Of a stretch of 64,000 nt of DNA, positions 1 to 64,000 are shown piece after piece; position 1 is the stretch's first letter; each line of letters starts with the position of its first letter. Position numbers and translations under genes: made by a program. Source of the stretch: Achromobacter xylosoxidans (GTDB lineage: Bacteria; Pseudomonadota; Gammaproteobacteria; Burkholderiales; Burkholderiaceae_B); assembly GCF_014490035.1 (NCBI RefSeq), contig NZ_CP061008.1:2170001-2234000 (forward strand), written 5' to 3'. The notes beneath the pieces are model-generated. The model was not told where the DNA came from and did not search any database. It saw only the letters and a program-made list of their open reading frames with translations.

Positions 1-525
1 CAAGGCACGCTGCAGAATATCGCCGCCGGCATCATGCTGCTGATCCTGCGCCCGATACGCGCGGGCGAATACGTGGCGCTGAGCACCGGCGTGGACGGCA
101 CGGTGGAAGAGGTCGGTCTCTTCCTGACGCGCCTGATCCAGGTCGACGGCATTCATCTGACCCTGCCCAACAGCACGGTGTGGAACGCCACCATCACCAA
201 CTACAGCCGCAACAAGACGCGTCGCCTGGATATCCCGGTGCCGGTGCGCTATGGCGACAACCTGGAAGTCGTGGTGGCCAAGCTGCGCGCGATCGTCGAT
301 GCGCGTCCGGAAACGCTGAAGGATCCTGAACCGCTGGTGAAGGTGGTCGACTACAAGGAAAACGGCGTCGTCGTGAACGTGCGGGTATGGACCGAGTCTG
401 CCAAGTACTGGGACCTGCGCTGGGGCCTGTACCAGGACATCCGCAAGTCGCTGGAAGATGCGGGCTTCCAGCCGCCGATCCCCATGCGCGAGATCCAGAA
501 CGCCAAGCCGGGCGCCGCGGCCTGA
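1..525 (+). CDS. MscS-family mechanosensitive channel, C-terminal part (5' end outside window)
   Basis: The reading frame is open from base 1, so the gene starts upstream; 174 residues are visible. They begin in the pore-lining helix and beta domain of small-conductance mechanosensitive channels: QGTLQNIAAGIMLLILRPI is the family's glycine/alanine-rich TM3 end, followed by RAGEYV and a G-TVEEVGLFLTRL beta segment. The usual alpha/beta C-terminal domain follows (VPVRYGDNLEVV, then a final region to ~res 165). Family role: inner-membrane channel that opens under turgor stress. The gene ends at a strong hairpin terminator shared with the convergent IclR gene. Which MscS paralogue it is cannot be told from the fragment. 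Confidence 0.9.
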   Translation, partial: QGTLQNIAAGIMLLILRPIRAGEYVALSTGVDGTVEEVGLFLTRLIQVDGIHLTLPNSTVWNATITNYSRNKTRRLDIPVPVRYGDNLEVVVAKLRAIVDARPETLKDPEPLVKVVDYKENGVVVNVRVWTESAKYWDLRWGLYQDIRKSLEDAGFQPPIPMREIQNAKPGAAA

Positions 526-552
526 AGCAGGCCGGGTCTGCACTGGAATGAC

Positions 553-582
553 AATGGGCGCCCGATGGGCGCCCATTTTTTT
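553..582. terminator. Bidirectional intrinsic terminator
   Basis: AATGGGCGC (553-561) pairs perfectly with GCGCCCATT (569-577) around a 7-nt loop, followed by a T run to 582. It lies between the MscS gene and the convergent IclR gene. Confidence 0.85.
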
Positions 583-599
583 GCTGGCGGCAGCAGACC

Positions 600-1361
600 T
601 CAGGCCTGCATCGACAGGCGCGCGAGTTCGTTCTTGATCCAGCCGGCGATTTCGCGCTGGCGTTGCGCAGGCATGCGGTCGATGATGGCCGTGACGCTGA
701 CCGCCAGGATCGGCGCGCCCTGGGCATCCAGCAGCGCGCAGCCCACGCCCAGCGCGCCGCGCACCGCGTGGTTGCCCACCACGGAATAGCCGCGGGCGCG
801 GGTGTTTTCGATCAGGCGGTACATCTCTTGCGGTGTCATGCCGCCATATTCGTCCAGCCGGCCCGAGTTGCGCTCGACGATGCCGCGCGCAACGTCGTCG
901 GGCAGGGCGGCCAGCAGGGCCATGCCGCCCGACCCCACGCCCAGCGGCTGGCGCTTGCCGGCGTAGGTGGCCAGGATCTGCACCGGATAGCTGCCGATCT
1001 CGCGATGCAGGCTTATGGAATCGTCATCTTCGCGCACGACCAGGAAGACCGCGTCGCCAGTGCGGTCGGCCAGGCGCCGCAGCACGGGCAGCAACTGGCG
1101 CACGCGCGGATCGCGCGAGCGCGTGTCCGGGTCCACCGCCAGCTGGGCGCGGTATTTCTTGGTGCCGGTCACGGCCAGCACCAGTCCGGCGTCCAGCAAG
1201 GCGGCCAGCAGACGGTAGATGGTGGGGCGCTGTATGCCCGTGAGGCGGGCGATATCGGTCACGCTCAGGCCATCGGGACCCTGGTCGCGCAGGGCGGCCA
1301 GGACGGCCAGCCCGCGCCGCAATGTGCGTGGACCCGCGGCCGCGGCGTCGCTATCTTGCAT
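600..1361 (-). CDS. IclR-family transcriptional regulator
   Basis: 253 residues, the normal IclR length. An N-terminal winged helix-turn-helix (~res 15-75: RRGLAVLAAL, LSVTDIARLTGIQRPTIYRLLAALLDAGLV) is followed by the IclR effector-binding domain (~80-250), with family blocks such as HREIGSYPVQI and a terminal region around SVTAIIDRMP. It is divergent from a Bug-type binding protein at 1521. Two 15-bp palindromes in the gap (1413-1427, 1486-1500) are the likely operators, so it probably controls itself and that receptor. The ligand is unknown. Start at the ATG 1361, with only a weak ribosome site. Confidence 0.9.
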   Translation of the reverse strand: MQDSDAAAAGPRTLRRGLAVLAALRDQGPDGLSVTDIARLTGIQRPTIYRLLAALLDAGLVLAVTGTKKYRAQLAVDPDTRSRDPRVRQLLPVLRRLADRTGDAVFLVVREDDDSISLHREIGSYPVQILATYAGKRQPLGVGSGGMALLAALPDDVARGIVERNSGRLDEYGGMTPQEMYRLIENTRARGYSVVGNHAVRGALGVGCALLDAQGAPILAVSVTAIIDRMPAQRQREIAGWIKNELARLSMQA

Positions 1362-1412
1362 GAAAATCTCTGAAAACTCGGGTTATTACGGAATATTCAA
1401 GGGAAAACCACT

Positions 1413-1500
1413 GTCCGTGCTGTGGACTCTACCTTGATGCAGTGCATGTGTATAGCTCAGAATGCTGCATCGAACAATTCAAATCGTCCACTTGATGGAC
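1413..1500. promoter_or_regulatory. Paired 15-bp palindromes, candidate IclR operator
   Basis: GTCCGTGCTGTGGAC (1413-1427) and GTCCACTTGATGGAC (1486-1500) share the form GTCC(A/G)-N5-TGGAC. The second has perfect 5-bp arms. Both lie between the divergent IclR gene and the Bug receptor gene. The 5+5+5 geometry equals that of the palindrome in front of the other IclR gene at 33321. Confidence 0.6.
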
Positions 1501-1520
1501 AGTACCTGCACGGAGACTCT

Positions 1521-2510
1521 ATGATTACAGGTCAAAAGCCTGGACTGCGGCGTATCGCCGCCACCCTTCTGGCTACCGCCGCAAGCGCATTCGCAATGGG
1601 CTCGGCCCATGCCGCCTACCCTGACAAGCCCGTCCGCATCGTGGTCGGTTTTTCCGCCGGCGGCACTACTGACGTGATCGCCCGCATCATGGCCAAGGAA
1701 CTGACTGAAAGCCTCGGCCAGTCCTTCGTGGTCGAGAACAAGCCCGGCGCCGGCAGCAACATCGCTACCGACCAGGTAAAGCGCGCAGACCCCGACGGCT
1801 ACACGCTGCTGTTCGTGGCCGTGACCAGCGCCATCAACCAGACCCTGTACAAGAACGTCAATTTCGACCTGACCAAGGATTTCACGCCGGTGGCGCTGGG
1901 CGCCAAGGTGCCGAACATCCTGGTGGTGAACCCGCAAGTGCCCGTGAAGTCGGTGCAGGAGCTGGTGGACTACGCCAAGAAGAATCCCGGCAAGCTGGCG
2001 TTCGCTTCGTCCGGTAGCGGCACGTCCATCCACATGGCGGGCGAGCTTTTCAAGATGCAGACCGGCATCGACGTGCTGCACGTGCCGTACAAGGGCAGCG
2101 CGCCTGCCGTGACCGACCTCATCGGCGGCCAGGTGCAGTTCATGTTCGACAACATGCCGTCGGCCTGGCCCCACGTGCAATCGGGCAAGCTGCGCGCCCT
2201 GGCCGTGACCACCACGGAACGCTCCAAGAGCGCGCCTGACGTGCCGACCATGAAGGAATCCGGTTTCGCCAACTTCGACGTGTCGTCGTGGTTCGGCCTG
2301 ATCGCGCCCGCCGGCACGCCGCCGGAAGTCGTGAACAAGCTCAACGCGGCCATGGTCAAGGCGCTGGACAAGCCCGAAGTGCAGCTCAGCTTCGAGAAGC
2401 TGGGCGCCGTGGGCGTGAAGACGACGCCGGCCGAATTCGGCCAGTTCATCAAGTCGGAAGTGGAAGGCTGGGCCCCGGTGGTCAAGGCCTCGGGCGCCAA
2501 GGTGGACTGA
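1521..2510 (+). CDS. Bug/TctC-type periplasmic substrate-binding protein
   Basis: 329 residues from the ATG at 1521, which has GGAG 5 nt upstream; the frame is open further 5' but lacks a ribosome site. A Sec signal peptide (~res 1-32, ending SAHAA) precedes the Bug hallmark start YPDKPVRIVVGFSAGG-TD and the second signature block around GSGTSIHMAGELFK and VPYKGSAPAVTDLIGGQV. The family binds carboxylated ligands (di-, tri-carboxylates, aromatic acids, amino acids) for tripartite tricarboxylate transporters or signalling. No TctA/TctB genes are near, so it is an orphan receptor, paired with the divergent IclR regulator. Ligand unknown. Confidence 0.92.
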   Translation: MITGQKPGLRRIAATLLATAASAFAMGSAHAAYPDKPVRIVVGFSAGGTTDVIARIMAKELTESLGQSFVVENKPGAGSNIATDQVKRADPDGYTLLFVAVTSAINQTLYKNVNFDLTKDFTPVALGAKVPNILVVNPQVPVKSVQELVDYAKKNPGKLAFASSGSGTSIHMAGELFKMQTGIDVLHVPYKGSAPAVTDLIGGQVQFMFDNMPSAWPHVQSGKLRALAVTTTERSKSAPDVPTMKESGFANFDVSSWFGLIAPAGTPPEVVNKLNAAMVKALDKPEVQLSFEKLGAVGVKTTPAEFGQFIKSEVEGWAPVVKASGAKVD

Positions 2511-2520
2511 TTTTCGATTT

Positions 2521-2586
2521 CCGGGCGGCAAGCCGCCCGGCAAACCTTGCTGGGGGACAGGCGTAAGCCTGCGCCCCTATTTTTTT
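2521..2586. terminator. Tandem hairpins after the Bug gene
   Basis: CCGGGCGGC-AA-GCCGCCCGG (2521-2540) is a perfect hairpin without a T run. A second imperfect stem (GGGG..CAGGC / GCCTG.CCCC, 2552-2577) is followed by a T run to 2586. Together they plausibly end the Bug transcript; the second overlaps the stop codon of convergent trmJ. Confidence 0.65.
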
Positions 2587-3368
2587 GCCCCGCCGTTGCG
2601 GCGCGCCGTGGCCAGCATGGCGGTGCATACGCCGCGCATCATGTCCACCTCGTCGCGGCTCAGCGCAAGGCGGGAGTACAGGTGCCGCATGCGCGGCATC
2701 AGCTTCTTGGGGTGGGCCGGGTCCAGGAACTGCACGCCGACCAGCGCTTCTTCCCAGTGCGCCAGGAAGGCCTGCACCGCCTCGCTGGAAGCCGGCGCCG
2801 CGCCGCGGGGCGCCTCTTGCGCGGTGGAGGCCGGCAGCAGCGCCGCGCCCTGGTCCACCAGCAGCGCGTAGCGCAGCTCCCAGGCGGCCAACTGCAGGGC
2901 CTGGGCCACGTTCAGCGAGCTGTACTCGGGGTTGGCGGGGATATGGCAGATGCGCTGGCACAGCGCGATCTGGGCGTTGGTGAGCCCCGCGCGTTCGGTG
3001 CCCAGCACCACGGCCGCGACGCCCTCGGCCGTCTCGCCCAGGTGGGCGCGGGCCAGTTCGGCCGCCTGGCGGATGTCGCAGGGCGGGGGGCCCAGGTCGC
3101 GCACCCTGGCGGTCAGCGCGAAAGCCATGGTGACCGGCGCCAGCGCTTCTTCCAGGGATGCGTAAATGCGGGCATTTTCCAGCACGTCCAGCGCGCCGCT
3201 GGCAAGCGCCACGGCCTCCGGCTGGCTTGTTACATCTGGAAATTTAGGCTCGACCAGGACCAGTTCGGAGAAGCCCATGGTCTTGATGGCGCGGGCCGCC
3301 GAACCCACGTTTCCGGGGTGGCTGGGGTTCACCATAACGAAGCGAACACGTGAAAATGCTTGAGTCAT
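2577..3368 (-). CDS. trmJ: tRNA (cytidine/uridine-2'-O-)-methyltransferase TrmJ
   Basis: 263 residues of a SPOUT-class methyltransferase. N-terminal VRFVMVNPSHPGNVGSAARA (~8-27) and the knotted C-terminal part of the catalytic domain (VVLGTERAGLTNAQI, then IPANPEYSSLNVAQALQL) are characteristic of TrmJ. The remaining ~80 residues are the TrmJ-type helical extension. Known role: 2'-O-methylation of nucleotide 32 in the tRNA anticodon loop using S-adenosylmethionine, in the cytoplasm. It is divergent from suhB, a linkage common in proteobacteria. Start ATG at 3368; no strong ribosome site is visible. Confidence 0.93.
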   Translation of the reverse strand: MTQAFSRVRFVMVNPSHPGNVGSAARAIKTMGFSELVLVEPKFPDVTSQPEAVALASGALDVLENARIYASLEEALAPVTMAFALTARVRDLGPPPCDIRQAAELARAHLGETAEGVAAVVLGTERAGLTNAQIALCQRICHIPANPEYSSLNVAQALQLAAWELRYALLVDQGAALLPASTAQEAPRGAAPASSEAVQAFLAHWEEALVGVQFLDPAHPKKLMPRMRHLYSRLALSRDEVDMMRGVCTAMLATARRNGGAKK

Positions 3369-3498
3369 TTAAAATGGCACGTTTGGCTTAGTGCCTTCCT
3401 GGTTTTTTGGGTCGATTTCCCCCTGTCGGGGAACGGCGGACCGGGGGGCGGCAAGCGGCCTATCATCAAGCCAACTCATCGCATTCGTACGGAATTTT

Positions 3499-4284
3499 AT
3501 GCACCCGATGCTCAACATCGCCATCAAGGCGGCCCGGCGTGCCGGCACCATTATCAACCGTGCCAGCATGGATTTGGAACGACTCAGCGTGGCTCGCAAG
3601 GGGCCGCGGGATTATGTCACGGAAGTCGATCGCGCCGCCGAGGAGTCCATCGTCGAGACGCTGCGCGCGGCTTACCCGGACCACGCCGTGCTGGGCGAGG
3701 AATTCGGCCTGCAAGGCCCCGACCAGGCCGAATTCCAGTGGATCATCGATCCCCTGGACGGCACCACGAACTTCATCCACGGCCTGCCCAACTACGCCGT
3801 GTCCATCGCCCTGACGCAACGCGGCCAGGTCACGCAGGCGGTCATCTATGACCCGAGCCGCAACGAACTGTTCACGGCCAGCCGTGGCAGCGGCACCTTC
3901 CTGAACGACCGCCGCGTGCGCGTCTCGGGCCGTACCCGCTACCACGAAGCCCTGCTGGGCGCGCACTGGCCCAACTCCGGCGATCCGGAACAAGGCTCCG
4001 CGCGTTTCCGCCAGATGGCCGAAGGCAGCACCGGCGTGCGCCGCCTGGGCTCCACCGTGCTGGACCTGGCCTACGTGGCCTGCGGCCGCCTGGACGGCTT
4101 CTGCGGCGTGGGCCTGAAGGCCTGGGACCTGGCCGCGGGCAGCCTGATGGTGCTGGAAGCCGGCGGCCTGGTCGCCGACTTCGACGGCGAACAAGGCTGG
4201 ATGGACAGCGGCAACGTGCTGGCCGCCAGCCCCAAGATCTTCACGCAGATGCTGTCTTCGCTGAATCCGCCTTCGGCGGCTTGA
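3499..4284 (+). CDS. suhB: Inositol-1-monophosphatase SuhB
   Basis: 261 residues from the ATG at 3499 (GGAA just upstream). The frame extends 5' but those residues are unrelated to the family. Metal-binding motifs are intact: GEEFG, then WIIDPLDGTTNFIHGLPNYA (catalytic Asp/Thr cluster) and the C-terminal AWDLAAGSLMVLEAGG. Family role: Mg-dependent, lithium-sensitive hydrolysis of myo-inositol monophosphates; in enterobacteria SuhB also joins the rRNA antitermination complex. Divergent from trmJ; ends at a bidirectional terminator shared with nosX. Confidence 0.95.
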   Translation: MHPMLNIAIKAARRAGTIINRASMDLERLSVARKGPRDYVTEVDRAAEESIVETLRAAYPDHAVLGEEFGLQGPDQAEFQWIIDPLDGTTNFIHGLPNYAVSIALTQRGQVTQAVIYDPSRNELFTASRGSGTFLNDRRVRVSGRTRYHEALLGAHWPNSGDPEQGSARFRQMAEGSTGVRRLGSTVLDLAYVACGRLDGFCGVGLKAWDLAAGSLMVLEAGGLVADFDGEQGWMDSGNVLAASPKIFTQMLSSLNPPSAA

Positions 4285-4307
4285 GGCGGAACGCTGCCGC
4301 CAGAATG

Positions 4308-4334
4308 AAAAAACCGGCCATTGGCCGGTTTTTT
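4308..4334. terminator. Bidirectional intrinsic terminator between suhB and nosX
   Basis: A stem AAAAAACCGGCC (4308-4319) / GGCCGGTTTTTT (4323-4334) with a 3-nt loop. A and T tracts flank both sides, so it can serve both converging transcripts. Confidence 0.9.
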
Positions 4335-4351
4335 CATGTGCGGGCGTAGGC

Positions 4352-5350
4352 TCAGCCAGCCTGCCCCTGCAATACCAACTGCCCATCCTCCATCACAAAC
4401 CACGCACGCAGCCCCAGCTCCCGCACCACCGCCTGCGTCGTTTCCAGCGGCATGTGCGAGAAAGCCGTCGACAGGGCATCGGCCATGGTGGCGGAAGGCG
4501 CCATGACGGACACGCTCTGGTATCGCGGGCGCGCGCGGCCGGTGCGGGGATCGAACAGATGCGTGTACCGGCCCGCCGGGTCGATGGCGGTGCCATAGCC
4601 GCCGGAAGTCGCCAGGGCCTGGTTCGTCATGCTTGCGCTTGCCAGCAGGCGCGCCGGGTCGCGCGGATCGGCGATGCCGACCTTCCACGCTTGCGGGCTA
4701 GCGCGGCTGTCCAGCCCCTGTATTTCGCCCATGTCCACCAGCGCCCGCTCCAGCCCGCCGCGCCTGAGCAGGTCGGTGACGCGGTCGGTGATGTAGCCCT
4801 GGGCAATGCCGTTGAGCGTGATGCCCATGCCGGGCCGCAGCAGTTCGATGCGGCTGCCATCCAGCATCACGTCGGCGTGGGATACGCGCGACAGCGCCTG
4901 CGCGATGGCCTGGGGCGGGGGACCGTCAGCAGCAGCGTCCGGCTGCGAGAAGTGTTCGGCATATAGCTGCCACAAGGGCTGCACGGTGGGATCGAACATG
5001 CCTGAGGTCAGTTCACTGTAGCGCCGGCTTTCGCTCAGGAGCCGCAGCAGGTCGGCCGGCGGACTGTCCAGGAAGCCCTGGCGGTTCAAGACAGAGAGGG
5101 CGCTGTCGTCGCGATACAGGCTGAAGATGGCTTCCAGCCGCCGCAGTTCCTGCAAGGACTGGGCGATCAGGCGCTGGGCCGTGCCGGTGTCGGGATGGTA
5201 GAGGCGCAGCTCGGCGTCGGCCCCCAGCGCCGTGCCTTGCCAGGTGGCGGGTGCGATCGAGGCGGCGGCGCGGCGCGCGGCGACGGGCGTCAGCGCCAGC
5301 GCGCTGGCTGCGGCGGCGATGCCGATGAAACGGCGGCGGGTAGGGTTCAT
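4352..5350 (-). CDS. nosX: ApbE-family FAD:protein FMN transferase, NosX
   Basis: 332 residues from ATG 5350; upstream residues in the same frame are not family-like. A twin-arginine-like signal (NPTRRRFIGIAAAASALAL) is followed by an ApbE domain: YHPDTGTAQ, FSLYRDDSALSVLNRQG, GMFDPTVQPLW, VDMGEIQGLDS and TSGGYGT-D-AGRYTHLFDPRTG. The family covalently attaches FMN to a threonine of a target protein in the periplasm. As last gene of the nos operon its target is NosR, whose SGATVT site is visible. Starts 25 bp after the nosL stop. Confidence 0.9.
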   Translation of the reverse strand: MNPTRRRFIGIAAAASALALTPVAARRAAASIAPATWQGTALGADAELRLYHPDTGTAQRLIAQSLQELRRLEAIFSLYRDDSALSVLNRQGFLDSPPADLLRLLSESRRYSELTSGMFDPTVQPLWQLYAEHFSQPDAAADGPPPQAIAQALSRVSHADVMLDGSRIELLRPGMGITLNGIAQGYITDRVTDLLRRGGLERALVDMGEIQGLDSRASPQAWKVGIADPRDPARLLASASMTNQALATSGGYGTAIDPAGRYTHLFDPRTGRARPRYQSVSVMAPSATMADALSTAFSHMPLETTQAVVRELGLRAWFVMEDGQLVLQGQAG

Positions 5351-5375
5351 GGCGATAGGCCTGTAGAGGCGCGGA

Positions 5376-5876
5376 CTATTGGGCGAAGACATAGCTTTCC
5401 GGCACGTCGGCAAAGGTGACGACGCGGCCGCCGTGGGTATCGGCGAAAGCCTGGGCATGATCGCGCCGGGAGAAGGGGATGGCGTCTTCGGCGCCCATGC
5501 CGCCGATATAGCGGCCTTCGATGACGTAGTAAGCCTGCCGCGCGTCGATCCAGGCGGACGGGTCCGGCGCGCCGCCCGCGCCCGCGGTGGACATGTCGTT
5601 GACGTAGATGGCGCTGATGCCCTTGGGCTCTTCGGGCAGCAGGGTGTAGGCGAAGACCTGCTTGATCGAAGAGAACCAGACCGGCGCGGCCTGTCCCTTG
5701 ACGAATATCTGTCCCTTGGGGCCGTTGTGCTCGTTGAGCGCCATGCCGCAGTAATGGCCGACGGACTCCGTCGTCACGGCCTGCGGCGGGGGCGCGGCTT
5801 CTGGCGTGGCGCCGCTGCCGCAGGCCGCGGTCAGCAGCAAGGTGGAGACAGCCAGGAGGAGTCGCAGGCGTTTCAT
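5376..5876 (-). CDS. nosL: NosL, copper chaperone lipoprotein
   Basis: 166 residues from ATG 5876, which overlaps the nosY stop by 4 nt. The signal ends in a lipobox (LLLTAAC, Cys ~20), so it is a lipoprotein anchored at a periplasmic membrane face. The NosL core is visible: HYCGMALNEHNGPKGQIFVKG (CGM supplies copper ligands), then WFSSIKQVFAYTLLPEEPK, YVNDMS and a C-terminal GGRVVTFADVPE. Known role: Cu(I) delivery to the NosZ CuZ site, working with the NosDFY transporter. Sixth gene of nosRZDFYLX. Confidence 0.93.
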   Translation of the reverse strand: MKRLRLLLAVSTLLLTAACGSGATPEAAPPPQAVTTESVGHYCGMALNEHNGPKGQIFVKGQAAPVWFSSIKQVFAYTLLPEEPKGISAIYVNDMSTAGAGGAPDPSAWIDARQAYYVIEGRYIGGMGAEDAIPFSRRDHAQAFADTHGGRVVTFADVPESYVFAQ

Positions 5877-6703
5877 AGCGGTTTGTTCCTGAAGGCCGCG
5901 GTCGCCAGCAGGAACGGCACGGCGATCCACAGCAGCAGCGCGGCGACCAGCGCGGCGAGCGGCAGGCTGGCCTGGTCGCTCACGCCCGCCATGCCGGCAT
6001 ACAGCGAAATATTCTCGAAGCCCGTCAGGTTGAGCAGGCGGTATACGTCGGACGGGTTGAGCAGCAGCAGCGCGTTGAGCAGGCCGGGGCTGACGTGGCG
6101 GCCCTGGTCGGCCGCCAGCACGCCCAGCAGCGCCATGTCGTAGATCACCACGAAGAACAGCCAGACGCCGACGGCGATGCCGGCCGCGGTGGCGCGTTCG
6201 CGCACCAGGGAGCTGATCAGATAGCCCATGGCGAGAAAGCTCGCGCCCAGCAGCACGCTGGCGCCAATCAATAGGGCGAACGGCTGCCATGCGCTGGCGT
6301 CCAGGCCGCCGTAGGCCCATTGCAGTGCCAGGCCTGCCGAACCGTAGCCCGCGCCCGTGGCCAGCGCCAGGATGGCCAGGTGGCCGATGAATTTGCCCAT
6401 CAGCACCTGCCCGCGCGACACCGGATAGCTCAGCAGCAGCGCCATCGTGCCACGGTCGACTTCGCCGACCACGGCGTCATAGGCCAGCAGCATGGCGATG
6501 AGCGGCACCAGGAAGATGGACAGGCTGGACAGGCTGACTACCGTGACGGTCAGCGGTTCGGCCTTGACCGTGCCCGTGGGCGAGCTGCCCAAAAGACCCA
6601 GCGCCAGCGCCAGCGCGGCCAGCAGCAGGGCGGTCGCCAGCACCCAGCGATTGCGCAGGCCGTCGCGGATTTCCTTGCCGATGATGGTGCATACCGCGTT
6701 CAT
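5873..6703 (-). CDS. nosY: NosY, ABC transporter permease
   Basis: 276 residues with about six hydrophobic segments (for example ~18-40, ~50-75, ~105-125, ~145-165, ~180-200, ~250-270). The N-terminal IIGKEIRDGLRNRW and YDAVVGEVDRGTMALLLSYPVSR are typical of ABC-2/NosY permeases. It forms the membrane part of the NosDFY complex that supports assembly of the NosZ copper-sulfide cluster. Overlaps nosF (upstream) and nosL (downstream) by 4 nt each, indicating translational coupling. Confidence 0.93.
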   Translation of the reverse strand: MNAVCTIIGKEIRDGLRNRWVLATALLLAALALALGLLGSSPTGTVKAEPLTVTVVSLSSLSIFLVPLIAMLLAYDAVVGEVDRGTMALLLSYPVSRGQVLMGKFIGHLAILALATGAGYGSAGLALQWAYGGLDASAWQPFALLIGASVLLGASFLAMGYLISSLVRERATAAGIAVGVWLFFVVIYDMALLGVLAADQGRHVSPGLLNALLLLNPSDVYRLLNLTGFENISLYAGMAGVSDQASLPLAALVAALLLWIAVPFLLATAAFRNKPL

Positions 6704-7602
6704 ACGTCTTCCCGTTCAAGCAGATGTGCATAGATGTCGTCCAGGCCCGGGACCTGGATGTCGAGGTCGGCGATGGCCGGCGACAGCGCGCCGATGCCGC
6801 GGATCGCTTCGACCTTGCCGCTCTCGGGGCAGGCGAGTTCAAAGCGTCCGGCATCAAGGCGGCGCCAATCGCCGCCGGGAGGCGGCGCGCTGGCATTGGC
6901 AAAGGTCAGGCGGATGCGGATGGGCAGCCCGGTGGAACGCCGCAGCGCCGACATGGCGCCGTCGGCGATCTTTTTTCCGGCCTTCATCACGACGATGCGG
7001 TCGGCATGTCCGGCCAGCTCGGACAGGGCGTGCGTGCTCAGCAGTATCGTGGCGCCGGCCGCGCGCAGTTCGTGGACGATGTCGTAGAACATCAGGCGCG
7101 AGGCGGGGTCCAGGCCCGTGGTGGGCTCGTCGAACAGCAGCACGCGGGGTTGGCCCAGCAGCGCCTGGGCCAGCGCCAGGCGCTGCCGCATGCCCTTGGA
7201 ATAGCCGCCCACGCGGCGGTGCGCGGCGCCGGCGATGCCGACCTTCTCCAGCAGCGCGGCGTTGCCCGACAGCGGCTGGCGCTTGAGCCTGGCGTAGAAC
7301 GCCAGGGTTTCCTCGCCGGTCATCGACGGATGCAGCGCCACGGTCTCCGGCAGGTAGCCGATCCGGCCGCGCAGGCGCGCCGCGGCGGGGCTGTGGGCGT
7401 CCTGGCCGAAGATCGCGACGCGGCCGCGGGTGGGACGTATCAGGCCCAGGATGAGCTTGATCATCGTGCTCTTGCCGGCGCCATTGTGTCCGGCAAGCGC
7501 GACGCATTCGCCTTCGCGCAGCTGCAGGTCCAGGCCGTCGATGGCCCGCTGCGAGCCATAGTGCTTGCTGACGCCGGTAAGCGCCACCAGGTCGGTGCTC
7601 AT
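6700..7602 (-). CDS. nosF: NosF, ABC transporter ATPase
   Basis: 300 residues from ATG 7602; the longer open frame upstream runs through nosD and is not used. Walker A GHNGAGKST (~38-46), signature YSKGMRQRLALAQ and Walker B VLLFDEPTTGLD are intact, and the H-loop region reads LLSTHALSEL. It powers NosDFY at the cytoplasmic face. A ~90-residue C-terminal extension follows the ATPase core. Coupled by 4-nt overlaps to nosD and nosY. Confidence 0.94.
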   Translation of the reverse strand: MSTDLVALTGVSKHYGSQRAIDGLDLQLREGECVALAGHNGAGKSTMIKLILGLIRPTRGRVAIFGQDAHSPAAARLRGRIGYLPETVALHPSMTGEETLAFYARLKRQPLSGNAALLEKVGIAGAAHRRVGGYSKGMRQRLALAQALLGQPRVLLFDEPTTGLDPASRLMFYDIVHELRAAGATILLSTHALSELAGHADRIVVMKAGKKIADGAMSALRRSTGLPIRIRLTFANASAPPPGGDWRRLDAGRFELACPESGKVEAIRGIGALSPAIADLDIQVPGLDDIYAHLLEREDV

Positions 7603-8894
7603 GGGGATTCCTTGGTGCTTGCGGTGGCCGGGGGCTGCATCAACGGGGCGCTGTCGATCACGCCGCCGGGCAGGATGGCGGGAAACTGCGACTGCGCCCA
7701 GCGCACGATGGAAATCGACGGGCTGTTCAGCAGGATGCGGGCCGCCGGCGCGCGCCACAGCAGCTGGTCGACCACGTCGTTGGGCCGGTAGGCGGTGTCG
7801 GCGATGCCGTCGCCGTCCAGGTCGAAGGCGGTGTTGTCGCTCCAGTAATTGCCGCGTCCGTCCACCGACCAGTCCAGCGTCCGGGTGCCCACGTACTTCA
7901 CCTGATTGCGGTTGTTGATGAAGGCGTTGCCCGAGATCCGGTTGCCTTCGGACCCGGCGGTGAAATGCACGCCGATGTCGCAGTTGGAGAAACGGTTGTC
8001 CAGGAAGGTATTGCGGTTGGCGTTGTAGATGAACACGCATTTCCCGGCGCGGTCCACCGTGTTGTTGGCGATGGTGGAATGGTTGGCGTAGTTCAGCATC
8101 AGGCCCTGCTCATGGCTGTCCAGCGCGACGTTGTCGCGCACCACCAGCCGGTGCGAATACATGATGGCGTAGGCGATGTCGGTGCCGGTCGAAACGTTGC
8201 CGCTGATCTCGCTGTCGTTGGTGTACATGTAGTGCACCGCATAGCGCAGGTCGTGGAAGCGGTTGCCGCTGAACGTGTTGAGCTTGCTGGTGTTGACGAA
8301 GATGCCGTCGCGGCCGGCGGATATGTCGTTGTCCAGCACGCGTGTGCCGGGGGTGTTCCAAAGCGTCACGCCGTTGCCTCTCTCGGCCACGCGCAGCTCC
8401 TTGTTGCCCACGATGCGGTTGCCGCGGACGGTGGCGTCGGCCGGCCCCCAGACGTGCACGCCCACGAGGTTGTCCAGGACGTCGTTGCGCTCCACCAGTG
8501 CGCGGTGCGCCTCGCGGTCCAGGAAGATGCCGGCGTCCATGTCGGACAGGCTCAGGCCGGAACGCGTGACAGTCAGGTTGCGCAGCGACACGTCCGCGGC
8601 CGTGACCCAGACGGTGCGCCCCTGGCGCGTGCCGGCGATGATGGCGGAGCGGTCGGGCGGACCCTCCAGCGTCAGCGGCTTGTCGATGACGATGCCGCCG
8701 GCGTAGGAGCCGGGCGCCAGCCGCAGCAGGTCGCCGGCCGCGGCGGAAGCGATCGCCGCCGCCAGGTCGGCGCCCGCGGCGATCTCCAGGGTCGCCGCGG
8801 GCGCCGCGCCCGGCAGCGCCAGCCCGGCGGCCGCCAGCAGCGCGGCGCCGACGGCCTTGCTTGCGCTCATCCCAAGGATTGCGGCGAGCTTCAT
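7599..8894 (-). CDS. nosD: NosD, periplasmic copper-processing protein
   Basis: 431 residues from ATG 8894. A Sec signal (~1-34, ending APAA) precedes a right-handed parallel beta-helix built from repeated N-x-I-x-x-N rungs (for example VERNDVLDNLVGVHVWG, LDNDISAGRDGIFV, ISGNAFINNRNQ), the CASH/NosD fold. It is the periplasmic partner of NosF and NosY, handling maturation of the NosZ tetranuclear copper-sulfide centre. The start lies only 5 bp after the nosZ stop; the 3' end overlaps nosF by 4 nt. Confidence 0.93.
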   Translation of the reverse strand: MKLAAILGMSASKAVGAALLAAAGLALPGAAPAATLEIAAGADLAAAIASAAAGDLLRLAPGSYAGGIVIDKPLTLEGPPDRSAIIAGTRQGRTVWVTAADVSLRNLTVTRSGLSLSDMDAGIFLDREAHRALVERNDVLDNLVGVHVWGPADATVRGNRIVGNKELRVAERGNGVTLWNTPGTRVLDNDISAGRDGIFVNTSKLNTFSGNRFHDLRYAVHYMYTNDSEISGNVSTGTDIAYAIMYSHRLVVRDNVALDSHEQGLMLNYANHSTIANNTVDRAGKCVFIYNANRNTFLDNRFSNCDIGVHFTAGSEGNRISGNAFINNRNQVKYVGTRTLDWSVDGRGNYWSDNTAFDLDGDGIADTAYRPNDVVDQLLWRAPAARILLNSPSISIVRWAQSQFPAILPGGVIDSAPLMQPPATASTKESP

Positions 8895-8899
8895 AAGCG

Positions 8900-10816
8900 C
8901 TACGCGGTCTTCTTGGGATGGACGACCATCTGGCCGGACATCTCCATGTGCAGCGCGTGGCAGAACCACTGGCAGTAGTACCAGTACACGCCCGGCCGGT
9001 CCGCCGTGAAGGTGACCGAGGAGGTGGCCTGCGGCCCGATCTCCATGGCGATGCCGTGGCCTTCGAGCGTGAAGCCGTGCGTCAGGTCTTCGATCACTTC
9101 CATGTTCGTGACAACCACCGTGACCTCGTCGCCCTGGTTGACCTCGAACTTCTTGAGGCTGAACATGGGCGCGACCGCCATCATGTACACGCGCACCTTG
9201 TTGCCGTCGCGCACGACCTTGGCCGCGTCGTCCAGCGAAACGCCGTCCTTCTTGGCCATCTGGCGGGCGTCTTCCCACATCGGGTCGTCGCGCTTCCAGA
9301 CGCTCACGGGATGGACCTTGGAGCGGTGCACCAGGCACATGTCGTGCGGCTCGGCGAAGCTGGGGCCGTCATGCACCAGCTTCATCTCGTCGCCGGAGAT
9401 GTCGATCAACTGGTCGTTCTCGGGCTTGAGCGGGCCGACGTTCAGGAAACGATCCTTCGAGAACTTGTTCAGCGATACCAGCCATTTGCCGTCGGCTTCG
9501 CGGGTCTCGCCCATGGTCGAGTGGTTGTGGCCGGGCTGGTAGTGCACGTCCAGCTTCTGGATGATGGGATCGACCTTTTCGCCCTTGTAGGCGCGCTTGG
9601 CCTTATCGATGTTCCACTTGACCATCTGGCTGTCGATGAACAGCGTGGTGTAGGCGTTGCCGCGGCCGTCGAACGCCGTGTGCAGCGGTCCCAGGCCCAG
9701 CTGGGGTTCGGCCACCACGCAGTCGCGCGGCTTGATCTTGTCGTCGAACAGATCGTCCAGCGTGCGCACGTCCAGCACCGTGACGGTGGGTGACAGTTTG
9801 CCGTTGAGCACCAGGTGAATGCCGTCGGGCGCGGCGTTGCAGCCGTGCGGCGAGTTCGGCACCGGGATGTAGCGGGTGTACTTGGAACCATGGCGTCCGT
9901 CGACCACAGGCACGCCGCCCATCATCTTGAAGTCGCCATTCTTGACGGCTTCCTCGATGCGCTTGATGTTGAACACCACGACCCAGTCCTGCTCGTTGGC
10001 CGAGGCTTCCTCCACGGTGACGCCTTTCTCCGAGTTGTAGCAGGTGGAGAACGAGTACTTGCCCTGGTAGTCGGCGTCGCCGTTGTCCAGGTTGCCGTCG
10101 ACCAGCACCTGCCAGGCGACCTTCATGGTGTCGCCGTCCAGGGCGGTGTAGATGGCGAAGAAGTTCTTCTTGGGATCGTCCGTCACCTTGCCGTCGTTGG
10201 GCAGCGGGATGATGTGCTCGCCATTGGCGAAGACGTAGCCCGTGCGCGGGTAGCGCTGCGGCCGCAGGCCGTGCACGCCGGAGACGTTGGGCAGTTCGGT
10301 GATCTTGTCGGTCTTCATCACATCCAGGCGGATGCGGGCGACGCGGTTGTTGGCCTTGTCGTTGATGTACAGGTAGCGGCCATCGTAGGTGCGGTCGGTG
10401 AAGGACAGATGGGGGTGATGCGCGTCGCCGTTGATGAAGACGCCGCCCTTGTCCTTCAGGTACTCGCGGGTTTCGGGCGTGAGGCCCTCGGTCAGGATCT
10501 TGCGGCTTTCGTTGGTGCGGCCCCAGCCGGTGGCGCTGCAATGGTTGAAGACGGGGATGCGCACCAGTTCGCGCATGGAGGGCAGCCCCAGCACGCGCAC
10601 CTCGCCCGACTGGCCGCTGGAGTTGAAGGCATAGTATTCGTCCAGCTCCCCGGGCGCGACGTGGCCCAGCACGCCATTGGCGCCGCCCTTCGCATCCTTG
10701 CCGTGGGCGGTGGTGATCTGTGCGCCCGCCACCAGGCCGGCGGCGCCCGTGATGGCTGCGGTGCCGAGGAAGCTGCGGCGGGTGAGGCCGGCCTTGTCGG
10801 GATTCTTGTCTGACAT
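8900..10816 (-). CDS. nosZ: Nitrous oxide reductase NosZ (clade I, Tat-exported)
   Basis: 638 residues, full length. The twin-arginine signal [17 protein letters not shown] (~11-27) marks the clade I enzyme exported folded by Tat. A seven-bladed propeller holding the CuZ His ligands (for example [42 protein letters not shown]) is followed by a cupredoxin CuA domain with C615-x3-C619, H623 and M626 in [13 protein letters not shown]. All expected CuA ligands are present, so it should be active. Reaction: N2O + 2 H+ + 2 e- to N2 + H2O in the periplasm. Second gene of the operon, 54 bp after nosR. Confidence 0.97.
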
Positions 10817-10870
10817 GGATAACTCCTTGGTAGGAACGGCGCCCCGGGCGCCGCGGTGCGGAAAGCGGGA

Positions 10871-13132
10871 TCAGGCGCCAGGTTCGCTATTCGGATTCGG
10901 CGCGCGGTGCATGACAATGACCTGCTCGGCGGGTTCGGCCGCGGGCGTGCGGCGGCGCTCCCGCTTGGCCTTCTTCTGGATCAGGTGCGGACATTTCTGC
11001 TCGTGGTGGTAGAGCATCTGGCAGTGCAGGCACTGGATGCACTCGTTCGGATTGATCTCGCCGGTGGGGTCGATCGCCTGCACCGGACATTCAAGGTTGC
11101 AGCGTTGACAGGGATTGCCGCAGTCGCGGTAGCGGCGCAGCCAGTTGAAGATGCGCAACCGCGCAGGGATCGCCAGCGCGGCCCCCAGCGGACAGAGATA
11201 GCGGCAGAAGAAGCGCTCCACGAACAGGCCGGCCGCCAGCAGCGCCACGGCGAACGCGACGAAGGGCCAGTAGCGCATGAAGCGCAGGATGATCGCGGTC
11301 TTGAAGGGTTCGACCTCGGACAGCTGCTCGGCCAGCGCCAGGTCGTACAGCGAAAATCCGAATAGCAGCAGGAAGATCACGTACTTCAGGGTCGACAGGC
11401 GCTGGTTCACGCCATGGCTGATCTTGAGCTGGCGCACACCCAGGCGGCGGGCGATGCGGTTGCTGAGTTCCTGCAGCGCGCCGAAGGGGCATAGCCAGCC
11501 GCAGAAGGCGCCCCGGTTCCAGAACACCATGGAGATGGCCGTGGCGCACCACAGGATGAACACCAGCGGGTCCATCAGGAAGTACTCCCAGCGGAAGTCG
11601 CTGCGCATTGCCGAAAAGAAGGTCAGCACGTTGACCACGGAAAGCTGGGCCTGGCCGTACCAGCCGATCCAGAACAGCGCGAACGCCAGGAACGCCAACC
11701 GCAGGCGGTCATGCAGCAGCGGACGGCTGGCAAGCTGGTCCTGGAAGAAGAAGACGCCCACCAGCACCAGCAGCGCCACCGTCAGCACCGTGACCTGGCC
11801 GGCCTTGCCGCGCCAGATCTGTTTCCATAGCGCGGGCGCGGCGTCTTCTTCCTGAGCGGCCTGGGCTGGGACGGCTTGAGCGGCAGGCGGCGAGGGCGCG
11901 GCGGATGCCTGCGCGCCTGCCACCGGCCGGGTATAGGCCGCCGGCAGTTCATAGCTCAGATCGAAGGTCACGAAGGCCTTGTCGCTGACGCTGAGCACGC
12001 GCTGTACCATCAGCTGCAGGCGCCAGGGCGCGACCGGATCCAGCGTGGCGTCCTCGGGCACGACGAACAGGGCTACCTCGCGGAACGCGGGCGCGCCCTG
12101 CGCGGCCACGTCGGCCAGGCGCTGGTGGTTGCGGTCGCGGAAGCGGAAGCTGCTTTCGTCCTGGATGATCTCGATGCGGTCGAAGATGCCGCCGCGCACG
12201 TAGCCCGAACCCTTGAACGAGTAGGCGCCGTTGCCGGCCACCAGCACGGCCTGCTGGCCGGGCTTGAGCCTTTCCTTCAGGCGTTGCCATTCCGTGTCGC
12301 CCAGCAGGCTGCGGCCGATGGCGGGCACGCTGACCAGCGCGGCGTACAGGTCGATGAAGCCGTCTGCGTCGGCGCCGCCTTCCGTATTGGCCGCGGCGTC
12401 GTTCCTTCCCGATGCGCGGAATGCCTGGTTCACGTCCTCCGGGCTCAGTCGCAGGTTGCGCACCGCGCCTGCATCCAGCAGATCCTGCCAGGACTGGACG
12501 GCATCGCGGGTATCGTCCACGACGCGGGCGGCAACGGGCGCGGCCTGCGGCGCCGCTGCGGCGGTCTTGTCGATGCCGTGGGCACGGGCCACGGCGATGG
12601 CCGAGCGCGTGATGCTGTCGCCGATCACCATCAGGGTGACGGTCGCGCCGCTGATGATGTCCACCGGCGGCGGGGCGCCATGGCGGGGAGGGGAGTCGAC
12701 GAAGTTCAGCCCCACATAGCCGCTGATGAAATGGTCGACCTTGGATTGCGGAATGCCGATGAGCACGATGGGCTCGTGGTGTTCCACCAGCCGGGCGCCG
12801 ACGATGCGTCCATCGTTCGCCAGGCCGACCAGCACGTCGATGGGCTTGCTGGAGTAGCCGCGGGTGTTGACGACGTCGGAAGTCAGATAGACCACGCCCA
12901 ATTGGCGCGTGCCCGCATAGACCTTGGCAACCATGGGCTTGCCGGCGGGAGGATCGGCGCGGTCGGCGCCGGGGAAGATCTGTTCGATGGGGATGCCGCC
13001 CAGGAAGTCCGGCAGGCGTTGGGCCTGGGCGGCGCTGAAGACCTGCGCGCACAGCAGCAAGACTAGAAAGACTGCATGCACGAACCACTGGTACCGACTG
13101 AACCCGCGCCCCGCCGCTTTACTGCCTCGCAT
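10871..13132 (-). CDS. nosR: NosR, flavin and Fe-S membrane regulator/electron donor to NosZ
   Basis: 753 residues from ATG 13132, which gives a compact signal peptide. Alternative in-frame starts at 13168 and 13186 add 12 or 18 residues, and none has a strong ribosome site. Order: signal (~1-37), periplasmic FMN-binding domain with flavinylation motif SGATVT, then transmembrane helices carrying CGWLCPFGALQ and CRYLCPLGAA. The C-terminal ferredoxin-like part has CGNPCQRCNLECP and CIQCLHCQ-x8-C. Known role: passes quinol-derived electrons toward NosZ and is needed for nos expression. First gene of nosRZDFYLX; its FMN is presumably attached by NosX. Confidence 0.93.
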   Translation of the reverse strand: MRGSKAAGRGFSRYQWFVHAVFLVLLLCAQVFSAAQAQRLPDFLGGIPIEQIFPGADRADPPAGKPMVAKVYAGTRQLGVVYLTSDVVNTRGYSSKPIDVLVGLANDGRIVGARLVEHHEPIVLIGIPQSKVDHFISGYVGLNFVDSPPRHGAPPPVDIISGATVTLMVIGDSITRSAIAVARAHGIDKTAAAAPQAAPVAARVVDDTRDAVQSWQDLLDAGAVRNLRLSPEDVNQAFRASGRNDAAANTEGGADADGFIDLYAALVSVPAIGRSLLGDTEWQRLKERLKPGQQAVLVAGNGAYSFKGSGYVRGGIFDRIEIIQDESSFRFRDRNHQRLADVAAQGAPAFREVALFVVPEDATLDPVAPWRLQLMVQRVLSVSDKAFVTFDLSYELPAAYTRPVAGAQASAAPSPPAAQAVPAQAAQEEDAAPALWKQIWRGKAGQVTVLTVALLVLVGVFFFQDQLASRPLLHDRLRLAFLAFALFWIGWYGQAQLSVVNVLTFFSAMRSDFRWEYFLMDPLVFILWCATAISMVFWNRGAFCGWLCPFGALQELSNRIARRLGVRQLKISHGVNQRLSTLKYVIFLLLFGFSLYDLALAEQLSEVEPFKTAIILRFMRYWPFVAFAVALLAAGLFVERFFCRYLCPLGAALAIPARLRIFNWLRRYRDCGNPCQRCNLECPVQAIDPTGEINPNECIQCLHCQMLYHHEQKCPHLIQKKAKRERRRTPAAEPAEQVIVMHRAPNPNSEPGA

Positions 13133-13290
13133 TTTCGTACTCTGCTGATTGTGTTTGTTTGCAGGCATCCTAAGAATGCTCGGCATCGGTCGTATTGCGG
13201 TTTGTCAATCGGCGTTCGCGCGCGGACCGCTGGCGGGCAATACCCGCATGCGGCGTAGGGGATATCCCCGTTTTGGAGGGGTTGAACGAG

Positions 13291-13338
13291 GCGCTATTGA
13301 TGCCGGTCAATAGCGCGCTTTGCGCTGCGCCATAGACT
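13291..13338. promoter_or_regulatory. FNR/DNR-type box with azurin -10 element
   Basis: Perfect 10-bp arms GCGCTATTGA (13291-13300) and TCAATAGCGC (13307-13316) flank TGCCGG, containing TTGATGCCGGTCAA (13297-13310), one base off the FNR consensus TTGAT-N4-ATCAA. Its centre (13303.5) sits where a class II activator (-41.5) would put +1 near 13345, and TAGACT (13333-13338) falls at the expected -10 for azurin. The same box is ~117-171 bp upstream of the possible nosR starts on the other strand. Confidence 0.85.
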
Positions 13339-13414
13339 TGTGCGTGGCGGCAGCGACGCGAGGCATGTGCCTCACGCGTGTCGGAAGAGCCGCCAACGTT
13401 TACGGAGAATCTCC

Positions 13415-13864
13415 ATGCTGGCAAAAGCCACCCTCGCCATCGCTCTGTCCGCAGCCAGCCTGCCCGCGTTGGCCGCTCAGTGCGAAGCAACCATAGAAAG
13501 CAACGACGCCATGCAGTACAACCTGAAGGAAATGGTCGTCGACAAAAGCTGCAAGCAATTCACCGTTCACCTCAAGCACGTCGGCAAAATGCCCAAGGTC
13601 GCCATGGGCCACAATTGGGTGCTGACCAAGGAGGCCGACAAGACGGCCGTGGCCACCGACGGCATGAACGCCGGCCTGCCGCAGGACTACGTCAAGGCGG
13701 GCGACACCCGCGTCATCGCCCACACCAAGGTCATCGGCGGCGGCGAGTCGGATTCGGTTACGTTTGACGTCTCCAAGCTCACCCCGGGCGAGGCTTATGC
13801 CTACTTCTGCTCTTTCCCGGGTCACTGGGCCATGATGAAGGGCACGCTCAAGCTCAGCGACTGA
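13415..13864 (+). CDS. azu: Azurin, periplasmic blue copper protein
   Basis: 149 residues from ATG 13415 (GGAG 8 nt upstream). A 20-residue signal ([20 protein letters not shown]) leaves a 129-residue mature protein starting AQCEATIES. Type 1 copper ligands are visible: H46 in MGHNW, C112 in YFCSF, H117 in PGHWAM and M121. The Cys3-Cys26 disulfide pair is also present. It closely matches, from memory, Achromobacter denitrificans azurin. Role: electron carrier in the periplasm, known to reduce copper nitrite reductase in Achromobacter. Divergent from nosR, sharing the FNR-type box, so anaerobic induction is likely. Confidence 0.97.
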
Positions 13865-13882
13865 TCGGCTGTCCCGGATGCG

Positions 13883-13909
13883 AAAACCGGCTGGGAGCCG
13901 GTTTTTTTT
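13883..13909 (+). terminator. Intrinsic terminator of azurin
   Basis: AAAACCGGCT (13883-13892), a GGG loop, AGCCGGTTTT (13896-13905), then further T residues to 13909. Confidence 0.92.
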
Positions 13910-14059
13910 CGTCCGCTCCGACTGCGGCGCCAGACCTCGGATGTCCTGGTTCTACAGGCCTAAACCGCCTGCGTCTCAGGCATAAGGACGGGGTTCGTCA
14001 CCGGCGTGTCACGGATTTTCCATGTACGATTACCGGTCGTGTAACTTCTGGAGCTCCTG

Positions 14060-15643
14060 ATGGAGTGGCTGCTGGACCCTACTGCGTGGGTCGGCTTGCT
14101 TACCCTGGTCATCCTTGAGATCGTCCTGGGGATCGATAACCTGATTTTCATCGCCATCCTGGCGGACAAGCTGCCCCCTGCGCAACGCGACCGCGCGCGC
14201 ATCATGGGCCTGAGCCTGGCGCTCATCATGCGTCTTGGCCTTTTGTCGGTCATGTCATGGCTGGTCACGCTGACCGCCCCTCTGTTTTCCATCGGCCCGC
14301 TGTCGTTCTCGGGCCGCGACCTGATCCTGATGATCGGCGGCCTGTTCCTGCTGTTCAAAGGCACCATGGAACTGCACGAGCGCCTGGAGGGTTCCCAGCA
14401 CGGCGGCTCATCGGGGCCGCGCGTGTACGCCAGCTTCTGGGTGATCGTCACGCAGATCGTGGTGCTGGACGCGGTGTTCTCGCTGGACTCGGTCATCACC
14501 GCCGTCGGCATGGTGGACCATCTGGCCATCATGATGATCGCCGTGGTCATCGCCATCGGCATCATGCTGCTGGCGTCCAAGCCGCTGACGCGCTTCGTCA
14601 ACGCCCACCCCACGGTGGTGGTGCTGTGCCTGGGCTTCCTGCTCATGATCGGCTTTTCGTTGCTGGCCGAAGCCTTCGGCTTCAAGGTGCCCAAGGGCTA
14701 CCTGTACGCGGCCATCGGCTTCTCGGTCGCCATCGAGGCGCTCAACCAGGTGGCGCGCCGCAACCTGCTCAAGCTGGATGCGCGCCGGCCGATGCGCGAG
14801 CGTACCGCTTCCGCCGTGCTGCGCATGTTGGGCAAGCGCCCGCCCGCCGACGAACCCGACCTGCCCAGCGCGAACGGTCCGGCCATCCCGGCTTTCGGGG
14901 TCGAGGAGCGCAATATGGTCAGCGGCGTGCTGACGCTGGCCGAGCGGTCGATCCGTTCGATCATGACGCCGCGCACGGATGTGTCGTGGATCAATATCGA
15001 CGACGACCCGGAAACCATCCGCCGCCAGCTGACCGAGGCGCCGCACAGCTTTTTCCCCGTTTGCCGGGGTTCCCTGGACGAGGTGCTGGGCATCGGCCGC
15101 GCCAAGGACCTGGTGGCCGACCTGATCACCGAGGGCAGGGTACGCCGCAACCGTCTGCGCGACCCCATCATCGTGCACGAGTCCATCGGCATCCTGCGCC
15201 TGATGGACACGCTCAAGCGTTCGCGCGGCCAACTGGTGCTGGTGGCCGACGAGTTCGGCGCCATCGAGGGCCTGGTGACGCCGATCGACGTCTTCGAGGC
15301 GATCGCCGGCGAGTTCCCCGACGAGGACGAACTGCCCGACATCGTCGCCGACGGCGAGAACACCTGGAAAATCGACGGCGCGGCCGACCTGCACCATGTC
15401 GAGCAAGTGCTGGAAACCGAGGGCCTGGTCGATGACGCCCAGGATTTTTCAACCCTGGCGGGGTACCTGCTGTCGCGCTTCGGGCACCTGCCCAAGCCGG
15501 GCGACGTCTGCGAGTACGAAATCCACCACGAGCATTTCCGCTTTGAAGTCCTGGAAATGGACGGCCGCCGCATCGCGCTGGTGCGCGTCGAAAAGCGGCC
15601 GCAGGAAATGCTTGCGGACGACGAATCCCTAGCCAACGACTAA
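14060..15643 (+). CDS. TerC-domain membrane protein with CBS pair and CorC/HlyC domain (YoaE-like)
   Basis: 527 residues. The N-terminal TerC-like domain (~1-235) has several transmembrane helices and the acidic membrane motif [21 protein letters not shown], mirrored by [17 protein letters not shown]. Then come two CBS motifs (~300-420: [13 protein letters not shown] and [24 protein letters not shown]) and a CorC_HlyC domain (~430-520: [19 protein letters not shown]). The family is placed in cation or metal efflux, manganese in some TerC members, but the substrate here is unknown. Ribosome site GGAG precedes the ATG. Only 18 bp separate it from uppP, so the two may be co-transcribed. I saw no convincing yybP-ykoY riboswitch upstream. 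Confidence 0.88.
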
Positions 15644-15661
15644 CTGGACCGACCTGCCATC

Positions 15662-16525
15662 GTGACCGAAAACACCCTATACCTGATCAAAGCTTTCGTC
15701 CTGGGCATCATCGAGGGCCTGACGGAATTCATTCCCGTGTCCAGCACCGGCCACCTCATCCTGGTGGGCGACTGGATCAATTTCGAATCCAGCCAGGGCA
15801 AGGTGTTCGAGGTGGTGATCCAGCTGGGTTCCATCCTGGCGGTGATGTGGGTGTTCCGCGCCCGCCTCCTGACGCTGATCCGCGGCACCCTGACCGGCGT
15901 GCCCAGCGAGGTGGCCTTCACCCGCAACCTGATCATCGCCTTCCTGCCGGCCGCCGTCATCGGGGCGATCTTCATCAAGGCCATCAAGAGCGTCTTCTAC
16001 CACCCGGCCGTGGTGGTCGTGACCCTGGTGCTGGGCGGCCTGATCATGCTGTACGTGGAGCGCAAGACGCACCATACGCCGGGCGACATGCCGGGCGCGG
16101 CCGACGATACCGCCTCGGATGAGCGCGCCACGGCCCGCACGCTGGAGCAGATCTCCTGGAAGCAGGCGCTGGGCGTGGGCGTGGCGCAATGCCTGGCGAT
16201 GATTCCGGGCACCTCGCGTTCGGGCGCCACCATCATCGGCGGCATGATCGCCGGGATCCAGCGCAAGACGGCCACCGAGTTCTCGTTCTTCCTGGCGATG
16301 CCCACGATGTTGGGCGCGGCGGTCTACGACATGTACAAGAACATGGATCTGCTCACGCAGCACGATCTGGCGGGCATTGCCGTGGGCTTCGTGGCCGCGT
16401 TCCTGAGCGCGATGGTGGTGGTGCGCGCCGTGCTGCGCTTCGTCGCCAACCATACCTATCGCGTGTTCGCCTGGTACCGGATCATCTTCGGCGGCGTCGT
16501 CGCAGCCTGGATCTTCACGCGCTGA
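15662..16525 (+). CDS. uppP: Undecaprenyl-diphosphatase UppP (BacA)
   Basis: 287 residues starting at GTG 15662. The two BacA active-site regions are present: GIIEGLTEFIPVSSTGHLIL (~15-34) and IPGTSRSGATIIGGMIAG (~180-197). Around eight hydrophobic segments make it an integral inner-membrane protein. Reaction: dephosphorylation of undecaprenyl diphosphate to recycle the lipid carrier for peptidoglycan and other envelope polymers; loss raises bacitracin sensitivity. Likely in an operon with the TerC gene upstream; followed by a hairpin terminator. Confidence 0.96.
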   Translation: MTENTLYLIKAFVLGIIEGLTEFIPVSSTGHLILVGDWINFESSQGKVFEVVIQLGSILAVMWVFRARLLTLIRGTLTGVPSEVAFTRNLIIAFLPAAVIGAIFIKAIKSVFYHPAVVVVTLVLGGLIMLYVERKTHHTPGDMPGAADDTASDERATARTLEQISWKQALGVGVAQCLAMIPGTSRSGATIIGGMIAGIQRKTATEFSFFLAMPTMLGAAVYDMYKNMDLLTQHDLAGIAVGFVAAFLSAMVVVRAVLRFVANHTYRVFAWYRIIFGGVVAAWIFTR

Positions 16526-16561
16526 TGGCACGGCCGGCATGGCGCCGGCTGCAGCAACGAC

Positions 16562-16590
16562 AAGGGCCGCTTGCGCGGCCCTTGCTGTTT
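16562..16590 (+). terminator. Hairpin terminator after uppP
   Basis: AAGGGCCGC (16562-16570), TTGC loop, GCGGCCCTT (16575-16583), followed by a short T-rich stretch. It lies between convergent uppP and lpxH. Confidence 0.7.
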
Positions 16591-16612
16591 TCCGTGGCGG
16601 CGCGCCCGAGGG

Positions 16613-17386
16613 CTACGCTTCCGTTTCCAGGTCGTAGAACTGCAGGCCGTCCTGGTCGATGACCAGCCAGCCGCCGCGGGCGGGCGAGACATGGTCGCAG
16701 TCCCAGTCGGGCAGGACCCAGCGCTCGCGCTTCTTGCCGTCGACTTCCAGCACGTGGCGGGCGGGGCGATGGGTATGGCCATGCACCAGCACGCGCACGC
16801 CGGTTTCGCGGAAGACGGATTCAATGGCGGCGGCGTTGACGTCCATGATCTCCATGGACTTCATCTGGTTGGCAGCCTGGCTTTCGCCGCGGGCCTGCTG
16901 CGCCATCGCCAGGCGTTCGGGGATCGTCTTGGCCAGGAATTCGGCCTGCCAGCGCGGATCGCGGACCATCTTGCGGAACTGCTGGTAGGCGGCATCGTCC
17001 GTACAGAACTCGTCGCCATGGGTCAGCAGGATTTGCCCATAGTCCGTTTCCAGCAGCGCCGGTTCGGGCAGCAGCTTGGCGCCCAGGGCCTGGGCCAGTT
17101 CTTCCCCGATGAGGAAGTCACGGTTGCCGCGGCCCAGCCAGACCGGAATCCGGCTGGCGGTGTCGCGCAGCGCCGTCAGCGCCGTGGCCAGCCACGGCGG
17201 CGCGGCGCGGATCACATCGTCGCCGATCCAGGCATCGAAGATGTCGCCCGGCAGCAGCAGGGCGCCGGCTTCCTCCCGCGCGGCCTCCAGGAAGGCCAGG
17301 AAGGCCTCCGAGGTGGCCGGCGTGGCCGGTCCCAGATGCAGGTCGGACGCCAGCCAGATGGGGCCGGACAGCGTGATCTTATTCAA
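16613..17386 (-). CDS. lpxH: UDP-2,3-diacylglucosamine diphosphatase LpxH
   Basis: 257 residues of the metallophosphoesterase fold. Metal-binding blocks in order are ASDLHLGP (~13-20), [34 protein letters not shown] and [10 protein letters not shown]; all Asp, Asn and His ligands are present. Reaction: hydrolysis of UDP-2,3-diacylglucosamine to lipid X (2,3-diacylglucosamine 1-phosphate) in the lipid A pathway, at the inner face of the inner membrane. Its start overlaps the end of the cyclophilin gene by 8 nt, making a TPR-cyclophilin-lpxH operon. Confidence 0.95.
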
Positions 17387-18026
17387 GAACTTCGGCCTTC
17401 TCGATGATCACGTCGTCGTTCGGCACGTTCTGGTGGAAGCCCTTGTTGCCGGTCTTCACGCCCTTGATCTTGTCGACCACGTCCGTGCCTTCGGTCACGG
17501 TGCCGAACACGGCATAGCCCCAGCCGTTGGGCGTGGGCGCGGTGAAGTTCAGGAAGTCGTTGTTGGACACGTTGATGAAGAACTGCGCCGTGGCCGAGTG
17601 CGGATCGCTGGTGCGGGCCATGGCCAGGGTGTACTTGTCGTTCTTCAGGCCGTTGTTGGCCTCGTTTTCGATGGGGGCATGGGTCTGCTTCTGCTTCATG
17701 CCGGGCTCAAAGCCGCCGCCCTGGATCATGAAGCCATCGATCACGCGATGGAACACCGTGCCGTTGTAGAAACCTTCCTTGACGTAGGTCAGGAAGTTTT
17801 CGACGGTCTTGGGAGCCTTGGCGGCATCCAGGGTGATGACCATGTCGCCTTGGTTCGTTTGAAGCTTGACGCGGGGGTTGGTGCTCATGGCTTTTGTGCC
17901 TTCAGAGGTGGAGGTGGAGGAATTGGCCGCAGGGGCGGCGCTGACGAGCGCTGGGGCGAATGCAGCCAGCGCGAACGAGCACGCCGTCAGGCGCAGCAGG
18001 TGTAGGGGGGAGTAGCGGGACATCAT
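17379..18026 (-). CDS. Cyclophilin-type peptidyl-prolyl cis-trans isomerase
   Basis: 215 residues from ATG 18026, with a Sec-type signal (~1-31, ALVSAAPA) and a short Ser/Thr linker before a ~165-residue cyclophilin domain. Family residues are visible: [47 protein letters not shown] and [17 protein letters not shown] second in-frame ATG at 17888 ([14 protein letters not shown]) would give a signal-less enzyme of PpiB size, so both periplasmic and cytoplasmic forms are possible. The start overlaps the TPR gene stop by 4 nt (ATGA). Confidence 0.92.
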
Positions 18027-18706
18027 TTGCCGTGTTTATCCTTCAGCATGGTTTCGACTTCTCGGACCTTTTCCTGCATGCCGGGCACGCCGTCGGCGGC
18101 GGCCTTCTTGTAGGTGTTCAAGGCCTGCAGAAGCTGCAGATCGCCCATATTGGCGCGGGCGGCGGCATAGTTGGGGTCGGCGCGCAGGGCCATCGACAGG
18201 GCGTCCTGTGCGCGGTCGAGTTCGCCGCGCCCTGCATATAGAGCGCCCAGGTTGTTCCAAGGTTCCGGCAGCTCCGGAAAGCGGTTGGTCATCTCGGTGT
18301 AGACGTCGATGGCTTCGCTGGTGCGGTTCAGGGCCGCCAGCGCGCGGGCGTGCTGGAACATCAGCTGCACGTCGGTGCCGCGCTGGTCCTTGATCTGCTC
18401 CTGGCGCTTTTCGATCATGGCAAGCGCTTCCGCGTTGTCGCCGTGGTTCAGCAGGCGCTCGATGTGCGTCGTGATCTGCGAGGCCGAGGGCGTCAGGCGG
18501 GTGTCGACGCTGGGCTTGGCGGCTTCCAGCAGCTTGGCCAGACTATCCCAGCCGCCCTCGGGCGGGATGGGATCCAGGGTGGTGCGGTTGGCGTTGGGGT
18601 TGGTTCCACCGCCGCCGGCCATCGACTGGGCCAGAGAGGCTCCAACCGGCGCGCCCGCAAGGGCCAGGGCGAGCAGGGCGACGCGAAAGCGCGGCTTGAT
18701 AGTCAC
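18023..18706 (-). CDS. Exported tetratricopeptide-repeat protein
   Basis: 227 residues from GTG 18706. A Sec signal (~1-27, GASLAQ) is followed by tetratricopeptide helices: about res 80-115 ([23 protein letters not shown]), 117-150, 150-185 ([31 protein letters not shown]) and a partial last repeat. Predicted periplasmic scaffold; no enzyme motif is seen. It heads the operon with the cyclophilin and lpxH, all joined by overlaps, which hints at an envelope-related job. No specific function is assigned. Confidence 0.85.
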
Positions 18707-19057
18707 TTGGGCATCCGTTAAAAGTCTTGGCAGGCCGACGCTTACGCGCGCGACCGGGCCGCTTGCTATACTTGACGACCGCCATTTTAGCCCCGGTTGA
18801 GTTTTGGCTCGACATCGGGGACGAAGCCCCAGGATATCGTTGATGGAATGCGGGCTCGAAATGCGGGTTCGGAACGGCCGGCGCCAGTGAGATTATGGCC
18901 CGAAGCCGAGATCGGGATCGAAACCGCGGGATCGAAATCGCAGGATCGAAATCGGCGGGATCGACATCCGACCCGGCGGCACGCGCCGAAGGTATTTTCC
19001 TTCGGCAGCAACTTTCCGCAACCGCCACGGAAAACTTAGATAAAGCCTATAAGCGCC
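18707..19057. other. Intergenic region with ~14-bp tandem repeats
   Basis: 351 bp between the divergent TPR and cysS genes, with no convincing gene. At 18914-18972 a unit close to GGGATCGAAATCGC occurs four times in tandem with small variations (the last copies less exact). The region must also hold the promoters of both genes; none can be assigned confidently. It is not CRISPR-like because there are no unique spacers. Confidence 0.6.
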
Positions 19058-20512
<1,455 letters not shown>

Positions 20513-20532
20513 ACCCGCAGGACCCGCCCGCC

Positions 20533-21177
20533 ATGTCCACCGCCGACCTCGACATTCCCAAGCCCGAGTATTGGGAAGCCGCCGTAGCCCATCTGATGCG
20601 GCGCGACCGCATCCTGAAGAAGGTCATCCCCCAGCATCCCGAAGTCTGGCTGACTTCGCGCGGCACGCCATTCGTGACGCTGGCGCGGGCGATCATCGGG
20701 CAGCAGGTGTCCAGCAAGGCGGCCGACACCGTCTGGACCCAGTTCATCGAGGCCGTGGGCAAGCGCCCCACGCCCGTCGCCGTGCTGCGCGTCGGCCTGG
20801 AAGGCTTGCGCGCGGCCGGGCTGTCGCAGCGCAAGGCCGAGTACGTGCTGGACCTGGCCGTGCATTTCGGCGAGCGCCGGGTCCATCCCGAGAAATGGGC
20901 GGCAATGGACGACGAAGCCGTCATTTCCGAATTGACCGCCATCCGGGGCATAGGCCGCTGGACGGCGGAGATGTTTTTGATTTTCAATCTGCAGCGGCCT
21001 GATGTTCTGCCGCTGGATGATCCTGGGTTGCTCAAGGCAATCTCGCTACACTATTTCAGCGGCGAGCCTGTCTCTCGCTTCGAGGCTCGCGAAGTCTCGT
21101 TGGCGTGGCAACCCTGGCGTACCGTGGCCACCTGGTATCTGTGGCGCAGTCTGGATCCGACTCCGGTCCAATACTGA
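20533..21177 (+). CDS. DNA-3-methyladenine glycosylase, AlkA/HhH-GPD type
   Basis: 214 residues from ATG 20533, preceded by GGA; an in-frame ATG at 20497 overlaps cysS by 16 nt and would add 12 residues. HhH-GPD superfamily: FVTLARAIIGQQVSSKAADTVW, a helix-hairpin-helix IRGIGRWTAEMFLIF and a downstream acidic segment LPLDDPGLLKAI that supplies the catalytic Asp. Role: excision of 3-methyladenine and related alkylated bases from DNA. The short length fits the minimal bacterial 3-methyladenine glycosylase II form without the AlkA N-terminal domain. Position between cysS and accA suggests a housekeeping operon. Confidence 0.88.
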   Translation: MSTADLDIPKPEYWEAAVAHLMRRDRILKKVIPQHPEVWLTSRGTPFVTLARAIIGQQVSSKAADTVWTQFIEAVGKRPTPVAVLRVGLEGLRAAGLSQRKAEYVLDLAVHFGERRVHPEKWAAMDDEAVISELTAIRGIGRWTAEMFLIFNLQRPDVLPLDDPGLLKAISLHYFSGEPVSRFEAREVSLAWQPWRTVATWYLWRSLDPTPVQY

Positions 21178-21213
21178 CGCAAGCCAGGCAGCCCATCTAC
21201 GGAACCACACTAC

Positions 21214-22179
21214 ATGCGCAATACATTTCTGGAATTCGAACAACCGCTCGCCGAGCTTGAGAACAAGATCGAGCAGCTGCGCTACGTGCAGGCCGATTCG
21301 GCGGTAGACATCTCCGACGAGATCGGACGTCTGCAGCAGAAGAGCCAGACCTTGGCCAAGGAAATCTACGCCAAGCTCACGCCCTGGCAGACGGCCCTGG
21401 TCGCCCGCCATCCCCAGCGCCCCTACACGCTGGACTACGTGCGCGAAATGTTCACTGACTTCCATGAACTGCACGGCGACCGCATGTACGCCGACGACCA
21501 GTCCATCATCGGTGGCCTGGCGCGCTTCAACGGCACGCCCTGCATGGTCATCGGCCACCAGAAGGGACGCGACACCAAGGAACGCGCCGCCCGCAATTTC
21601 GGCATGCCGCGCCCGGAAGGCTATCGCAAGGCCCTGCGCCTGATGCGCCTGGCCGAGAAGTTCGGCATTCCCGTGTTCACGTTCGTGGACACTCCGGGCG
21701 CCTATCCCGGCATCGGCGCCGAAGAGCGCGGCCAGTCCGAAGCCATCGGCCACAACCTTTATGCCATGGCCGAGCTCAAGGTCCCCGTGATCTGCACCAT
21801 CATCGGCGAAGGCGGCTCGGGCGGCGCCCTGGCCATCGCCGTGGGCAATGCCGTGCTGATGCTGCAATACGCGACCTACGCCGTGATTTCCCCGGAAGGC
21901 TGCGCCTCGATCCTGTGGCGCAGCGCCGACAAGGCGCCTGAAGCCGCCGAAGCCCTGGCCATCATCGCGCCGCGCCTGAAGGACCTGGGCCTGGTGGACC
22001 GCGTGGTCAACGAACCCGTGGGCGGCGCCCATCGCGATCCGCGCGTCATGGCCCGCCTGCTGCGCCGCGCGCTGGGCGACGCCCTGCGCCAGCTCCAGGG
22101 CATGACGCCCGAGCAGCTCGTGGAACAGCGCGTCCAGCGCCTGCTGTCCTACGGCGCCTACCAGGAAGTGCGCGCCTGA
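21214..22179 (+). CDS. accA: Acetyl-CoA carboxylase carboxyltransferase subunit alpha
   Basis: 321 residues, the usual AccA length. N-terminal [21 protein letters not shown] and the crotonase-fold blocks [52 protein letters not shown] and [15 protein letters not shown] are diagnostic. It pairs with AccD (not in the window) to transfer carboxyl from biotin carrier protein to acetyl-CoA, giving malonyl-CoA for fatty acid synthesis, in the cytoplasm. Confidence 0.97.
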
Positions 22180-22188
22180 AGCAGGCAG

Positions 22189-22212
22189 GGCGCCGGCGTG
22201 CCTGCCGGCGCC
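22189..22212. terminator. GC-rich hairpin after accA
   Basis: GGCGCCGGC (22189-22197) and GCCGGCGCC (22204-22212) form a perfect 9-bp stem without a T run. Possible attenuator or terminator between accA and tilS. Confidence 0.4.
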
Positions 22213-22240
22213 GCGGCCTAGCGCCACGCGCCATCCCGCC

Positions 22241-23305
22241 ATGAACGCCCGCCCAGCGTCCGATACTCCGCATCGGGCCGTGGCGGGCGTAGTTCATTCC
22301 CTTCCCGTGTCGGCCGAGCTGGCCGCGGCCTTGCGCCGCGCCTTGCTGGCCTTGCCCGAACGTCCGGCGCGCATCGCCGTGGCGTTGAGCGGCGGCGCCG
22401 ATTCGGCCATGCTGGCCGTGCACGCGGCCGCCGTGGCGCGCGAGCTGGGCATGGATCTGGCGCTGTTCCATGTGCACCACGGCTTGCAGGACGCGGCCGA
22501 CGCATGGACGCAGCATGCGCGTGCGCTGGCGGACATGCTCGCGCTGCCTCTGTCGGTCGCGCGCGTGCAGGTGGCGCAGGCGGCGGGCAAGGGCATCGAG
22601 GCGGCCGCGCGCGACGCCCGCTACGCGGCGCTGGCGCAATTGGCGCAAGAGCAGGGCGTGACGCATATCCTGTTGGCCCATCATCGCAACGACCAGGCGG
22701 AAACGGTCCTGCTGCGTCTGCTGCGCGGCACCGGGCTGGTTGGCATGGCTGCCATGGCGCCGCTGTCCTGGCGCGATGGACTGGTCTACCTGCGACCCTG
22801 GCTGGAAATCGGCCGCGAGGCGATCCTGCATGCGGCGGACGCGGTGGCGGCAGCCAGCGGCTGGCGTCCGGTGCAGGACCCCACCAACACCGATCCCCAC
22901 TACACCCGCGCCGCCCTGCGCGAATTGCTGGCGCCGGCGCTCGATGCCCGCTGGCCCGGGTGGCGCGCCATCGTTGCGCGCCATGCGCGGCACATGGGCG
23001 AGGCGGCCGAGATCCTGGACGAGGTGGCGCGCGACGACTTCGCCACGCTCGATCCTTCCGCGGACGGCGCCAGCTTTTCGCTGCAGGCGTGGCGCGGGCT
23101 GTCCGAGGCGCGCCAGGCGCACGTGCTGCGCCATTGGCTGGAACGCAATGGCGCCCGCATGCCGACGGATGCCAGGATGCGCGATCTGCTGCGGCAGCTG
23201 CGCGGGCTGCATAGCCTGGGCCATGACCGCCAGTTGCGGGTGGAGCAGGCCGGCCACGTCATCCGCTGCCACCGGGGCAGGGTCTGGGTCGAACCCCGGG
23301 AATAG
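22241..23305 (+). CDS. tilS: tRNA(Ile)-lysidine synthetase TilS
   Basis: 354 residues. The N-type ATP-pyrophosphatase loop LSGGADSAMLAVHAAA (~49-64, SGGxDS) is followed by FHVHHGLQDAAD and LAHHRNDQAETVLLRLLRGTGL, typical of TilS. A C-terminal substrate-binding region ends with a basic segment. Reaction: ligates lysine onto C34 of the CAU-anticodon tRNA-Ile to make lysidine, changing specificity from Met to Ile; usually essential. It sits between accA and lysC, an order I recall as common in beta- and gammaproteobacteria. Confidence 0.95.
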   Translation: MNARPASDTPHRAVAGVVHSLPVSAELAAALRRALLALPERPARIAVALSGGADSAMLAVHAAAVARELGMDLALFHVHHGLQDAADAWTQHARALADMLALPLSVARVQVAQAAGKGIEAAARDARYAALAQLAQEQGVTHILLAHHRNDQAETVLLRLLRGTGLVGMAAMAPLSWRDGLVYLRPWLEIGREAILHAADAVAAASGWRPVQDPTNTDPHYTRAALRELLAPALDARWPGWRAIVARHARHMGEAAEILDEVARDDFATLDPSADGASFSLQAWRGLSEARQAHVLRHWLERNGARMPTDARMRDLLRQLRGLHSLGHDRQLRVEQAGHVIRCHRGRVWVEPRE

Positions 23306-23365
23306 GCGGATCAGCGCCGCCGATGTCCCCAAAAAATCGCGGCGTGGACAGAATTTTGCACAAGC

Positions 23366-23394
23366 TGCGCAAATTTTTACCGCCGCGCTAGAAT
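23366..23394 (+). promoter_or_regulatory. Possible lysC promoter
   Basis: TAGAAT (23389-23394) is a good -10 element 17 bp after a weak TGCGCA. It stands in an AT-richer stretch ~50 bp ahead of lysC. The -35 match is poor. Confidence 0.35.
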
Positions 23395-23446
23395 ATACGG
23401 CTTTGCCCGTCAACCTTTTGCGGCGGGTTCCCAGCCAGAGTACGAG

Positions 23447-24712
23447 ATGTCCCTGATCGTTCACAAATATGGCGGTACTTCGATGGGCTCGGTCGAGCGC
23501 ATCAAGAACGTGGCGCGTCGCGTCGCGAAGTGGCACGCTGCCGGCCACCAGGTTGTCGTTGTTCCGTCGGCGATGGCGGGCGAGACCAATCGCCTGCTCG
23601 GCTTGGCGCGCGAGATTACGCCGCAGCCCGACAGCCGCGAGCTCGACATGATCGCCGCCACCGGCGAACAGGCCAGCAGCGGCCTGCTGGCCATCGCGCT
23701 GCAGGCCGAAGGCGTGCCGGCGCGCAGCTATGCCGGTTGGCAAGTGCCCGTGCGCACCGATTCGTCGTTCACCAAGGCGCGCATCACGTCGATCGACGAC
23801 GAGCGCATCCGCGGCGATCTGGACGCCGGTCGCGTGGTCATTGTTACGGGCTTCCAGGGCGTCGACCCGGAAGGCCACATCACCACGCTGGGCCGCGGCG
23901 GTTCCGATACCTCGGCCGTGGCCGTGGCGGCCGCCATCAAGGCCGACGAGTGCCTGATCTACACCGACGTGGACGGCGTCTATACGACCGATCCGCGCGT
24001 GGTGCCCGAAGCGCGTCGCATGGCCGTCGTTTCCTTCGAGGAAATGCTGGAAATGGCATCGCTGGGCTCCAAGGTCCTGCAGATCCGTTCGGTTGAATTC
24101 GCCGGCAAATACCGTGTGCCGGTCCGGGTCCTGTCCTCGCTGACCGACCCGCTTATCCCGCTCGCAGAAGAAATGGTCTCGGGCACGCTGATTACTTTTG
24201 AGGAAGACGAAAAAATGGAAGCCGCCGTTGTCTCCGGCATCGCCTTCAGCCGCGACGAAGCCAAAATCACCTTGCTGGCCGTTCCGGACAAGCCCGGCAT
24301 CGCCTTCTCCATCCTGGGTCCGGTCGCCGCCGCCAACATCGACGTCGACATGATCGTGCAGAACCAGTCCGTGGCTGGCACGACCGACTTCTCGTTCACG
24401 GTCAACCGCAACGAGTTCGCCCGCGCCGTCGATCTGCTCAAGCGCGAAGTCATCCCCGCCGTGGGCGCGCGTGAACTGTCCACCGACGAGAAGGTCGCCA
24501 AGGTCTCCATCGTCGGCATCGGCATGCGCTCGCACGTGGGCGTGGCCAGCCTGATGTTCCAGACGCTTTCGCAAGAAGGCATCAACATCCAGATGATCAG
24601 CACCAGCGAGATCAAGACCTCGGTGATCATCGACGACAAGTACATGGAACTGGGCGTGCGCGCGCTGCACAAGGCCTTCGGCCTGGACCAGGCGCCTGCC
24701 GAAAAGGCCTGA
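23447..24712 (+). CDS. lysC: Aspartate kinase
   Basis: 421 residues, a monofunctional aspartokinase. N-terminal HKYGGTSMGSVERIKNVA, the catalytic-domain block TLGRGGSDTSAVAVAAAIKADECLIYTDVDGVYTTDPR and two C-terminal ACT domains (~265-415: LLAVPDKPGIAFSILGPV and SIVGIGMRSHVGVAS) are visible. Reaction: phosphorylation of L-aspartate, first step to lysine, threonine and methionine, normally feedback-inhibited through the ACT domains. Followed by tRNA-Ser. The gap 24725-24780 holds a loose inverted repeat with T8 and A6 tracts that may end the transcript. Confidence 0.96.
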   Translation: MSLIVHKYGGTSMGSVERIKNVARRVAKWHAAGHQVVVVPSAMAGETNRLLGLAREITPQPDSRELDMIAATGEQASSGLLAIALQAEGVPARSYAGWQVPVRTDSSFTKARITSIDDERIRGDLDAGRVVIVTGFQGVDPEGHITTLGRGGSDTSAVAVAAAIKADECLIYTDVDGVYTTDPRVVPEARRMAVVSFEEMLEMASLGSKVLQIRSVEFAGKYRVPVRVLSSLTDPLIPLAEEMVSGTLITFEEDEKMEAAVVSGIAFSRDEAKITLLAVPDKPGIAFSILGPVAAANIDVDMIVQNQSVAGTTDFSFTVNRNEFARAVDLLKREVIPAVGARELSTDEKVAKVSIVGIGMRSHVGVASLMFQTLSQEGINIQMISTSEIKTSVIIDDKYMELGVRALHKAFGLDQAPAEKA

Positions 24713-24798
24713 TTCAAGACTCTGGCACGATTTTTTTTCAATAAGTGCTCGATAACGGGCAAGAGTGAAAAAAGTCGTGCTAGAATCTCGTTCTCTTC

Positions 24799-24891
24799 GG
24801 AGATGTGCCCGAGAGGCTGAAGGGGCTCCCCTGCTAAGGGAGTATGTGGCTAAAAACTGCATCGTGGGTTCGAATCCCACCATCTCCGCCA
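24799..24891 (+). tRNA. tRNA-Ser(GCT)
   Basis: 93 nt with encoded CCA. Acceptor GGAGATG (24799-24805) pairs with CATCTCC (24881-24887). The anticodon arm CTCCC-CTGCTAA-GGGAG puts GCT at 24833-24835. A long variable arm, as in class II tRNAs, and a T loop GGTTCGAATCC are present. A -10-like TAGAAT lies at 24781-24786. Confidence 0.97.
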
Positions 24892-24928
24892 GATTCTCTC
24901 CGATCTGGCTTCGGTCAGCACCGGAGAT

Positions 24929-24966
24929 AAAAAACCCGCAATCACGCAAGTGATTGCGGGTTTTTT
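24929..24966 (+). terminator. Intrinsic terminator after tRNA-Ser
   Basis: AAAACCCGCAATCAC (24931-24945), GCAA tetraloop, GTGATTGCGGGTTTT (24950-24964), then T residues. Confidence 0.95.
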
Positions 24967-25043
24967 CATGGGCGCCAAGCGCGCTCGTGAGCGAGCCTGC
25001 GTCGCATGAGAAAATTCCCGATTCCCTTTGTGGCGCAGATCCC

Positions 25044-26108
25044 TTGAAGCACCTGCTTGCTCCCCTTGACCGGCTGCGAGACTTCGATGAAGTCATCGAC
25101 GTGCGCACGCCGCTCGAATTCGCCGATGACCACATTCCCGGCGCGATCAACGCGCCTGTGCTGAGCAATGAAGAGCGCGTGGTGGTGGGCACGCTGTACA
25201 AGCAGGTCTCGCCCTTCGAGGCTTCGCGCGTCGGCGCGGCGCTGGTGGCGCGCAACATCGCAGCGCATCTGGACACGACCTTCGCCGACCGGCGCCAGGG
25301 TTGGCGGCCGTTGATCTATTGCTGGCGCGGCGGCACGCGCTCCGGCTCCATGACGACGATGTTCAACATGATAGGGTGGCGCGCGCGGCAACTGGACGGC
25401 GGCTACAAGACCTATCGCCAGGCCACGCTGGACGCGCTGGATAGCCTGCCGGCGGGTTTGCGCTACATCGTGCTGGCCGGGCCCACCGGCAGCGGCAAGA
25501 CGCGCTTGTTGAGCGCGTTGGAGCAGGCCGGCGCGCAGACGCTGGACCTGGAGCGACTGGCCGCGCATCGCGGGTCATTGCTGGGCGCCTGGGCCGGTGT
25601 CGCGCAGCCCTCGCAAAAGGGCTTCGACACGCGGCTGGCGCAGCGCCTGCGCGCGTTCGACGCGTCGCGGCCTGTGTTCGTTGAGGCGGAGAGCCGCAAG
25701 ATCGGCGCGGTCGCCTTGCCCGCCGCGTTATTGGCTGCTGTGCACGCCAGTCCGTGTGTCGAGGTCCGCTCCAGCCGCGAGGATCGCGCTGCCTTTCTGC
25801 GGCAGGATTACGCGCATCTGTTCGACGATCCCGAATCGCTCAAGGCGCAGTTGCAACGCATGATAGGCCTGCACAGCCGCGAGCGCGTGAACGGCTGGCT
25901 GGCCTTGGTCGACAGCGGCGCGCGCGCCGAGCTGGCGCAGGAGCTCATAGACCGGCACTACGATCCGGCCTACGCGCGCAGCTGCCATGCGCACTTCACG
26001 CAACTGCCGCAAGCGCTGCGCTTGGAATTCAGGCCCAATGACGGCGACGTGGTGGAGCAGGCGAGGGCGTTGCTGGCGAGGCTGGGTGCGAGCGATGGCG
26101 CGGCCTGA
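25044..26108 (+). CDS. mnmH: tRNA 2-selenouridine synthase MnmH (SelU)
   Basis: 354 residues from TTG 25044; the frame is open further 5' but runs into the preceding terminator, and no ATG or GTG in frame fits better. The rhodanese domain (~1-120) has EVIDVRTPLEFADDHIPGA and the catalytic Cys in IYCWRGGTRSGSM. A P-loop domain follows with LAGPTGSGKTRLL. Role: replaces sulfur with selenium at the wobble 2-thiouridine of tRNAs for Lys, Glu and Gln, using selenophosphate from SelD (not in the window). Its presence suggests selenium use. Confidence 0.9.
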   Translation: MKHLLAPLDRLRDFDEVIDVRTPLEFADDHIPGAINAPVLSNEERVVVGTLYKQVSPFEASRVGAALVARNIAAHLDTTFADRRQGWRPLIYCWRGGTRSGSMTTMFNMIGWRARQLDGGYKTYRQATLDALDSLPAGLRYIVLAGPTGSGKTRLLSALEQAGAQTLDLERLAAHRGSLLGAWAGVAQPSQKGFDTRLAQRLRAFDASRPVFVEAESRKIGAVALPAALLAAVHASPCVEVRSSREDRAAFLRQDYAHLFDDPESLKAQLQRMIGLHSRERVNGWLALVDSGARAELAQELIDRHYDPAYARSCHAHFTQLPQALRLEFRPNDGDVVEQARALLARLGASDGAA

Positions 26109-26154
26109 GCATTCTTCATCGTGAATGCTGTGATCGCATGAATCAGTGCTTCAC

Positions 26155-26183
26155 TTGCACGCTTCGCGAAATAACGCTATTAT
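26155..26183 (+). promoter_or_regulatory. Promoter of the first tRNA-Arg
   Basis: TTGCAC (26155-26160), 17-bp spacer, TATTAT (26178-26183), with the tRNA starting 25 bp later. Confidence 0.65.
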
Positions 26184-26208
26184 TCAAGGCTTGCTTTCAA
26201 ACGCAAAT

Positions 26209-26285
26209 GCGCCCGTAGCTCAGCTGGATAGAGTACCTGGCTACGAACCAGGGGGTCGTAGGTTCGAATCCTGCCGGGCGCGCCA
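26209..26285 (+). tRNA. tRNA-Arg(ACG), copy 1
   Basis: 77 nt with CCA. Acceptor GCGCCCG (26209-26215) pairs with CGGGCGC (26275-26281). The anticodon loop CTACGAA gives ACG at 26243-26245, deaminated to ICG in bacteria to read CGU/CGC/CGA. Identical to the copies at 26414 and 29995. Confidence 0.97.
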
Positions 26286-26390
26286 AGTTTGATTCCGCAT
26301 TGGTTTTAATCGGCCGGTGTCGGGTGAAACGATGTGATTGAACGTCTCGTTTGAATAGCAAGAGCAGTAAAAACGGCAAGATTTTTCTGA

Positions 26391-26396
26391 TATAAT
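26391..26396 (+). promoter_or_regulatory. -10 element of the second tRNA-Arg
   Basis: A consensus TATAAT lies 17 bp upstream of the tRNA, in an AT-rich stretch. No good -35 element is seen at the expected distance. Confidence 0.55.
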
Positions 26397-26413
26397 TTTG
26401 CCTCTTTGCCGGA

Positions 26414-26490
26414 GCGCCCGTAGCTCAGCTGGATAGAGTACCTGGCTACGAACCAGGGGGTCGTAGGTTCGAATCCTGCCGGGCGCGCCA
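26414..26490 (+). tRNA. tRNA-Arg(ACG), copy 2
   Basis: 77 nt, identical to copy 1. It is followed 32 bp later by a strong terminator. The tRNA and terminator together are repeated at 29995-30143, and the two units enclose three envelope genes. Confidence 0.97.
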
Positions 26491-26522
26491 AGTTCACTTG
26501 GCCAATACAGCAAAGAAAATGG

Positions 26523-26560
26523 AAAGGCCTTTGATCTTCGATCGAAGGCCTTTTTGTTTT
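26523..26560 (+). terminator. Intrinsic terminator of tRNA-Arg copy 2 (repeated unit)
   Basis: A 14-bp stem, left arm AAAGGCCTTTGATC (26523-26536), loop TTC, right arm 26540-26553, with one G-T pair, then T-rich to 26560. About 43 nt here are identical to the terminator at 30104-30146. Confidence 0.92.
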
Positions 26561-26570
26561 GCGCCGCCAT

Positions 26571-27347
26571 CTAGAAGCGGATCGTCAGGCCCGCCATGGG
26601 TCCTTGCAGCACCGCGTCGAACTTGAAGCCGCCGCTGCTGTAGTCCACGCCCAGTGCGCGATAGCCTATCGCCGCCGAGACATTCTTGCTGAAGTTGTAG
26701 CCGAGGCCCAGGCCCACATCCCAATCCGCTTCGGCGCCGCCCGCGCCGATCAGGCCCCAGCCGGTGATGTAGTACTTCGAACTCAGCATGTAGTTTCCGC
26801 GCACGCCCACCAGGCCGTCGACCCACGTGGCGCCGTCGCTGCGCGTTCTGCCATCCAGGTGCGCGCCCTTGAGCGTGATGTCGGTGTCGACCGACCAGAC
26901 GCGCAGGCCTGCGACAACGTCGAGTTGATGCGGTGAGTTTTCCAGCAAGGAATAACCGACCCCGAGCAGTCCCGCGAACGTGGAGGCTTTCACGTCCGCG
27001 CTGGAGGCCAGGATGCCGCGCGGCGTATCTCCCTGCGTGCCGATCTTGGTGTAGATCAGGTCGCCGAACACGCTGTAGCGTCCTTTGCGCGCATCGCCGA
27101 TGAGCATGGCGCCGAAGTCGAGGTTGTCGAACAATTTGTCGAAGCCCGCGTGGATATCGATGACGGGCGACCGTGATTGGGATGTCTTGCCGGACAGGCC
27201 GGCAGCCCAGAAGTAGGGCGTGACCGAGAATTGCCATTCGTTCGAAGGCAGGGTCCCCGCTGCGGGAGCAGGCTCCGCTTCGGCGCCCAGCGCGGTCCCG
27301 GCTTGCAGCAGCCCGCAGACCAGGCAGCCCGTGATTTTCTTTTTCAT
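26571..27347 (-). CDS. Outer-membrane beta-barrel protein, unassigned
   Basis: 258 residues from ATG 27347, with a strong GGGAGGG ribosome site. A signal (~1-24, KKKITGCLVCGLLQAGTALG) precedes alternating amphipathic strands: FSVTPYFWAAGLSGK, YSVFGDLIYTKIG, LLGVGYSLLE, VVAGLRVWSVDTDI, VRGNYMLSSKYYITGWG and VGLGLGYNFS. The C-terminal GLTIRF ends in Phe, as outer-membrane barrels do for BAM recognition. No specific family is recognised. Last of three same-strand genes (DUF3313, DUF1254, barrel) between two tRNA-Arg units; possibly one transcript. Confidence 0.75.
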   Translation of the reverse strand: MKKKITGCLVCGLLQAGTALGAEAEPAPAAGTLPSNEWQFSVTPYFWAAGLSGKTSQSRSPVIDIHAGFDKLFDNLDFGAMLIGDARKGRYSVFGDLIYTKIGTQGDTPRGILASSADVKASTFAGLLGVGYSLLENSPHQLDVVAGLRVWSVDTDITLKGAHLDGRTRSDGATWVDGLVGVRGNYMLSSKYYITGWGLIGAGGAEADWDVGLGLGYNFSKNVSAAIGYRALGVDYSSGGFKFDAVLQGPMAGLTIRF

Positions 27348-27445
27348 TGCAAACCCTCCCCAAACTGCAGGCGTGACGAAGCGCATCCATCACGCCTGCG
27401 GTGAGCGCAAAGCCGGCCAGGGGCCGGTGCGACGCAACCCAGGTG

Positions 27446-28888
27446 TCAGGTGACCCGCCTTACCGGAGGGATGGTCCAGGAGCCGTCGATGATGGACGGG
27501 TTGCTTTCGTTGGGCCAGTAAAGACGCATCATCAGGATGAATGGGCCCTTGGGCGCAGGCAGCCAGTTCGACTCCATGTCGGCGCCGGGCGATTCATGCT
27601 GTATGAGCAGGTCGATCGAGCCGTCGGGCTTGGCCTTCAGGGGCTGGCGCGCGCTGATCGAGTAGCGGTTCAGCGGGTTGTCGACGAAGAAGTAGCGCGC
27701 GTCATACATCGTCAGCGACCAGAAGCCGGAGACTGGCGGCGTAAGCCCTTTCTTGAAGGTCAGCACGTACTTCTCCGAGCCGTTGTAGGTGCGTCTGACG
27801 GCGCCGGTGTCTGACTTCAGGGAAGTGGGATAAATGGCGTCCTGCGGGCGGTTGGCGCCCAGTCCGATCGCGGTGATCAGGGCGCGCTGGACGTAGTTGG
27901 TGCCGTAGATGCCCGTCTTGGTCGTGTAGCCCCAGCCATCGACGTCCTGGATGTCGCCGCCGCTGGACTTGAAGTGCGTCATGATGCGTCCGAAGCCCAC
28001 CTGCGGGACCCGCTTCGCGATGTCGGGGTCGAGCTGGCTCTTGTCGAAGTCCTGCCCCGGCACGATGCCTATCGCGGCCATCTTCGCGACGATGGCTGCG
28101 TCGGCGGCGTTGGGCGGATTGCGCTTGAGCAACTGCGCGAACAAGGTGAAGTACTCGACCGCGTCCATGTTGTTGACCTGCTCGCGTACCGCGGTCTTCA
28201 TGTCTATGGCGGGGTCGACCTTGCCCGCGGGCGGGGTCCAGTCCTTGCCCCAAGCGCTCAAGGGACAGAGCTTCACTTCGTCCTGCAGCTTGTGCACTTG
28301 CGCATAGTCTTCCGGCGTGCCGGTGCAGTAGATGCGGCCCAGCAGCCAGACGATGCTGGTGGGGGATTTGTACTGGACCATGCCTTGCGGAATCGAGCCC
28401 TCCCATCCGGGGCCGCTGACCATGAAGGTTTGCGCTCCCGTGCCGGTGGTGCGCTTGCCGGGCACGTCGAACACCGTCGTCCAGCCGTCCAGCATCGGAA
28501 ACAGGGCATAGCGTCCGTTCATGTCGGGCAGGCTGACGACCCAGGGCTCGTCGCCGACATCAAAGAAAGAAGTGGTGTAGAGCGTGTCGGCGTTAGGCGC
28601 GGTCACGTCGCGGAACTTGGCGTCGGGGTACTGGCGCAGCTTGATGAGATTCCCCATTGGCGCCCGCGTGCCCTTGGGTTCCGCGACGTTGGTGATGACT
28701 CTTCTGGTCATCTCCATGGTCACCAGGGGGTAGGCGTAGATGTAGACATCGGTTGCCAAGCCGAACTGCTCGTCGCCTTCGGGCAGATCGGCGATCAGGC
28801 CATCGGCGGCCCGGGCGACTGCGCCCAGGGCGCTGGTGGCGAGCAGAGCAAGGCCACCTGCGTTCAATGTGCGGCGTGTTAGCTTCAT
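27446..28888 (-). CDS. DUF1254/DUF1214 domain secreted protein
   Basis: 480 residues; GGAG precedes the ATG. A signal begins KLTRRTLNAGGLALLATSALG, possibly Tat-dependent (TRR). The DUF1254 region (~40-170) has VYIYAYPLVTMEMTRRVI, APNADTLYTTSFFDVGDEPWVVSLPD and GRYALFPMLDGWTTVFDVPG. The C-terminal DUF1214 region has YGTNYVQRALITAIGLGANRP, FWSLTMYDARYFFVDNPLNRYSI and a final WLPAPKGPFILMMRLYWP. The domains are widespread in bacteria, but I know of no established biochemical role. Middle gene of the trio between tRNA-Arg copies. Confidence 0.85.
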   Translation of the reverse strand: MKLTRRTLNAGGLALLATSALGAVARAADGLIADLPEGDEQFGLATDVYIYAYPLVTMEMTRRVITNVAEPKGTRAPMGNLIKLRQYPDAKFRDVTAPNADTLYTTSFFDVGDEPWVVSLPDMNGRYALFPMLDGWTTVFDVPGKRTTGTGAQTFMVSGPGWEGSIPQGMVQYKSPTSIVWLLGRIYCTGTPEDYAQVHKLQDEVKLCPLSAWGKDWTPPAGKVDPAIDMKTAVREQVNNMDAVEYFTLFAQLLKRNPPNAADAAIVAKMAAIGIVPGQDFDKSQLDPDIAKRVPQVGFGRIMTHFKSSGGDIQDVDGWGYTTKTGIYGTNYVQRALITAIGLGANRPQDAIYPTSLKSDTGAVRRTYNGSEKYVLTFKKGLTPPVSGFWSLTMYDARYFFVDNPLNRYSISARQPLKAKPDGSIDLLIQHESPGADMESNWLPAPKGPFILMMRLYWPNESNPSIIDGSWTIPPVRRVT

Positions 28889-28969
28889 GGGATCACTCCA
28901 ACGGACTCATGGGTTGAAAAGCACGAAGTGCCGCGGCACAGGCCAGGCCGTGCCGCGTGATGCCTTGCT

Positions 28970-29659
28970 CTAGCGTGGTCGGACGTACTTGCCGATTTCC
29001 CGGGCCGCGCCGGCGGTCCATTCATCGATCAGGGGTTGCAGCTTGGACAGGCGAACGCCGCCCGCGCCTTGGGTGGCGTTGGCGACTTTCTCCCCCGTGC
29101 CGCCCCGCACGGACGCATATAGCAATTCGTCCGACATGCTGTCCGTGACCCGGGACTCGATGGCGACGCTGGCGTTGCGCGCCATGCCTCCTTCCAGGGC
29201 GGCGCGGGCTTCGGTCATTACCAACGCGACGGGGATGTATTGATAGGCCCGCAGCGCCTGCTCCGAGGTTCCCACCGCGGTGATGGCGATGCGTATATGG
29301 GCGACGCCAGGCCCGGCGCGATCGACCAGCCTCACCTGTTCGCCGACCTTGCGCCGCAGCGTTTCGTCGACCGCTACGCGTATCTCCGTGAGGGTTTCCA
29401 TGGAAACGTCCGCGGTTGGCCGAGGTTCCGGGTAATACTCGATGGGATCGAGCCAGACTGCCGTATAGCGCGATGGGTTGAAGTCGGGATTCAGGTAGAC
29501 CAGGCGGGTCCCGCCATCGGGGGCGGGGGCCTGGTGCAGCATCGAGTAATCCGGCAGAAAGCCGGACTCTGTCGTTTTGGGAGCGGTGGAACAGCCTGTG
29601 GCCAGGATCGCGGCAGCGAGGCTCAGAACAAGCGCGCCCGAGGAATTCTTGATGTCCAT
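28970..29659 (-). CDS. DUF3313-family lipoprotein
   Basis: 229 residues from ATG 29659 (AAGGAA ribosome site). The signal ends in a lipobox LAAAILATGC with Cys ~23, so it is probably membrane-anchored in the periplasm. The DUF3313 core follows: SGFLPDYSMLHQAP, LVYLNPDFNPSRYTAVWLDPIEYYP, IRIAITAVGTS and LQPLIDEWTAGAAREIGKYV. Function unknown. First gene of a three-gene minus-strand set with DUF1254 and the barrel, 81 bp ahead of the DUF1254 gene. Confidence 0.82.
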   Translation of the reverse strand: MDIKNSSGALVLSLAAAILATGCSTAPKTTESGFLPDYSMLHQAPAPDGGTRLVYLNPDFNPSRYTAVWLDPIEYYPEPRPTADVSMETLTEIRVAVDETLRRKVGEQVRLVDRAGPGVAHIRIAITAVGTSEQALRAYQYIPVALVMTEARAALEGGMARNASVAIESRVTDSMSDELLYASVRGGTGEKVANATQGAGGVRLSKLQPLIDEWTAGAAREIGKYVRPR

Positions 29660-29994
29660 GCAAGTTCCTTCTGACAGACAGGGGGCAGGAGAGCCCCGAC
29701 TGCAGGCGTCGGCGAGAGGTCCCGTGCAAGAGCTGCTTTCCGCTCGTGGGCGCATTTTTTGACCTATATGCACAGGAAACCAATTATTTTTCCAAGCGTG
29801 AAATTTCGCAACGCGGACGAGTGAACCGGGTTTTCTGAACTATTCCCTTTGTGCGCGTTTTGTGGAAGGAATCGCGTGACCGAGGCGGGGCACCTGTCCC
29901 GGGGCCGCGATTCGGGCGCAGCGCGGGTGCGGGCTTCGGGCGGCCTGATTTGCGCACCCTTTATTTTTCATGGTATAAACACGCCTCTTTCGGA
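29660..29994. other. Intergenic region before tRNA-Arg copy 3
   Basis: 335 bp with no convincing gene. It should carry the divergent promoters of the DUF3313 gene and the tRNA. A TATAAA at 29974-29979, 18 bp after TTGCGC (29950-29955), fits the tRNA promoter. The part 29755-29830 is AT-richer than its surroundings. Confidence 0.6.
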
Positions 29995-30071
29995 GCGCCC
30001 GTAGCTCAGCTGGATAGAGTACCTGGCTACGAACCAGGGGGTCGTAGGTTCGAATCCTGCCGGGCGCGCCA
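29995..30071 (+). tRNA. tRNA-Arg(ACG), copy 3
   Basis: 77 nt, identical to the copies at 26209 and 26414, with the same GGA immediately upstream as copy 2 and the same terminator downstream. Confidence 0.97.
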
Positions 30072-30105
30072 AGCTTCTTGCTTGGATGAAATCGAAAGAA
30101 AACGG

Positions 30106-30143
30106 AAAGGCCTTTGATCTTCGATCGAAGGCCTTTTTGTTTT
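30106..30143 (+). terminator. Intrinsic terminator of tRNA-Arg copy 3
   Basis: The same stem, TTC loop and T tract as at 26523-26560, part of a ~43-nt exact repeat. Confidence 0.92.
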
Positions 30144-30173
30144 GCGGCGCGGATTGCGCCGGTACGTCGCGCT

Positions 30174-30404
30174 TCAGTGCGTCGGGGCTGGCTCCGCGGT
30201 TCGGACCTGGTCCGGGGTCTTGTCATCTTCGTCGTCGAATCCCCAGTCTCCGACCGTGTACCAATCGTCTCCCAGCGTCTCTGCGGGGTGCATGGTGCGG
30301 CCGGAGCCGTTGCCGCAGGCCATCGAGTCGGTGGCGCAATAGCGGTCGCAGCCCCAGCATATGCGTTCGGGGTGCTTCGGGTGCAAGGGAAACTTCTTGG
30401 CCAT
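30174..30404 (-). CDS. DUF3079-family small protein
   Basis: 76 residues. MAKKFPLHPKHPERICWGCD is the family's recognisable N-terminus, followed by RYCATDSMACGNGSGRTMHP. Four cysteines in two groups (CWGCD, C and ACGNG) suggest metal binding, which is inference. The C-terminus is acidic (GFDDEDDKTPDQV). Function unknown. It sits directly after the tRNA-Arg terminator, on the opposite strand. Confidence 0.8.
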   Translation of the reverse strand: MAKKFPLHPKHPERICWGCDRYCATDSMACGNGSGRTMHPAETLGDDWYTVGDWGFDDEDDKTPDQVRTAEPAPTH

Positions 30405-30502
30405 GCTGGATGCCTGCTGACGGAGGGCGCCGCGACGGCAGCGCCATTCTTTTCAGATATGTGTCCAGCGTACTGCCGGGCGCGCGCGGAATTCCTTGAT
30501 CT

Positions 30503-30558
30503 GGCGCAAGCGCCACGCCCGCGGCCCGACGCGCGCAGTGTCGCGCGTCGGGCCGCGG
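30503..30558. repeat. Strong intergenic palindromes
   Basis: A small hairpin GGCGC-AA-GCGCC (30503-30514) is next to a perfect 17-bp inverted repeat, arms 30519-30535 (CCGCGGCCCGACGCGCG) and 30542-30558, loop CAGTGT. There is no T run on either side. It lies in the 212-bp gap between two minus-strand genes. Confidence 0.75.
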
Positions 30559-30616
30559 CTTTGAGGAATGCGGGAGGAGAGAGCGCCGCCCGGCCAGGCG
30601 CGGCGGCCCCGTGCGC

Positions 30617-30865
30617 CTAGTGGCGTCGTCGGTCCACCGCCGTTAAGGAGGTGCCGCTCTTGAGCAGCTGGTAGGTCTGTCCGCCCAGCCACGCGACTTT
30701 TTCGCCTGTGCTGGTGCGGCATACGCAATGCGTCTTCGGATCGAAGCGCGAGGTACCCAGCGCGGAATACGCGTCGGGGTCCGAGACGAAGCGTTCAATG
30801 CGGTAGAGCGTGCCGTCCGGCGCGGTGGCGAGGACGTCGGTCAATCGTCTTGCGGTGCCGAGCAT
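30617..30865 (-). CDS. Small hypothetical protein, shares a domain with its neighbour
   Basis: 82 residues from ATG 30865, chosen because GGAGG lies 8 nt upstream; longer in-frame starts exist at 30880 and 30922. No family recognised. LTDVLATAPDGTLYRIERFV, CVCRTSTGEKVAWLGGQTYQLL and GTSLTAV align with the first ~85 residues of the next gene (LPDVFVRSPDGVLHRVVR, CECMLDNGEALHWIGDNQYRQL). So it seems to be a stand-alone copy of that domain, with a C-x-C pair and a W-x-G-x-x-Y motif. Cytoplasmic; no signal. Confidence 0.65.
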   Translation of the reverse strand: MLGTARRLTDVLATAPDGTLYRIERFVSDPDAYSALGTSRFDPKTHCVCRTSTGEKVAWLGGQTYQLLKSGTSLTAVDRRRH

Positions 30866-30964
30866 ATGCGATACCTCCATGCGCGGGCCATTGGATATAC
30901 GGCGCCAAAGTCGTTCGGGCATTTCAGTATGCCAGGGCGGGAAGCTTGATGTTCCCGCGTCAGG

Positions 30965-31573
30965 CTAATGAAGGTGCCCTCCAAACAATGAATCGTCGAG
31001 CTGGTCGGGAGTGACGCCCAGGGCTTCGGATACGCGGTCCAGGATAACCTGCCTGGGCCGCGGGCGCGGCCGTTCCAGTTCGATATAGATGGAGTGGTCC
31101 ACTCCTAGCCGTGCAGCCATATCAGCGGTGCTGATATTGAGATGCTCGCGCCAGGCGCGTATCAGGCTCCAGTCGTTGCCGGTTTTTAGATTGACGACAG
31201 CTAATGGTAAATGACTCTGCCCCTGCGCGGGTGTTCTGCGCGGGGCGGATTTTCTGCGGGGGTCGTGCAGGCTGCTCTTGGCGGCAGCGCTCTTGCGGGA
31301 ATCGGCCCGAGGCGTGGTGGTGGCGGCTTCGGCGGTGAAAATGGCGCCGCCATTCAATTGGCGATATTGGTTGTCGCCGATCCAGTGCAGGGCTTCGCCG
31401 TTGTCGAGCATGCACTCGCAGTCCAGGTGATAGTTGCTGGGCATGCTCTCGAGTTGGGCGATGGTTTCCGCGGTCGTGGCGTGGCGCACCACACGGTGCA
31501 AGACACCGTCCGGCGAGCGCACAAAGACGTCGGGAAGTCTCCAGGAAAACGGAATGATAATCTCCACGGCCAA
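30965..31573 (-). CDS. Helix-turn-helix protein with N-terminal copy of the neighbour's domain
   Basis: 202 residues from TTG 31573; an in-frame GTG at 31567 is equally possible. Residues ~1-85 resemble the 82-residue neighbour (PDG-L-R-V, C-x-C, W-x-G-x-x-Y-x-x-L). A basic linker (~85-125) follows, then an XRE/Cro-like helix-turn-helix (~130-195: WREHLNISTADMAARLGVDHSIYIELERP, LDRVSEALGVTPDQL). Likely a DNA-binding regulator with a small sensor or partner domain, which is inference from architecture. Same strand as the neighbour, about 100 bp upstream of it. Confidence 0.7.
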   Translation of the reverse strand: MAVEIIIPFSWRLPDVFVRSPDGVLHRVVRHATTAETIAQLESMPSNYHLDCECMLDNGEALHWIGDNQYRQLNGGAIFTAEAATTTPRADSRKSAAAKSSLHDPRRKSAPRRTPAQGQSHLPLAVVNLKTGNDWSLIRAWREHLNISTADMAARLGVDHSIYIELERPRPRPRQVILDRVSEALGVTPDQLDDSLFGGHLH

Positions 31574-31676
31574 ACCTATCCCGCCAATGTATCCCGGGGT
31601 GCGGGTGGTGGGATTTGGGGTTTCCCCTCGCCTGACTTGAGTCGATGATTGTGCGCCACATCAGACCCCGACATCT

Positions 31677-32489
31677 TCACGAATCTTCACTGCGCGCAGG
31701 GCTGTAATCGGTGGGGCCGAAGCCCGCGTCCGCAAGCAACCTGGGCATGATCGCTGCGGCCGCGCCGCGTACGTTGTGGTGTGCGTGCGCGTCCAGCGGC
31801 GTGGCGGCCGGATTGATCTGCGCCAGGGTTGCGCCGTGGCGCAGCGCGCGTTGCGGCAGTTCTGCCGCGGGGTAGACCAGCGCCGATGTGCCTATGCTCA
31901 GCAGCAGGTCGCATTGCTCGACGGCCCGCATGGCTTTGTCCCACTCATCATGCGGCAGGCTTTCTCCGAACCACACGACGCCGGGCCGTACCGGCGCGCC
32001 GCAATGCGTGCACGCTGGCGGATCGATGCGCCTTCCTTGCCCGGGTTCGTCGGGGAACGCCTGCGCAAAGGCATGGGCGGCGCCGCAGGCCGAGCAGCGC
32101 GGCGCGTGCAGGCTGCCGTGCAGGTGCGCGACATGGAGGCTGCCGGCACGTTCATGCAGATCGTCGACGTTCTGCGTGACCACGAGCAGCTCGGGCACGT
32201 GTCGCGCCAGTTCCGCGATGGCGCGATGCGCGGCGTTCGGCGCGGCGCGCAGGGCCTGCGCGCGGCGCCATTCGTACCAGCCCCAAACGAGGTCGGGGTG
32301 GGAGCGGAACGCTTCGGGCGTGGCGAGAGCCTGTGCGTCGAAGCGCGACCACAGGCCTGTCAGCGCATCTCGGAAGGTGGCGATGCCGCTTTCGGCGGAG
32401 ACGCCGGCGCCCGTGAAGACGACGACGCGCCGCGCCTGGCGCAGCGTCTGCGCCAGCGCGGGGGGAATATCGTGATGCGTGTTTTTCAT
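31677..32489 (-). CDS. Sir2-family NAD-dependent protein deacylase
   Basis: 270 residues from ATG 32489. The NAD-binding motif VVVFTGAGVSAESGIATFRD (~20-39), TQNVDDLHERAG, the catalytic His in HLHGSL, a four-Cys zinc site (CSAC ... CTHC) and WFGESLP are all present. WYEWRR (Tyr and Arg three apart) is the class III sirtuin signature that favours succinyl/malonyl-lysine in CobB and SIRT5. Role: removal of acyl groups from lysines, consuming NAD. Divergent from the thiol dioxygenase gene at 32657. Confidence 0.92.
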   Translation of the reverse strand: MKNTHHDIPPALAQTLRQARRVVVFTGAGVSAESGIATFRDALTGLWSRFDAQALATPEAFRSHPDLVWGWYEWRRAQALRAAPNAAHRAIAELARHVPELLVVTQNVDDLHERAGSLHVAHLHGSLHAPRCSACGAAHAFAQAFPDEPGQGRRIDPPACTHCGAPVRPGVVWFGESLPHDEWDKAMRAVEQCDLLLSIGTSALVYPAAELPQRALRHGATLAQINPAATPLDAHAHHNVRGAAAAIMPRLLADAGFGPTDYSPARSEDS

Positions 32490-32656
32490 TTTCAATCTTG
32501 AAGCCAGTCCGATACGCTGCACGCGCGGGCCTGGGCCTGTCAAGAAAAGCCAGGCGCGATTACCCGGGCGGAAGCAGGGGCAAGGATGCGTGTCCATCCT
32601 GAATCGTGGATACTGTTTTTTCAATCTGGGATTTCCAGAGTTCACGGAGAGACGCA

Positions 32657-33283
32657 ATGCCCGAATCTCAAGGCGGCCTGGACAGGCTGCGCCGCTTCAT
32701 CGCCGCCGCGACCCGGCTGGCCACGCCCACGGGTCTGGCGCAGACGCCGGAGCTGCAGGCCGCATTCACAGACCTGGTGCGCCATGACGATTGGCTGCCC
32801 GAGGCCTGTACCGCGCCCCATCCTCAGTACTACCAGCAATATCTGCTGCACTGCGATCCGCTGGAACGCTTTTCGCTGGTGAGTTTCGTGTGGGGGCCGG
32901 GCCAGTTCACGCCGGTGCATGATCACGAGGTCTGGGGTTATGTGGGCATGCTGCGCGGGGCGGAGGTCAACCAGCGCTATGTTCGCGGCGAGGACGGCAG
33001 CGTTACTCCGGCGGGCGCCCCGACCACCTTGCAGCCGGGCGACGTGGAGCGCCTGTCGCCGGCCGAAGGCGACATCCACCGCGTGTCCAACGCCCACGCC
33101 GACCGCGTATCGATCAGCGTGCATCTCTACGGCGGCAACATCGGCGCCGTGTCGCGCCACGTATATGACCCGGCGACGGGGCAGGCCAAGCCTTTCGTGT
33201 CCGGCTATTCATCGCCCAGCCTGCCCAACCTGTGGGACCGCTCGGAAGCCGTGCGCGCGGCCATTGCCGGGGGCGCACGCTAG
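32657..33283 (+). CDS. Cysteine dioxygenase-type thiol dioxygenase (cupin)
   Basis: 208 residues from ATG 32657 (ACGGAGAG ribosome site). The cupin fold with an iron His triad: TPVHDHEVWGYVGMLRG supplies two His, and DIHRVSNAHADRVSISVHLYGG the third. Family: bacterial cysteine dioxygenase / 3-mercaptopropionate dioxygenase, which oxidise a thiol to a sulfinate with O2. The residue set separating Cys from 3-mercaptopropionate use cannot be judged here. Divergent from the sirtuin. Confidence 0.85.
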   Translation: MPESQGGLDRLRRFIAAATRLATPTGLAQTPELQAAFTDLVRHDDWLPEACTAPHPQYYQQYLLHCDPLERFSLVSFVWGPGQFTPVHDHEVWGYVGMLRGAEVNQRYVRGEDGSVTPAGAPTTLQPGDVERLSPAEGDIHRVSNAHADRVSISVHLYGGNIGAVSRHVYDPATGQAKPFVSGYSSPSLPNLWDRSEAVRAAIAGGAR

Positions 33284-33320
33284 GGTCTGTTCGCGCGCGG
33301 CGTCCCATGCTATTTTCTTG

Positions 33321-33335
33321 TCCTAAATATTAGGA
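33321..33335. promoter_or_regulatory. IclR-type operator TCCTAA-N3-TTAGGA
   Basis: TCCTAAATATTAGGA has perfect 6-bp arms and lies 9 bp before the IclR start codon. A near-identical site occurs at 36685, upstream of the Bug/FAD operon. Confidence 0.7.
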
Positions 33336-33344
33336 AAATAAACA

Positions 33345-34109
33345 ATGGACAAGACGCTGCTCAAAGGTCTGATGGTGCTGGAGGCGGTGACCGACGTGGA
33401 TAATCCGCCGCGCACCATCGATGCGCTCGCCGCCCGCGTCGGGCTGACCCGCAGCAACACGCACCGCACCTTGCAGACGCTGATCCATGCGGGCTACGTG
33501 ACCAAGGACGATGACGGCGGCGGCTATCGCGGCGCGGTACGGCTGTTCGAGCTGGCGGCGCGTCAGCTGGCCCAGCTGGACGTGCGCAAGCTGGCCGCGC
33601 CCTACATGCGCACGCTGGCCGACCAGACCGGCGAAACCGTGCACCTGTCGGTGCTCGACGGCTTCGACGTGGTCTACGTGGACAAGATCGACAGCCCCCA
33701 GCCCATACGCGCCTATTCCATGGTGGGCGGACGGGCGCCGGCCTATGCCGTCGCCACCGGCAAGGCCTTGCTCGCCTACCAGGCGGAAGGCTACGTCGAG
33801 CGCTATGCCGACAAGCTCGTGCGCCACACGTCCTCGACCATCGTGTCCATGCCGCTTTTGAAGGACGAACTGCGCAAGATCGCCCGCACCGGCTACGCGG
33901 TCAACCGGGGCGAATGGCGCGAAGGCGTGGGCGGGCTGGCCGTGACCTTGTTCAACAGTCTGGACCAGCCCGTGGCCGCGATAGGCATCTCCGGCCCGCT
34001 GGACCGCCTGAGCGCCGCTAGGATGAAGCAGCTGGCGCCGGACGTGGCTGCCTGTGCCCAGTCCATCTCGCAAGGGATGGGCTATCGCCGGGGCTATCTG
34101 GATCAGTAG
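33345..34109 (+). CDS. IclR-family transcriptional regulator
   Basis: 254 residues. The winged helix-turn-helix (~8-75: LKGLMVLEAVTDV, TIDALAARVGLTRSNTHRTLQTLIHAGYV) and effector domain (~80-250: LAAPYMRTLADQTGETVHLSVLDG, YSMVGGRAPAYAVATGKALLAY, VGGLAVTLFNSLDQPVAAIGISGP) are intact. Its 3' end overlaps the convergent FAD-protein gene by 92 bp. A palindrome just before its start, repeated before the Bug gene at 36623, points to autoregulation and control of the oxidoreductase/Bug operon, perhaps also the CaiB operon. Confidence 0.92.
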   Translation: MDKTLLKGLMVLEAVTDVDNPPRTIDALAARVGLTRSNTHRTLQTLIHAGYVTKDDDGGGYRGAVRLFELAARQLAQLDVRKLAAPYMRTLADQTGETVHLSVLDGFDVVYVDKIDSPQPIRAYSMVGGRAPAYAVATGKALLAYQAEGYVERYADKLVRHTSSTIVSMPLLKDELRKIARTGYAVNRGEWREGVGGLAVTLFNSLDQPVAAIGISGPLDRLSAARMKQLAPDVAACAQSISQGMGYRRGYLDQ

Positions 34110-35658
34110 CGGACCGCGCCAGCGCGGCGCCGATGCGCTGCGCCTGGCCGCGAGCCAGCCGCGCATTCACGTCCATGGACGTGGTCCAGAAATACGTGCC
34201 GCCCGCCAAGCTGCCCAGCACCGAGATATCCGGCTCGATCCCGCCTGCGGCGTTCTTGAGGCATCCCGTGGCATAGTCCAGCGCCAGGCCGCCATGGGGA
34301 TCGGGCTGCGCATGGCCCTCGCGCAATAGCGCGGACACCAGCGGATCTTGCGTGCTTGCGGTGTCCACCGAGAAGCTGGTGGCGTTGATCAGATAGCGGC
34401 TGGCGTGGGTGGACACTGCGCCCGCCGCGTCGCGCAAGCGCGTGTGGAACAGGCCGCTGGCGCTGTCGTGGCGGCTGTCCAGATAACCGCCGCTGACCTG
34501 CAACTGGCCATTCTGGAGCAGGGCTTGCAGCTTCAGCGCGTTGCGCATCGGAAAGGTGGCGCGCCGCGCCATCCATAGCGAACGCCATTGCGACTGGAAG
34601 CGGCCGCGTTCGGCGTCCGGCATGAGATGCCAGATCAGGTCCACGGCGGCATTGGTTGCGGCCGCCACCGCCTGCCAGGGGCGCGCGGCCTGTTCGGACC
34701 GCCGTATCTCGTCGTCCAGCGCGGCGCGGGCCTCGCCCTCCAGCCCGAACACGTCTGCGGCTGCCAGACTGCCGTCCAGCGCCTGCACTTCTTCCCGCAG
34801 CGCCGCGGCAATGGCCTCGAGCGAGAGGGTCCCGCCGTGCGCGGCGGCCAGGCGCGCAACGCCCTCCGGACTCAAGCGGCGCAGTGCGTCCGGAGCGCGA
34901 TTGTGCGGACTGCGCACCGACGGCAGCCGGCCATTGCGCGACGCGCACAGGATGGGGCCGCGATGCGCCGCTTGCCGCAAGGCTGCGATGGCGTCCACGG
35001 CGCTCAGGCTGGTGCCGATGATGCAGACCGGGGCGTCGGCGGCGATACCGCGCGTCAGCGCCTGGACCGGGTAAGGGCTGTTGAAGTAGCCGGGCGCATC
35101 GCGCAATTCCGGAAAGGCCTGCGAGGGCAGGTTGCCGTTGCACAGCACGGCGTAACGCGCCAGGCAGGGCTGACCCGATTCCGGTTCGACCCGCGCGCCG
35201 CAGCCAGGCAGCGGCGCCACGCGGCGGACACGGCTGCGCACGTGTGTGAGCGTGACGCACTGTGCGCGCGCGAGTTCGCAAGCTCGCGCATAGACTGCGC
35301 GCATGTAGGCGCCGAACAATGGCCGCGGCAGGAAGTCCGCCGGCGCTATCGAGTCCGCGCCTTGCGCGCGCAGCCAGGCGGGATCCTGGACGCGCAGCCA
35401 GTCCACGAAATCCATCCTGTGGTCGGCCCGCGCCGACATGTTGCCGGCGGGGATATTGAGCAGGTTGCTGGGCAGATCCTCCTGGTAGGCCTCGCCCGCT
35501 CCCGGCTCGGCCTGCGGCTCGAACAGCGCGATCGTCAGCGCCCGGCCGCCGCCCGGTTCCAGGGACAGCAGGAATTGATACAGGAAGCTGACGGCCACCG
35601 AGCCGCCGCCGACGATGGCCAGGTCCGCCGCGGGCGGTGTCGTGCCGGGCGCCGTCAT
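34018..35658 (-). CDS. FAD/NAD(P)-binding oxidoreductase, HI0933/NAD_binding_9-like
   Basis: 546 residues. An N-terminal Rossmann motif LAIVGGGSVAVSFLYQFL (~13-30), then FEPQAEPGAGEAYQEDLPSNLLNIPAGNMSARADHRMDF, typical of FAD-binding NAD_binding_9 proteins. A second dinucleotide fold has VCIIGTSLSAVDAIAALRQ. Late residues include TYFWTTSMDVNARLARGQAQRIG. Substrate unknown; related proteins include hydroxyacylglutathione/monooxygenase-like flavoenzymes. It begins at ATG 35658, overlapping the Bug gene stop by 4 nt, so the receptor and enzyme are translationally coupled. Confidence 0.8.
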   Translation of the reverse strand: MTAPGTTPPAADLAIVGGGSVAVSFLYQFLLSLEPGGGRALTIALFEPQAEPGAGEAYQEDLPSNLLNIPAGNMSARADHRMDFVDWLRVQDPAWLRAQGADSIAPADFLPRPLFGAYMRAVYARACELARAQCVTLTHVRSRVRRVAPLPGCGARVEPESGQPCLARYAVLCNGNLPSQAFPELRDAPGYFNSPYPVQALTRGIAADAPVCIIGTSLSAVDAIAALRQAAHRGPILCASRNGRLPSVRSPHNRAPDALRRLSPEGVARLAAAHGGTLSLEAIAAALREEVQALDGSLAAADVFGLEGEARAALDDEIRRSEQAARPWQAVAAATNAAVDLIWHLMPDAERGRFQSQWRSLWMARRATFPMRNALKLQALLQNGQLQVSGGYLDSRHDSASGLFHTRLRDAAGAVSTHASRYLINATSFSVDTASTQDPLVSALLREGHAQPDPHGGLALDYATGCLKNAAGGIEPDISVLGSLAGGTYFWTTSMDVNARLARGQAQRIGAALARSATDPDSPGDSPSLARWTGHRQPRPAPAASS

Positions 35659-36623
35659 TTGGCCGCCGACAAACGCACGACGTCGGCCCAGCGGGCGACT
35701 TCCTGTTTGAGCACGCGGCTGGTGTCGGCAGGAGTGGTGGCCACGGCGTCGGCGCCCAGCTTCTGCGCGGCTTGCTGCACGGAAGCCATGGCAGCCGCCT
35801 TCTGCATGCCGGCCGAGAGCTTGTCCACCACGGCGGGCGGCGTGCCCGCGGGAGCCAGCAGCGCGTAGGTGGTCGCGACCGAGTAGTCCTTTACGCCCTG
35901 CTCGGCGAGCGTGGGGAGGTCTGGCAGCGCCGTGGCGCGCGTGGCGGTGGTGACGCCGAGCAGACGGATCTTGCCGGTTGCGACCTGCGGCAGCAGCGCC
36001 GGCAGCGTTTCGATCACCATGTCGATCTGGCCGCCCAGCAGATCGGTGATGGCGGGCCCGCTGCCACGGTACGGCACATGCATGAGCCGCGTGCCGGTCA
36101 CGACCTGGAAGAGTTCGCCCGCCATGTGTTGGGACGTGCCGGGGCCGGCCGAGCCGAAGGTGATGGTGCCGGGCTTGCTCTTGGCCAGGGCGATCAGCTC
36201 CTGCACGTTCTTCGCGGGAATCTTGTTGCTGTTCACCGCCACGGCCATGGGCATGCTGGTCGCCATGGACACGCCGACGAAGGCGGTGCCGAAGTCGTAG
36301 CCGGGCTTGTCCGGCATGGCCGCGTGGATCGCGTGGCTACCCACGGCGCCCATCAGCAGGGTGTAGCCGTCGGCGGCCGACTTGGCCACATACTCAGCGC
36401 CGATTTCGCCGCCCGCACCCGCCTTGTTTTCCACCACCACGCTCTGCCCCAGGTAGTCGCCCAGGTGCTGCGCGTAGATGCGCGCGGCCGCGTCCGTCGC
36501 GCCGCCGGGCGGGAAGGGGACCACCATGCGCACGGGTTTCGCGGGCCAGTTGTCGGCCGCGGCCGCGCCGCCTGCCAAAGCCAGCACCATGCCTGTCAGG
36601 GCAATGCGCCACATTTTCTTCAT
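35655..36623 (-). CDS. Bug/TctC-type substrate-binding protein
   Basis: 322 residues from ATG 36623, with AAGGAG nearby; the frame extends 11 codons 5' without a site. Signal (~1-23, LALAGGAAAA), then the Bug start NWPAKPVRMVVPFPPGGATDAAAR, GSAGPGTSQHMAGELFQ and VPYRGSGPAITDLLGGQIDM. Periplasmic receptor of unknown ligand without transporter genes nearby. First gene of an operon with the FAD oxidoreductase, preceded by a palindrome matching that of the IclR gene. Confidence 0.92.
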   Translation of the reverse strand: MKKMWRIALTGMVLALAGGAAAADNWPAKPVRMVVPFPPGGATDAAARIYAQHLGDYLGQSVVVENKAGAGGEIGAEYVAKSAADGYTLLMGAVGSHAIHAAMPDKPGYDFGTAFVGVSMATSMPMAVAVNSNKIPAKNVQELIALAKSKPGTITFGSAGPGTSQHMAGELFQVVTGTRLMHVPYRGSGPAITDLLGGQIDMVIETLPALLPQVATGKIRLLGVTTATRATALPDLPTLAEQGVKDYSVATTYALLAPAGTPPAVVDKLSAGMQKAAAMASVQQAAQKLGADAVATTPADTSRVLKQEVARWADVVRLSAAK

Positions 36624-36684
36624 GGAAGTCTCCTTGGTGTCGGTGCGGGCCGTCATATGCCGCGTCGCGGCCCTTTATAAAAAT

Positions 36685-36699
36685 CCTAAAATATAGGAC
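36685..36699. promoter_or_regulatory. IclR-type operator upstream of Bug/FAD operon
   Basis: TCCTAAAATATAGGA: the same TCCTA-N5-TAGGA arms as at 33321-33335, about 62 bp upstream of the Bug start codon. Confidence 0.65.
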
Positions 36700-36855
36700 T
36701 CGAGTTTCAATAAATGGTTTACTTAGAATTCCACACGGTGCTATGCTGGTCAACAATTAAGCACGCTACTTAGGGAATGCACTAGGATTCGCGCTAAAAA
36801 TCGCAAACAAACGCTAGAGATGGGCTGGATGATGCCAGTCTTGAAGGCCAACTCT

Positions 36856-36886
36856 TATAATGTTTTCTTTGTCCCAAATATTGAAT
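36856..36886 (+). promoter_or_regulatory. -10 element and degenerate IclR-like site before the CaiB operon
   Basis: TATAAT at 36856-36861, with ATGCCA (36832-36837) a possible -35 at 18 bp. Just downstream TCCCAAATATTGAAT (36872-36886) matches 10 of 15 bases of the IclR palindrome, sharing CC-AAATATT and the preceding TTCTT-G. Placed to block transcription if bound. Confidence 0.45.
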
Positions 36887-36907
36887 TTTCATAACGAGAG
36901 GTCAGAC

Positions 36908-38077
36908 ATGACACCCAGTTCGGCGCTGGCCGGCATCACGGTGCTGGAGATTTGCAATGTTGCGGCGGGGCCTTTTTGCGGCATGCTGTTGGCGGACATG
37001 GGCGCCGACGTGATCAAGATCGAGAACCCCGAAGGCGGCGATACGCTGCGCAGCTGGCCGCCCATTTCCGACGGCTACAGCGAGAACTTCGCGTCCCTCA
37101 ACCGCAACAAGCGTTCGGTGACGTTGAACCTGAAGGACCCCGGCGACCTGGCTCTGGCGCGCGAACTCGCGCTGTCCGCCGACGTGCTGATCGAGAACAA
37201 CCGGCCGGGCGTGATGGACCGCCTGGGCCTGGGCTATGCGCAGCTGCGCGAGGCCAATCCCAGACTGGTCTATTGCTCGATCTCGGCCTACGGCCAGTCG
37301 GGGCCCCGTTCGCAGGAAGGCGGCTTCGACCTGACCATCCAGGCCATGAGCGGCATCATGAGCGTGACCGGCGAAGCGGGCGGCGAACCCGTGAAGTGCG
37401 GCGTGCCGGTGGCGGACTTTTCGGCCGGCCTGTACGGCGCCTTCGCCATTGCGTCGGCCTTGCGCGCGGCCCAGGCCAGCGGGCAGGGTACGCATATCGA
37501 CGTACCCATGCTGGGCGCCACCCTGGGCATCGCGGCTCTGCAGACTTCGGAGTTCTTCGGCAGCGGCAAGGATCCCGTCAAGCTGGGATCGGCCCATCCG
37601 CGCAATGCGCCCTACCAGGCGTTCCGCTGCAAGGGCGGCTACTTCGGCATGGCGGCGGGCAACCAGGCCTTGTGGAAGGGCGTATGCGCAACGGTAGGCC
37701 GCGAGGATCTGTTGGCCGACCCGCGCTTCACCGACACCAGCGCCCGCGCCCGCAACCAGACAGCGCTGCGCGAGATCCTGGAAGCGATCTTCGAAGCCGA
37801 GGACGCGCAGACCTGGCTGGCGCGTTTCCGTGCGGCCGGCGTGCCGTGCGCGCCCATCAACACCTATTCAGAGGTGCTGGCCGACCCGCAGGTTGAGCAC
37901 ATGGGCTGGGTGCAGCCCGTGGACCTGCCCAACGGCGTGCGCACGCGCACGTTCGGCCTGCCGGTGCGCTTCGACGGCCAGACCACGGCCTTGCGCCGCC
38001 GTCCGCCCGCCCTGGGCGAACACAACGATGAAGTGCTGGGCGCGCTGCGCGCCGCCAGGAAGGGGACGGCGGCATGA
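36908..38077 (+). CDS. CaiB/BaiF-family (class III) CoA-transferase
   Basis: 389 residues from ATG 36908 (GAGAGG upstream). Family blocks are VLEICNVAAGPFCGMLLADMGADVIKIE, SLNRNKRSVTLNLKDP, and the catalytic Asp in EGGFDLTIQAMSGIMSVTGE; later HPRNAPYQAFRCKGGYF and PVDLPNGVRTRTFGLPVRF. Reaction class: reversible CoA transfer between acyl-CoA and a free acid via an aspartyl-CoA intermediate, in the cytoplasm. Substrate unknown. First of five genes for CoA-ester metabolism; its stop overlaps the crotonase start by 4 nt. Confidence 0.92.
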   Translation: MTPSSALAGITVLEICNVAAGPFCGMLLADMGADVIKIENPEGGDTLRSWPPISDGYSENFASLNRNKRSVTLNLKDPGDLALARELALSADVLIENNRPGVMDRLGLGYAQLREANPRLVYCSISAYGQSGPRSQEGGFDLTIQAMSGIMSVTGEAGGEPVKCGVPVADFSAGLYGAFAIASALRAAQASGQGTHIDVPMLGATLGIAALQTSEFFGSGKDPVKLGSAHPRNAPYQAFRCKGGYFGMAAGNQALWKGVCATVGREDLLADPRFTDTSARARNQTALREILEAIFEAEDAQTWLARFRAAGVPCAPINTYSEVLADPQVEHMGWVQPVDLPNGVRTRTFGLPVRFDGQTTALRRRPPALGEHNDEVLGALRAARKGTAA

Positions 38078-38796
38078 GCGAGGTCCTGCACATCGACAAA
38101 CAGGGCGCGGCGCACGTGTTGACGCTGGCGCGGCCCGACAAGATGAATGCGCTGTCGGCGCCGCTGGTGGAGGAGCTGATTGCCGCATTGGATGCGGCCG
38201 AGGCTGGCGGCGCCCAGCTCATCGTCTTGAAGGGCGAGGGCAGGAACTTCAGCGCGGGCTTCGACTTCGGCGGCTGGCAGGAGCAGAGCGAAGGCGATCT
38301 GCTGCTGCGCTTCGTGCGCATCGAGATGCTGCTGCAGCGGCTGGCGGCCTCGCCGTGCCTCACGCTGGGGCTGGCGCATGGCCGTAACTTCGGCGCGGGC
38401 GTGGACTTGTTCGGCGCTTGCAAGTGGCGGGTCAGCGCGTCCGACGCCACGTTCCGCATGCCTGGGCTGAAGTTTGGCCTGGTGTTGGGGACGCGCCGTT
38501 ACGCAGCCTTGGTCGGCGCCGAGCGGGCGCGCGCGGTGCTGGAGCAGGCGGCCACATTCAGCGCAGAAGAAGCCTTGCGCGACGGCTTCGCGAGCCGCCT
38601 TGCCGACGTGCAGGACTGGCCGGCCGTCGAGCGCGAGGCGCTGGACGCCGCATCTGCTCTCAGCTGCGCGAGCCGCGTCCAGCTGTATGCGGCGCTGTCC
38701 TCGGAGGCGCCGGATATCGATCTTGCCCGCCTGGTGCGTTCTGCCGCACTGCCGGGCCTGAAGGACCGGGTAGCGGCCTATCTGCAGGCGCGTTGA
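38074..38796 (+). CDS. Crotonase-family (enoyl-CoA hydratase/isomerase-like) protein
   Basis: 240 residues, shorter than typical hydratases (~260). The oxyanion-hole segments IVLKGEGRNFSAGFDFGGWQ and HGRNFGAGVDLFGACKWRVSA are recognisable. However, the first catalytic Glu (in GGGCEL of classical hydratases) is Asp here (GAGVDLF), and the second (in PE--LG) appears to be Gly (MPGLKFGLVLG). So it may not be a plain hydratase; crotonases also catalyse isomerisation, thioester hydrolysis and C-C cleavage. Coupled by a 4-nt overlap to the CaiB gene, 31 bp before the CoA-transferase alpha gene. Confidence 0.85.
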   Translation: MSEVLHIDKQGAAHVLTLARPDKMNALSAPLVEELIAALDAAEAGGAQLIVLKGEGRNFSAGFDFGGWQEQSEGDLLLRFVRIEMLLQRLAASPCLTLGLAHGRNFGAGVDLFGACKWRVSASDATFRMPGLKFGLVLGTRRYAALVGAERARAVLEQAATFSAEEALRDGFASRLADVQDWPAVEREALDAASALSCASRVQLYAALSSEAPDIDLARLVRSAALPGLKDRVAAYLQAR

Positions 38797-38827
38797 TCGA
38801 AGAAGAACACGCAGGGAAGGAGACATC

Positions 38828-39661
38828 ATGGCATCGGGTTTCAATCAGAAGAACAAGCAGTGCTCGCTGGCGGAGCTGGCGGCGCTGGTGCCCAACGGCG
38901 CGTCGATCGCATTGGGCGGCAGCTTCCTGCACCGCGGACCGTTCGCCTTCGTGCGCGAACTGATCCGGCAGGGCCGGCGCGACCTGGAACTGGTCAAGCA
39001 GTCGCCGGGCTACGACGTGGACATCCTGTGCCGCGCGGGCGTGCTGCGCCGCGTGCGCGCGGGCATCGTCGCCATGGAAGGGAACTTCGGCCTGGCGCCC
39101 TGGTACCGCAAGGCGGTCGAGCGGCGCGAGATCGAGCTGGAAGAACACGCCTGCGCCAGCCTCACGGCCGGCCTGCGGGCGGCGGCGTTTGGCGTGCCGT
39201 TCCAGCCTTGCGGCGGCCTGCATGGTAGCGGCCTGCCGGAGCTGAACGGCTGGAAGTGCCTGGACGATCCGTATGGCAGCGGGCAGAAGACCTGGGTGGT
39301 GCCGGCGATCCGGCCGGACTTCGCCGTGATTCATGCTTCGGAGGTGGACGCGCTGGGCAATGTGCGCGTGCACGGCACGGCGCATTGGGACCGCATCATG
39401 TCGCGCGCCGCGGGCAGCGTGCTGGTGGTGGCCGAGAAGGTGGTCGACAGCGCGGTGTTCGAGGCCAATCCGGAATCCACGCTGGTGCCGTTCTTCATGG
39501 TGCAGGCCTATGCCGTCGCGCCGCAGGGCGCATGGCCGGGATCCTGCTGGCCGGACTACGCCATCGATTATCCGGCGGTGGAAGCGTACATGGACAAACA
39601 CAGCGATCTGCAGGCGCACCTGGCTGCGGCGCCCGAAGCGCGGGAGGTGCAGCATGGCTGA
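38828..39661 (+). CDS. CoA-transferase-like alpha subunit (GctA/IpdA type)
   Basis: 277 residues; AAGGAG precedes the ATG. Class I CoA-transferase fold: LAALVPNGASIALGGSFLHRGPFAFVRELIRQGRRDL, then SPGYDVDILCRAGVLRRVRAGIVAMEGNFGLAPWYRKAVE and IRPDFAVIHASEVDALGNVRVHG. The arrangement resembles glutaconate CoA-transferase A and, from memory, IpdA of steroid catabolism, where the pair acts as a ring-cleaving hydrolase rather than a transferase. Overlaps the beta gene by 8 nt, so the two form one complex. Confidence 0.85.
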   Translation: MASGFNQKNKQCSLAELAALVPNGASIALGGSFLHRGPFAFVRELIRQGRRDLELVKQSPGYDVDILCRAGVLRRVRAGIVAMEGNFGLAPWYRKAVERREIELEEHACASLTAGLRAAAFGVPFQPCGGLHGSGLPELNGWKCLDDPYGSGQKTWVVPAIRPDFAVIHASEVDALGNVRVHGTAHWDRIMSRAAGSVLVVAEKVVDSAVFEANPESTLVPFFMVQAYAVAPQGAWPGSCWPDYAIDYPAVEAYMDKHSDLQAHLAAAPEAREVQHG

Positions 39662-40388
39662 GCAATGGTCGGGCTTTTCGTACATCGTCACCAATCTGGC
39701 GCGCTTCATCCGGCCGGACGAGATCACTTTCAGCGGCGTGAATTCCACCCTGCCGATGCTGGCCTGCCTGCTGGCCAAGCGCGCCTACGATTGGGACTTC
39801 GTCTACATCAACGTCGCCGGCGGCGTGAACCCGCTGCCCTCGCATGTGCCGATCTCCAGTTCCGATCCGGTGCTGGCCGAGCGCACCGCGTCGATCTTCT
39901 CCAACGAAGACTTCTACGATCTGTGCACGCGCGGCCGCATGGACCTGACCTTCCTGGGCGCGGCGCAGATCGACGGCGAAGGCTGCGCCAACAATTCCTG
40001 CATCGGCGACTGGCACGAACCCAAGGTGCGCTTGCCGGGCGGCGGGGGCGGCGCGGTGATGCTGCCCACCGCCAGGCGCGCCTGCACCTGGCGCACCGAG
40101 CACTCGCGGCGCACCTTCGTGCCCAAGCTGGACTTCATGACGTCCTGGGGCGGATTCCATGGCGTGGTCACGCCGATCGCCGTGTTCGTCAAGCGCGACG
40201 GACGGCTGGCTTTGCAGTCATGGCACCCGGAATCCAGCCTGTCTGAAGTGCGCGAGCGCACGGGTTTCGAATTCGACGCCAGCGGCGCCGAGCCGTCCGC
40301 GCTGCCGACGGCGGCCGAGATGCGCGCCTTGCGCGAGCTGGATCCCGATGGGCAGTTTGAACGCGACGCTGCCGTCGCGCTGCGCTAG
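39654..40388 (+). CDS. CoA-transferase-like beta subunit (GctB/IpdB type)
   Basis: 244 residues from ATG 39654, with GGAGG 7 nt upstream; a longer frame inside the alpha gene is ignored. Blocks: FVYINVAGGVNPLPSHVPISSSDP, FYDLCTRGRMDLTFLGAAQIDGEGCANNSCIGDW, LPGGGGGAVMLPTARRACTW and LHPE-like SWHPESSLSEVRERTGFEFD. Class I beta subunits normally carry a catalytic Glu near the N-terminal strand; I see only VAGGV there. That favours a hydrolase/lyase like IpdAB over CoA transfer, as inference from unaligned reading. Confidence 0.83.
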   Translation: MAEQWSGFSYIVTNLARFIRPDEITFSGVNSTLPMLACLLAKRAYDWDFVYINVAGGVNPLPSHVPISSSDPVLAERTASIFSNEDFYDLCTRGRMDLTFLGAAQIDGEGCANNSCIGDWHEPKVRLPGGGGGAVMLPTARRACTWRTEHSRRTFVPKLDFMTSWGGFHGVVTPIAVFVKRDGRLALQSWHPESSLSEVRERTGFEFDASGAEPSALPTAAEMRALRELDPDGQFERDAAVALR

Positions 40389-40397
40389 GAGCTTGCC

Positions 40398-41894
40398 ATG
40401 ACGCTTGTCGACGCCACCTTGGTGGCTGCCTTCGCGCGCCTGTGGGCCCTGCCGCAATGGGCCGAACGGCCGGCTATCCTGACCGCGGACGGCATGCTGA
40501 CGTATGCCGGCCTGCGCCAGGAGGTCGGGCGCATCGCGGGCGGCCTGCGCGCCGCCGGGGTGCGGCGCGGCAGTCATGTGGCCATCGCGATGGAGCGGTC
40601 GCAGGCCCAGGTGCTGGCGATCCTGGGCGTGATGGCGGCGGGCGCCTGCCCATGTCCGTTGGAGCCGCGCCTGTCGGATGCCGAGACTGCCAGGCGCGTG
40701 GCGGCGGTGGGGCTGGGCTGGATACTGCACGATGCGGCGAACGCGGCGACGGCCCGTGCCAGCGGCTTGGCGCCGCAATGCCTGCTGGACGCCGCTGCCG
40801 TGGCCCAAGGCCCGCTGGACTGGACGGGCAGCGGCGAGGCCGCGCCCGGCGACGCGGGCCTGCTGCTGTTCACCTCCGGCAGCACCGGCAATCCCAAGGG
40901 CGTGCTGTTGAGCCACCGCGGGCTGGCGAACAACGCGCGCGGGGTGCTGGCGCACACCGGCTTGACGCCGGCAGACCGGCTCTTGCACGTGATGCCGCTG
41001 CATCACACCAATGCGCTCAACAACCAGATTTTCGCGCCGCTGCTGGCGGGGGCCTGCGTGGCGCTGGCGGGGCGCTTCCGGGCCGAAGACATGCCGGGCT
41101 TGCTGCGTGAGTTCCGGCCCAGCCTGATCACGGGCGTGCCGACCATGTACGCGCGCATGCTGGAACTGGAGTTCGATCCGGCCAGCCTGGCTGCGTTGCG
41201 CTTTGCGCGCTGCGGCTCGGCGCCGATCACCGAAGCGCTGCACCGGCGCATCGAAGCCTTCCTGGGCTGCCCGCTGGTGGTGTCCTATGGCCTGTCGGAA
41301 GCCACTTGCACCTCGACCATGAACCCGCCTGCCGCGCGCCGCGTGGGGTCTGTGGGTACCGTGCTGGCCGGCCAGAGCGTGACCTTGCGCCTGCCGGACG
41401 GCAGCGAGGCCGCGCCGGGCGGCGAAGGCGAGATCTGCATCGCGGGCGACAGCCTGATGCTGGGCTATGTGGGCGTGGACAGCGCCGACACCGGCGCGCC
41501 GCAGCTGTTGCGCACTGGGGACCTGGGGCGTTTCGACGAGCAGGGCTATCTGAGCATCACCGGCCGCATCAAGGACGTGATCATCCGCGGCGGCGAGAAC
41601 ATCTCGCCAGCGCTGATCGAGGGGGTGGTGACGGGCCTGCCGGGCGTGGCCGCCTGCTGCGTGGTGGGCGCGCCCGACGAGGACCTGGGCGAAGTGCCGG
41701 TGATCTTCGTGCAGCGCGCGGGCGCGGCCGCGCCGGATGCGTCCGGCATACAGGCGGAGGTGCTGGCGCGCCTGGGCCGCATCTACGTGCCGCGCGAGGT
41801 GTTGTGGATCGAGCGCCTGCCCGAGAACGCGGTGGGCAAGGTCGACCGCAAGGCGCTGGCGCGGCAGCTAGCGCCCGCCAGCCTGCGTTCATGA
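40398..41894 (+). CDS. Acyl-CoA synthetase (AMP-forming)
   Basis: 498 residues of the ANL superfamily. P-loop FTSGSTGNPKGVLLSHRG (~156-173), YGLSEATCTSTMNPP, the hinge LRTGDLGRFDEQGYLSITGRIKDVIIRGGENISP and the adenylation lysine in LPENAVGKVDRKAL are all intact, so it should be active. Reaction: acid + ATP + CoA to acyl-CoA + AMP + PPi. It probably activates the substrate of this operon, chemically unknown. Last gene of the CaiB operon, 9 bp after the beta subunit. Confidence 0.92.
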   Translation: MTLVDATLVAAFARLWALPQWAERPAILTADGMLTYAGLRQEVGRIAGGLRAAGVRRGSHVAIAMERSQAQVLAILGVMAAGACPCPLEPRLSDAETARRVAAVGLGWILHDAANAATARASGLAPQCLLDAAAVAQGPLDWTGSGEAAPGDAGLLLFTSGSTGNPKGVLLSHRGLANNARGVLAHTGLTPADRLLHVMPLHHTNALNNQIFAPLLAGACVALAGRFRAEDMPGLLREFRPSLITGVPTMYARMLELEFDPASLAALRFARCGSAPITEALHRRIEAFLGCPLVVSYGLSEATCTSTMNPPAARRVGSVGTVLAGQSVTLRLPDGSEAAPGGEGEICIAGDSLMLGYVGVDSADTGAPQLLRTGDLGRFDEQGYLSITGRIKDVIIRGGENISPALIEGVVTGLPGVAACCVVGAPDEDLGEVPVIFVQRAGAAAPDASGIQAEVLARLGRIYVPREVLWIERLPENAVGKVDRKALARQLAPASLRS

Positions 41895-41900
41895 ACCGGG

Positions 41901-41927
41901 GGGACGCCCCGGAATTCCGGGCGTCCC
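41901..41927. terminator. Hairpin between convergent ligase and Bug genes
   Basis: GGGACGC (41901-41907) pairs with GCGTCCC (41921-41927), with an inner CCGG/CCGG around an EcoRI-like GAATTC centre. No T run; likely serves both converging transcripts. Confidence 0.55.
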
Positions 41928-41933
41928 GTTGGG

Positions 41934-42905
41934 CTATTCGACCTTGCCGATCCGGTTGACCGCGACCTCCAGCGAGGCCGAGTCCTTCTTCCAGTACTCG
42001 TCGAAGGCTGGCGCGTCCAGGTATTGCACCGGACTGCCGGTGCCGGCGATGCGGGCCTGGACCTCGGGGTTGGTGGCGACGTCCTTGACTGCCTGGCGCA
42101 GCTTCTCCACGACGGCCGGCGGCGTGCCGGCCAGGGCGAATACGCCCGACCACTGCACGAAGCTGATGTCATAGCCTTGCGATTTGAAGGACGGCACGTC
42201 CGGCAGGCTGTCGAGCTTGCCGTCGCCCCAATGCGCCAGCGCCTTGACGCGCCCCGCCTGGATCAGCTGCATGACGCTGGACGGCCCGGTGGCAAGGGCA
42301 TCGACCTGGCCGCCCACCAGCGCCTGCACCGCGGGGCCGGCGCCGGTGAAGGGCACGTGCATCATCTTGATGCCAGCCGCGTTCTGCAGCATTTCCATCG
42401 GCACGTGCATGGTGCCGTAGATGCCGGAAGAGCCGTAGCTGAACTTGCCGGACTGCTTCTTCGCCGCGTCGACGAATTCCTGCAGCGTCTTGTACGGCGC
42501 GTCGGCGCGCACCACCAGCACGGTCGGATCGGCGGTGATGCGCGCGATCGGCACGAACTGGTCCAGCTGATAGGCCGGCTTGCGTTCCAGCAGGCGGTCG
42601 GCTGCGGGCAGGATGGAAATCGACGACAGGCTCATCAGCAGCGTATAGCCGTCGGGCTTGGCGCGGCCGGCCTGGCCGATGCCGATGGCGCCGCCCGCGC
42701 CGCCCTTGTTTTCGATGACGACGGCCTGGCCCAGCTTGTCGCCCATGGCCTGGGCCAGCGGCCGCGCGATCGTGTCGGCGACGCCGCCAGGCGGGAAGGG
42801 CACCACCATGGTCACGGGGCGTTCAGGGTAGCCGGCGGCCAGCGCATTCGCGGCTCCCAGCCATAGCAAGGCAGCCGCGGCCGCCCGGTAGCAACGCAGA
42901 TTCAT
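41934..42905 (-). CDS. Bug/TctC-type substrate-binding protein
   Basis: 323 residues; AAGGAG precedes ATG 42905. Signal (~1-23, ANALAAG), then YPERPVTMVVPFPPGGVADTIARP, VIENKGGAGGAIG and GSSGIYGTMHVPMEMLQ, VPFTGAGPAVQALVGGQVDA. Periplasmic receptor, ligand unknown. It follows the fumarylacetoacetase-family gene by 59 bp on the same strand, making a receptor/enzyme operon under the divergent FadR-type regulator, and converges on the CaiB operon. Confidence 0.92.
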   Translation of the reverse strand: MNLRCYRAAAAALLWLGAANALAAGYPERPVTMVVPFPPGGVADTIARPLAQAMGDKLGQAVVIENKGGAGGAIGIGQAGRAKPDGYTLLMSLSSISILPAADRLLERKPAYQLDQFVPIARITADPTVLVVRADAPYKTLQEFVDAAKKQSGKFSYGSSGIYGTMHVPMEMLQNAAGIKMMHVPFTGAGPAVQALVGGQVDALATGPSSVMQLIQAGRVKALAHWGDGKLDSLPDVPSFKSQGYDISFVQWSGVFALAGTPPAVVEKLRQAVKDVATNPEVQARIAGTGSPVQYLDAPAFDEYWKKDSASLEVAVNRIGKVE

Positions 42906-42964
42906 GTCTCACTCCTTGTGCTTCTTATTGCCGAGCCGCCCCGTGTTCATTCCGGGGCTTGTCC

Positions 42965-43834
42965 TCAGACGAAGCGGTTTTCTATGTGGCCGATGCCGTC
43001 GATCTCCACCCGCACCACGTCGCCGTGCTTGAGGAATTGCGGCGGGTTCAGGCCCTGGCCGACGCCGGCCGGCGTGCCGGTGGCGATGACGTCGCCCGGA
43101 TACAGCGTGATGCCGCGCGAGCAGGTTTCGATCAGCGTGGGGATGTCGAAGATCAGGTCTTCGGTGTTGCCGTCCTGGCGCAGCTCGCCGTTGACCCAGC
43201 AGCGCACGCGCGTCTTCTGGCCGTCCAGCTCGTCGGCCGTCACCAGCCAGGGGCCCATGGGGCAGAAGGTGTCGAAGGACTTGCCCAGGTCCCACTGCTG
43301 GTGGCGCATCTGCACGTCGCGCGCGGTAACGTCGTTGACCACCGTGTAGCCGATCACGTGGCTCATGGCCTCGGCGCGGGAAATGTTGCGGCCGCCCTTG
43401 CCGATCACCACCGCCAGCTCGGCTTCGTAGTCGATCTTGTCGGAGACGCCCACGGGCAGATGCACGTCGGCCCAGGGGCCGACCACGGTCTGCGGCACCT
43501 TGGTGAACACGATGGGCCAGGATTCGGGATTGGCGTCGTTGTCCTTGAAGACGGAGTCGCGCAGTTCCTTGGCATGGGCGTGGTAGTTGCGGCCCACGCA
43601 GAACAGGTTGCGCCGCTGCGCTGGCAGGGGCGCCTCATGCTCGACCTGGTCCCAGCGGTAGGACGAGCCGACCTTGGCCGGCAGGGCGCGGCCCTCGGCC
43701 AGCCATTCCACGGCGGTCAGCGCGCCTGCGGCCGCGAGTTCGCGCGGGAAGTCCAGGGCGGTCACGCTGCCACCGTCGTCGGACACCACGCCGATGCGGC
43801 GCTCGCCCTGGATCCGGAATACTGCAATCTTCAT
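42965..43834 (-). CDS. Fumarylacetoacetate hydrolase-family protein
   Basis: 289 residues from ATG 43834 (GGGAGC upstream; a longer frame 5' runs into the operator region). C-terminal FAH domain: [54 protein letters not shown] with acidic metal ligands, [18 protein letters not shown] and [30 protein letters not shown]. Members hydrolyse C-C bonds of 1,3-dicarbonyls, decarboxylate or isomerise (for example acylpyruvases and HpcE-like enzymes). Substrate unknown. Pairs with the Bug receptor downstream. Confidence 0.9.
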   Translation of the reverse strand: [289 protein letters not shown]

Positions 43835-43871
43835 GCTTGCTCCCTGAGCGGTCCGGCCGCTCTTGTTTAAT

Positions 43872-43989
43872 ACCAAAAAATACCAATTGGGCGAATATCA
43901 AGGCCCAATTTCGGGAGAGGATATACCAAATAAACCAACTTTCCTAACGGAATCTCCAGGTTTTTCTTGGTTTATTGGTCTGTTTTGGT
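43872..43989. promoter_or_regulatory. Cluster of ACCAA/TTGGT half-sites, FadR-type operator
   Basis: Half-sites lie at 43872, 43882, 43925 and 43934 (ACCAA) and 43967, 43975 and 43985 (TTGGT). ACCAAATAAACCAA (43925-43938) and TTGGTTTATTGGT (43967-43979) form an inverted pair, and CCAATTGG (43883-43890) is a perfect palindrome. TTGGT/ACCAA arms are typical of FCD-type GntR regulators such as PdhR and LldR. AT-rich, between the divergent FAH and regulator genes. Confidence 0.65.
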
Positions 43990-44022
43990 ATCATCTGGCC
44001 GCTAGCTATTCTGGGACGGTCC

Positions 44023-44691
44023 ATGGACAAAGCTTCCGCCTTGCGCGCGGTCATCATCGAGAATCTGCAATCCGGCGCCTGGCCTGCTGGCCATCGCCTG
44101 CCCACGGAACGCGCCCTGAGCGAACAATTCGGCATCAGCCGTTCAACGGTGCGCCGCACCCTGGCCGACTTGAAGAACGAAGGCCTGATTTCGCAGCGCG
44201 TGGGCAGCGGCACCTACGCCAATCCATCCTCGGCGCTGGCGCAAACGGAAGGGCTGCTACGCACCGAAGTGCTGTCCACCAGCCCGGCCGAACTGATGGC
44301 GGCGCGGCTGGTGCTGGAGCCGGCCATCGCGGCCCTGGTGGTGCAGCATGGCAGCCCTGCCGATTTCGCCGCGATGCAGGACGCCTGTGCGCGCGCAGAG
44401 GCCGCCGACAGCTTCGAAGCGTTCGAGATCTGGGACGCCAAATTGCACGAATTGATGGCGACGGCCACGCACAATCTCTTCATCGAAAAAGTGTTCGCGC
44501 TGATGACGGCGGCGCGCTCGCAAGCGACCTGGGGCGCCTTGAAGCGCAGGAGCCTGACGCCCGAGCGGCGCCAGGCCTATCAGGTGGAGCATCGCGAGAT
44601 CGTTGATGCGCTGCATGACCGGGACGCGGAACGGGCCATGGAGGCCGTGCGGCGGCATCTGCTGCACGTGAGGGACAACCTGCTGGGCTAG
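44023..44691 (+). CDS. GntR-family regulator, FadR/FCD type
   Basis: 222 residues from ATG 44023. The winged helix-turn-helix (~5-70: AVIIENLQSGAWPAGHRLPTERALSEQFGISRSTVRRTLADLKNEGLISQ) is followed by an all-helical FCD domain (~95-220) with metal/ligand residues in FEIWDAKLHELMATATHNLF and RRQAYQVEHREIVDALHDRDAERA. Cytoplasmic repressor type, controlled by a carboxylate or CoA ligand. It is divergent from the FAH/Bug operon with TTGGT half-sites between, so that operon is the probable target. Confidence 0.9.
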   Translation: MDKASALRAVIIENLQSGAWPAGHRLPTERALSEQFGISRSTVRRTLADLKNEGLISQRVGSGTYANPSSALAQTEGLLRTEVLSTSPAELMAARLVLEPAIAALVVQHGSPADFAAMQDACARAEAADSFEAFEIWDAKLHELMATATHNLFIEKVFALMTAARSQATWGALKRRSLTPERRQAYQVEHREIVDALHDRDAERAMEAVRRHLLHVRDNLLG

Positions 44692-44766
44692 GGGCTGCCG
44701 CGTCCGCAGGCTGCGGCGCGGCCGGGGCATGACGGGTGCAAGACCGGCCGCCGCGGGAAGCCCGCC

Positions 44767-45657
44767 TCAGGGCTGCGCGCGCAGCCTGGCCAGTTCGGCG
44801 GAAAGCTCGGCCACCAGGGCTTGGGCGCGCGCCAGCGGGTCGTGGCCCTCGGGCGAGGGCTCTGCGGGCGCGTCGGGCGTCTGCAGCCGTGGCTGCACGC
44901 TTTCATGGCCCATGCTGACGTCCACGTCGAACACCAGTTGCTCGGCGCGGTGCCAGGTGGTGAACCACTCCAGGGGGCGGCCATGCTGGTCCATGCCTTG
45001 GCCTTGCAGCATGAGCAACGGCGTGCCGGCTTGCGTGTCCAGCAGTTCCGCCAGCGTCTTGTCGGCCGCCACCGCCCGGATCTGGTTGCGCCCGGCGCCG
45101 GGGCGCAGGCCGAAGCGCCGTGTCAGCACGCCGTGCAGGGATGCGTCGGCGAGGTCTTCGGCGCGCAGGCCGGGTACCGCGCCGGCGGGCAGCCATGTGC
45201 GCACATAGGCCAGCGGCGCATCGGCCACATGGCGCAGGCGTTCCAGCATCAGCAATTGCGTGGTGCCGAAGAAGGTCGCCACATCGGCGGGCGGCTCGGC
45301 GCGCGCGAACGCCAGCACGCGGGTTTGCAAGGCCACGCCGGACTGCGCGAACTGCTCGTACAGGCCGGTGGATCGCTGCACCAGCCGGCGGTGTTCCTGG
45401 GGCGCCGCCACGGTGGCAGGACGCCCGGTTTCGCGCTGGATCAGGCCTTCGGTGGCCAGGGCCGCCAGCGCCTGGCGCACCACGCTGCGCGCCACGCCGA
45501 AGCGTTCGCACAGCGCGGCCTCGCTGGGCAGCACGGCGCCGGCCGCGAGCTTGTTCGTGCGGATGTATCCGCGCAGCAGGGTCGCCACCTGGGCGTGCAG
45601 CGGGATATCGCCGGAGCGATCAAGTACGGGCAATGCGTCGTGCGTGGTGGGCGCCAT
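44767..45657 (-). CDS. GntR-family regulator, HutC/UTRA type
   Basis: 296 residues from ATG 45657 (GGAGG upstream); the longer open frame through pdxA2 is not used. N-terminal helix-turn-helix (~20-85: DIPLHAQVATLLRGYIRTNKLAAGAVLPSEAALCERFGVARSVVRQALAAL), then a UTRA effector domain (~105-240: RSTGLYEQFAQSGVALQTRVL, LMLERLRHVADAPLAYVRTWLP). Last gene of the sugar-acid operon, 5 bp after pdxA2. Palindromes upstream of kdgT are its likely operator; the effector is presumably the sugar acid or its phosphate. Confidence 0.9.
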   Translation of the reverse strand: MAPTTHDALPVLDRSGDIPLHAQVATLLRGYIRTNKLAAGAVLPSEAALCERFGVARSVVRQALAALATEGLIQRETGRPATVAAPQEHRRLVQRSTGLYEQFAQSGVALQTRVLAFARAEPPADVATFFGTTQLLMLERLRHVADAPLAYVRTWLPAGAVPGLRAEDLADASLHGVLTRRFGLRPGAGRNQIRAVAADKTLAELLDTQAGTPLLMLQGQGMDQHGRPLEWFTTWHRAEQLVFDVDVSMGHESVQPRLQTPDAPAEPSPEGHDPLARAQALVAELSAELARLRAQP

Positions 45658-45662
45658 GGGAA

Positions 45663-46715
45663 TCAACCTCCGGTTTGTGCCCGCGCAGTTTCCCACACAT
45701 GCGTCCAGCCCGGGGCCAGATGCGCGGCGCGCTCGGCGGCCAGGATCAGGCTGTCTTCGCGGGCGATGCCGCGGCCGGCGATGTCGAAGGCGGTGCCGTG
45801 GTCCACGGACACGCGCACGACCGGCAGGCCCACGGTGATGTTGACGCCGTCGTCGCCGTAGACCGCCTTGAAGGGCGCGTGGCCCTGGTCGTGGTAACAG
45901 GCGATCACGAACTTCCACTTGCCGCGCACGGCTTGCGGGAACAGCGCGTCGGCCGGAATCGGGCCCGCGGCCAGGATGCCGGCGGCATTGGCTTCGGCCA
46001 CCGCGGGCGCCAGGATGTCGGCGTCTTCGGTGCCGAAGATGCCGTTTTCGCCGGCATGCGGATTCAGGCCCGACACCGCCACCGGCTGGTCGCCGCGGCC
46101 CAGCGCCTTGGCGAAGGAACCGGCCAGGCGCAGCACCGCGCGCATGCGCGCCGGGGTCAGGTCTTCGATGGCCTGGCGCAGCGACACGTGGGTGGTGGCG
46201 TGGAAAATGTAGAGGTCGCCGGCCGACAGCACCAGCGAGAAGGTCTTGACGCCGAACTCGTGCGCCAGCAGTTCGGTATGCCCGGGCCACTTGTGGCCGG
46301 CCGCGTGCATGGCGGCCTTGTTCAGCGGGGCGGTGACGATGCCGTCAACCTCGCCGGCGCGCGCCAGGGCGCAGGCCGTGGTGACAAAGCGCACCGAGCC
46401 GTCGCCCGCGTCCGCGCTGATCTCGCCCAGCTTCACGTGGGCCAGCGACGGGCCTGCCTGCAGCACTTCGATGGTGCCGGGCGTGTTGGCGCAGTCGGCG
46501 GCGCGGTCCAGCTTGCGCACGATGGCGGGGTCGCCGCCCAGGCTGCGCACGGCGTTGGCCATCACGTCCACGTCGCCGACCACCAGCAGGCGGGCCTTCT
46601 GGCGCAGTTCGTCATGGCCCATCAGCATCTTGGCCGTGATTTCCGGCCCGATGCCCGCCACGTCGCCCAGGGTTACGGCCAGCAGGGGCAGCTTGCCCGG
46701 TTGGGGTTGTGTCAT
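45663..46715 (-). CDS. pdxA2: PdxA2-type 4-phospho-D-threonate dehydrogenase
   Basis: 350 residues of the PdxA family: LAVTLGDVAGIGPEITAKML (~11-30), GIVTAPLNKAAMHAAGHKWPGHTELLAHEFGV, and metal-binding ACYHDQGHAPFKAVYGDDGVNITVGLP with SVDHGTAFDIAGRG. True PdxA acts on 4-hydroxythreonine phosphate in vitamin B6 synthesis. PdxA2, described next to DUF1537 kinases, oxidatively decarboxylates 4-phospho-D-threonate to dihydroxyacetone phosphate. The operon with a DUF1537 kinase and permease supports PdxA2. Overlaps the kinase gene by 4 nt. Confidence 0.88.
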   Translation of the reverse strand: MTQPQPGKLPLLAVTLGDVAGIGPEITAKMLMGHDELRQKARLLVVGDVDVMANAVRSLGGDPAIVRKLDRAADCANTPGTIEVLQAGPSLAHVKLGEISADAGDGSVRFVTTACALARAGEVDGIVTAPLNKAAMHAAGHKWPGHTELLAHEFGVKTFSLVLSAGDLYIFHATTHVSLRQAIEDLTPARMRAVLRLAGSFAKALGRGDQPVAVSGLNPHAGENGIFGTEDADILAPAVAEANAAGILAAGPIPADALFPQAVRGKWKFVIACYHDQGHAPFKAVYGDDGVNITVGLPVVRVSVDHGTAFDIAGRGIAREDSLILAAERAAHLAPGWTHVWETARAQTGG

Positions 46716-47929
46716 CGCTTGAATCTCCTGTCGCGGATCGCGCGCACCGCGCGAACCAGTACATCTTCGGTGCCAAAGCCGCCGGCCTTGGTCACCACGG
46801 GCAGGCCGGCGGCCGTGCCTCCGGTCAGCGTGCCCAGGGGCACGCCGCCCATCACTTCATCCACCAGCGCAATGCCGCGGGCGCCCAGCGCCACCAGCAC
46901 GCTGCGCGCGCCGTCACCGCCCGTGGCGACCACGCCGGCGGCGTTGGCGCTGGCGATCAATTGCGCGGCCAGGCCGCCCAGGCGTTCCGCGACGGTCTCG
47001 GAATCCAGGCCGTCCAGCTGGCCTTCGGGCGCCAGCAGCAGCACCGTGCCGGCTTGCGCCGGCGATTGGCCATGCGCTTGCAGCAGCGGCTGGCTCCAGG
47101 CCTGCCATGCGGCGTCGTCGGCCAATTGAGCCAGCGAGGGTGTCCAGGTGTCGGCGCCCGAGGCTTGCAGGGCGGCGGCTTGCGCGCGCGCCGCGCTGTG
47201 CTGCGAGGTCACCACCACCACGACCGGCGCGGTCTGGTCGGCGCCGGCCCAAACCCGAGCCAGCGGCACGGCCAGGCCGCCCGCGCCCACGGGCAGGGCG
47301 TGCACACCCAACAAGCCGATGGCGCGCGCCAGGCGCTCCAGGTCGGCTTCGGTAGCCGCGTCGACCACCACGGTGCTGCCGGCCGCGCGGATGCGGGCCG
47401 CCAGCGCTTGCGGCGTGTCGTCTTGCTGCGCCGCCACATGGGCGCAACCCAGCAGGGTGGGGATATGGCTTTCGGTCACGGGCGTGACCGGATCTGTGGC
47501 CGCCGAGGTCTCGGTGACCGGCTTGCCGTTGACGTAGAGCACGCCTTGTTCGACGGTGCGGCCGGTGGCCGGGAAGGCCGGACAGATCACCGCAATGGTG
47601 TCCGGACCCCAAGCCTCGCGCGCCGCGTCGATCTCGGCCTTGAAAGCGCCGCGCAAGGTGGAGTCCACCTTCTTGTACAGGCGCGTGACGCCGGCCGCAC
47701 GCAGGCGGCGCACGTTCTGCCAGACGGCCTCGGCCGCGTCGGCGGCCGACAGGGGACGGCTGTTGGTCGTGACCGCCAGCACTTCCACGCCGGCGGCGCC
47801 GGAACCCGACAGCGCCTCGTCGGCGCCGCCGATGGACAGATGGGTGTTCCAGCCGGCGCGCACGAACTGCACCGCCGTGTCGCCCGAACCGGTCAGGTCA
47901 TCGGCGACGATGGCGATGGCGGGATTCAA
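46712..47929 (-). CDS. dtnK: Four-carbon acid sugar kinase (DUF1537), D-threonate kinase type
   Basis: 405 residues. The N-terminal domain has IAIVADDLTGSGDTAVQFVRAGW (~5-27), RLYKKVDSTLRGAFKAEID and ICPAFPATGRTVEQGVLYVNG. The C-terminal nucleotide-binding domain has VATGGDGARSVLVALGARG and a Gly-rich TKAGGFGTEDVLV. The family phosphorylates D-threonate, D-erythronate or L-threonate; pairing with a PdxA homologue and no dehydrogenase or aldolase indicates D-threonate kinase. Overlaps both neighbours by 4 nt. Confidence 0.87.
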   Translation of the reverse strand: MNPAIAIVADDLTGSGDTAVQFVRAGWNTHLSIGGADEALSGSGAAGVEVLAVTTNSRPLSAADAAEAVWQNVRRLRAAGVTRLYKKVDSTLRGAFKAEIDAAREAWGPDTIAVICPAFPATGRTVEQGVLYVNGKPVTETSAATDPVTPVTESHIPTLLGCAHVAAQQDDTPQALAARIRAAGSTVVVDAATEADLERLARAIGLLGVHALPVGAGGLAVPLARVWAGADQTAPVVVVVTSQHSAARAQAAALQASGADTWTPSLAQLADDAAWQAWSQPLLQAHGQSPAQAGTVLLLAPEGQLDGLDSETVAERLGGLAAQLIASANAAGVVATGGDGARSVLVALGARGIALVDEVMGGVPLGTLTGGTAAGLPVVTKAGGFGTEDVLVRAVRAIRDRRFKR

Positions 47930-48951
47930 AGCGCCTCTCCACGCGCTTCACGCAGGGCGGGGGCGACCGTGGGGTCGGCGTCCTCGGACTTGAGCTCGCC
48001 CGCGCGCTTGAGGAAATACGAGGCCAGCATGGGCGCCAGGATCGAGCTGATCAGCACGCAGGCGGCGACCTGGGCGGTGGCGGTCGACACGTATTGCTGG
48101 AAGTTGGGATCGGCGGCCGCTACCACTGCAGGGGTGGCAATGGCGTTGCCGGCGGTGGTGCCAGCGGCGAAGCCCAGGCCGCTCTTGCCGCCGCGGCGCA
48201 GGATGTAGCGATAGCCCAGATAGACCAGGCCGCCGGTGATGGGGCTGATGATCAGGCCCAGGATCAGGCCGCTGACGCCGCCGGAAACCACGGCGCCCAG
48301 GTTGATGCCGGTGCCCAGGGCGAAGGCGAAGAACGGGATGACGATGTTGGGCACGGGCTTGAGCACGTCGCGCCACTTGGGGTCCAGGTTGCCGACCACC
48401 ACGCCGAGCAGGAACGGCACCAGCGCCGCCACCAGGGCGATCATGGGGATGTCGGCCAGGCCCGAGGCGCCCAGGAACAGCAGGCTGAAGAAGGGGCCGT
48501 CATTGACCGCGCTGGCCACATAGGCGCCGCGGTCGCGGGCATCGCCGTACTGGCCGGTATAGGCCAGCCACAGGCCGCCGTTGCTGTTGTCGAAGGCGGC
48601 CAGCAGCGCCAGGATGGACACGCCCAGCACGCCGTCCAGGCCGACGTAGCTGCCCAGAATGATGATGAGGGTGGCGGGCACCAGGGTCTTCATCAACAGG
48701 ATGGTGCCGGCGGTGGCCAGGATCGGGCCACCGGTGCGCGCATTGACCTGCGTGCCGGTGGCGAAGATCAGCAGCGCGATCAGGGGCAGGGCGCTGTTCT
48801 TGAACAGCGCCGTGGTGAAGCCGCCGATCGCCAACGCGTCGGGAGCGAAGGTGCCGATCAAGGAACCCAGGATCAGCGGCACCAGCATCAATCCTCCGGG
48901 GATTTTCTGCATCGTGCCAAAAAAGGGCGAGCGGGAAGTTTCGGTCGACAC
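47926..48951 (-). CDS. 2-keto-3-deoxygluconate permease (KdgT) family transporter
   Basis: 341 residues from GTG 48951, chosen because GGAG lies 9 nt upstream; an in-frame TTG at 48966 is the alternative. About ten hydrophobic segments. Family blocks: IPGGLMLVPLILGSLIGTFAP, LLAAFDNSNGGLWLAYTGQYGD, AYVASAVNDGPFFSLLFLG and AAGTTAGNAIATPAVVAAADP. KdgT carries 2-keto-3-deoxygluconate by proton symport; here, in front of a threonate kinase and dehydrogenase, it more likely imports D-threonate or a related acid (inference). First gene of the operon. Confidence 0.85.
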   Translation of the reverse strand: MSTETSRSPFFGTMQKIPGGLMLVPLILGSLIGTFAPDALAIGGFTTALFKNSALPLIALLIFATGTQVNARTGGPILATAGTILLMKTLVPATLIIILGSYVGLDGVLGVSILALLAAFDNSNGGLWLAYTGQYGDARDRGAYVASAVNDGPFFSLLFLGASGLADIPMIALVAALVPFLLGVVVGNLDPKWRDVLKPVPNIVIPFFAFALGTGINLGAVVSGGVSGLILGLIISPITGGLVYLGYRYILRRGGKSGLGFAAGTTAGNAIATPAVVAAADPNFQQYVSTATAQVAACVLISSILAPMLASYFLKRAGELKSEDADPTVAPALREARGEAL

Positions 48952-49037
48952 TATCGGAGTCTCCAAGACGGTTTTTATGGGTTGCAGACGTTCGAGCGCG
49001 CGTCTGTCACACGGTTGATCAGGGATGAAAAACCGTA

Positions 49038-49069
49038 GTGTACACCTGTACGTACAGCATGTACGTACA
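49038..49069. promoter_or_regulatory. Triple palindrome, likely GntR/UTRA operator
   Basis: GTGTACAC (49038-49045), TGTACGTACA (49047-49056) and TGTACGTACA again (49060-49069), the last two 13 bp apart. They fit the GT-TA-AC pattern of GntR/HutC operators and lie ~90-120 bp upstream of kdgT, between it and the convergently placed end of the TonB receptor gene. Confidence 0.7.
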
Positions 49070-49098
49070 GGTTGCCGGACCCGGAGGCAGTTCCGATT

Positions 49099-51225
49099 TT
49101 AGAAGCGGTAGGCGCCGCTCAGCATGACGGTGCGGCGTGCGCCATAGAAGCAGTCGCCGCGATCCAGGCAGACCACCTCATAAGTGCGGTCCGCGATGTT
49201 GTTCACGTTCAGCGCATAGCGCCAGGGACCGTTGTCGTAGCTGAGCATGGCGTCGAACAGCGTGACCGCCGGCGTTTCCGGAGCGCCGCCGTCGCGGAAG
49301 GCCGACAGGTAGCGCACGCCCGCGCCCACCGCGAAGCCGGGCTGGCCGGCCAGCGCGAAGCGGTACTTGCCCCACATGGAGGCCATGTGCTTGGGCTGGG
49401 CCTCAAGCTGCGGGTCCAGGTCGGTGTAGATGTAGTTGGCGATGACGTCCAGTTCCTTGGTGACGCGGCCGCGCAGCTCCAGCTCCACGCCGCGCGTGCG
49501 GGTCTTGCCGGCCTGGATCTGGTTGTTCGGATTGTCCGGGTCGTTGGTCTGGCGGTTCTTCTCGCGCAGGTCGTAGGCGGCCGCGGTGAATTCGATGTCG
49601 GCGTCCTTCGGCATGTACTTGATGCCGGCCTCCACCTGCTTGCCGCGCATGGGTTTCCAGCGCTGGTTGTAGAAGTCGGCGCCGGCGATGGGCGTGAACG
49701 ACTCGCTGTAGCTGAGATAGGGCGACCAGCCGTTGTCCGCGGCATACATCAGGCCGAAGCGCTTGGTGGTGGCCATGTCGGTTTCCCGGTCCTGGCCTTC
49801 GGTGGTGCTGTCGGCGCGGTCGCGGCGGATGCCGGCGAGGAAGATCCAGTTCTTGTCGAACTTGATCTGGTCCTGCGCGTAGAAGCCGATCTGCTGCTGA
49901 TTGATCTTGGGGGTGTCCGACAGTTCGTACTCGGGCGCGTTGCCGTATACGGGGTGGTACAGGTTCAACGGCGAACCCGCGCCGCTGGCCGTCTGGCTGG
50001 TCTCGCGGTAGCGCGAATAGTCCATGCCGAAGATCACCGTGTGTTCCGTGCGGCCCCAGTTCAGCTTGCCTTCCAGGTTCTGGTCCGCCAGCAGCGTGCG
50101 CATGCGCGGCTTGTTGACATAGAAAATCCGGTCGACGGTGGTCTGTTCCGGATCGATGTAGGAATCGCCGCGGCGCGCGCCGTAGACGTTGGGATAGAGC
50201 GTCTTGTAGTCGACGCTGCTGACCGTATTGCGGAAGTTCTGGCGCACTTTCCAGGTGTCGTTGAATTGATGCTCGAACAGCCAGCCCACGCTGAACTGCT
50301 CGGTGTCATAGGCGTCGAAACCGGGCTCGCTGGCGAAGCGCCGGGTGGGGATGCGGCCGTTGGGATTTTCCTGCACCGAGCCGCTCCACGGCAGGAAGGA
50401 CTGCGTGGTGCCCGCGCGGTCCTTCTGCCAGGTGGCCTGCAGCGTCAGCGAGGTGGCCGCGCTGGGGCGCCAGGTGAGGGACGGCGCCAGCATCAGCCGG
50501 TCGTCCGGCGCGTATTGAACTTGGGTATCGCTGTCGCGTCCCACGGCGATGACGCGGTACAGCCATTGGCCGTCCTCGCTGGCCGGGCCCGTGAGGTCGG
50601 CCTGGATCTCGCGCCGGTTGTGGTTGCCCAGCACCACGCCGATTTCGCGTTGCGTTTCCTCCAGCGGGCGCTTGCTGACCAGGTTGACGATGCCGCCCGT
50701 GCTGCCCTGTCCGTACAGCATGGAGGAGGGGCCGCGCAGCACTTCCACGCGCTCCATCGCATAGACCTCGGTGCGCGGGTTGTTGAAACTGAAATACTGG
50801 CGCAGGCCGTCCAGGTACTGCACCGGCTCCACGCCGCGGATGCGCACGTAGTCGGCGCGGTTGTCCACGCCATAGGCGTTGGGGCGCACGCCTGCCGCGT
50901 AGTTCATGGTGTCCTGGATGTTCTGCGCGCCCTGGTCCACGATCTGTTCACGCGGGATCACGGTGATGGCCTGCGGCGTTTCGGACAAGGGCGTGTCGGT
51001 CTTGGTCGCGGTGGCGCTGCGCGTGGCGACATAGCCTTCTACCGGGCCGGTCGCGGTTTCGCCGGTGCCGGTGACCTGCACGGCGGGCAGGATGGTGGCC
51101 GGCTCGCCGGATGCGGCGGGCTGGGCCTGCGCTGCGCCGCCCATGCAGGCGGCAAGCGCGGCGGCGACAGGCAACAGGACCAGCGGCCGCGCGCGCCGGG
51201 CGGCGGGATCAGGGTGGTGTTTCAA
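49099..51225 (-). CDS. TonB-dependent siderophore receptor
   Basis: 708 residues starting at TTG 51225 (GAGGGGG upstream). A signal (~1-34) is followed by a plug domain: TDTPLSETPQAITVIPREQIVDQGAQNIQDTMNYAAGV, RGVEPVQYLDGLRQ and VEVLRGPSSMLYGQGSTGGIVNLVSKRP. The 22-strand barrel ends with the classic YRF. Architecture is that of the FhuA/FoxA/FpvA-type hydroxamate receptors; the exact siderophore cannot be told. Located in the outer membrane and energised by TonB-ExbBD. A Fur box 46-64 bp upstream indicates iron control. Confidence 0.93.
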   Translation of the reverse strand: MKHHPDPAARRARPLVLLPVAAALAACMGGAAQAQPAASGEPATILPAVQVTGTGETATGPVEGYVATRSATATKTDTPLSETPQAITVIPREQIVDQGAQNIQDTMNYAAGVRPNAYGVDNRADYVRIRGVEPVQYLDGLRQYFSFNNPRTEVYAMERVEVLRGPSSMLYGQGSTGGIVNLVSKRPLEETQREIGVVLGNHNRREIQADLTGPASEDGQWLYRVIAVGRDSDTQVQYAPDDRLMLAPSLTWRPSAATSLTLQATWQKDRAGTTQSFLPWSGSVQENPNGRIPTRRFASEPGFDAYDTEQFSVGWLFEHQFNDTWKVRQNFRNTVSSVDYKTLYPNVYGARRGDSYIDPEQTTVDRIFYVNKPRMRTLLADQNLEGKLNWGRTEHTVIFGMDYSRYRETSQTASGAGSPLNLYHPVYGNAPEYELSDTPKINQQQIGFYAQDQIKFDKNWIFLAGIRRDRADSTTEGQDRETDMATTKRFGLMYAADNGWSPYLSYSESFTPIAGADFYNQRWKPMRGKQVEAGIKYMPKDADIEFTAAAYDLREKNRQTNDPDNPNNQIQAGKTRTRGVELELRGRVTKELDVIANYIYTDLDPQLEAQPKHMASMWGKYRFALAGQPGFAVGAGVRYLSAFRDGGAPETPAVTLFDAMLSYDNGPWRYALNVNNIADRTYEVVCLDRGDCFYGARRTVMLSGAYRF

Positions 51226-51270
51226 CGGATTTCCCCCTCGGCCTGAATTCGGCCGATTATGGATGCAAAT

Positions 51271-51289
51271 GACAACGATAACTATTATT
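51271..51289. promoter_or_regulatory. Fur box before the TonB receptor
   Basis: GACAACGATAACTATTATT matches 14 of 19 bases of the Fur consensus (GATAATGATAATCATTATC), in an AT-rich patch 46 bp upstream of the receptor start. Confidence 0.75.
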
Positions 51290-51465
51290 AATTTACTGCA
51301 TCGAGAATGTCAGGAAATCCGCGGCCCGCAGATGTAAAAAAGCCGTGCAAAGCTTGCCGGGCGGTAAGGCCAACGACGAAAAGCGCCGTCCTATCAGTGG
51401 CTTGGCGACGTTTGGGGCAGGGGCGCGGGAGCCGCGCGCCTGTTGGCGAGGCGCGACAGAACGGC

Positions 51466-51990
51466 TCAGGCGTGGCGCGGCCTGCGGGTGCCGCCGTCGC
51501 GTCGGCTGGCCTTTTCCGAGACGATGTTGCCCTCGGCCATGCGGCGGCCGCGCTGTTCGATGCGGCCCAGAAGGTCGCGCAGCAAGGCGACCTCGTCGGC
51601 GCTCAGGTCCTGCACCAGCAGGTCGTTCAGGTGCGAGACTTCGGGCAGCAAGGCGTCGTACAGGGTGCAGCCTTCTACCGTGGCTTCCACACGCACCACG
51701 CGGCGGTCGGCGCTGTCGTGCAGGCGGCGCAGCCAGCCTTTTTCGCATAGCGCGCCCAGGGTGCGCGAGGTACGCGCCAGATCCAGTTTTGCAGCGGCCG
51801 CCAGTTCAGCCGAACTCATGATGCCGCCCTCGATGGCACAGGCCAGCACTCGCCATTCGCGCCGCGTGATGCCGAAGCGTCCTTCGCACAGGCGCAGGAA
51901 TACCGGATTCGATTGCGACCATGCCTGGTACAGCCGGTACATCAGCATGTCCGAAAGCTGGCGTTGTCCGGACGCGGGATCGGTCGGCAT
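51466..51990 (-). CDS. MarR-family transcriptional regulator
   Basis: 174 residues; AGGAGG precedes ATG 51990. MarR core: YRLYQAWSQSNPVFLRLCEGRFGITRREWRVLACAIEGG (helices 1-2), SSAELAAAAKLDLARTSRTLGALCEKGWLRRLHDSADRRVVRVEATVEG (recognition helix and wing with the D-x-R motif), then a dimerisation helix and a basic C-terminal tail. Divergent from a Bug/sulfatase operon, so a likely repressor of it; aromatic or phenolic ligands are usual for the family. An inverted repeat at 52050-52077 is a candidate site. Confidence 0.9.
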   Translation of the reverse strand: MPTDPASGQRQLSDMLMYRLYQAWSQSNPVFLRLCEGRFGITRREWRVLACAIEGGIMSSAELAAAAKLDLARTSRTLGALCEKGWLRRLHDSADRRVVRVEATVEGCTLYDALLPEVSHLNDLLVQDLSADEVALLRDLLGRIEQRGRRMAEGNIVSEKASRRDGGTRRPRHA

Positions 51991-52049
51991 GGCTTTTCCT
52001 CCTGGTGGCGTTGCAGTTCGCGCTGCATATCGTTATGGGAAGTCCTGGA

Positions 52050-52077
52050 TTAGATCAACAAATATGCGCGTTGCTAA
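52050..52077. promoter_or_regulatory. Imperfect inverted repeat, possible MarR site
   Basis: TTAG-AT-CAAC (52050-52059) and GTTG-CTAA (52070-52077) face each other across ten bases between the divergent MarR and Bug genes. The arms differ by a 2-base insert. Confidence 0.35.
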
Positions 52078-52156
52078 ATTCAATTTCCCTATTTGGGTAT
52101 CGGCCAGGCAGTGACAACCATCATCGACAGCGGGCCGCTGTCTCCAGGAGTTGACC

Positions 52157-53131
52157 ATGCGTAAATGGATATCGGGCGCTGCCGCGGCGGCAATACTTGC
52201 GGGGGCCGCGCCGCTGGCCGGTGCGCAGCAGGCCCCGCTGGACGGGACCTTGACGGTGGTGGTGGGCTATCCGCCAGGCGGTAGTTCGGACCGCATTGCG
52301 CGGCTGGTCGCGGACCGGCTCAAGGACCGGGTGGGCGTACCCGTGGTGGTCGAAAACAGGACCGGAGCGGGCGGCCGCATCGCGGCGCAAGCCCTGCATG
52401 CGGCGCCGGCCGGCCAGAACGTGCTGATGCTGGCGAACCCGGCCGTGATGGTGGTGGCGCCGCTGGTCTATGCCCAACCCGGCTATGACGCGCAGCGCGA
52501 CTTCAAGCCCGTGTCGCTGGTCAGCAGCTACAAGTTCGCGATGGCGGTGGCGGCGAATTCGCCGATCCAGGACCTGGCCGGCCTGCGGCAGTGGCTGAAG
52601 GCGAACCCGAAGCAGTTCGCCGTGGGCGTGCCGGCCACCGGCAGCCTGCCGCACTTCTTCGCGCTGATGCTGGGGCGCGAAATCGGCCTGGAGCCCGAAG
52701 TCGTGGGCTACCGCGGATCGAGTCCGCTGATCTCCGAGCTGATAGGCGGCATCCTGCCGCAAGGCATAGACACGCTGGATACGTTGCTGCCGCAGCACCG
52801 CGCCGGCAAGATCCGCATCCTCGCCGTGTCTGGCGAGGCGCGCGATACCGAACTCAAGGACGTGCCCACCTTCAAGGAAGGCGGGGTGAACCTCGCGGCC
52901 GACGGCTGGAACGCCTTCTTCGCGCCGGCAGCGATGCCGCAGTCCAAGGCCGACAGACTGGGCGCGGAAATCGCGGCGGTGTTGCGCGAGCCCGCCATGC
53001 AGGAGGCCGTGCGTGCCGCGTACCTGGAGCCGGTGTCGCTGGACGCGCGCGGCACGGCCGACGCCCTGGCCGCCTACCGCAAGCAGTGGGAGCCCGTGGT
53101 GCGCGCATCCGGCTTCACGGCCACGCAATAG
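52157..53131 (+). CDS. Bug/TctC-type substrate-binding protein
   Basis: 324 residues from ATG 52157 (CAGGAG upstream). Signal (~1-24, LAGAQQ), then LDGTLTVVVGYPPGGSSDRIARLVADRL, VVENRTGAGGRIAAQAL, VPATGSLPHFFALMLGREIG and GYRGSSPLISELIGGILPQG. Compared with the other Bug proteins here the first motif is GTLTVVVGYPPGG rather than P-KPV-, a mild divergence. Sits 10 bp before the sulfatase gene, so the receptor probably binds that enzyme's substrate or product. Confidence 0.9.
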   Translation: MRKWISGAAAAAILAGAAPLAGAQQAPLDGTLTVVVGYPPGGSSDRIARLVADRLKDRVGVPVVVENRTGAGGRIAAQALHAAPAGQNVLMLANPAVMVVAPLVYAQPGYDAQRDFKPVSLVSSYKFAMAVAANSPIQDLAGLRQWLKANPKQFAVGVPATGSLPHFFALMLGREIGLEPEVVGYRGSSPLISELIGGILPQGIDTLDTLLPQHRAGKIRILAVSGEARDTELKDVPTFKEGGVNLAADGWNAFFAPAAMPQSKADRLGAEIAAVLREPAMQEAVRAAYLEPVSLDARGTADALAAYRKQWEPVVRASGFTATQ

Positions 53132-53141
53132 GAGGGCGGCG

Positions 53142-54710
53142 ATGAGCGATGTACAGAACGTGCTGTTCATCATGGCCGACCAGTTGCGGGCGGACCACCT
53201 GAGCTGTTATGGCCATCCCTACCTGCAGACGCCCAGCCTGGATGCACTGGCGGCGCACGGCGTGCGCTTTGACCGCGCCTTCGTGAACTCGGGCGTGTGC
53301 GGACCTTCGCGCATGAGCTACTACACCGGCCGCTATCCCTCCAGCCATGGCGCCACCTGGAACCGCGTGCCGCTGTCGGTCAACGAAATCACGCTGGGCG
53401 AATACCTGGCGGGGCAGGGCCGCGAACTGGCGCTGGCCGGCAAGACCCACATCATCCCCGACAAGGCCGGCATGGAGCGGCTGTCGATCGATGGTTCCTC
53501 GGAGCTGGGCGCGCTGCTAGGACGCGGCGGCTTCACCGAACTGGACCGCTACGACGGCCACCACACGCCGGGCGACGAAAGCGGCTATCCCGCCTTTCTT
53601 CGGCGCCACGGCTACGACAGCGCAGACCCCTGGACCGATTACGTGATCGCCGCGGTGGACGCAGCGGGCCAGGCGGTCAGCGGCTGGAACATGCGCAATG
53701 CGCACTTGCCCGCGCGCGTGGCCGAGCCGCATTCCGAGACCGCCTACATGACGGACCAGGCGCTGGATTTCATGAAGCGGCGCGGCAGCCAGCCCTGGGT
53801 GCTGCACCTGAGCTATGTGAAGCCGCATTGGCCCTACATGGCGCCGGATCCCTACCACAAGCGCTACACCCCGGACCAATGCCTGCCGGTGCGGCGCAAC
53901 CGGGAAGAACTGGAGAACGCGCATCCGGTGGTGGCGGCCTACCGGCAGCACGAAGAGAGCGTCAGCTTTTCCTCGGACGAGTGCGTGCGCGTGGTGCGCC
54001 CGGCCTACCAGGGCCTGATCCGGCAACTGGACGATCATCTGGGCCGGCTGTTCGACTACATGGAAGGCGCGGGCCTGATGAAGAACACGCTCATCGTGTT
54101 CACCGCGGACCACGGCGATTTCCTTGGCGACCATTGGCTGGGCGAAAAGGAACTGTTCTACGACACTGTGCAGCGCGTACCCTTCATCGTCATGGACCCG
54201 TCGGCCGCGGCCGACGCCACGCGCGGCCGCGCGCTGGACGACATGGTGGAAAGCGTGGACCTGGCGCCCACGGTGCTGCGCGCGCTGGGCAAGTCCGGTC
54301 CCGGCCATCGGCTGGAGGGCCGCGAATTGCAGGCCTTGCTGCACGGCCGCGATGCCGCCACGCCCTGGCGCGATTGCGTGTACTCGGAGCTGGACTACAG
54401 CTTCCGCCAGGCTCGCCTGTTGTGCGGCAAGACGCCGCAGAACGCGCGCGCGTGGTCGGTGCGCACGGACCGCTGGCGCTACGTGTACTGGCTGGACGAG
54501 CGCGAGCAGCTCTTCGACCTGCACGCCGATCCCGAGGAGTTCCAGGACCTGGGCGCAAGCAGCGCGCATGCGCAAACGCGCCAGGCGCTGCGCCAGCGGC
54601 TGCTGGAATGGATGCTGCGCGGCAAGCGCCGCACCACCATCAGCGACGAGGCCGTGGAGAAGGGGACCAACGCCCACAAGCGGGCAGGAGTGTATTTCGG
54701 GCAGTGGTAG
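53142..54710 (+). CDS. Type I sulfatase / phosphonate monoester hydrolase-like enzyme
   Basis: 522 residues from ATG 53142, with AGGAGG 5 nt before it. Alkaline-phosphatase superfamily: NVLFIMADQLRADHLSCYG (metal Asp), the formylglycine signature C53-G-P-S-R, YVKPHWPYMAPDPYHKRY, IVFTADHGDFLGDHW (Asp/His metal ligands) and late KRRT. C-x-P-S-R needs conversion of Cys53 to formylglycine. Length and the order of blocks resemble, from memory, phosphonate monoesterases of Rhizobium and Burkholderia. No signal, so cytoplasmic. Operon with a Bug receptor, divergent MarR. Confidence 0.88.
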   Translation: MSDVQNVLFIMADQLRADHLSCYGHPYLQTPSLDALAAHGVRFDRAFVNSGVCGPSRMSYYTGRYPSSHGATWNRVPLSVNEITLGEYLAGQGRELALAGKTHIIPDKAGMERLSIDGSSELGALLGRGGFTELDRYDGHHTPGDESGYPAFLRRHGYDSADPWTDYVIAAVDAAGQAVSGWNMRNAHLPARVAEPHSETAYMTDQALDFMKRRGSQPWVLHLSYVKPHWPYMAPDPYHKRYTPDQCLPVRRNREELENAHPVVAAYRQHEESVSFSSDECVRVVRPAYQGLIRQLDDHLGRLFDYMEGAGLMKNTLIVFTADHGDFLGDHWLGEKELFYDTVQRVPFIVMDPSAAADATRGRALDDMVESVDLAPTVLRALGKSGPGHRLEGRELQALLHGRDAATPWRDCVYSELDYSFRQARLLCGKTPQNARAWSVRTDRWRYVYWLDEREQLFDLHADPEEFQDLGASSAHAQTRQALRQRLLEWMLRGKRRTTISDEAVEKGTNAHKRAGVYFGQW

Positions 54711-54726
54711 CTGGACCCGGAGACAG

Positions 54727-54757
54727 CCGCCGGCCCGCGTCCGCTGCGGGCCGGCGG
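54727..54757. terminator. GC-rich hairpin between sulfatase and fadD
   Basis: CCGCCGGCCCGC (54727-54738) pairs perfectly with GCGGGCCGGCGG (54746-54757) around a 7-nt loop. No T run; between convergent genes. Confidence 0.55.
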
Positions 54758-54767
54758 ATCTTCAGGC

Positions 54768-56465
54768 TTAACCCGGCTGCCGGGCTTGCGCCTGCGCGGC
54801 TTCCTGCGCCGCCGGTTTCAGCTCGCGGCGCAGGATCTTGCCGACGTTGGTGCGCGGCAGGTCGTCGCGGAACTCGATGTAGCGCGGCACCTTGTAGCCC
54901 GTCAGCTGCTTGCGGCAATGCGCGATCAGGGTCTCGGCGTCCAGCGCCGGGTCCTTGCGGATCACATACAGCTTCACGGCCTCGCCCGAGCGCTCGTCGG
55001 GCACGCCCACCGCCGCCACTTCGCGCACGCCGGGATGCAGGGCGGCCACGTCCTCGACCTCGTTGGGATAGACGTTGAAGCCGGACACCAGGATCATGTC
55101 CTTCTTGCGGTCCACCAGGAACACGTAGCCCTTTTCGTCCACGTAGCCCACGTCTCCGGTACGCAGGAATCCGTCCGCATACAGCACCAGCGCGGTTTCG
55201 TCGGGCCGCTGCCAGTAGCCCTGCGTGACCTGGGGGCCGCGTACGCAGATCTCGCCGGTCTCGCCCACGCCCAGTTCCCGGCCCGCGTCGTCGCGGATGG
55301 AAATGTCGGTGGATGGCACGGGCAGGCCGATCGAGCCGGTGAACTCCTGCACATCCAGCGGATTGATCGTGACCGCGGGCGAGGTCTCGGTCAGGCCATA
55401 GGCCTGCGCCAGCGAGCGGCCGGTGACGGCGCGCCAGCGGTCGGCCACCGAGCGCTGCACCGCCATGCCGCCGCCCATGGTCAGGCGCAGCCGCGAGAAA
55501 TCCAGGCGCGCGAAATCCGGGTTGTTGAGCAAGGCGTTGAACAGCGTATTTACGCCCGTGAAGGCCGAGAACGGTACCTTGCGCATTTCCTTGACCAGCC
55601 CGGGAATGTCGCGCGGGTTGATGATGAGCAGGTTGCTGGCGCCCATCTTCATGAAGGTCAGGCAGTTCGCCGTCAGCGCGAAGATGTGATACAGCGGCAG
55701 CGCCGTCACGATGCATTCCTCGCCTTCGGTCACCAGCGGCCGGACCCAGGCATAGGCCTGGCTCAGGTTGGCGACCAGGTTGCCGTGGGTGAGCATGGCG
55801 GCCTTGGCCACGCCGGTGGTGCCGCCGGTGTATTGCAGGCAGGCCAGGTCGCGCTGGTCCAGCTTCACTTCGTCAAAGGGCGCGCTGCTTCCGGCGCGCA
55901 GCGCAGCACCCAGCCGCAAGGCGCCGGGCAGGGACCACGGGGGCACCATGCGCTTGACGCGGCGGACCACGAAATCCACCAGGCGGCCCTTGAACGGCCC
56001 CAGCAGCTCGCCGATGGACGTCACCACCACCCGTTCTATCGCGGTGCCTTCCAGGGCCTTTTGCACGGTGGCGGCGAAGTTGTCGGCGACCACGATGACG
56101 CGCGCGCCTGAATCGGCCAGCTGGTGCTGGAGTTCATGCGGGGTATAGAGCGGGTTGCAGTTGACCACCACGCAGCCGGCGCGCAAGGCGCCGAACAGGC
56201 ATACGGGGTACTGCAGCAGGTTGGGCATCATGAGCGCGACGCGGTCGCCGGGGCCCAGGCCGTTGGCGTGCAGCCAGGCCGCGAAGTCGCGCGTCAAGCG
56301 GTCGAGCTCGGCATAGCTGAGCGACTTGCCCATGCTGATGTACGAGGTCTTGCCGGCGTAGCGCTCGCAACTGTCGCGCACCACCGATACCAGCGTGGTC
56401 ACGCCGTCCATCTCGATGTCCGCGGGTACGCCCGCGGGATAGCTTTTCTGCCAGATTCGTTCCAT
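54768..56465 (-). CDS. fadD: Long-chain fatty-acid-CoA ligase
   Basis: 565 residues from ATG 56465, the usual FadD length. ANL motifs are complete: LQYTGGTTGVAKAAMLTHGN (~205-224), QAYGLTETSPAV, LRTGDVGYVDEKGYVFLVDRKKDMILVSGFNVYPNEVEDV and the C-terminal LPRTNVGKILRREL. Reaction: activates exogenous long-chain fatty acids with ATP and CoA at the inner membrane, trapping those brought in by FadL. Starts a run of fatty-acid genes on the minus strand. Confidence 0.93.
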   Translation of the reverse strand: MERIWQKSYPAGVPADIEMDGVTTLVSVVRDSCERYAGKTSYISMGKSLSYAELDRLTRDFAAWLHANGLGPGDRVALMMPNLLQYPVCLFGALRAGCVVVNCNPLYTPHELQHQLADSGARVIVVADNFAATVQKALEGTAIERVVVTSIGELLGPFKGRLVDFVVRRVKRMVPPWSLPGALRLGAALRAGSSAPFDEVKLDQRDLACLQYTGGTTGVAKAAMLTHGNLVANLSQAYAWVRPLVTEGEECIVTALPLYHIFALTANCLTFMKMGASNLLIINPRDIPGLVKEMRKVPFSAFTGVNTLFNALLNNPDFARLDFSRLRLTMGGGMAVQRSVADRWRAVTGRSLAQAYGLTETSPAVTINPLDVQEFTGSIGLPVPSTDISIRDDAGRELGVGETGEICVRGPQVTQGYWQRPDETALVLYADGFLRTGDVGYVDEKGYVFLVDRKKDMILVSGFNVYPNEVEDVAALHPGVREVAAVGVPDERSGEAVKLYVIRKDPALDAETLIAHCRKQLTGYKVPRYIEFRDDLPRTNVGKILRRELKPAAQEAAQAQARQPG

Positions 56466-56512
56466 GTGCCGGATTTCCGTGTGGGGCCTGTACAGCAAGA
56501 GAGCCTTGGGCC

Positions 56513-57103
56513 CTAGCCGCCCAGCAGGGCTTTTTTCAGGGAGGCTTGCGCGGGTTTGTCGCCCAGCCAGACCCGCAGCAGGGCGCGCGCAAACGCGGGG
56601 CTGTCGATGCGTCCGCGCAGTTTGCCGTTATCGGTGACCGCGACGCCGCGGGCGTCGAAATCCAGGTCGACCACGTCGCCTTCGCGCACCGCGCCGATTT
56701 CCGCCATCAGGGCGGACAGGCGGGCGGCCGGCGCCTTCAACTCGGCCAGCTCCTGCGCGGACGTATTGTCGCGCAATCCGTCCTGCAGGGCTTCGTCCAG
56801 GCTTTTGCTGTCGACGTTGCGCAGCAGCAAGAGGCGCATGCGGCGCGGTTCGCCGCTATTGACCAGCGCGGCCGCGTCGCCGCTTTGCGCGGCGGTGTAC
56901 AACGCGGCCACGTAGACCTTGACCACGAACTTGGTGCGCACGCCGGCGCCGTTGAGCACCAGGGCGCGGCCGCCTTCCGACAGGCTGTCCGGCACGCGCA
57001 CGCCGGCCACTTCGATGTCGGCGGACTGCGCGGGGGCGCCGGCCAGGCAGGCGGCAAGCATGAGGCTCAGGGCGGCGATTCGCCCTCCGGGGATGCGACG
57101 CAT
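56513..57103 (-). CDS. Chalcone isomerase-fold exported protein
   Basis: 196 residues with a signal (~1-28, AACLAGAPAQSA). CHI-like blocks: VAGVRVPDSLSEGGRALVLNGAGVRTKFVVKVYVAALY, LLLLRNVDSKSLDEALQDGLRDN and DVVDLDFDARGVAVTDNGKLRGRIDSPAFARALLRVWLGDKPAQASLKKALLG. Plant CHI-fold relatives bind fatty acids, and bacterial members are mostly uncharacterised. Position inside a beta-oxidation block suggests periplasmic lipid binding (inference). Its start lies 37 nt inside the end of the DUF4442 gene. Confidence 0.85.
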   Translation of the reverse strand: MRRIPGGRIAALSLMLAACLAGAPAQSADIEVAGVRVPDSLSEGGRALVLNGAGVRTKFVVKVYVAALYTAAQSGDAAALVNSGEPRRMRLLLLRNVDSKSLDEALQDGLRDNTSAQELAELKAPAARLSALMAEIGAVREGDVVDLDFDARGVAVTDNGKLRGRIDSPAFARALLRVWLGDKPAQASLKKALLGG

Positions 57104-57612
57104 GATTCTCCTCCAGTGTTCTTCTGCTTGTAGAACTTCTTGTCTGCGATATAGATCGTGCGTTCCACGACGGCGTAGACCACGCCGTCGCGGTCCTTGA
57201 GTTCCACCGTATAAGTCCGGGTGGTTTCATGGTCGCGCGCGAGGATCGCGCGGATTTCCGCGATCTCGTCGGGCGGGAGCCGGAAGTCCACATACAGCGT
57301 GGCGTACGCCGGCTTGCGGTAGCGTATGGTGGCCGCCTTGTCCCACACGATGTGGTCCGCACCCAGCGCGGACATCAGCATCGTGGGGTGGGCGCCGTCG
57401 GTCACCGCGAACAGCGAGCCGCCGTACATCGAGCCGACGATATTGCGCGTGCGCCGCAGCAGCGGCAGCTTGATGCGGATATGGTGGAAGTCCGCGGACA
57501 CATGCACCACTTTGCCGCCGGTGGCGCGGAACGCCGGATGCAGATTGAAGCCCACCCGCATCAGGCGTGCCCGCCATGTCGGCGACAAGTTCTTGAACCA
57601 ATAGGGCTTCAT
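57067..57612 (-). CDS. DUF4442 hotdog-fold thioesterase-like protein
   Basis: 181 residues from ATG 57612. [33 protein letters not shown] and [57 protein letters not shown] match the DUF4442 branch of hotdog proteins, related to acyl-CoA thioesterases. Exact substrate unknown; no signal, so cytoplasmic. It lies 17 bp after the thiolase stop and overlaps the CHI-like gene, making an apparent operon of thiolase, DUF4442 and CHI. Confidence 0.85.
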
Positions 57613-57629
57613 GTCCCGCGCCGCTCCGC

Positions 57630-58829
57630 CTACATCGCCTCGAACAGGCCGGCCGCGCCCATGCCGGTGCCGATGCACATGGTCACCAGGCCGTACTTGC
57701 CGCCGGTGCGGCGCAGGCCGTGGGTGAGGGTGGCCGTGCGGATCGCGCCCGTGGCGCCCAGCGGGTGGCCCAGCGCGATCGCGCCTCCCAGCGGATTCAC
57801 CTTGGAGGGATCCAGCTTCAGTTCGCGGATCACCGCCAGCGATTGGGCGGCGAACGCCTCGTTCAGTTCGATCCAGTCCAGCGCGTCCTGACCGATGCCG
57901 GCGCGTTGCAGCACCTTGGGGATGGCTGCGACCGGGCCGATGCCCATGACTTCGGGCGGCACGCCGGCCACGGCGAAGCCGGCAAAGCGCGCCAGCGGAC
58001 TCAGATTGAATTCGCGCAGGATGCGGTCGGACACCAGGATCACGGCGGCGGCGCCATCGGACATCTGCGAACTGTTGCCGGCCGTGACGCTGCCGCGCAC
58101 GGCGAATACGGGCTTCAGGCGGGCCAGCGCCTCGGCGCTGCTGTCCGGCCGGGGGCCTTCGTCCGTCTCGACCAGGCGGCGCGCGGTGCGCACCGTGCCG
58201 CTGGCGTCGCCGGGCTGGCGCGACACCGTTTCATAGGGCGTGATCTCGGCGCGGAAGTGGCCGGCGGCGATGGCCGCGCAAGCCTTCTGGTGCGAGGCCA
58301 GGGCGAAGGCGTCCTGGTCCTCGCGCGAGACCTTCCAGCGTTCGGCGACCTTCTCGCCGGTCAGGCCCATGCCGAAGGCCATGCCGATGTTTTCCTGGTG
58401 CTCGAAGATGGCCGGGTTCATCGACACCTTGTTGCCCATGATCTGCGGCATGGCGCTCATGGATTCGGTGCCGGCGCCGATCATGATGTCGGCCTCGCCG
58501 GTGCGGATGCGGGCCGCGGCATCGGCCACTGCCTGCAGGCCGGATGCGCAGAAGCGGTTCACGGTGACACCAGCCACGCTTTGCGGCAGACCGGCGAGCA
58601 ACAGGCCGATGCGGGCCACGTTCATGCCTTGCTCGGCTTCCGGCATGGCGCAGCCGGCGATGACGTCGTCGATGCGCGCGGCGTCCAGGCCCGGGACCTG
58701 CGCCAGCGCGCCATTGAGCGCGGCGGCCAGCATGTCGTCGGGGCGGGTGGTGATGTAGGCGCCGTTGCGCTTGCCTACCGGCAGGCGCGTGGCGGCGACG
58801 ATGTAGGCGTCTTGAATCTGCTTGCTCAT
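57630..58829 (-). CDS. fadA: Acetyl-CoA C-acyltransferase (3-ketoacyl-CoA thiolase)
   Basis: 399 residues from ATG 58829 (AAGGAA upstream). Thiolase motifs: active Cys in [19 protein letters not shown] (~90), [36 protein letters not shown] with the catalytic His, and the terminal [13 protein letters not shown]. Reaction: thiolytic cleavage of 3-ketoacyl-CoA, last step of the beta-oxidation cycle. It lies downstream of the hydroxyacyl-CoA dehydrogenase/hydratase gene, separated by ~140 bp holding a palindromic element. Confidence 0.94.
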
Positions 58830-58894
58830 AGTGATTCCTTGTGTGTCCATGGCGCTGGCCGTTGCTGTCCGCTGGCTTGCCCTGTCGGGGCCGC

Positions 58895-58970
58895 GCGGAT
58901 CCGGCTTCGCCGGTCCGCAGTCGGCGCCCCCTTGAAGGGGGAAGCGCCGCAGGCGCTGCGGGGGGTGGGC
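58895..58970. repeat. Palindromic intergenic element with three hairpins
   Basis: Three consecutive hairpins: GCGGA-T-CCGGC / GCCGG-TCCGC (58895-58918), CCCCCTTGAAGGGGG (58927-58941) and AGCGCC-GCA-GGCGCT (58943-58957), then GGGGGGTGGGC. I recall similar CCCCCTTGAAGGGGG...GGCGCT elements between genes in Bordetella and Achromobacter. It fills the gap between fadA and the multifunctional gene. Confidence 0.6.
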
Positions 58971-61361
58971 CTAGTTCCTCAGGGGCTTGCCGGTGTCGAG
59001 GGTGTGGCGGATGCGGGCTTGCGTCTCGGGCGTGCGCAGCAGCGCCACGAACTCCTTGCGCTCCACGGCCAGCAGCCATTCCTCGTCCACCTTGGCGCCG
59101 GTGTCGACCTCGCCGCCGCACAGGGCCACGGCGGCGCTGCGCGCCACGCGGTAGTCGTGCGCGCTGATCATGCCGCCTTCGCGCATGTTGACCAGCACCA
59201 TTTCGAAGTTGGCAATGCCGTTGCGGCCCGCGACCGGAATGTCGCGCAGGCGGGGAGGCGGCGTGTAGCCGGCCTCGGCCGCGGCGCGCGCCTGGCCGAT
59301 GGCGACATACAGCAGCTCGTCCGGATGGAACACGACGATGTCGTGTTCGCGGGCGAAACCCGTGGCGATGGCTTCCAGCGCGCTCTTGGCGACCTGTGCC
59401 GTGGCAATGGTCTGGAACACCGGCTGCAGATAGGGGAAGACCTCGCCCGGCGTGGCGGTCCTGGCGGCCAGCGCGGCGGCGCGGCCGGCGAATTCCTTGC
59501 TGCCGCCACCAGCCGGAATCAGCCCGACGCCGGCCTCGACCAGCCCGACATAGCTTTCCAGCGCCAGCACCCGGTGGGAGGCGTGCATCAGGAATTCGCA
59601 GCCGCCGCCCAGCGCCATGCCCTGCACGGCCGCCACGGTGGGAATCTGCGCGTACTTGAACGACTGCGAGGTGCGCTGGAACTTTTCAACCGTGGCTTCC
59701 AGCATGTCCCATAGTCCCGCGGCGCAGGCCTCGGAAACTTGTTGCAGGTTGGCGCCCACGGCGAAGGGCGCGTCGTGCCAGATGACCAGGCCGTCGTATT
59801 CGCGCTCGGCGCGCGCCACCGCCTGCAGGATGCCGTCGAGCACTTCCGCGCCCAGGGTGTGGTTCTTCGAGGTGACGGACAGGATGGCCACGCCGGCGTC
59901 GATCTGCGGCAGGTTCCACAGGCGTACGCCTTCGTTTTCCCAGATCGTGACGCCGCGCGCGCTGGCGCTTTCGCCGAATACGCGCTCGGGGAACAGCTGG
60001 CGGCGGTACACCGGCAGCGTCGAGCGCGCGCGCAGCTGGCCGGTGCGCGCGGAGTAGGAGCCTTCGGGCGCATGCACGCCGTTGCGGCCGGGCTCCAGCG
60101 CCCATGCCGGCAGCGGCGTGTCGCTCATGGCCTGGCCGGCGGCGATGTCCTCGGCCACCGCGGCGGCGATGGCCTGCCAGCCGGCGGCCTGCCAGGTTTC
60201 GAACGGGCCTTGGGCCCAGCCGAAGCCCCAGCGCATGGCCAGGTCCAGGTCGCGCGCGTTGTCGGCCACGTGTTCGAGCTGCACGGCGCTGTAGTGGAAG
60301 ATGTCGCGGAACAGGCTCCAGAGGAACTGGGCCTGGGGATGGCTGCTTGCGCGCAGCGCGGCGAAGCGCTTGCCCGGGTCGCGCTCCTTGAGCAGGGCGG
60401 CGACTTCGTCGGCCAGCTTGCCCGCGCTGGGCACGTAGTCCTGCGCTTTCAGGTCCAGCACCAGGATTTCGCGGCCTTGCTTGCGGTAGACGCCGGCGCC
60501 GGTCTTCTGCCCCAATGCGCCCTTGGCGATCAGGGCGGAGAGCCACTCGGGCAGCTTGAAGTAGCGGTGCCAGGGGTCGTCCGGCAGATTCTTGTCCATG
60601 GTGCCGACCACGTGGGCCAGCGTGTCTAGGCCGACCACGTCGGCGGTGCGGTAGGTGGCGCTCTTGGGACGGCCGATCTTCGGGCCGGTCAGGGCGTCGA
60701 CCTCATCGAATGCCAGGCCTAGGCGGGCCGTGTGGTGCATGGCCGCCAGGATCGAGAACACGCCGATGCGGTTGGCCACGAAGTTGGGCGTGTCCAGCGC
60801 GCGGATCACGCCCTTGCCCAGGGTCGAGGTCAGCCAGGTTTCAAGCTGGTCCAGCACGACGGGCTGGGTGTGCGAGGTGGCGATGATCTCCACCAGCCGC
60901 ATGTAGCGGGGCGGATTGAAAAAGTGGATGCCGCAGAAACGGTCGCGCAGGCCCGCCGGCAGGGCATTGGCCAGCGCGTCGATCGACAGGCCCGAGGTAT
61001 TGGAGGCGATGATGGCGCCAGGGGCCACGTGCGGCGCGATGCGCTCGTACAGCGCGGTCTTCCAGTCCATGCGTTCGGCGATGGCCTCGATGACCAGGTC
61101 GCAGCCGCGCAGCTGTTCCAGGTCGTCGTCGTAGTTGGCGGGCGTGATGTACGCCAGGCGCGCGGCGCCGGCCAGGGGCGCGGGCTCCAGCTTCTTCAGG
61201 CCGGCGATCGCCTTCTTGACCGTGCCGTTGCGGTCGCCTTCGGCGGCGGCCAGGTCGAACAGCGTGACGGGCACGCCGGCATTGGCCAGATGGGCGGCGA
61301 TCTGCGCGCCCATGACGCCGGCCCCCAGGACGGCGACGTGTTTGACGACGAACTTGCTCAA
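58971..61361 (-). CDS. 3-hydroxyacyl-CoA dehydrogenase / enoyl-CoA hydratase fusion (FadN-type)
   Basis: 796 residues from TTG 61361, chosen because GGAG lies 8 nt upstream and the NAD fold begins directly; no ATG suits. Domain order: N-terminal NAD-binding dehydrogenase (VAVLGAGVMGAQIAAHLANAG, ~8-28), helical 3HCDH domains (RPKSATYRTADVVGLD), then a C-terminal crotonase domain (VAAVQGMALGGGCEFLMHASHR, LVEAGVGLIPAGGG with both catalytic Glu). This order is that of FadN-like proteins, reverse of FadB/FadJ. Catalyses hydration and oxidation steps of beta-oxidation. Upstream of fadA. Confidence 0.92.
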   Translation of the reverse strand: MSKFVVKHVAVLGAGVMGAQIAAHLANAGVPVTLFDLAAAEGDRNGTVKKAIAGLKKLEPAPLAGAARLAYITPANYDDDLEQLRGCDLVIEAIAERMDWKTALYERIAPHVAPGAIIASNTSGLSIDALANALPAGLRDRFCGIHFFNPPRYMRLVEIIATSHTQPVVLDQLETWLTSTLGKGVIRALDTPNFVANRIGVFSILAAMHHTARLGLAFDEVDALTGPKIGRPKSATYRTADVVGLDTLAHVVGTMDKNLPDDPWHRYFKLPEWLSALIAKGALGQKTGAGVYRKQGREILVLDLKAQDYVPSAGKLADEVAALLKERDPGKRFAALRASSHPQAQFLWSLFRDIFHYSAVQLEHVADNARDLDLAMRWGFGWAQGPFETWQAAGWQAIAAAVAEDIAAGQAMSDTPLPAWALEPGRNGVHAPEGSYSARTGQLRARSTLPVYRRQLFPERVFGESASARGVTIWENEGVRLWNLPQIDAGVAILSVTSKNHTLGAEVLDGILQAVARAEREYDGLVIWHDAPFAVGANLQQVSEACAAGLWDMLEATVEKFQRTSQSFKYAQIPTVAAVQGMALGGGCEFLMHASHRVLALESYVGLVEAGVGLIPAGGGSKEFAGRAAALAARTATPGEVFPYLQPVFQTIATAQVAKSALEAIATGFAREHDIVVFHPDELLYVAIGQARAAAEAGYTPPPRLRDIPVAGRNGIANFEMVLVNMREGGMISAHDYRVARSAAVALCGGEVDTGAKVDEEWLLAVERKEFVALLRTPETQARIRHTLDTGKPLRN

Positions 61362-61428
61362 GGCAGTCTCCTGAAAAGAGCGGAAGGCGGGGCCGGCCGG
61401 ACCGGGCCGGGCCGCCATCCGGTGCGGG

Positions 61429-62751
61429 TTAGAAGCGGGACGACAGTTGTACGCCCAGGATGTGGGCATTGCTGTCATAGGTGCCCGCCACGCGGCCCTT
61501 GGTCAGCTGGTTGCCGGACGTGGTGTCGATGTCCGTCTTGCGCAGGTAGAGATAGGTATAGCCTACGTCCAGCGTGGTGTCCTTGGTGGCCTGCCACTGA
61601 ATACCGGTCGAGAGCCAGTAGCGGTCATTGTCCGGCAGCGAGGTCGGACGGTCGGCTTCCTTGTACACGGGCGATTGGTCGAAGGCGACGCCGACTTTCC
61701 ACTTCCAGTTGGGCGCGAACTTGTAGTTGGCGCCCAGGGCGACGCGCCAGCTGTCGCGGAAGTTCAGCGGCAGGTCGTCGTCGCGTGCGCCGACGCCCGA
61801 GTTGCGGATCTTCAGGTCGGGAATGCTGCTCCAGCCCGTCCACGAGATGTCGCCCAGCAGCTCCCAGCGTTCGTTCAGCTGGTGCGCCGCGCTCAGGATC
61901 AGGGTGTCGGGCAGGGTCACGGACGCCTTGGCGTCGAACGACACCGAATTGCCGCGCGGATAGATGCTGGTGATGTCGGTGTCGCCCTTGGCCGTGTGCT
62001 TGATCTGCGAACGGTAGGACAGGCCGATGCGGGTGTCGTCCGTGGGTTGCAGCATGAAGCCCACGTTCCAGCCCCAGGCGTCGCCCTTGAGGTTCAGGTC
62101 GGCGTCGCCGGTGGTGCCCAGGGGCATGCCGGGAACCGGCAGTACGGCCTTCTTCTTGTAGTTGGCGTCGATGTGCTGCCAGTTCACGCCAAAGCCCATG
62201 GAGAACTTTTCGTTGACCTTGTAGGCGATCGAGGGGTTGACGTTGATCGTCTTGATCTCGAATTTGTTGGAGTGGTACTGGCCCACCCAGCCGTCGTCGT
62301 ATTCGGTCATGAGGCCGAACGGGGCGCCTACGCCCAGGCCGATGAACCACTGCTCGTTCAACTGCCAGGAGGCGTACATATTGGGCACCACGCCCAGGTT
62401 GCCGGCGTCGCCGCCGTTGCCGCCGGTCGGACGCGATCCGCCCAGGCCGGTGCCCGGCAGGCCGGGAATGCTGGGATTGCGGCTGTCGCCGTTGTCGGAA
62501 AACTTGAACGACGGCTTGATCAGGTTGACGCCGCCGGACACATTGAAGCCGGGCAGGTAGGTCATGCCGGCCGGGTTGTAATAGATGATGCTGGCGTTCT
62601 CCGGATTCGCCGCAGAGCCTGCATAGGCGTTGCCCAGGCCGCTGGCGTTCTGCTCCAGGAGCTGAAAGCCGGCCGAGTGCGTTGCCGTGGATGCGCCCAG
62701 GCCGACCACGAGGGCCGACAAGGTGCTCAGGGACAATGAACGTCTGCTCAT
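61429..62751 (-). CDS. fadL: FadL/OmpP1/TodX-family outer-membrane transporter
   Basis: 440 residues with GAGGAGG before ATG 62751. Signal (~1-27), then GFQLLEQNASGLGNAYAGSAANPENASIIYYNPAGMTYLPG, the FadL N-terminal hatch and plug including the NPA signature. The 14-strand barrel continues with repeated aromatic girdles and ends in LSSRF with terminal Phe. Role: passage of long-chain fatty acids (or other hydrophobic compounds) across the outer membrane. It starts the run of fadL, dehydrogenase/hydratase, thiolase and fadD genes. Confidence 0.93.
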   Translation of the reverse strand: MSRRSLSLSTLSALVVGLGASTATHSAGFQLLEQNASGLGNAYAGSAANPENASIIYYNPAGMTYLPGFNVSGGVNLIKPSFKFSDNGDSRNPSIPGLPGTGLGGSRPTGGNGGDAGNLGVVPNMYASWQLNEQWFIGLGVGAPFGLMTEYDDGWVGQYHSNKFEIKTINVNPSIAYKVNEKFSMGFGVNWQHIDANYKKKAVLPVPGMPLGTTGDADLNLKGDAWGWNVGFMLQPTDDTRIGLSYRSQIKHTAKGDTDITSIYPRGNSVSFDAKASVTLPDTLILSAAHQLNERWELLGDISWTGWSSIPDLKIRNSGVGARDDDLPLNFRDSWRVALGANYKFAPNWKWKVGVAFDQSPVYKEADRPTSLPDNDRYWLSTGIQWQATKDTTLDVGYTYLYLRKTDIDTTSGNQLTKGRVAGTYDSNAHILGVQLSSRF

Positions 62752-62828
62752 GGTACTGCCTCCTCGTGATGGATAGATGTCTCTATGGCACTGCCGGTCT
62801 TGTCGTTCCGGTTTAGGGTGTACAGGTC

Positions 62829-64000
62829 CTAATCGGCCTCAGCCGGTCTTATACTTTGCAACGCGTTACTGCTTTGGTAATGCAAGGGGCCGCCCGTGAA
62901 TGGCGCGAACCCCGTTCCGAAAATCACGCCCGCGTCGGCCAGGTCGGCGTCGGCGACGATGCCTGCGTCCACGCGCTGGCGCGTGGCGTCGATCAGCGGT
63001 TGTATCAGGCGCTGCGCCAGGCCGGCGGGCGCGCCGGATTGGCTGGCGCCCTTGACCGGCTTGCCGTCGCGCCAGACGTAGAAGCCGCGGCCGCTCTTCT
63101 TGCCCAGGTCGCCGCGCGCCAGGCGCTCGGCCAGGCAGCGCGGCGGCTCGGCGCCGCCAGCAAGTTCCGCGCCTGCCGCGCGAGCGATGTCCAGCCCCAC
63201 GGTATCGGCCAGCTCCAACGGCCCCATCGGCATGCCGAATGCCACCATGGCCGCGTCCACGGCTTCGGGCGCCAGGCCTTCGTCCACGCCGCGCATGGCC
63301 TGCAGCATGTAGGGCGCCAGCACGGCGTTGACCAGGAAGCCCGGTGCGCTCTTGACCGGCAGCGCCAGCTTGTCGATCTGGCCGACGAAGGCGCAGGCTC
63401 GGGCCTGCGTCTCGCCCGCGTCGCCGTCGGCGTGCACGACCTCCACCAGCGGCATCTTGGCCACGGGATTGAAGAAGTGGATGCCGACCAGCCGTTGGGG
63501 CTGCGCCAGGTCCGCGCGCAAGGTTTCCAGCGACAGGCTGGAGGTGTTGGTGGCGAGCAGCGCATCGGCCTTCATGCGCGGCTCCAGCGAGCGGTAGAGC
63601 GCGCGTTTGGCTTCGGGCTGTTCGCTGATGGCTTCGATGACGATGTCGGCCAGCGGCACGCCGCCGCCTGCGGGATCCGGCACCAGGCGGTCGAACGCCG
63701 CGCGCGCGAGCCGCGGATCCTTCAGGCGGCGCGAGAACAGCTGGGCAGCGCGCTTGATGGCGGGCGCGATGCGCGCCATGTCCTGGTCCTGCAAGGTGAC
63801 CGTCATGCCCTTGAGCGCACACCAAGCCGCGATGTCGCCGCCCATCACGCCGGCGCCGACCACGTGCACGTGGCGCGCGGGCACAATGCCGGCCTGCTTG
63901 CCGTTGGCCTTCAGCCGTTCCTGCAGGCGGAACACCCGCAGCAGATTGCGGGCGGTGTCGGAGGAAATGATGCGCTCGATCAGCGCGGGCGCCTGCAAGG
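62829..64000 (-). CDS. 3-hydroxyacyl-CoA dehydrogenase (FadJ/FadB-like), C-terminal part; 5' end outside window
   Basis: The frame is open to the right edge, so at least 390 residues are visible and the gene continues beyond 64000. An interdomain helix (SSDTARNLLRVFRLQERLKANG, ~12-33) like that of FadB/FadJ precedes the NAD-binding domain HVHVVGAGVMGGDIAAWCALKG, VIEAISEQPEAKRALYRSLE and NTSSLSLETLR, IHFFNPVAKMPLVEVV. The 3HCDH C-terminal domain follows (GFLVNAVLAPYMLQAMR, GRGFYVWRDGKPV). An N-terminal crotonase domain is expected off-window (inference). It is a second, differently ordered beta-oxidation enzyme next to the FadN-type one. Confidence 0.9.
   Translation of the reverse strand, partial: LQAPALIERIISSDTARNLLRVFRLQERLKANGKQAGIVPARHVHVVGAGVMGGDIAAWCALKGMTVTLQDQDMARIAPAIKRAAQLFSRRLKDPRLARAAFDRLVPDPAGGGVPLADIVIEAISEQPEAKRALYRSLEPRMKADALLATNTSSLSLETLRADLAQPQRLVGIHFFNPVAKMPLVEVVHADGDAGETQARACAFVGQIDKLALPVKSAPGFLVNAVLAPYMLQAMRGVDEGLAPEAVDAAMVAFGMPMGPLELADTVGLDIARAAGAELAGGAEPPRCLAERLARGDLGKKSGRGFYVWRDGKPVKGASQSGAPAGLAQRLIQPLIDATRQRVDAGIVADADLADAGVIFGTGFAPFTGGPLHYQSSNALQSIRPAEAD

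Follow-up and report, generated by a model that had tools for sequence, protein, structure and literature searches.

We describe an operon of five enzyme genes in Achromobacter xylosoxidans, located in a window of 64,000 nucleotides (the whole stretch of DNA analyzed), in which a two-subunit enzyme with the class I CoA-transferase fold has lost the catalytic glutamate of its beta subunit and carries an invariant cysteine in its alpha subunit. We tentatively read it, at somewhat less than an even chance, as a catabolic operon for an acid resembling citrate, either a tricarboxylic or a branched dicarboxylic one, in which the alpha/beta pair would no longer be a transferase.

The original prediction placed five coupled genes at positions 36908-41894, and all five open reading frames were indeed found there (Table 1), tightly packed on one strand in the order CaiB, crotonase, alpha, beta and AMP ligase. 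There are overlaps of 4 bases between CaiB and crotonase and of 8 between alpha and beta, and gaps of 31 bases between crotonase and alpha and 9 between beta and ligase; the CaiB frame has an additional in-frame ATG at 36860. The Pfam domains of the five proteins are, in order, CoA_transf_3, ECH_1, CoA_trans (twice) and AMP-binding with AMP-binding_C. When other genomes were examined for this order, as had been proposed, 70 of the 80 named loci showed it on one strand, and so the arrangement is more than chance; in 6 of the 80 the ligase was scored as missing, meaning that it fell below 44% identity or lay beyond the examined stretch. The cluster is known from Achromobacter and other soil bacteria, among alpha-, beta- and gammaproteobacteria.

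Table 1. Positions within the window of the operon, its neighbors and the codons discussed in the text.
Feature	Position	Strand	Basis
3-mercaptopropionate-dioxygenase-type thiol dioxygenase, linked	32606..33283	+	PF05995
IclR-type regulator	33345..34109	+	PF01614 and PF09339
FAD-NAD(P)-binding protein co-occurring with the operon, function not assigned	34018..35658	-	PF13454
TctC/Bug-type binding protein, divergent to the operon	35655..36656	-	PF03401
CaiB-type (class III) CoA-transferase	36908..38077	+	PF02515, 429 bits
Crotonase-superfamily enzyme	38074..38796	+	PF00378
Crotonase Asp111 codon (first Glu position of canonical hydratases)	38404..38406	+	96/96 rows; Glu in L179
Crotonase Gly131 codon (second Glu position)	38464..38466	+	96/96 rows; Glu in L179
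Alpha subunit, class I CoA-transferase fold	38828..39661	+	PF01144
Alpha Cys109 codon, column of IpdA Glu105	39152..39154	+	99/99 rows
Beta subunit, class I CoA-transferase fold, without transferase Glu	39654..40388	+	PF01144; AibB, 104.4 bits
Beta Val54 codon, column of transferase Glu and AibB Cys56	39813..39815	+	99/99 rows
AMP-forming acyl-CoA ligase	40398..41894	+	PF00501 and PF13193

Both subunits have the fold of the class I CoA-transferases, by Pfam and, for alpha, also by predicted structure (the beta prediction, with a pLDDT of 51.7, was left unused). The catalytic beta Glu is gone: the altered segment to which the original prediction had pointed (VAGGVNP) places Val54 where canonical pairs carry Glu, in 99/99 rows, a set made up of the window itself and 98 of the 108 alpha and beta sequences found (the others failed on length, coverage, identity or stops) and holding some genomes twice, as two loci of one contig. 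An ordinary CoA-transferase working through a Glu anhydride is thereby ruled out. Many genome annotations call the pair glutaconate or 3-oxoacid CoA-transferase (alpha being “glutaconate CoA-transferase subunit A”), and the loss of the beta Glu makes this transferase annotation unlikely. Cys109 opens helix 109-120 in the predicted alpha structure. Across 41 loci the alpha residue tracks the beta residue: beta Glu goes with alpha His or Asn in 20, and none of the 18 alpha-Cys and 3 alpha-Glu pairs aligns a Glu in beta, a gap occupying that position in 12 of the 18 alpha-Cys betas.

The nearest solved relative by sequence, for both subunits, is AibA/AibB (5mzw), the 3-methylglutaconyl-CoA decarboxylase of Myxococcus xanthus, which shares the fold and the two-subunit make-up and likewise has no beta Glu, but differs in its active-site residues: AibB Cys56 becomes Val54, AibB Glu72 aligns with Ser70 (neighbored by Asp71), and AibA has Gly at the Cys109 column. 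Replacement of both beta residues rules out a direct AibAB orthologue; absence of Cys56 lowers membership of that group rather than the possibility of the reaction, since the AibB Cys56Val mutant retains activity (PMC7756340). Glutaconate CoA-transferase GctA/GctB (1poi) has the fold and subunit make-up in common with the pair but, according to the part of PMC5380842 available to us, a catalytic beta Glu54 where the operon has Val54.

Alpha-Cys pairs are not confined to the family of the window. In the tree, this family clusters with L037-L039 (97/89), and a second alpha-Cys group stands apart (100/100); given the weak deep joins and the long rows of AibA, GctA and IpdA, the alpha Cys may have had either one origin or two. 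The second group is weaker evidence than it appears: at the Glu column its betas have gaps, and L164 and L170 carry a Glu a few residues downstream, where L131 has Lys.

The CaiB protein belongs to the class III CoA-transferases by its CoA_transf_3 fold and by Asp170, which is present in 95/95 rows and which we take to be at the usual catalytic Asp place of that class. Its nearest solved structures are 4ed9 (281.7 bits) and the succinate--hydroxymethylglutarate CoA-transferase 9br6 (278.7 bits), but it differs from the latter in lying under every listed NCBIfam equivalog cut-off, with 331.5 bits against the succinate--glutarate CoA-transferase model NF052585 (cut-off 750). No listed NCBIfam model exceeded its cut-off for alpha or beta either, nor did any for the crotonase (among the best 25 of 64 matches) or the ligase (among the best 25 of 110). 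We know of no ligase or CaiB gene beside AibAB; a crotonase step (LiuC) does precede decarboxylation in the AibAB pathway. The operon crotonase was said to be without the usual Glu pair (GAGVDLF, MPGLKFG), and this proved correct: in 96/96 rows (the window included, and some genomes counted twice) the first position is Asp111 and the second Gly131. The two catalytic Glu of an enoyl-CoA hydratase are lacking. A paralogue in the same genome (L179) reads GGGC[E]LAMMC and GQP[E] where the operon enzyme reads FGAGV[D]LFGAC and MP[G]LKFG, and the nearest solved structure, 3isa (260.8 bits), has both operon motifs unchanged.

Among the neighboring genes, relatives of the IclR-type regulator occur in 70/80 named loci and those of the TctC/Bug-type binding protein in 52/80; relatives of a TcuC-type transporter occur in 18/80. 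The transporter of L125, the sole one run against the TcuC tricarballylate symporter model NF011656, scored 657.3 bits (cut-off 445), this being a subfamily model that does not fix the substrate. Scoring the best 9 candidates per genome, we found the FAD-NAD(P)-binding protein gene in 21 of 151 family genomes, with beta present in all 21. In its minimal form, seen in Methylobacterium, Luteibacter and Pseudoxanthomonas, the only genes of the module recognized by eye are those for the five enzymes, an IclR regulator and a symporter of the TcuC type.

From the operon, its order, residue states, relatives and transporter types, all observed directly, we infer every reaction and the substrate of the following route. 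The acid would be imported by the TctC/Bug system or, in other genera, by the TcuC-type proton symporter; the CaiB enzyme would make its CoA ester from another CoA ester, with the AMP ligase priming the cycle; the alpha/beta pair would then remove CO2 or cleave a C-C bond beside the thioester via an enolate, alpha Cys109 probably serving as acid or nucleophile; and the crotonase, through Asp111, would hydrate, or hydrate and split, the product. In favor of this route are the conserved order, the invariance of Val54 and Cys109 and the covariation of residue states in the 41 loci; the nearness of AibA/AibB together with the active Cys56Val mutant (PMC7756340); and the likeness of CaiB to 9br6 and NF052585, the TcuC match of L125, the minimal module and the position of the remote pair L037, which adjoins a CitE/RipC-type lyase gene (231.7 bits, below the cut-off of 375). 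Counting against it, the AibAB catalytic residues are, as aligned, not kept, the alpha subunit folds on IpdA just as well, and the three RipC/citramalyl-CoA-lyase matches in the same genome all lie below cut-off. Trans-aconitate, via mesaconyl-CoA and citramalyl-CoA, may serve as an example of the substrate type, the chemistry fitting on paper; as the substrate itself it was rejected, there being no citramalyl-CoA lyase above cut-off in this genome. The term “aconityl-CoA” was not found in the literature searched.

A plain tricarboxylate does not explain the recurrent thiol dioxygenase gene, nor the sulfatase or SorT genes of a few loci. The operon might instead degrade a sulfur-containing acid, the dioxygenase yielding a sulfinate and the CoA-ester enzymes splitting the C-S bond or releasing sulfite or CO2, which we consider unlikely. 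The dioxygenase (solved matches 4qma, 235.2 bits, and 3uss/4tlf, 234.5 bits) is no more than 15 kb away from beta in 15 of the 34 beta genomes, spread over 7 genera, which may keep a sulfur link open; it occurs in 40/80 named loci (14 outside Achromobacter), in varying places and both orientations, and anywhere in the genome in 30/34 beta genomes vs 48/117 others, kinship ignored. It is, however, absent from the examined stretches of half of the named loci, including all those of Methylobacterium, Luteibacter and Pseudoxanthomonas. In L131, the related alpha-Cys pair lies directly downstream of such a gene, an adjacency that is not general, since none of the 10 loci of the second alpha-Cys subfamily (L164-L173) has one nearby; SorT is above its cut-off in L107 but is found in just 2/80 loci. 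The 3-mercaptopropionate/3-sulfinopropionate pathway of Variovorax TBEA6 (mdo, act, acdA) resembles the operon surroundings in having such a dioxygenase and a class III CoA-transferase, but its acdA-type desulfinase is missing from the window, the genome having one elsewhere. With the best 12 candidates per genome scored, the known 3-sulfinopropionyl-CoA desulfinase type (to which we assign the gene at L131 5896-7095) was found in only 7/151 genomes and 1 of the 15 dioxygenase-linked ones, which speaks for the sulfur reading; in L174 and L175, dioxygenase, act-like and acd-like genes lie some kilobases off. Among the known organosulfur clusters covered in the part of PMC6370202 available to us, none was seen to contain the alpha/beta pair. 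We did not adopt 3-sulfinopropionate as a sure substrate: the dioxygenase is linked, yet the minimal module is without it.

The original prediction read the pair as IpdAB-like, and its proposed alignment with GctAB and IpdAB upheld the first half of that reading, the loss of the transferase Glu from beta, and overturned the second, since the catalytic Glu105 of IpdA is not kept and Cys109 stands there in 99/99 alphas. This rules out a direct orthologue of the steroid ring-cleaving hydrolase IpdA/IpdB (6co6, 6con and 6coj, the last an E105A mutant of IpdA), which has in common with the operon the fold, the lost beta Glu, a crotonase partner and, at the matching alpha position, a side chain that is probably catalytic, and is the weaker sequence match, chiefly in beta (26.9 bits). 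In a looser version, an EchA20-like crotonase would act first and the pair would then hydrolyze a C-C bond in a beta-diketone CoA ester, cyclic or open, with Cys109 replacing Glu105. This seems improbable: Glu105 itself is lost, the sequences are closer to AibAB and GctAB, the transporters are of tricarboxylate type, and no ring-degradation genes were recognized by eye around the minimal module. To our knowledge, IpdAB and AibAB are the only two characterized Glu-less pairs, and neither is a transferase. It is very unlikely that the pair continues to transfer CoA, or hydrolyzes thioesters, by way of a Cys109 acyl-enzyme rather than a beta-Glu anhydride: Cys109 is invariant and sits at a predicted helix start, a common place for nucleophiles, but two other enzymes of the operon already form CoA esters and the known Glu-less pairs are non-transferases (PMC7756340 and the available part of PMC5380842).

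There is close to an even chance that these Glu-less pairs represent one more catalytic type within the class I CoA-transferase fold, working via the invariant alpha Cys at the IpdA Glu105 position, within a complete and as yet undescribed pathway for a citrate-like acid. Such a type would stand beside the beta-Glu transferases, AibAB and the alpha-Glu IpdAB. The module looks complete and would name a carbon source for which we know of no gene set. If the Cys is catalytic, the key residue of the fold has switched subunits repeatedly, and annotated transferases that are in fact other enzymes could be recognized from a single alignment column.

The beta subunit of the operon's class I CoA-transferase pair carries Val54 at the position held by Glu in canonical pairs, and it does so in all 99 aligned rows (homologues, window included, some genomes twice), bearing out the original prediction of a beta subunit without the transferase Glu. 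Glu occupies this column at loci L126, L127, L129 and L130 and, within the motif SENG, in the own-genome paralogues L190 and L192; the other own-genome paralogue betas are unaligned there. The expectation that alpha would retain the catalytic Glu of IpdA, from the ring-cleaving hydrolase of steroid catabolism, failed: the residue aligned with IpdA Glu105 is Cys109 in 99 of 99 rows, and the column is certain in sequence, since it is precisely where the IpdA wild-type chain and the E105A mutant chain diverge. Five own-genome alpha paralogues have Gln in this column, and in the predicted model of alpha (pLDDT 90.3) Cys109 begins the helix 109-120.

The two positions were compared at 41 loci with both subunits (the window, L144, included; L127 and L158 are the same gene). 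Where beta has Glu (20 loci), alpha has His (19) or Asn (1); where alpha has Cys (18), beta has Val, Ile or Ala in six and a gap at the Glu column in 12, these being a second subfamily; and where alpha has Glu (three), beta has Ala, Gly or Pro. An aligned beta Glu together with alpha Cys or Glu occurred at none of the 41. We infer that the catalytic side chain has shifted from beta to alpha, where it would be Cys109. Although the protein fold and the enzyme kinds are familiar, neither the residue arrangement nor the gene set appears to have been described, and a literature search that included the cluster and pair names (subscription journals mostly outside its coverage) returned no paper on this cluster or cysteine class.

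At L131, the second-subfamily pair immediately follows a thiol dioxygenase gene and precedes another CaiB gene; there, as at L174 and L175, act-like and acd-like genes are near. A bisC-family S/N-oxide reductase gene adjoins the pair at L165 (1010.2 bits, slightly below the cut-off of 1017.55) and, assigned by eye, at L164, L166 and L174.

By alpha/beta sequence, the solved relatives rank AibA/AibB (3-methylglutaconyl-CoA decarboxylase) first, GctAB (glutaconate CoA-transferase) second and IpdAB third; by fold, AibA and IpdA tie for alpha. The AibB Cys56Val mutant is still active, so the natural Val54 is no argument against a decarboxylase, and for AibAB calculation favours direct decarboxylation with an enolate formed (PMC7756340). 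In IpdAB, the beta Glu position is Gly and CoA transfer is absent (PMC5380842). The CaiB enzyme lies near C5-dicarboxylate CoA-transferases. The crotonase, as anticipated, is without the usual Glu pair, with Asp111 and Gly131 in its place in 96 of 96 rows, whereas paralogue L179 has both Glu; its nearest solved relative, 3isa, shares both motifs and is labelled just "putative".

Coordinates of the operon, its surroundings and related loci
Sequence	Positions	Strand	Feature
Window	34018-35658		FAD-NAD(P)-binding protein
Window	36908-41894	plus	Five-gene operon
Window	36908-38077	plus	CaiB-type CoA-transferase
Window	38074-38796	plus	Crotonase
Window	38828-39661	plus	Alpha
Window	39654-40388	plus	Beta
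Window	40398-41894	plus	AMP-forming ligase
Window	41934-44691		Bug protein, FAH-family enzyme, GntR regulator
Window	45663-48966		PdxA (above TIGR00557 cut-off), then putative four-carbon-acid kinase and KdgT-type permease (by eye)
L131	4667-10674		Thiol dioxygenase, second-subfamily pair, CaiB
L165	10584-12896		bisC-family reductase

Neighbouring operon genes overlap or almost touch. Of the 151 family genomes, 34 carry beta at >=45% identity; among 369 genomes of the class, matches at E <=1e-20 are confined to its own genome (6.76 Mb, single contig) and four remote ones. A scan of named genomes gave 99 loci, 80 of them retained, in taxa that include Methylobacterium, Luteibacter, Pseudoxanthomonas and one Vicinamibacterales MAG, the nearest being Achromobacter (beta identity 98%). 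The five-gene order sought elsewhere does recur, on one strand, at 70 of the 80. Six exceptions (L071, L072, L073, L094, L095, L102) lack a ligase at >=44% identity within the stretch examined, two have neither CaiB nor crotonase (L121 and the short contig L101) and two have an altered order (L089, L097). At L089 and L018, a locus of the same kind, the ligase matches at its ends only (in L018, residues 6-140 and 430-488), a pattern that would fit loss of its middle.

Divergent from the operon, upstream, are genes for a TctC/Bug binding protein and the FAD-NAD(P)-binding protein, and beyond the latter come two plus-strand genes, one encoding an IclR regulator, the other a thiol dioxygenase. The downstream Bug/FAH-family/GntR set adjoins the operon at nine of the 80 loci, in Achromobacter only, and is therefore probably a separate unit. 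The pdxA and Sir2 neighbours (20 and 21 loci) are likewise exclusive to Achromobacter, and so give a yardstick for plain shared gene order. In 15 of the 34 genomes with beta, spanning seven genera, a 3-mercaptopropionate-dioxygenase-type gene is no more than 15 kb from it (positions compared by hand); such a gene also occurs at 40 of the 80 loci, in either orientation and at several distances. Linkage of the FAD protein is tighter: of the 151 genomes, 21 encode it, every one of these also has beta (chance 4e-17, uncorrected for kinship), and in 20 the two are within 7 kb of each other. Its nearest model, PRK09897, scores far under cut-off, and a search for solved structures found no relative. 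Either these two proteins are feeder enzymes or the substrate contains sulfur. A sulfatase gene lies close to the operon at L075, L110, L111 and L036, adjoined in the first three by a formylglycine-generating-enzyme-type gene.

A transporter adjoining the operon in Luteibacter passes the model cut-off for the tricarballylate symporter TcuC and has relatives at 18 of the 80 loci; TctC/Bug relatives occur at 52. In Methylobacterium, Luteibacter and Pseudoxanthomonas, where the five genes are accompanied by the symporter and IclR, no other catabolic enzyme set was recognised by eye; the operon's own enzymes should therefore be enough for a route into central metabolism. As the substrate, a citrate-like acid fits best.
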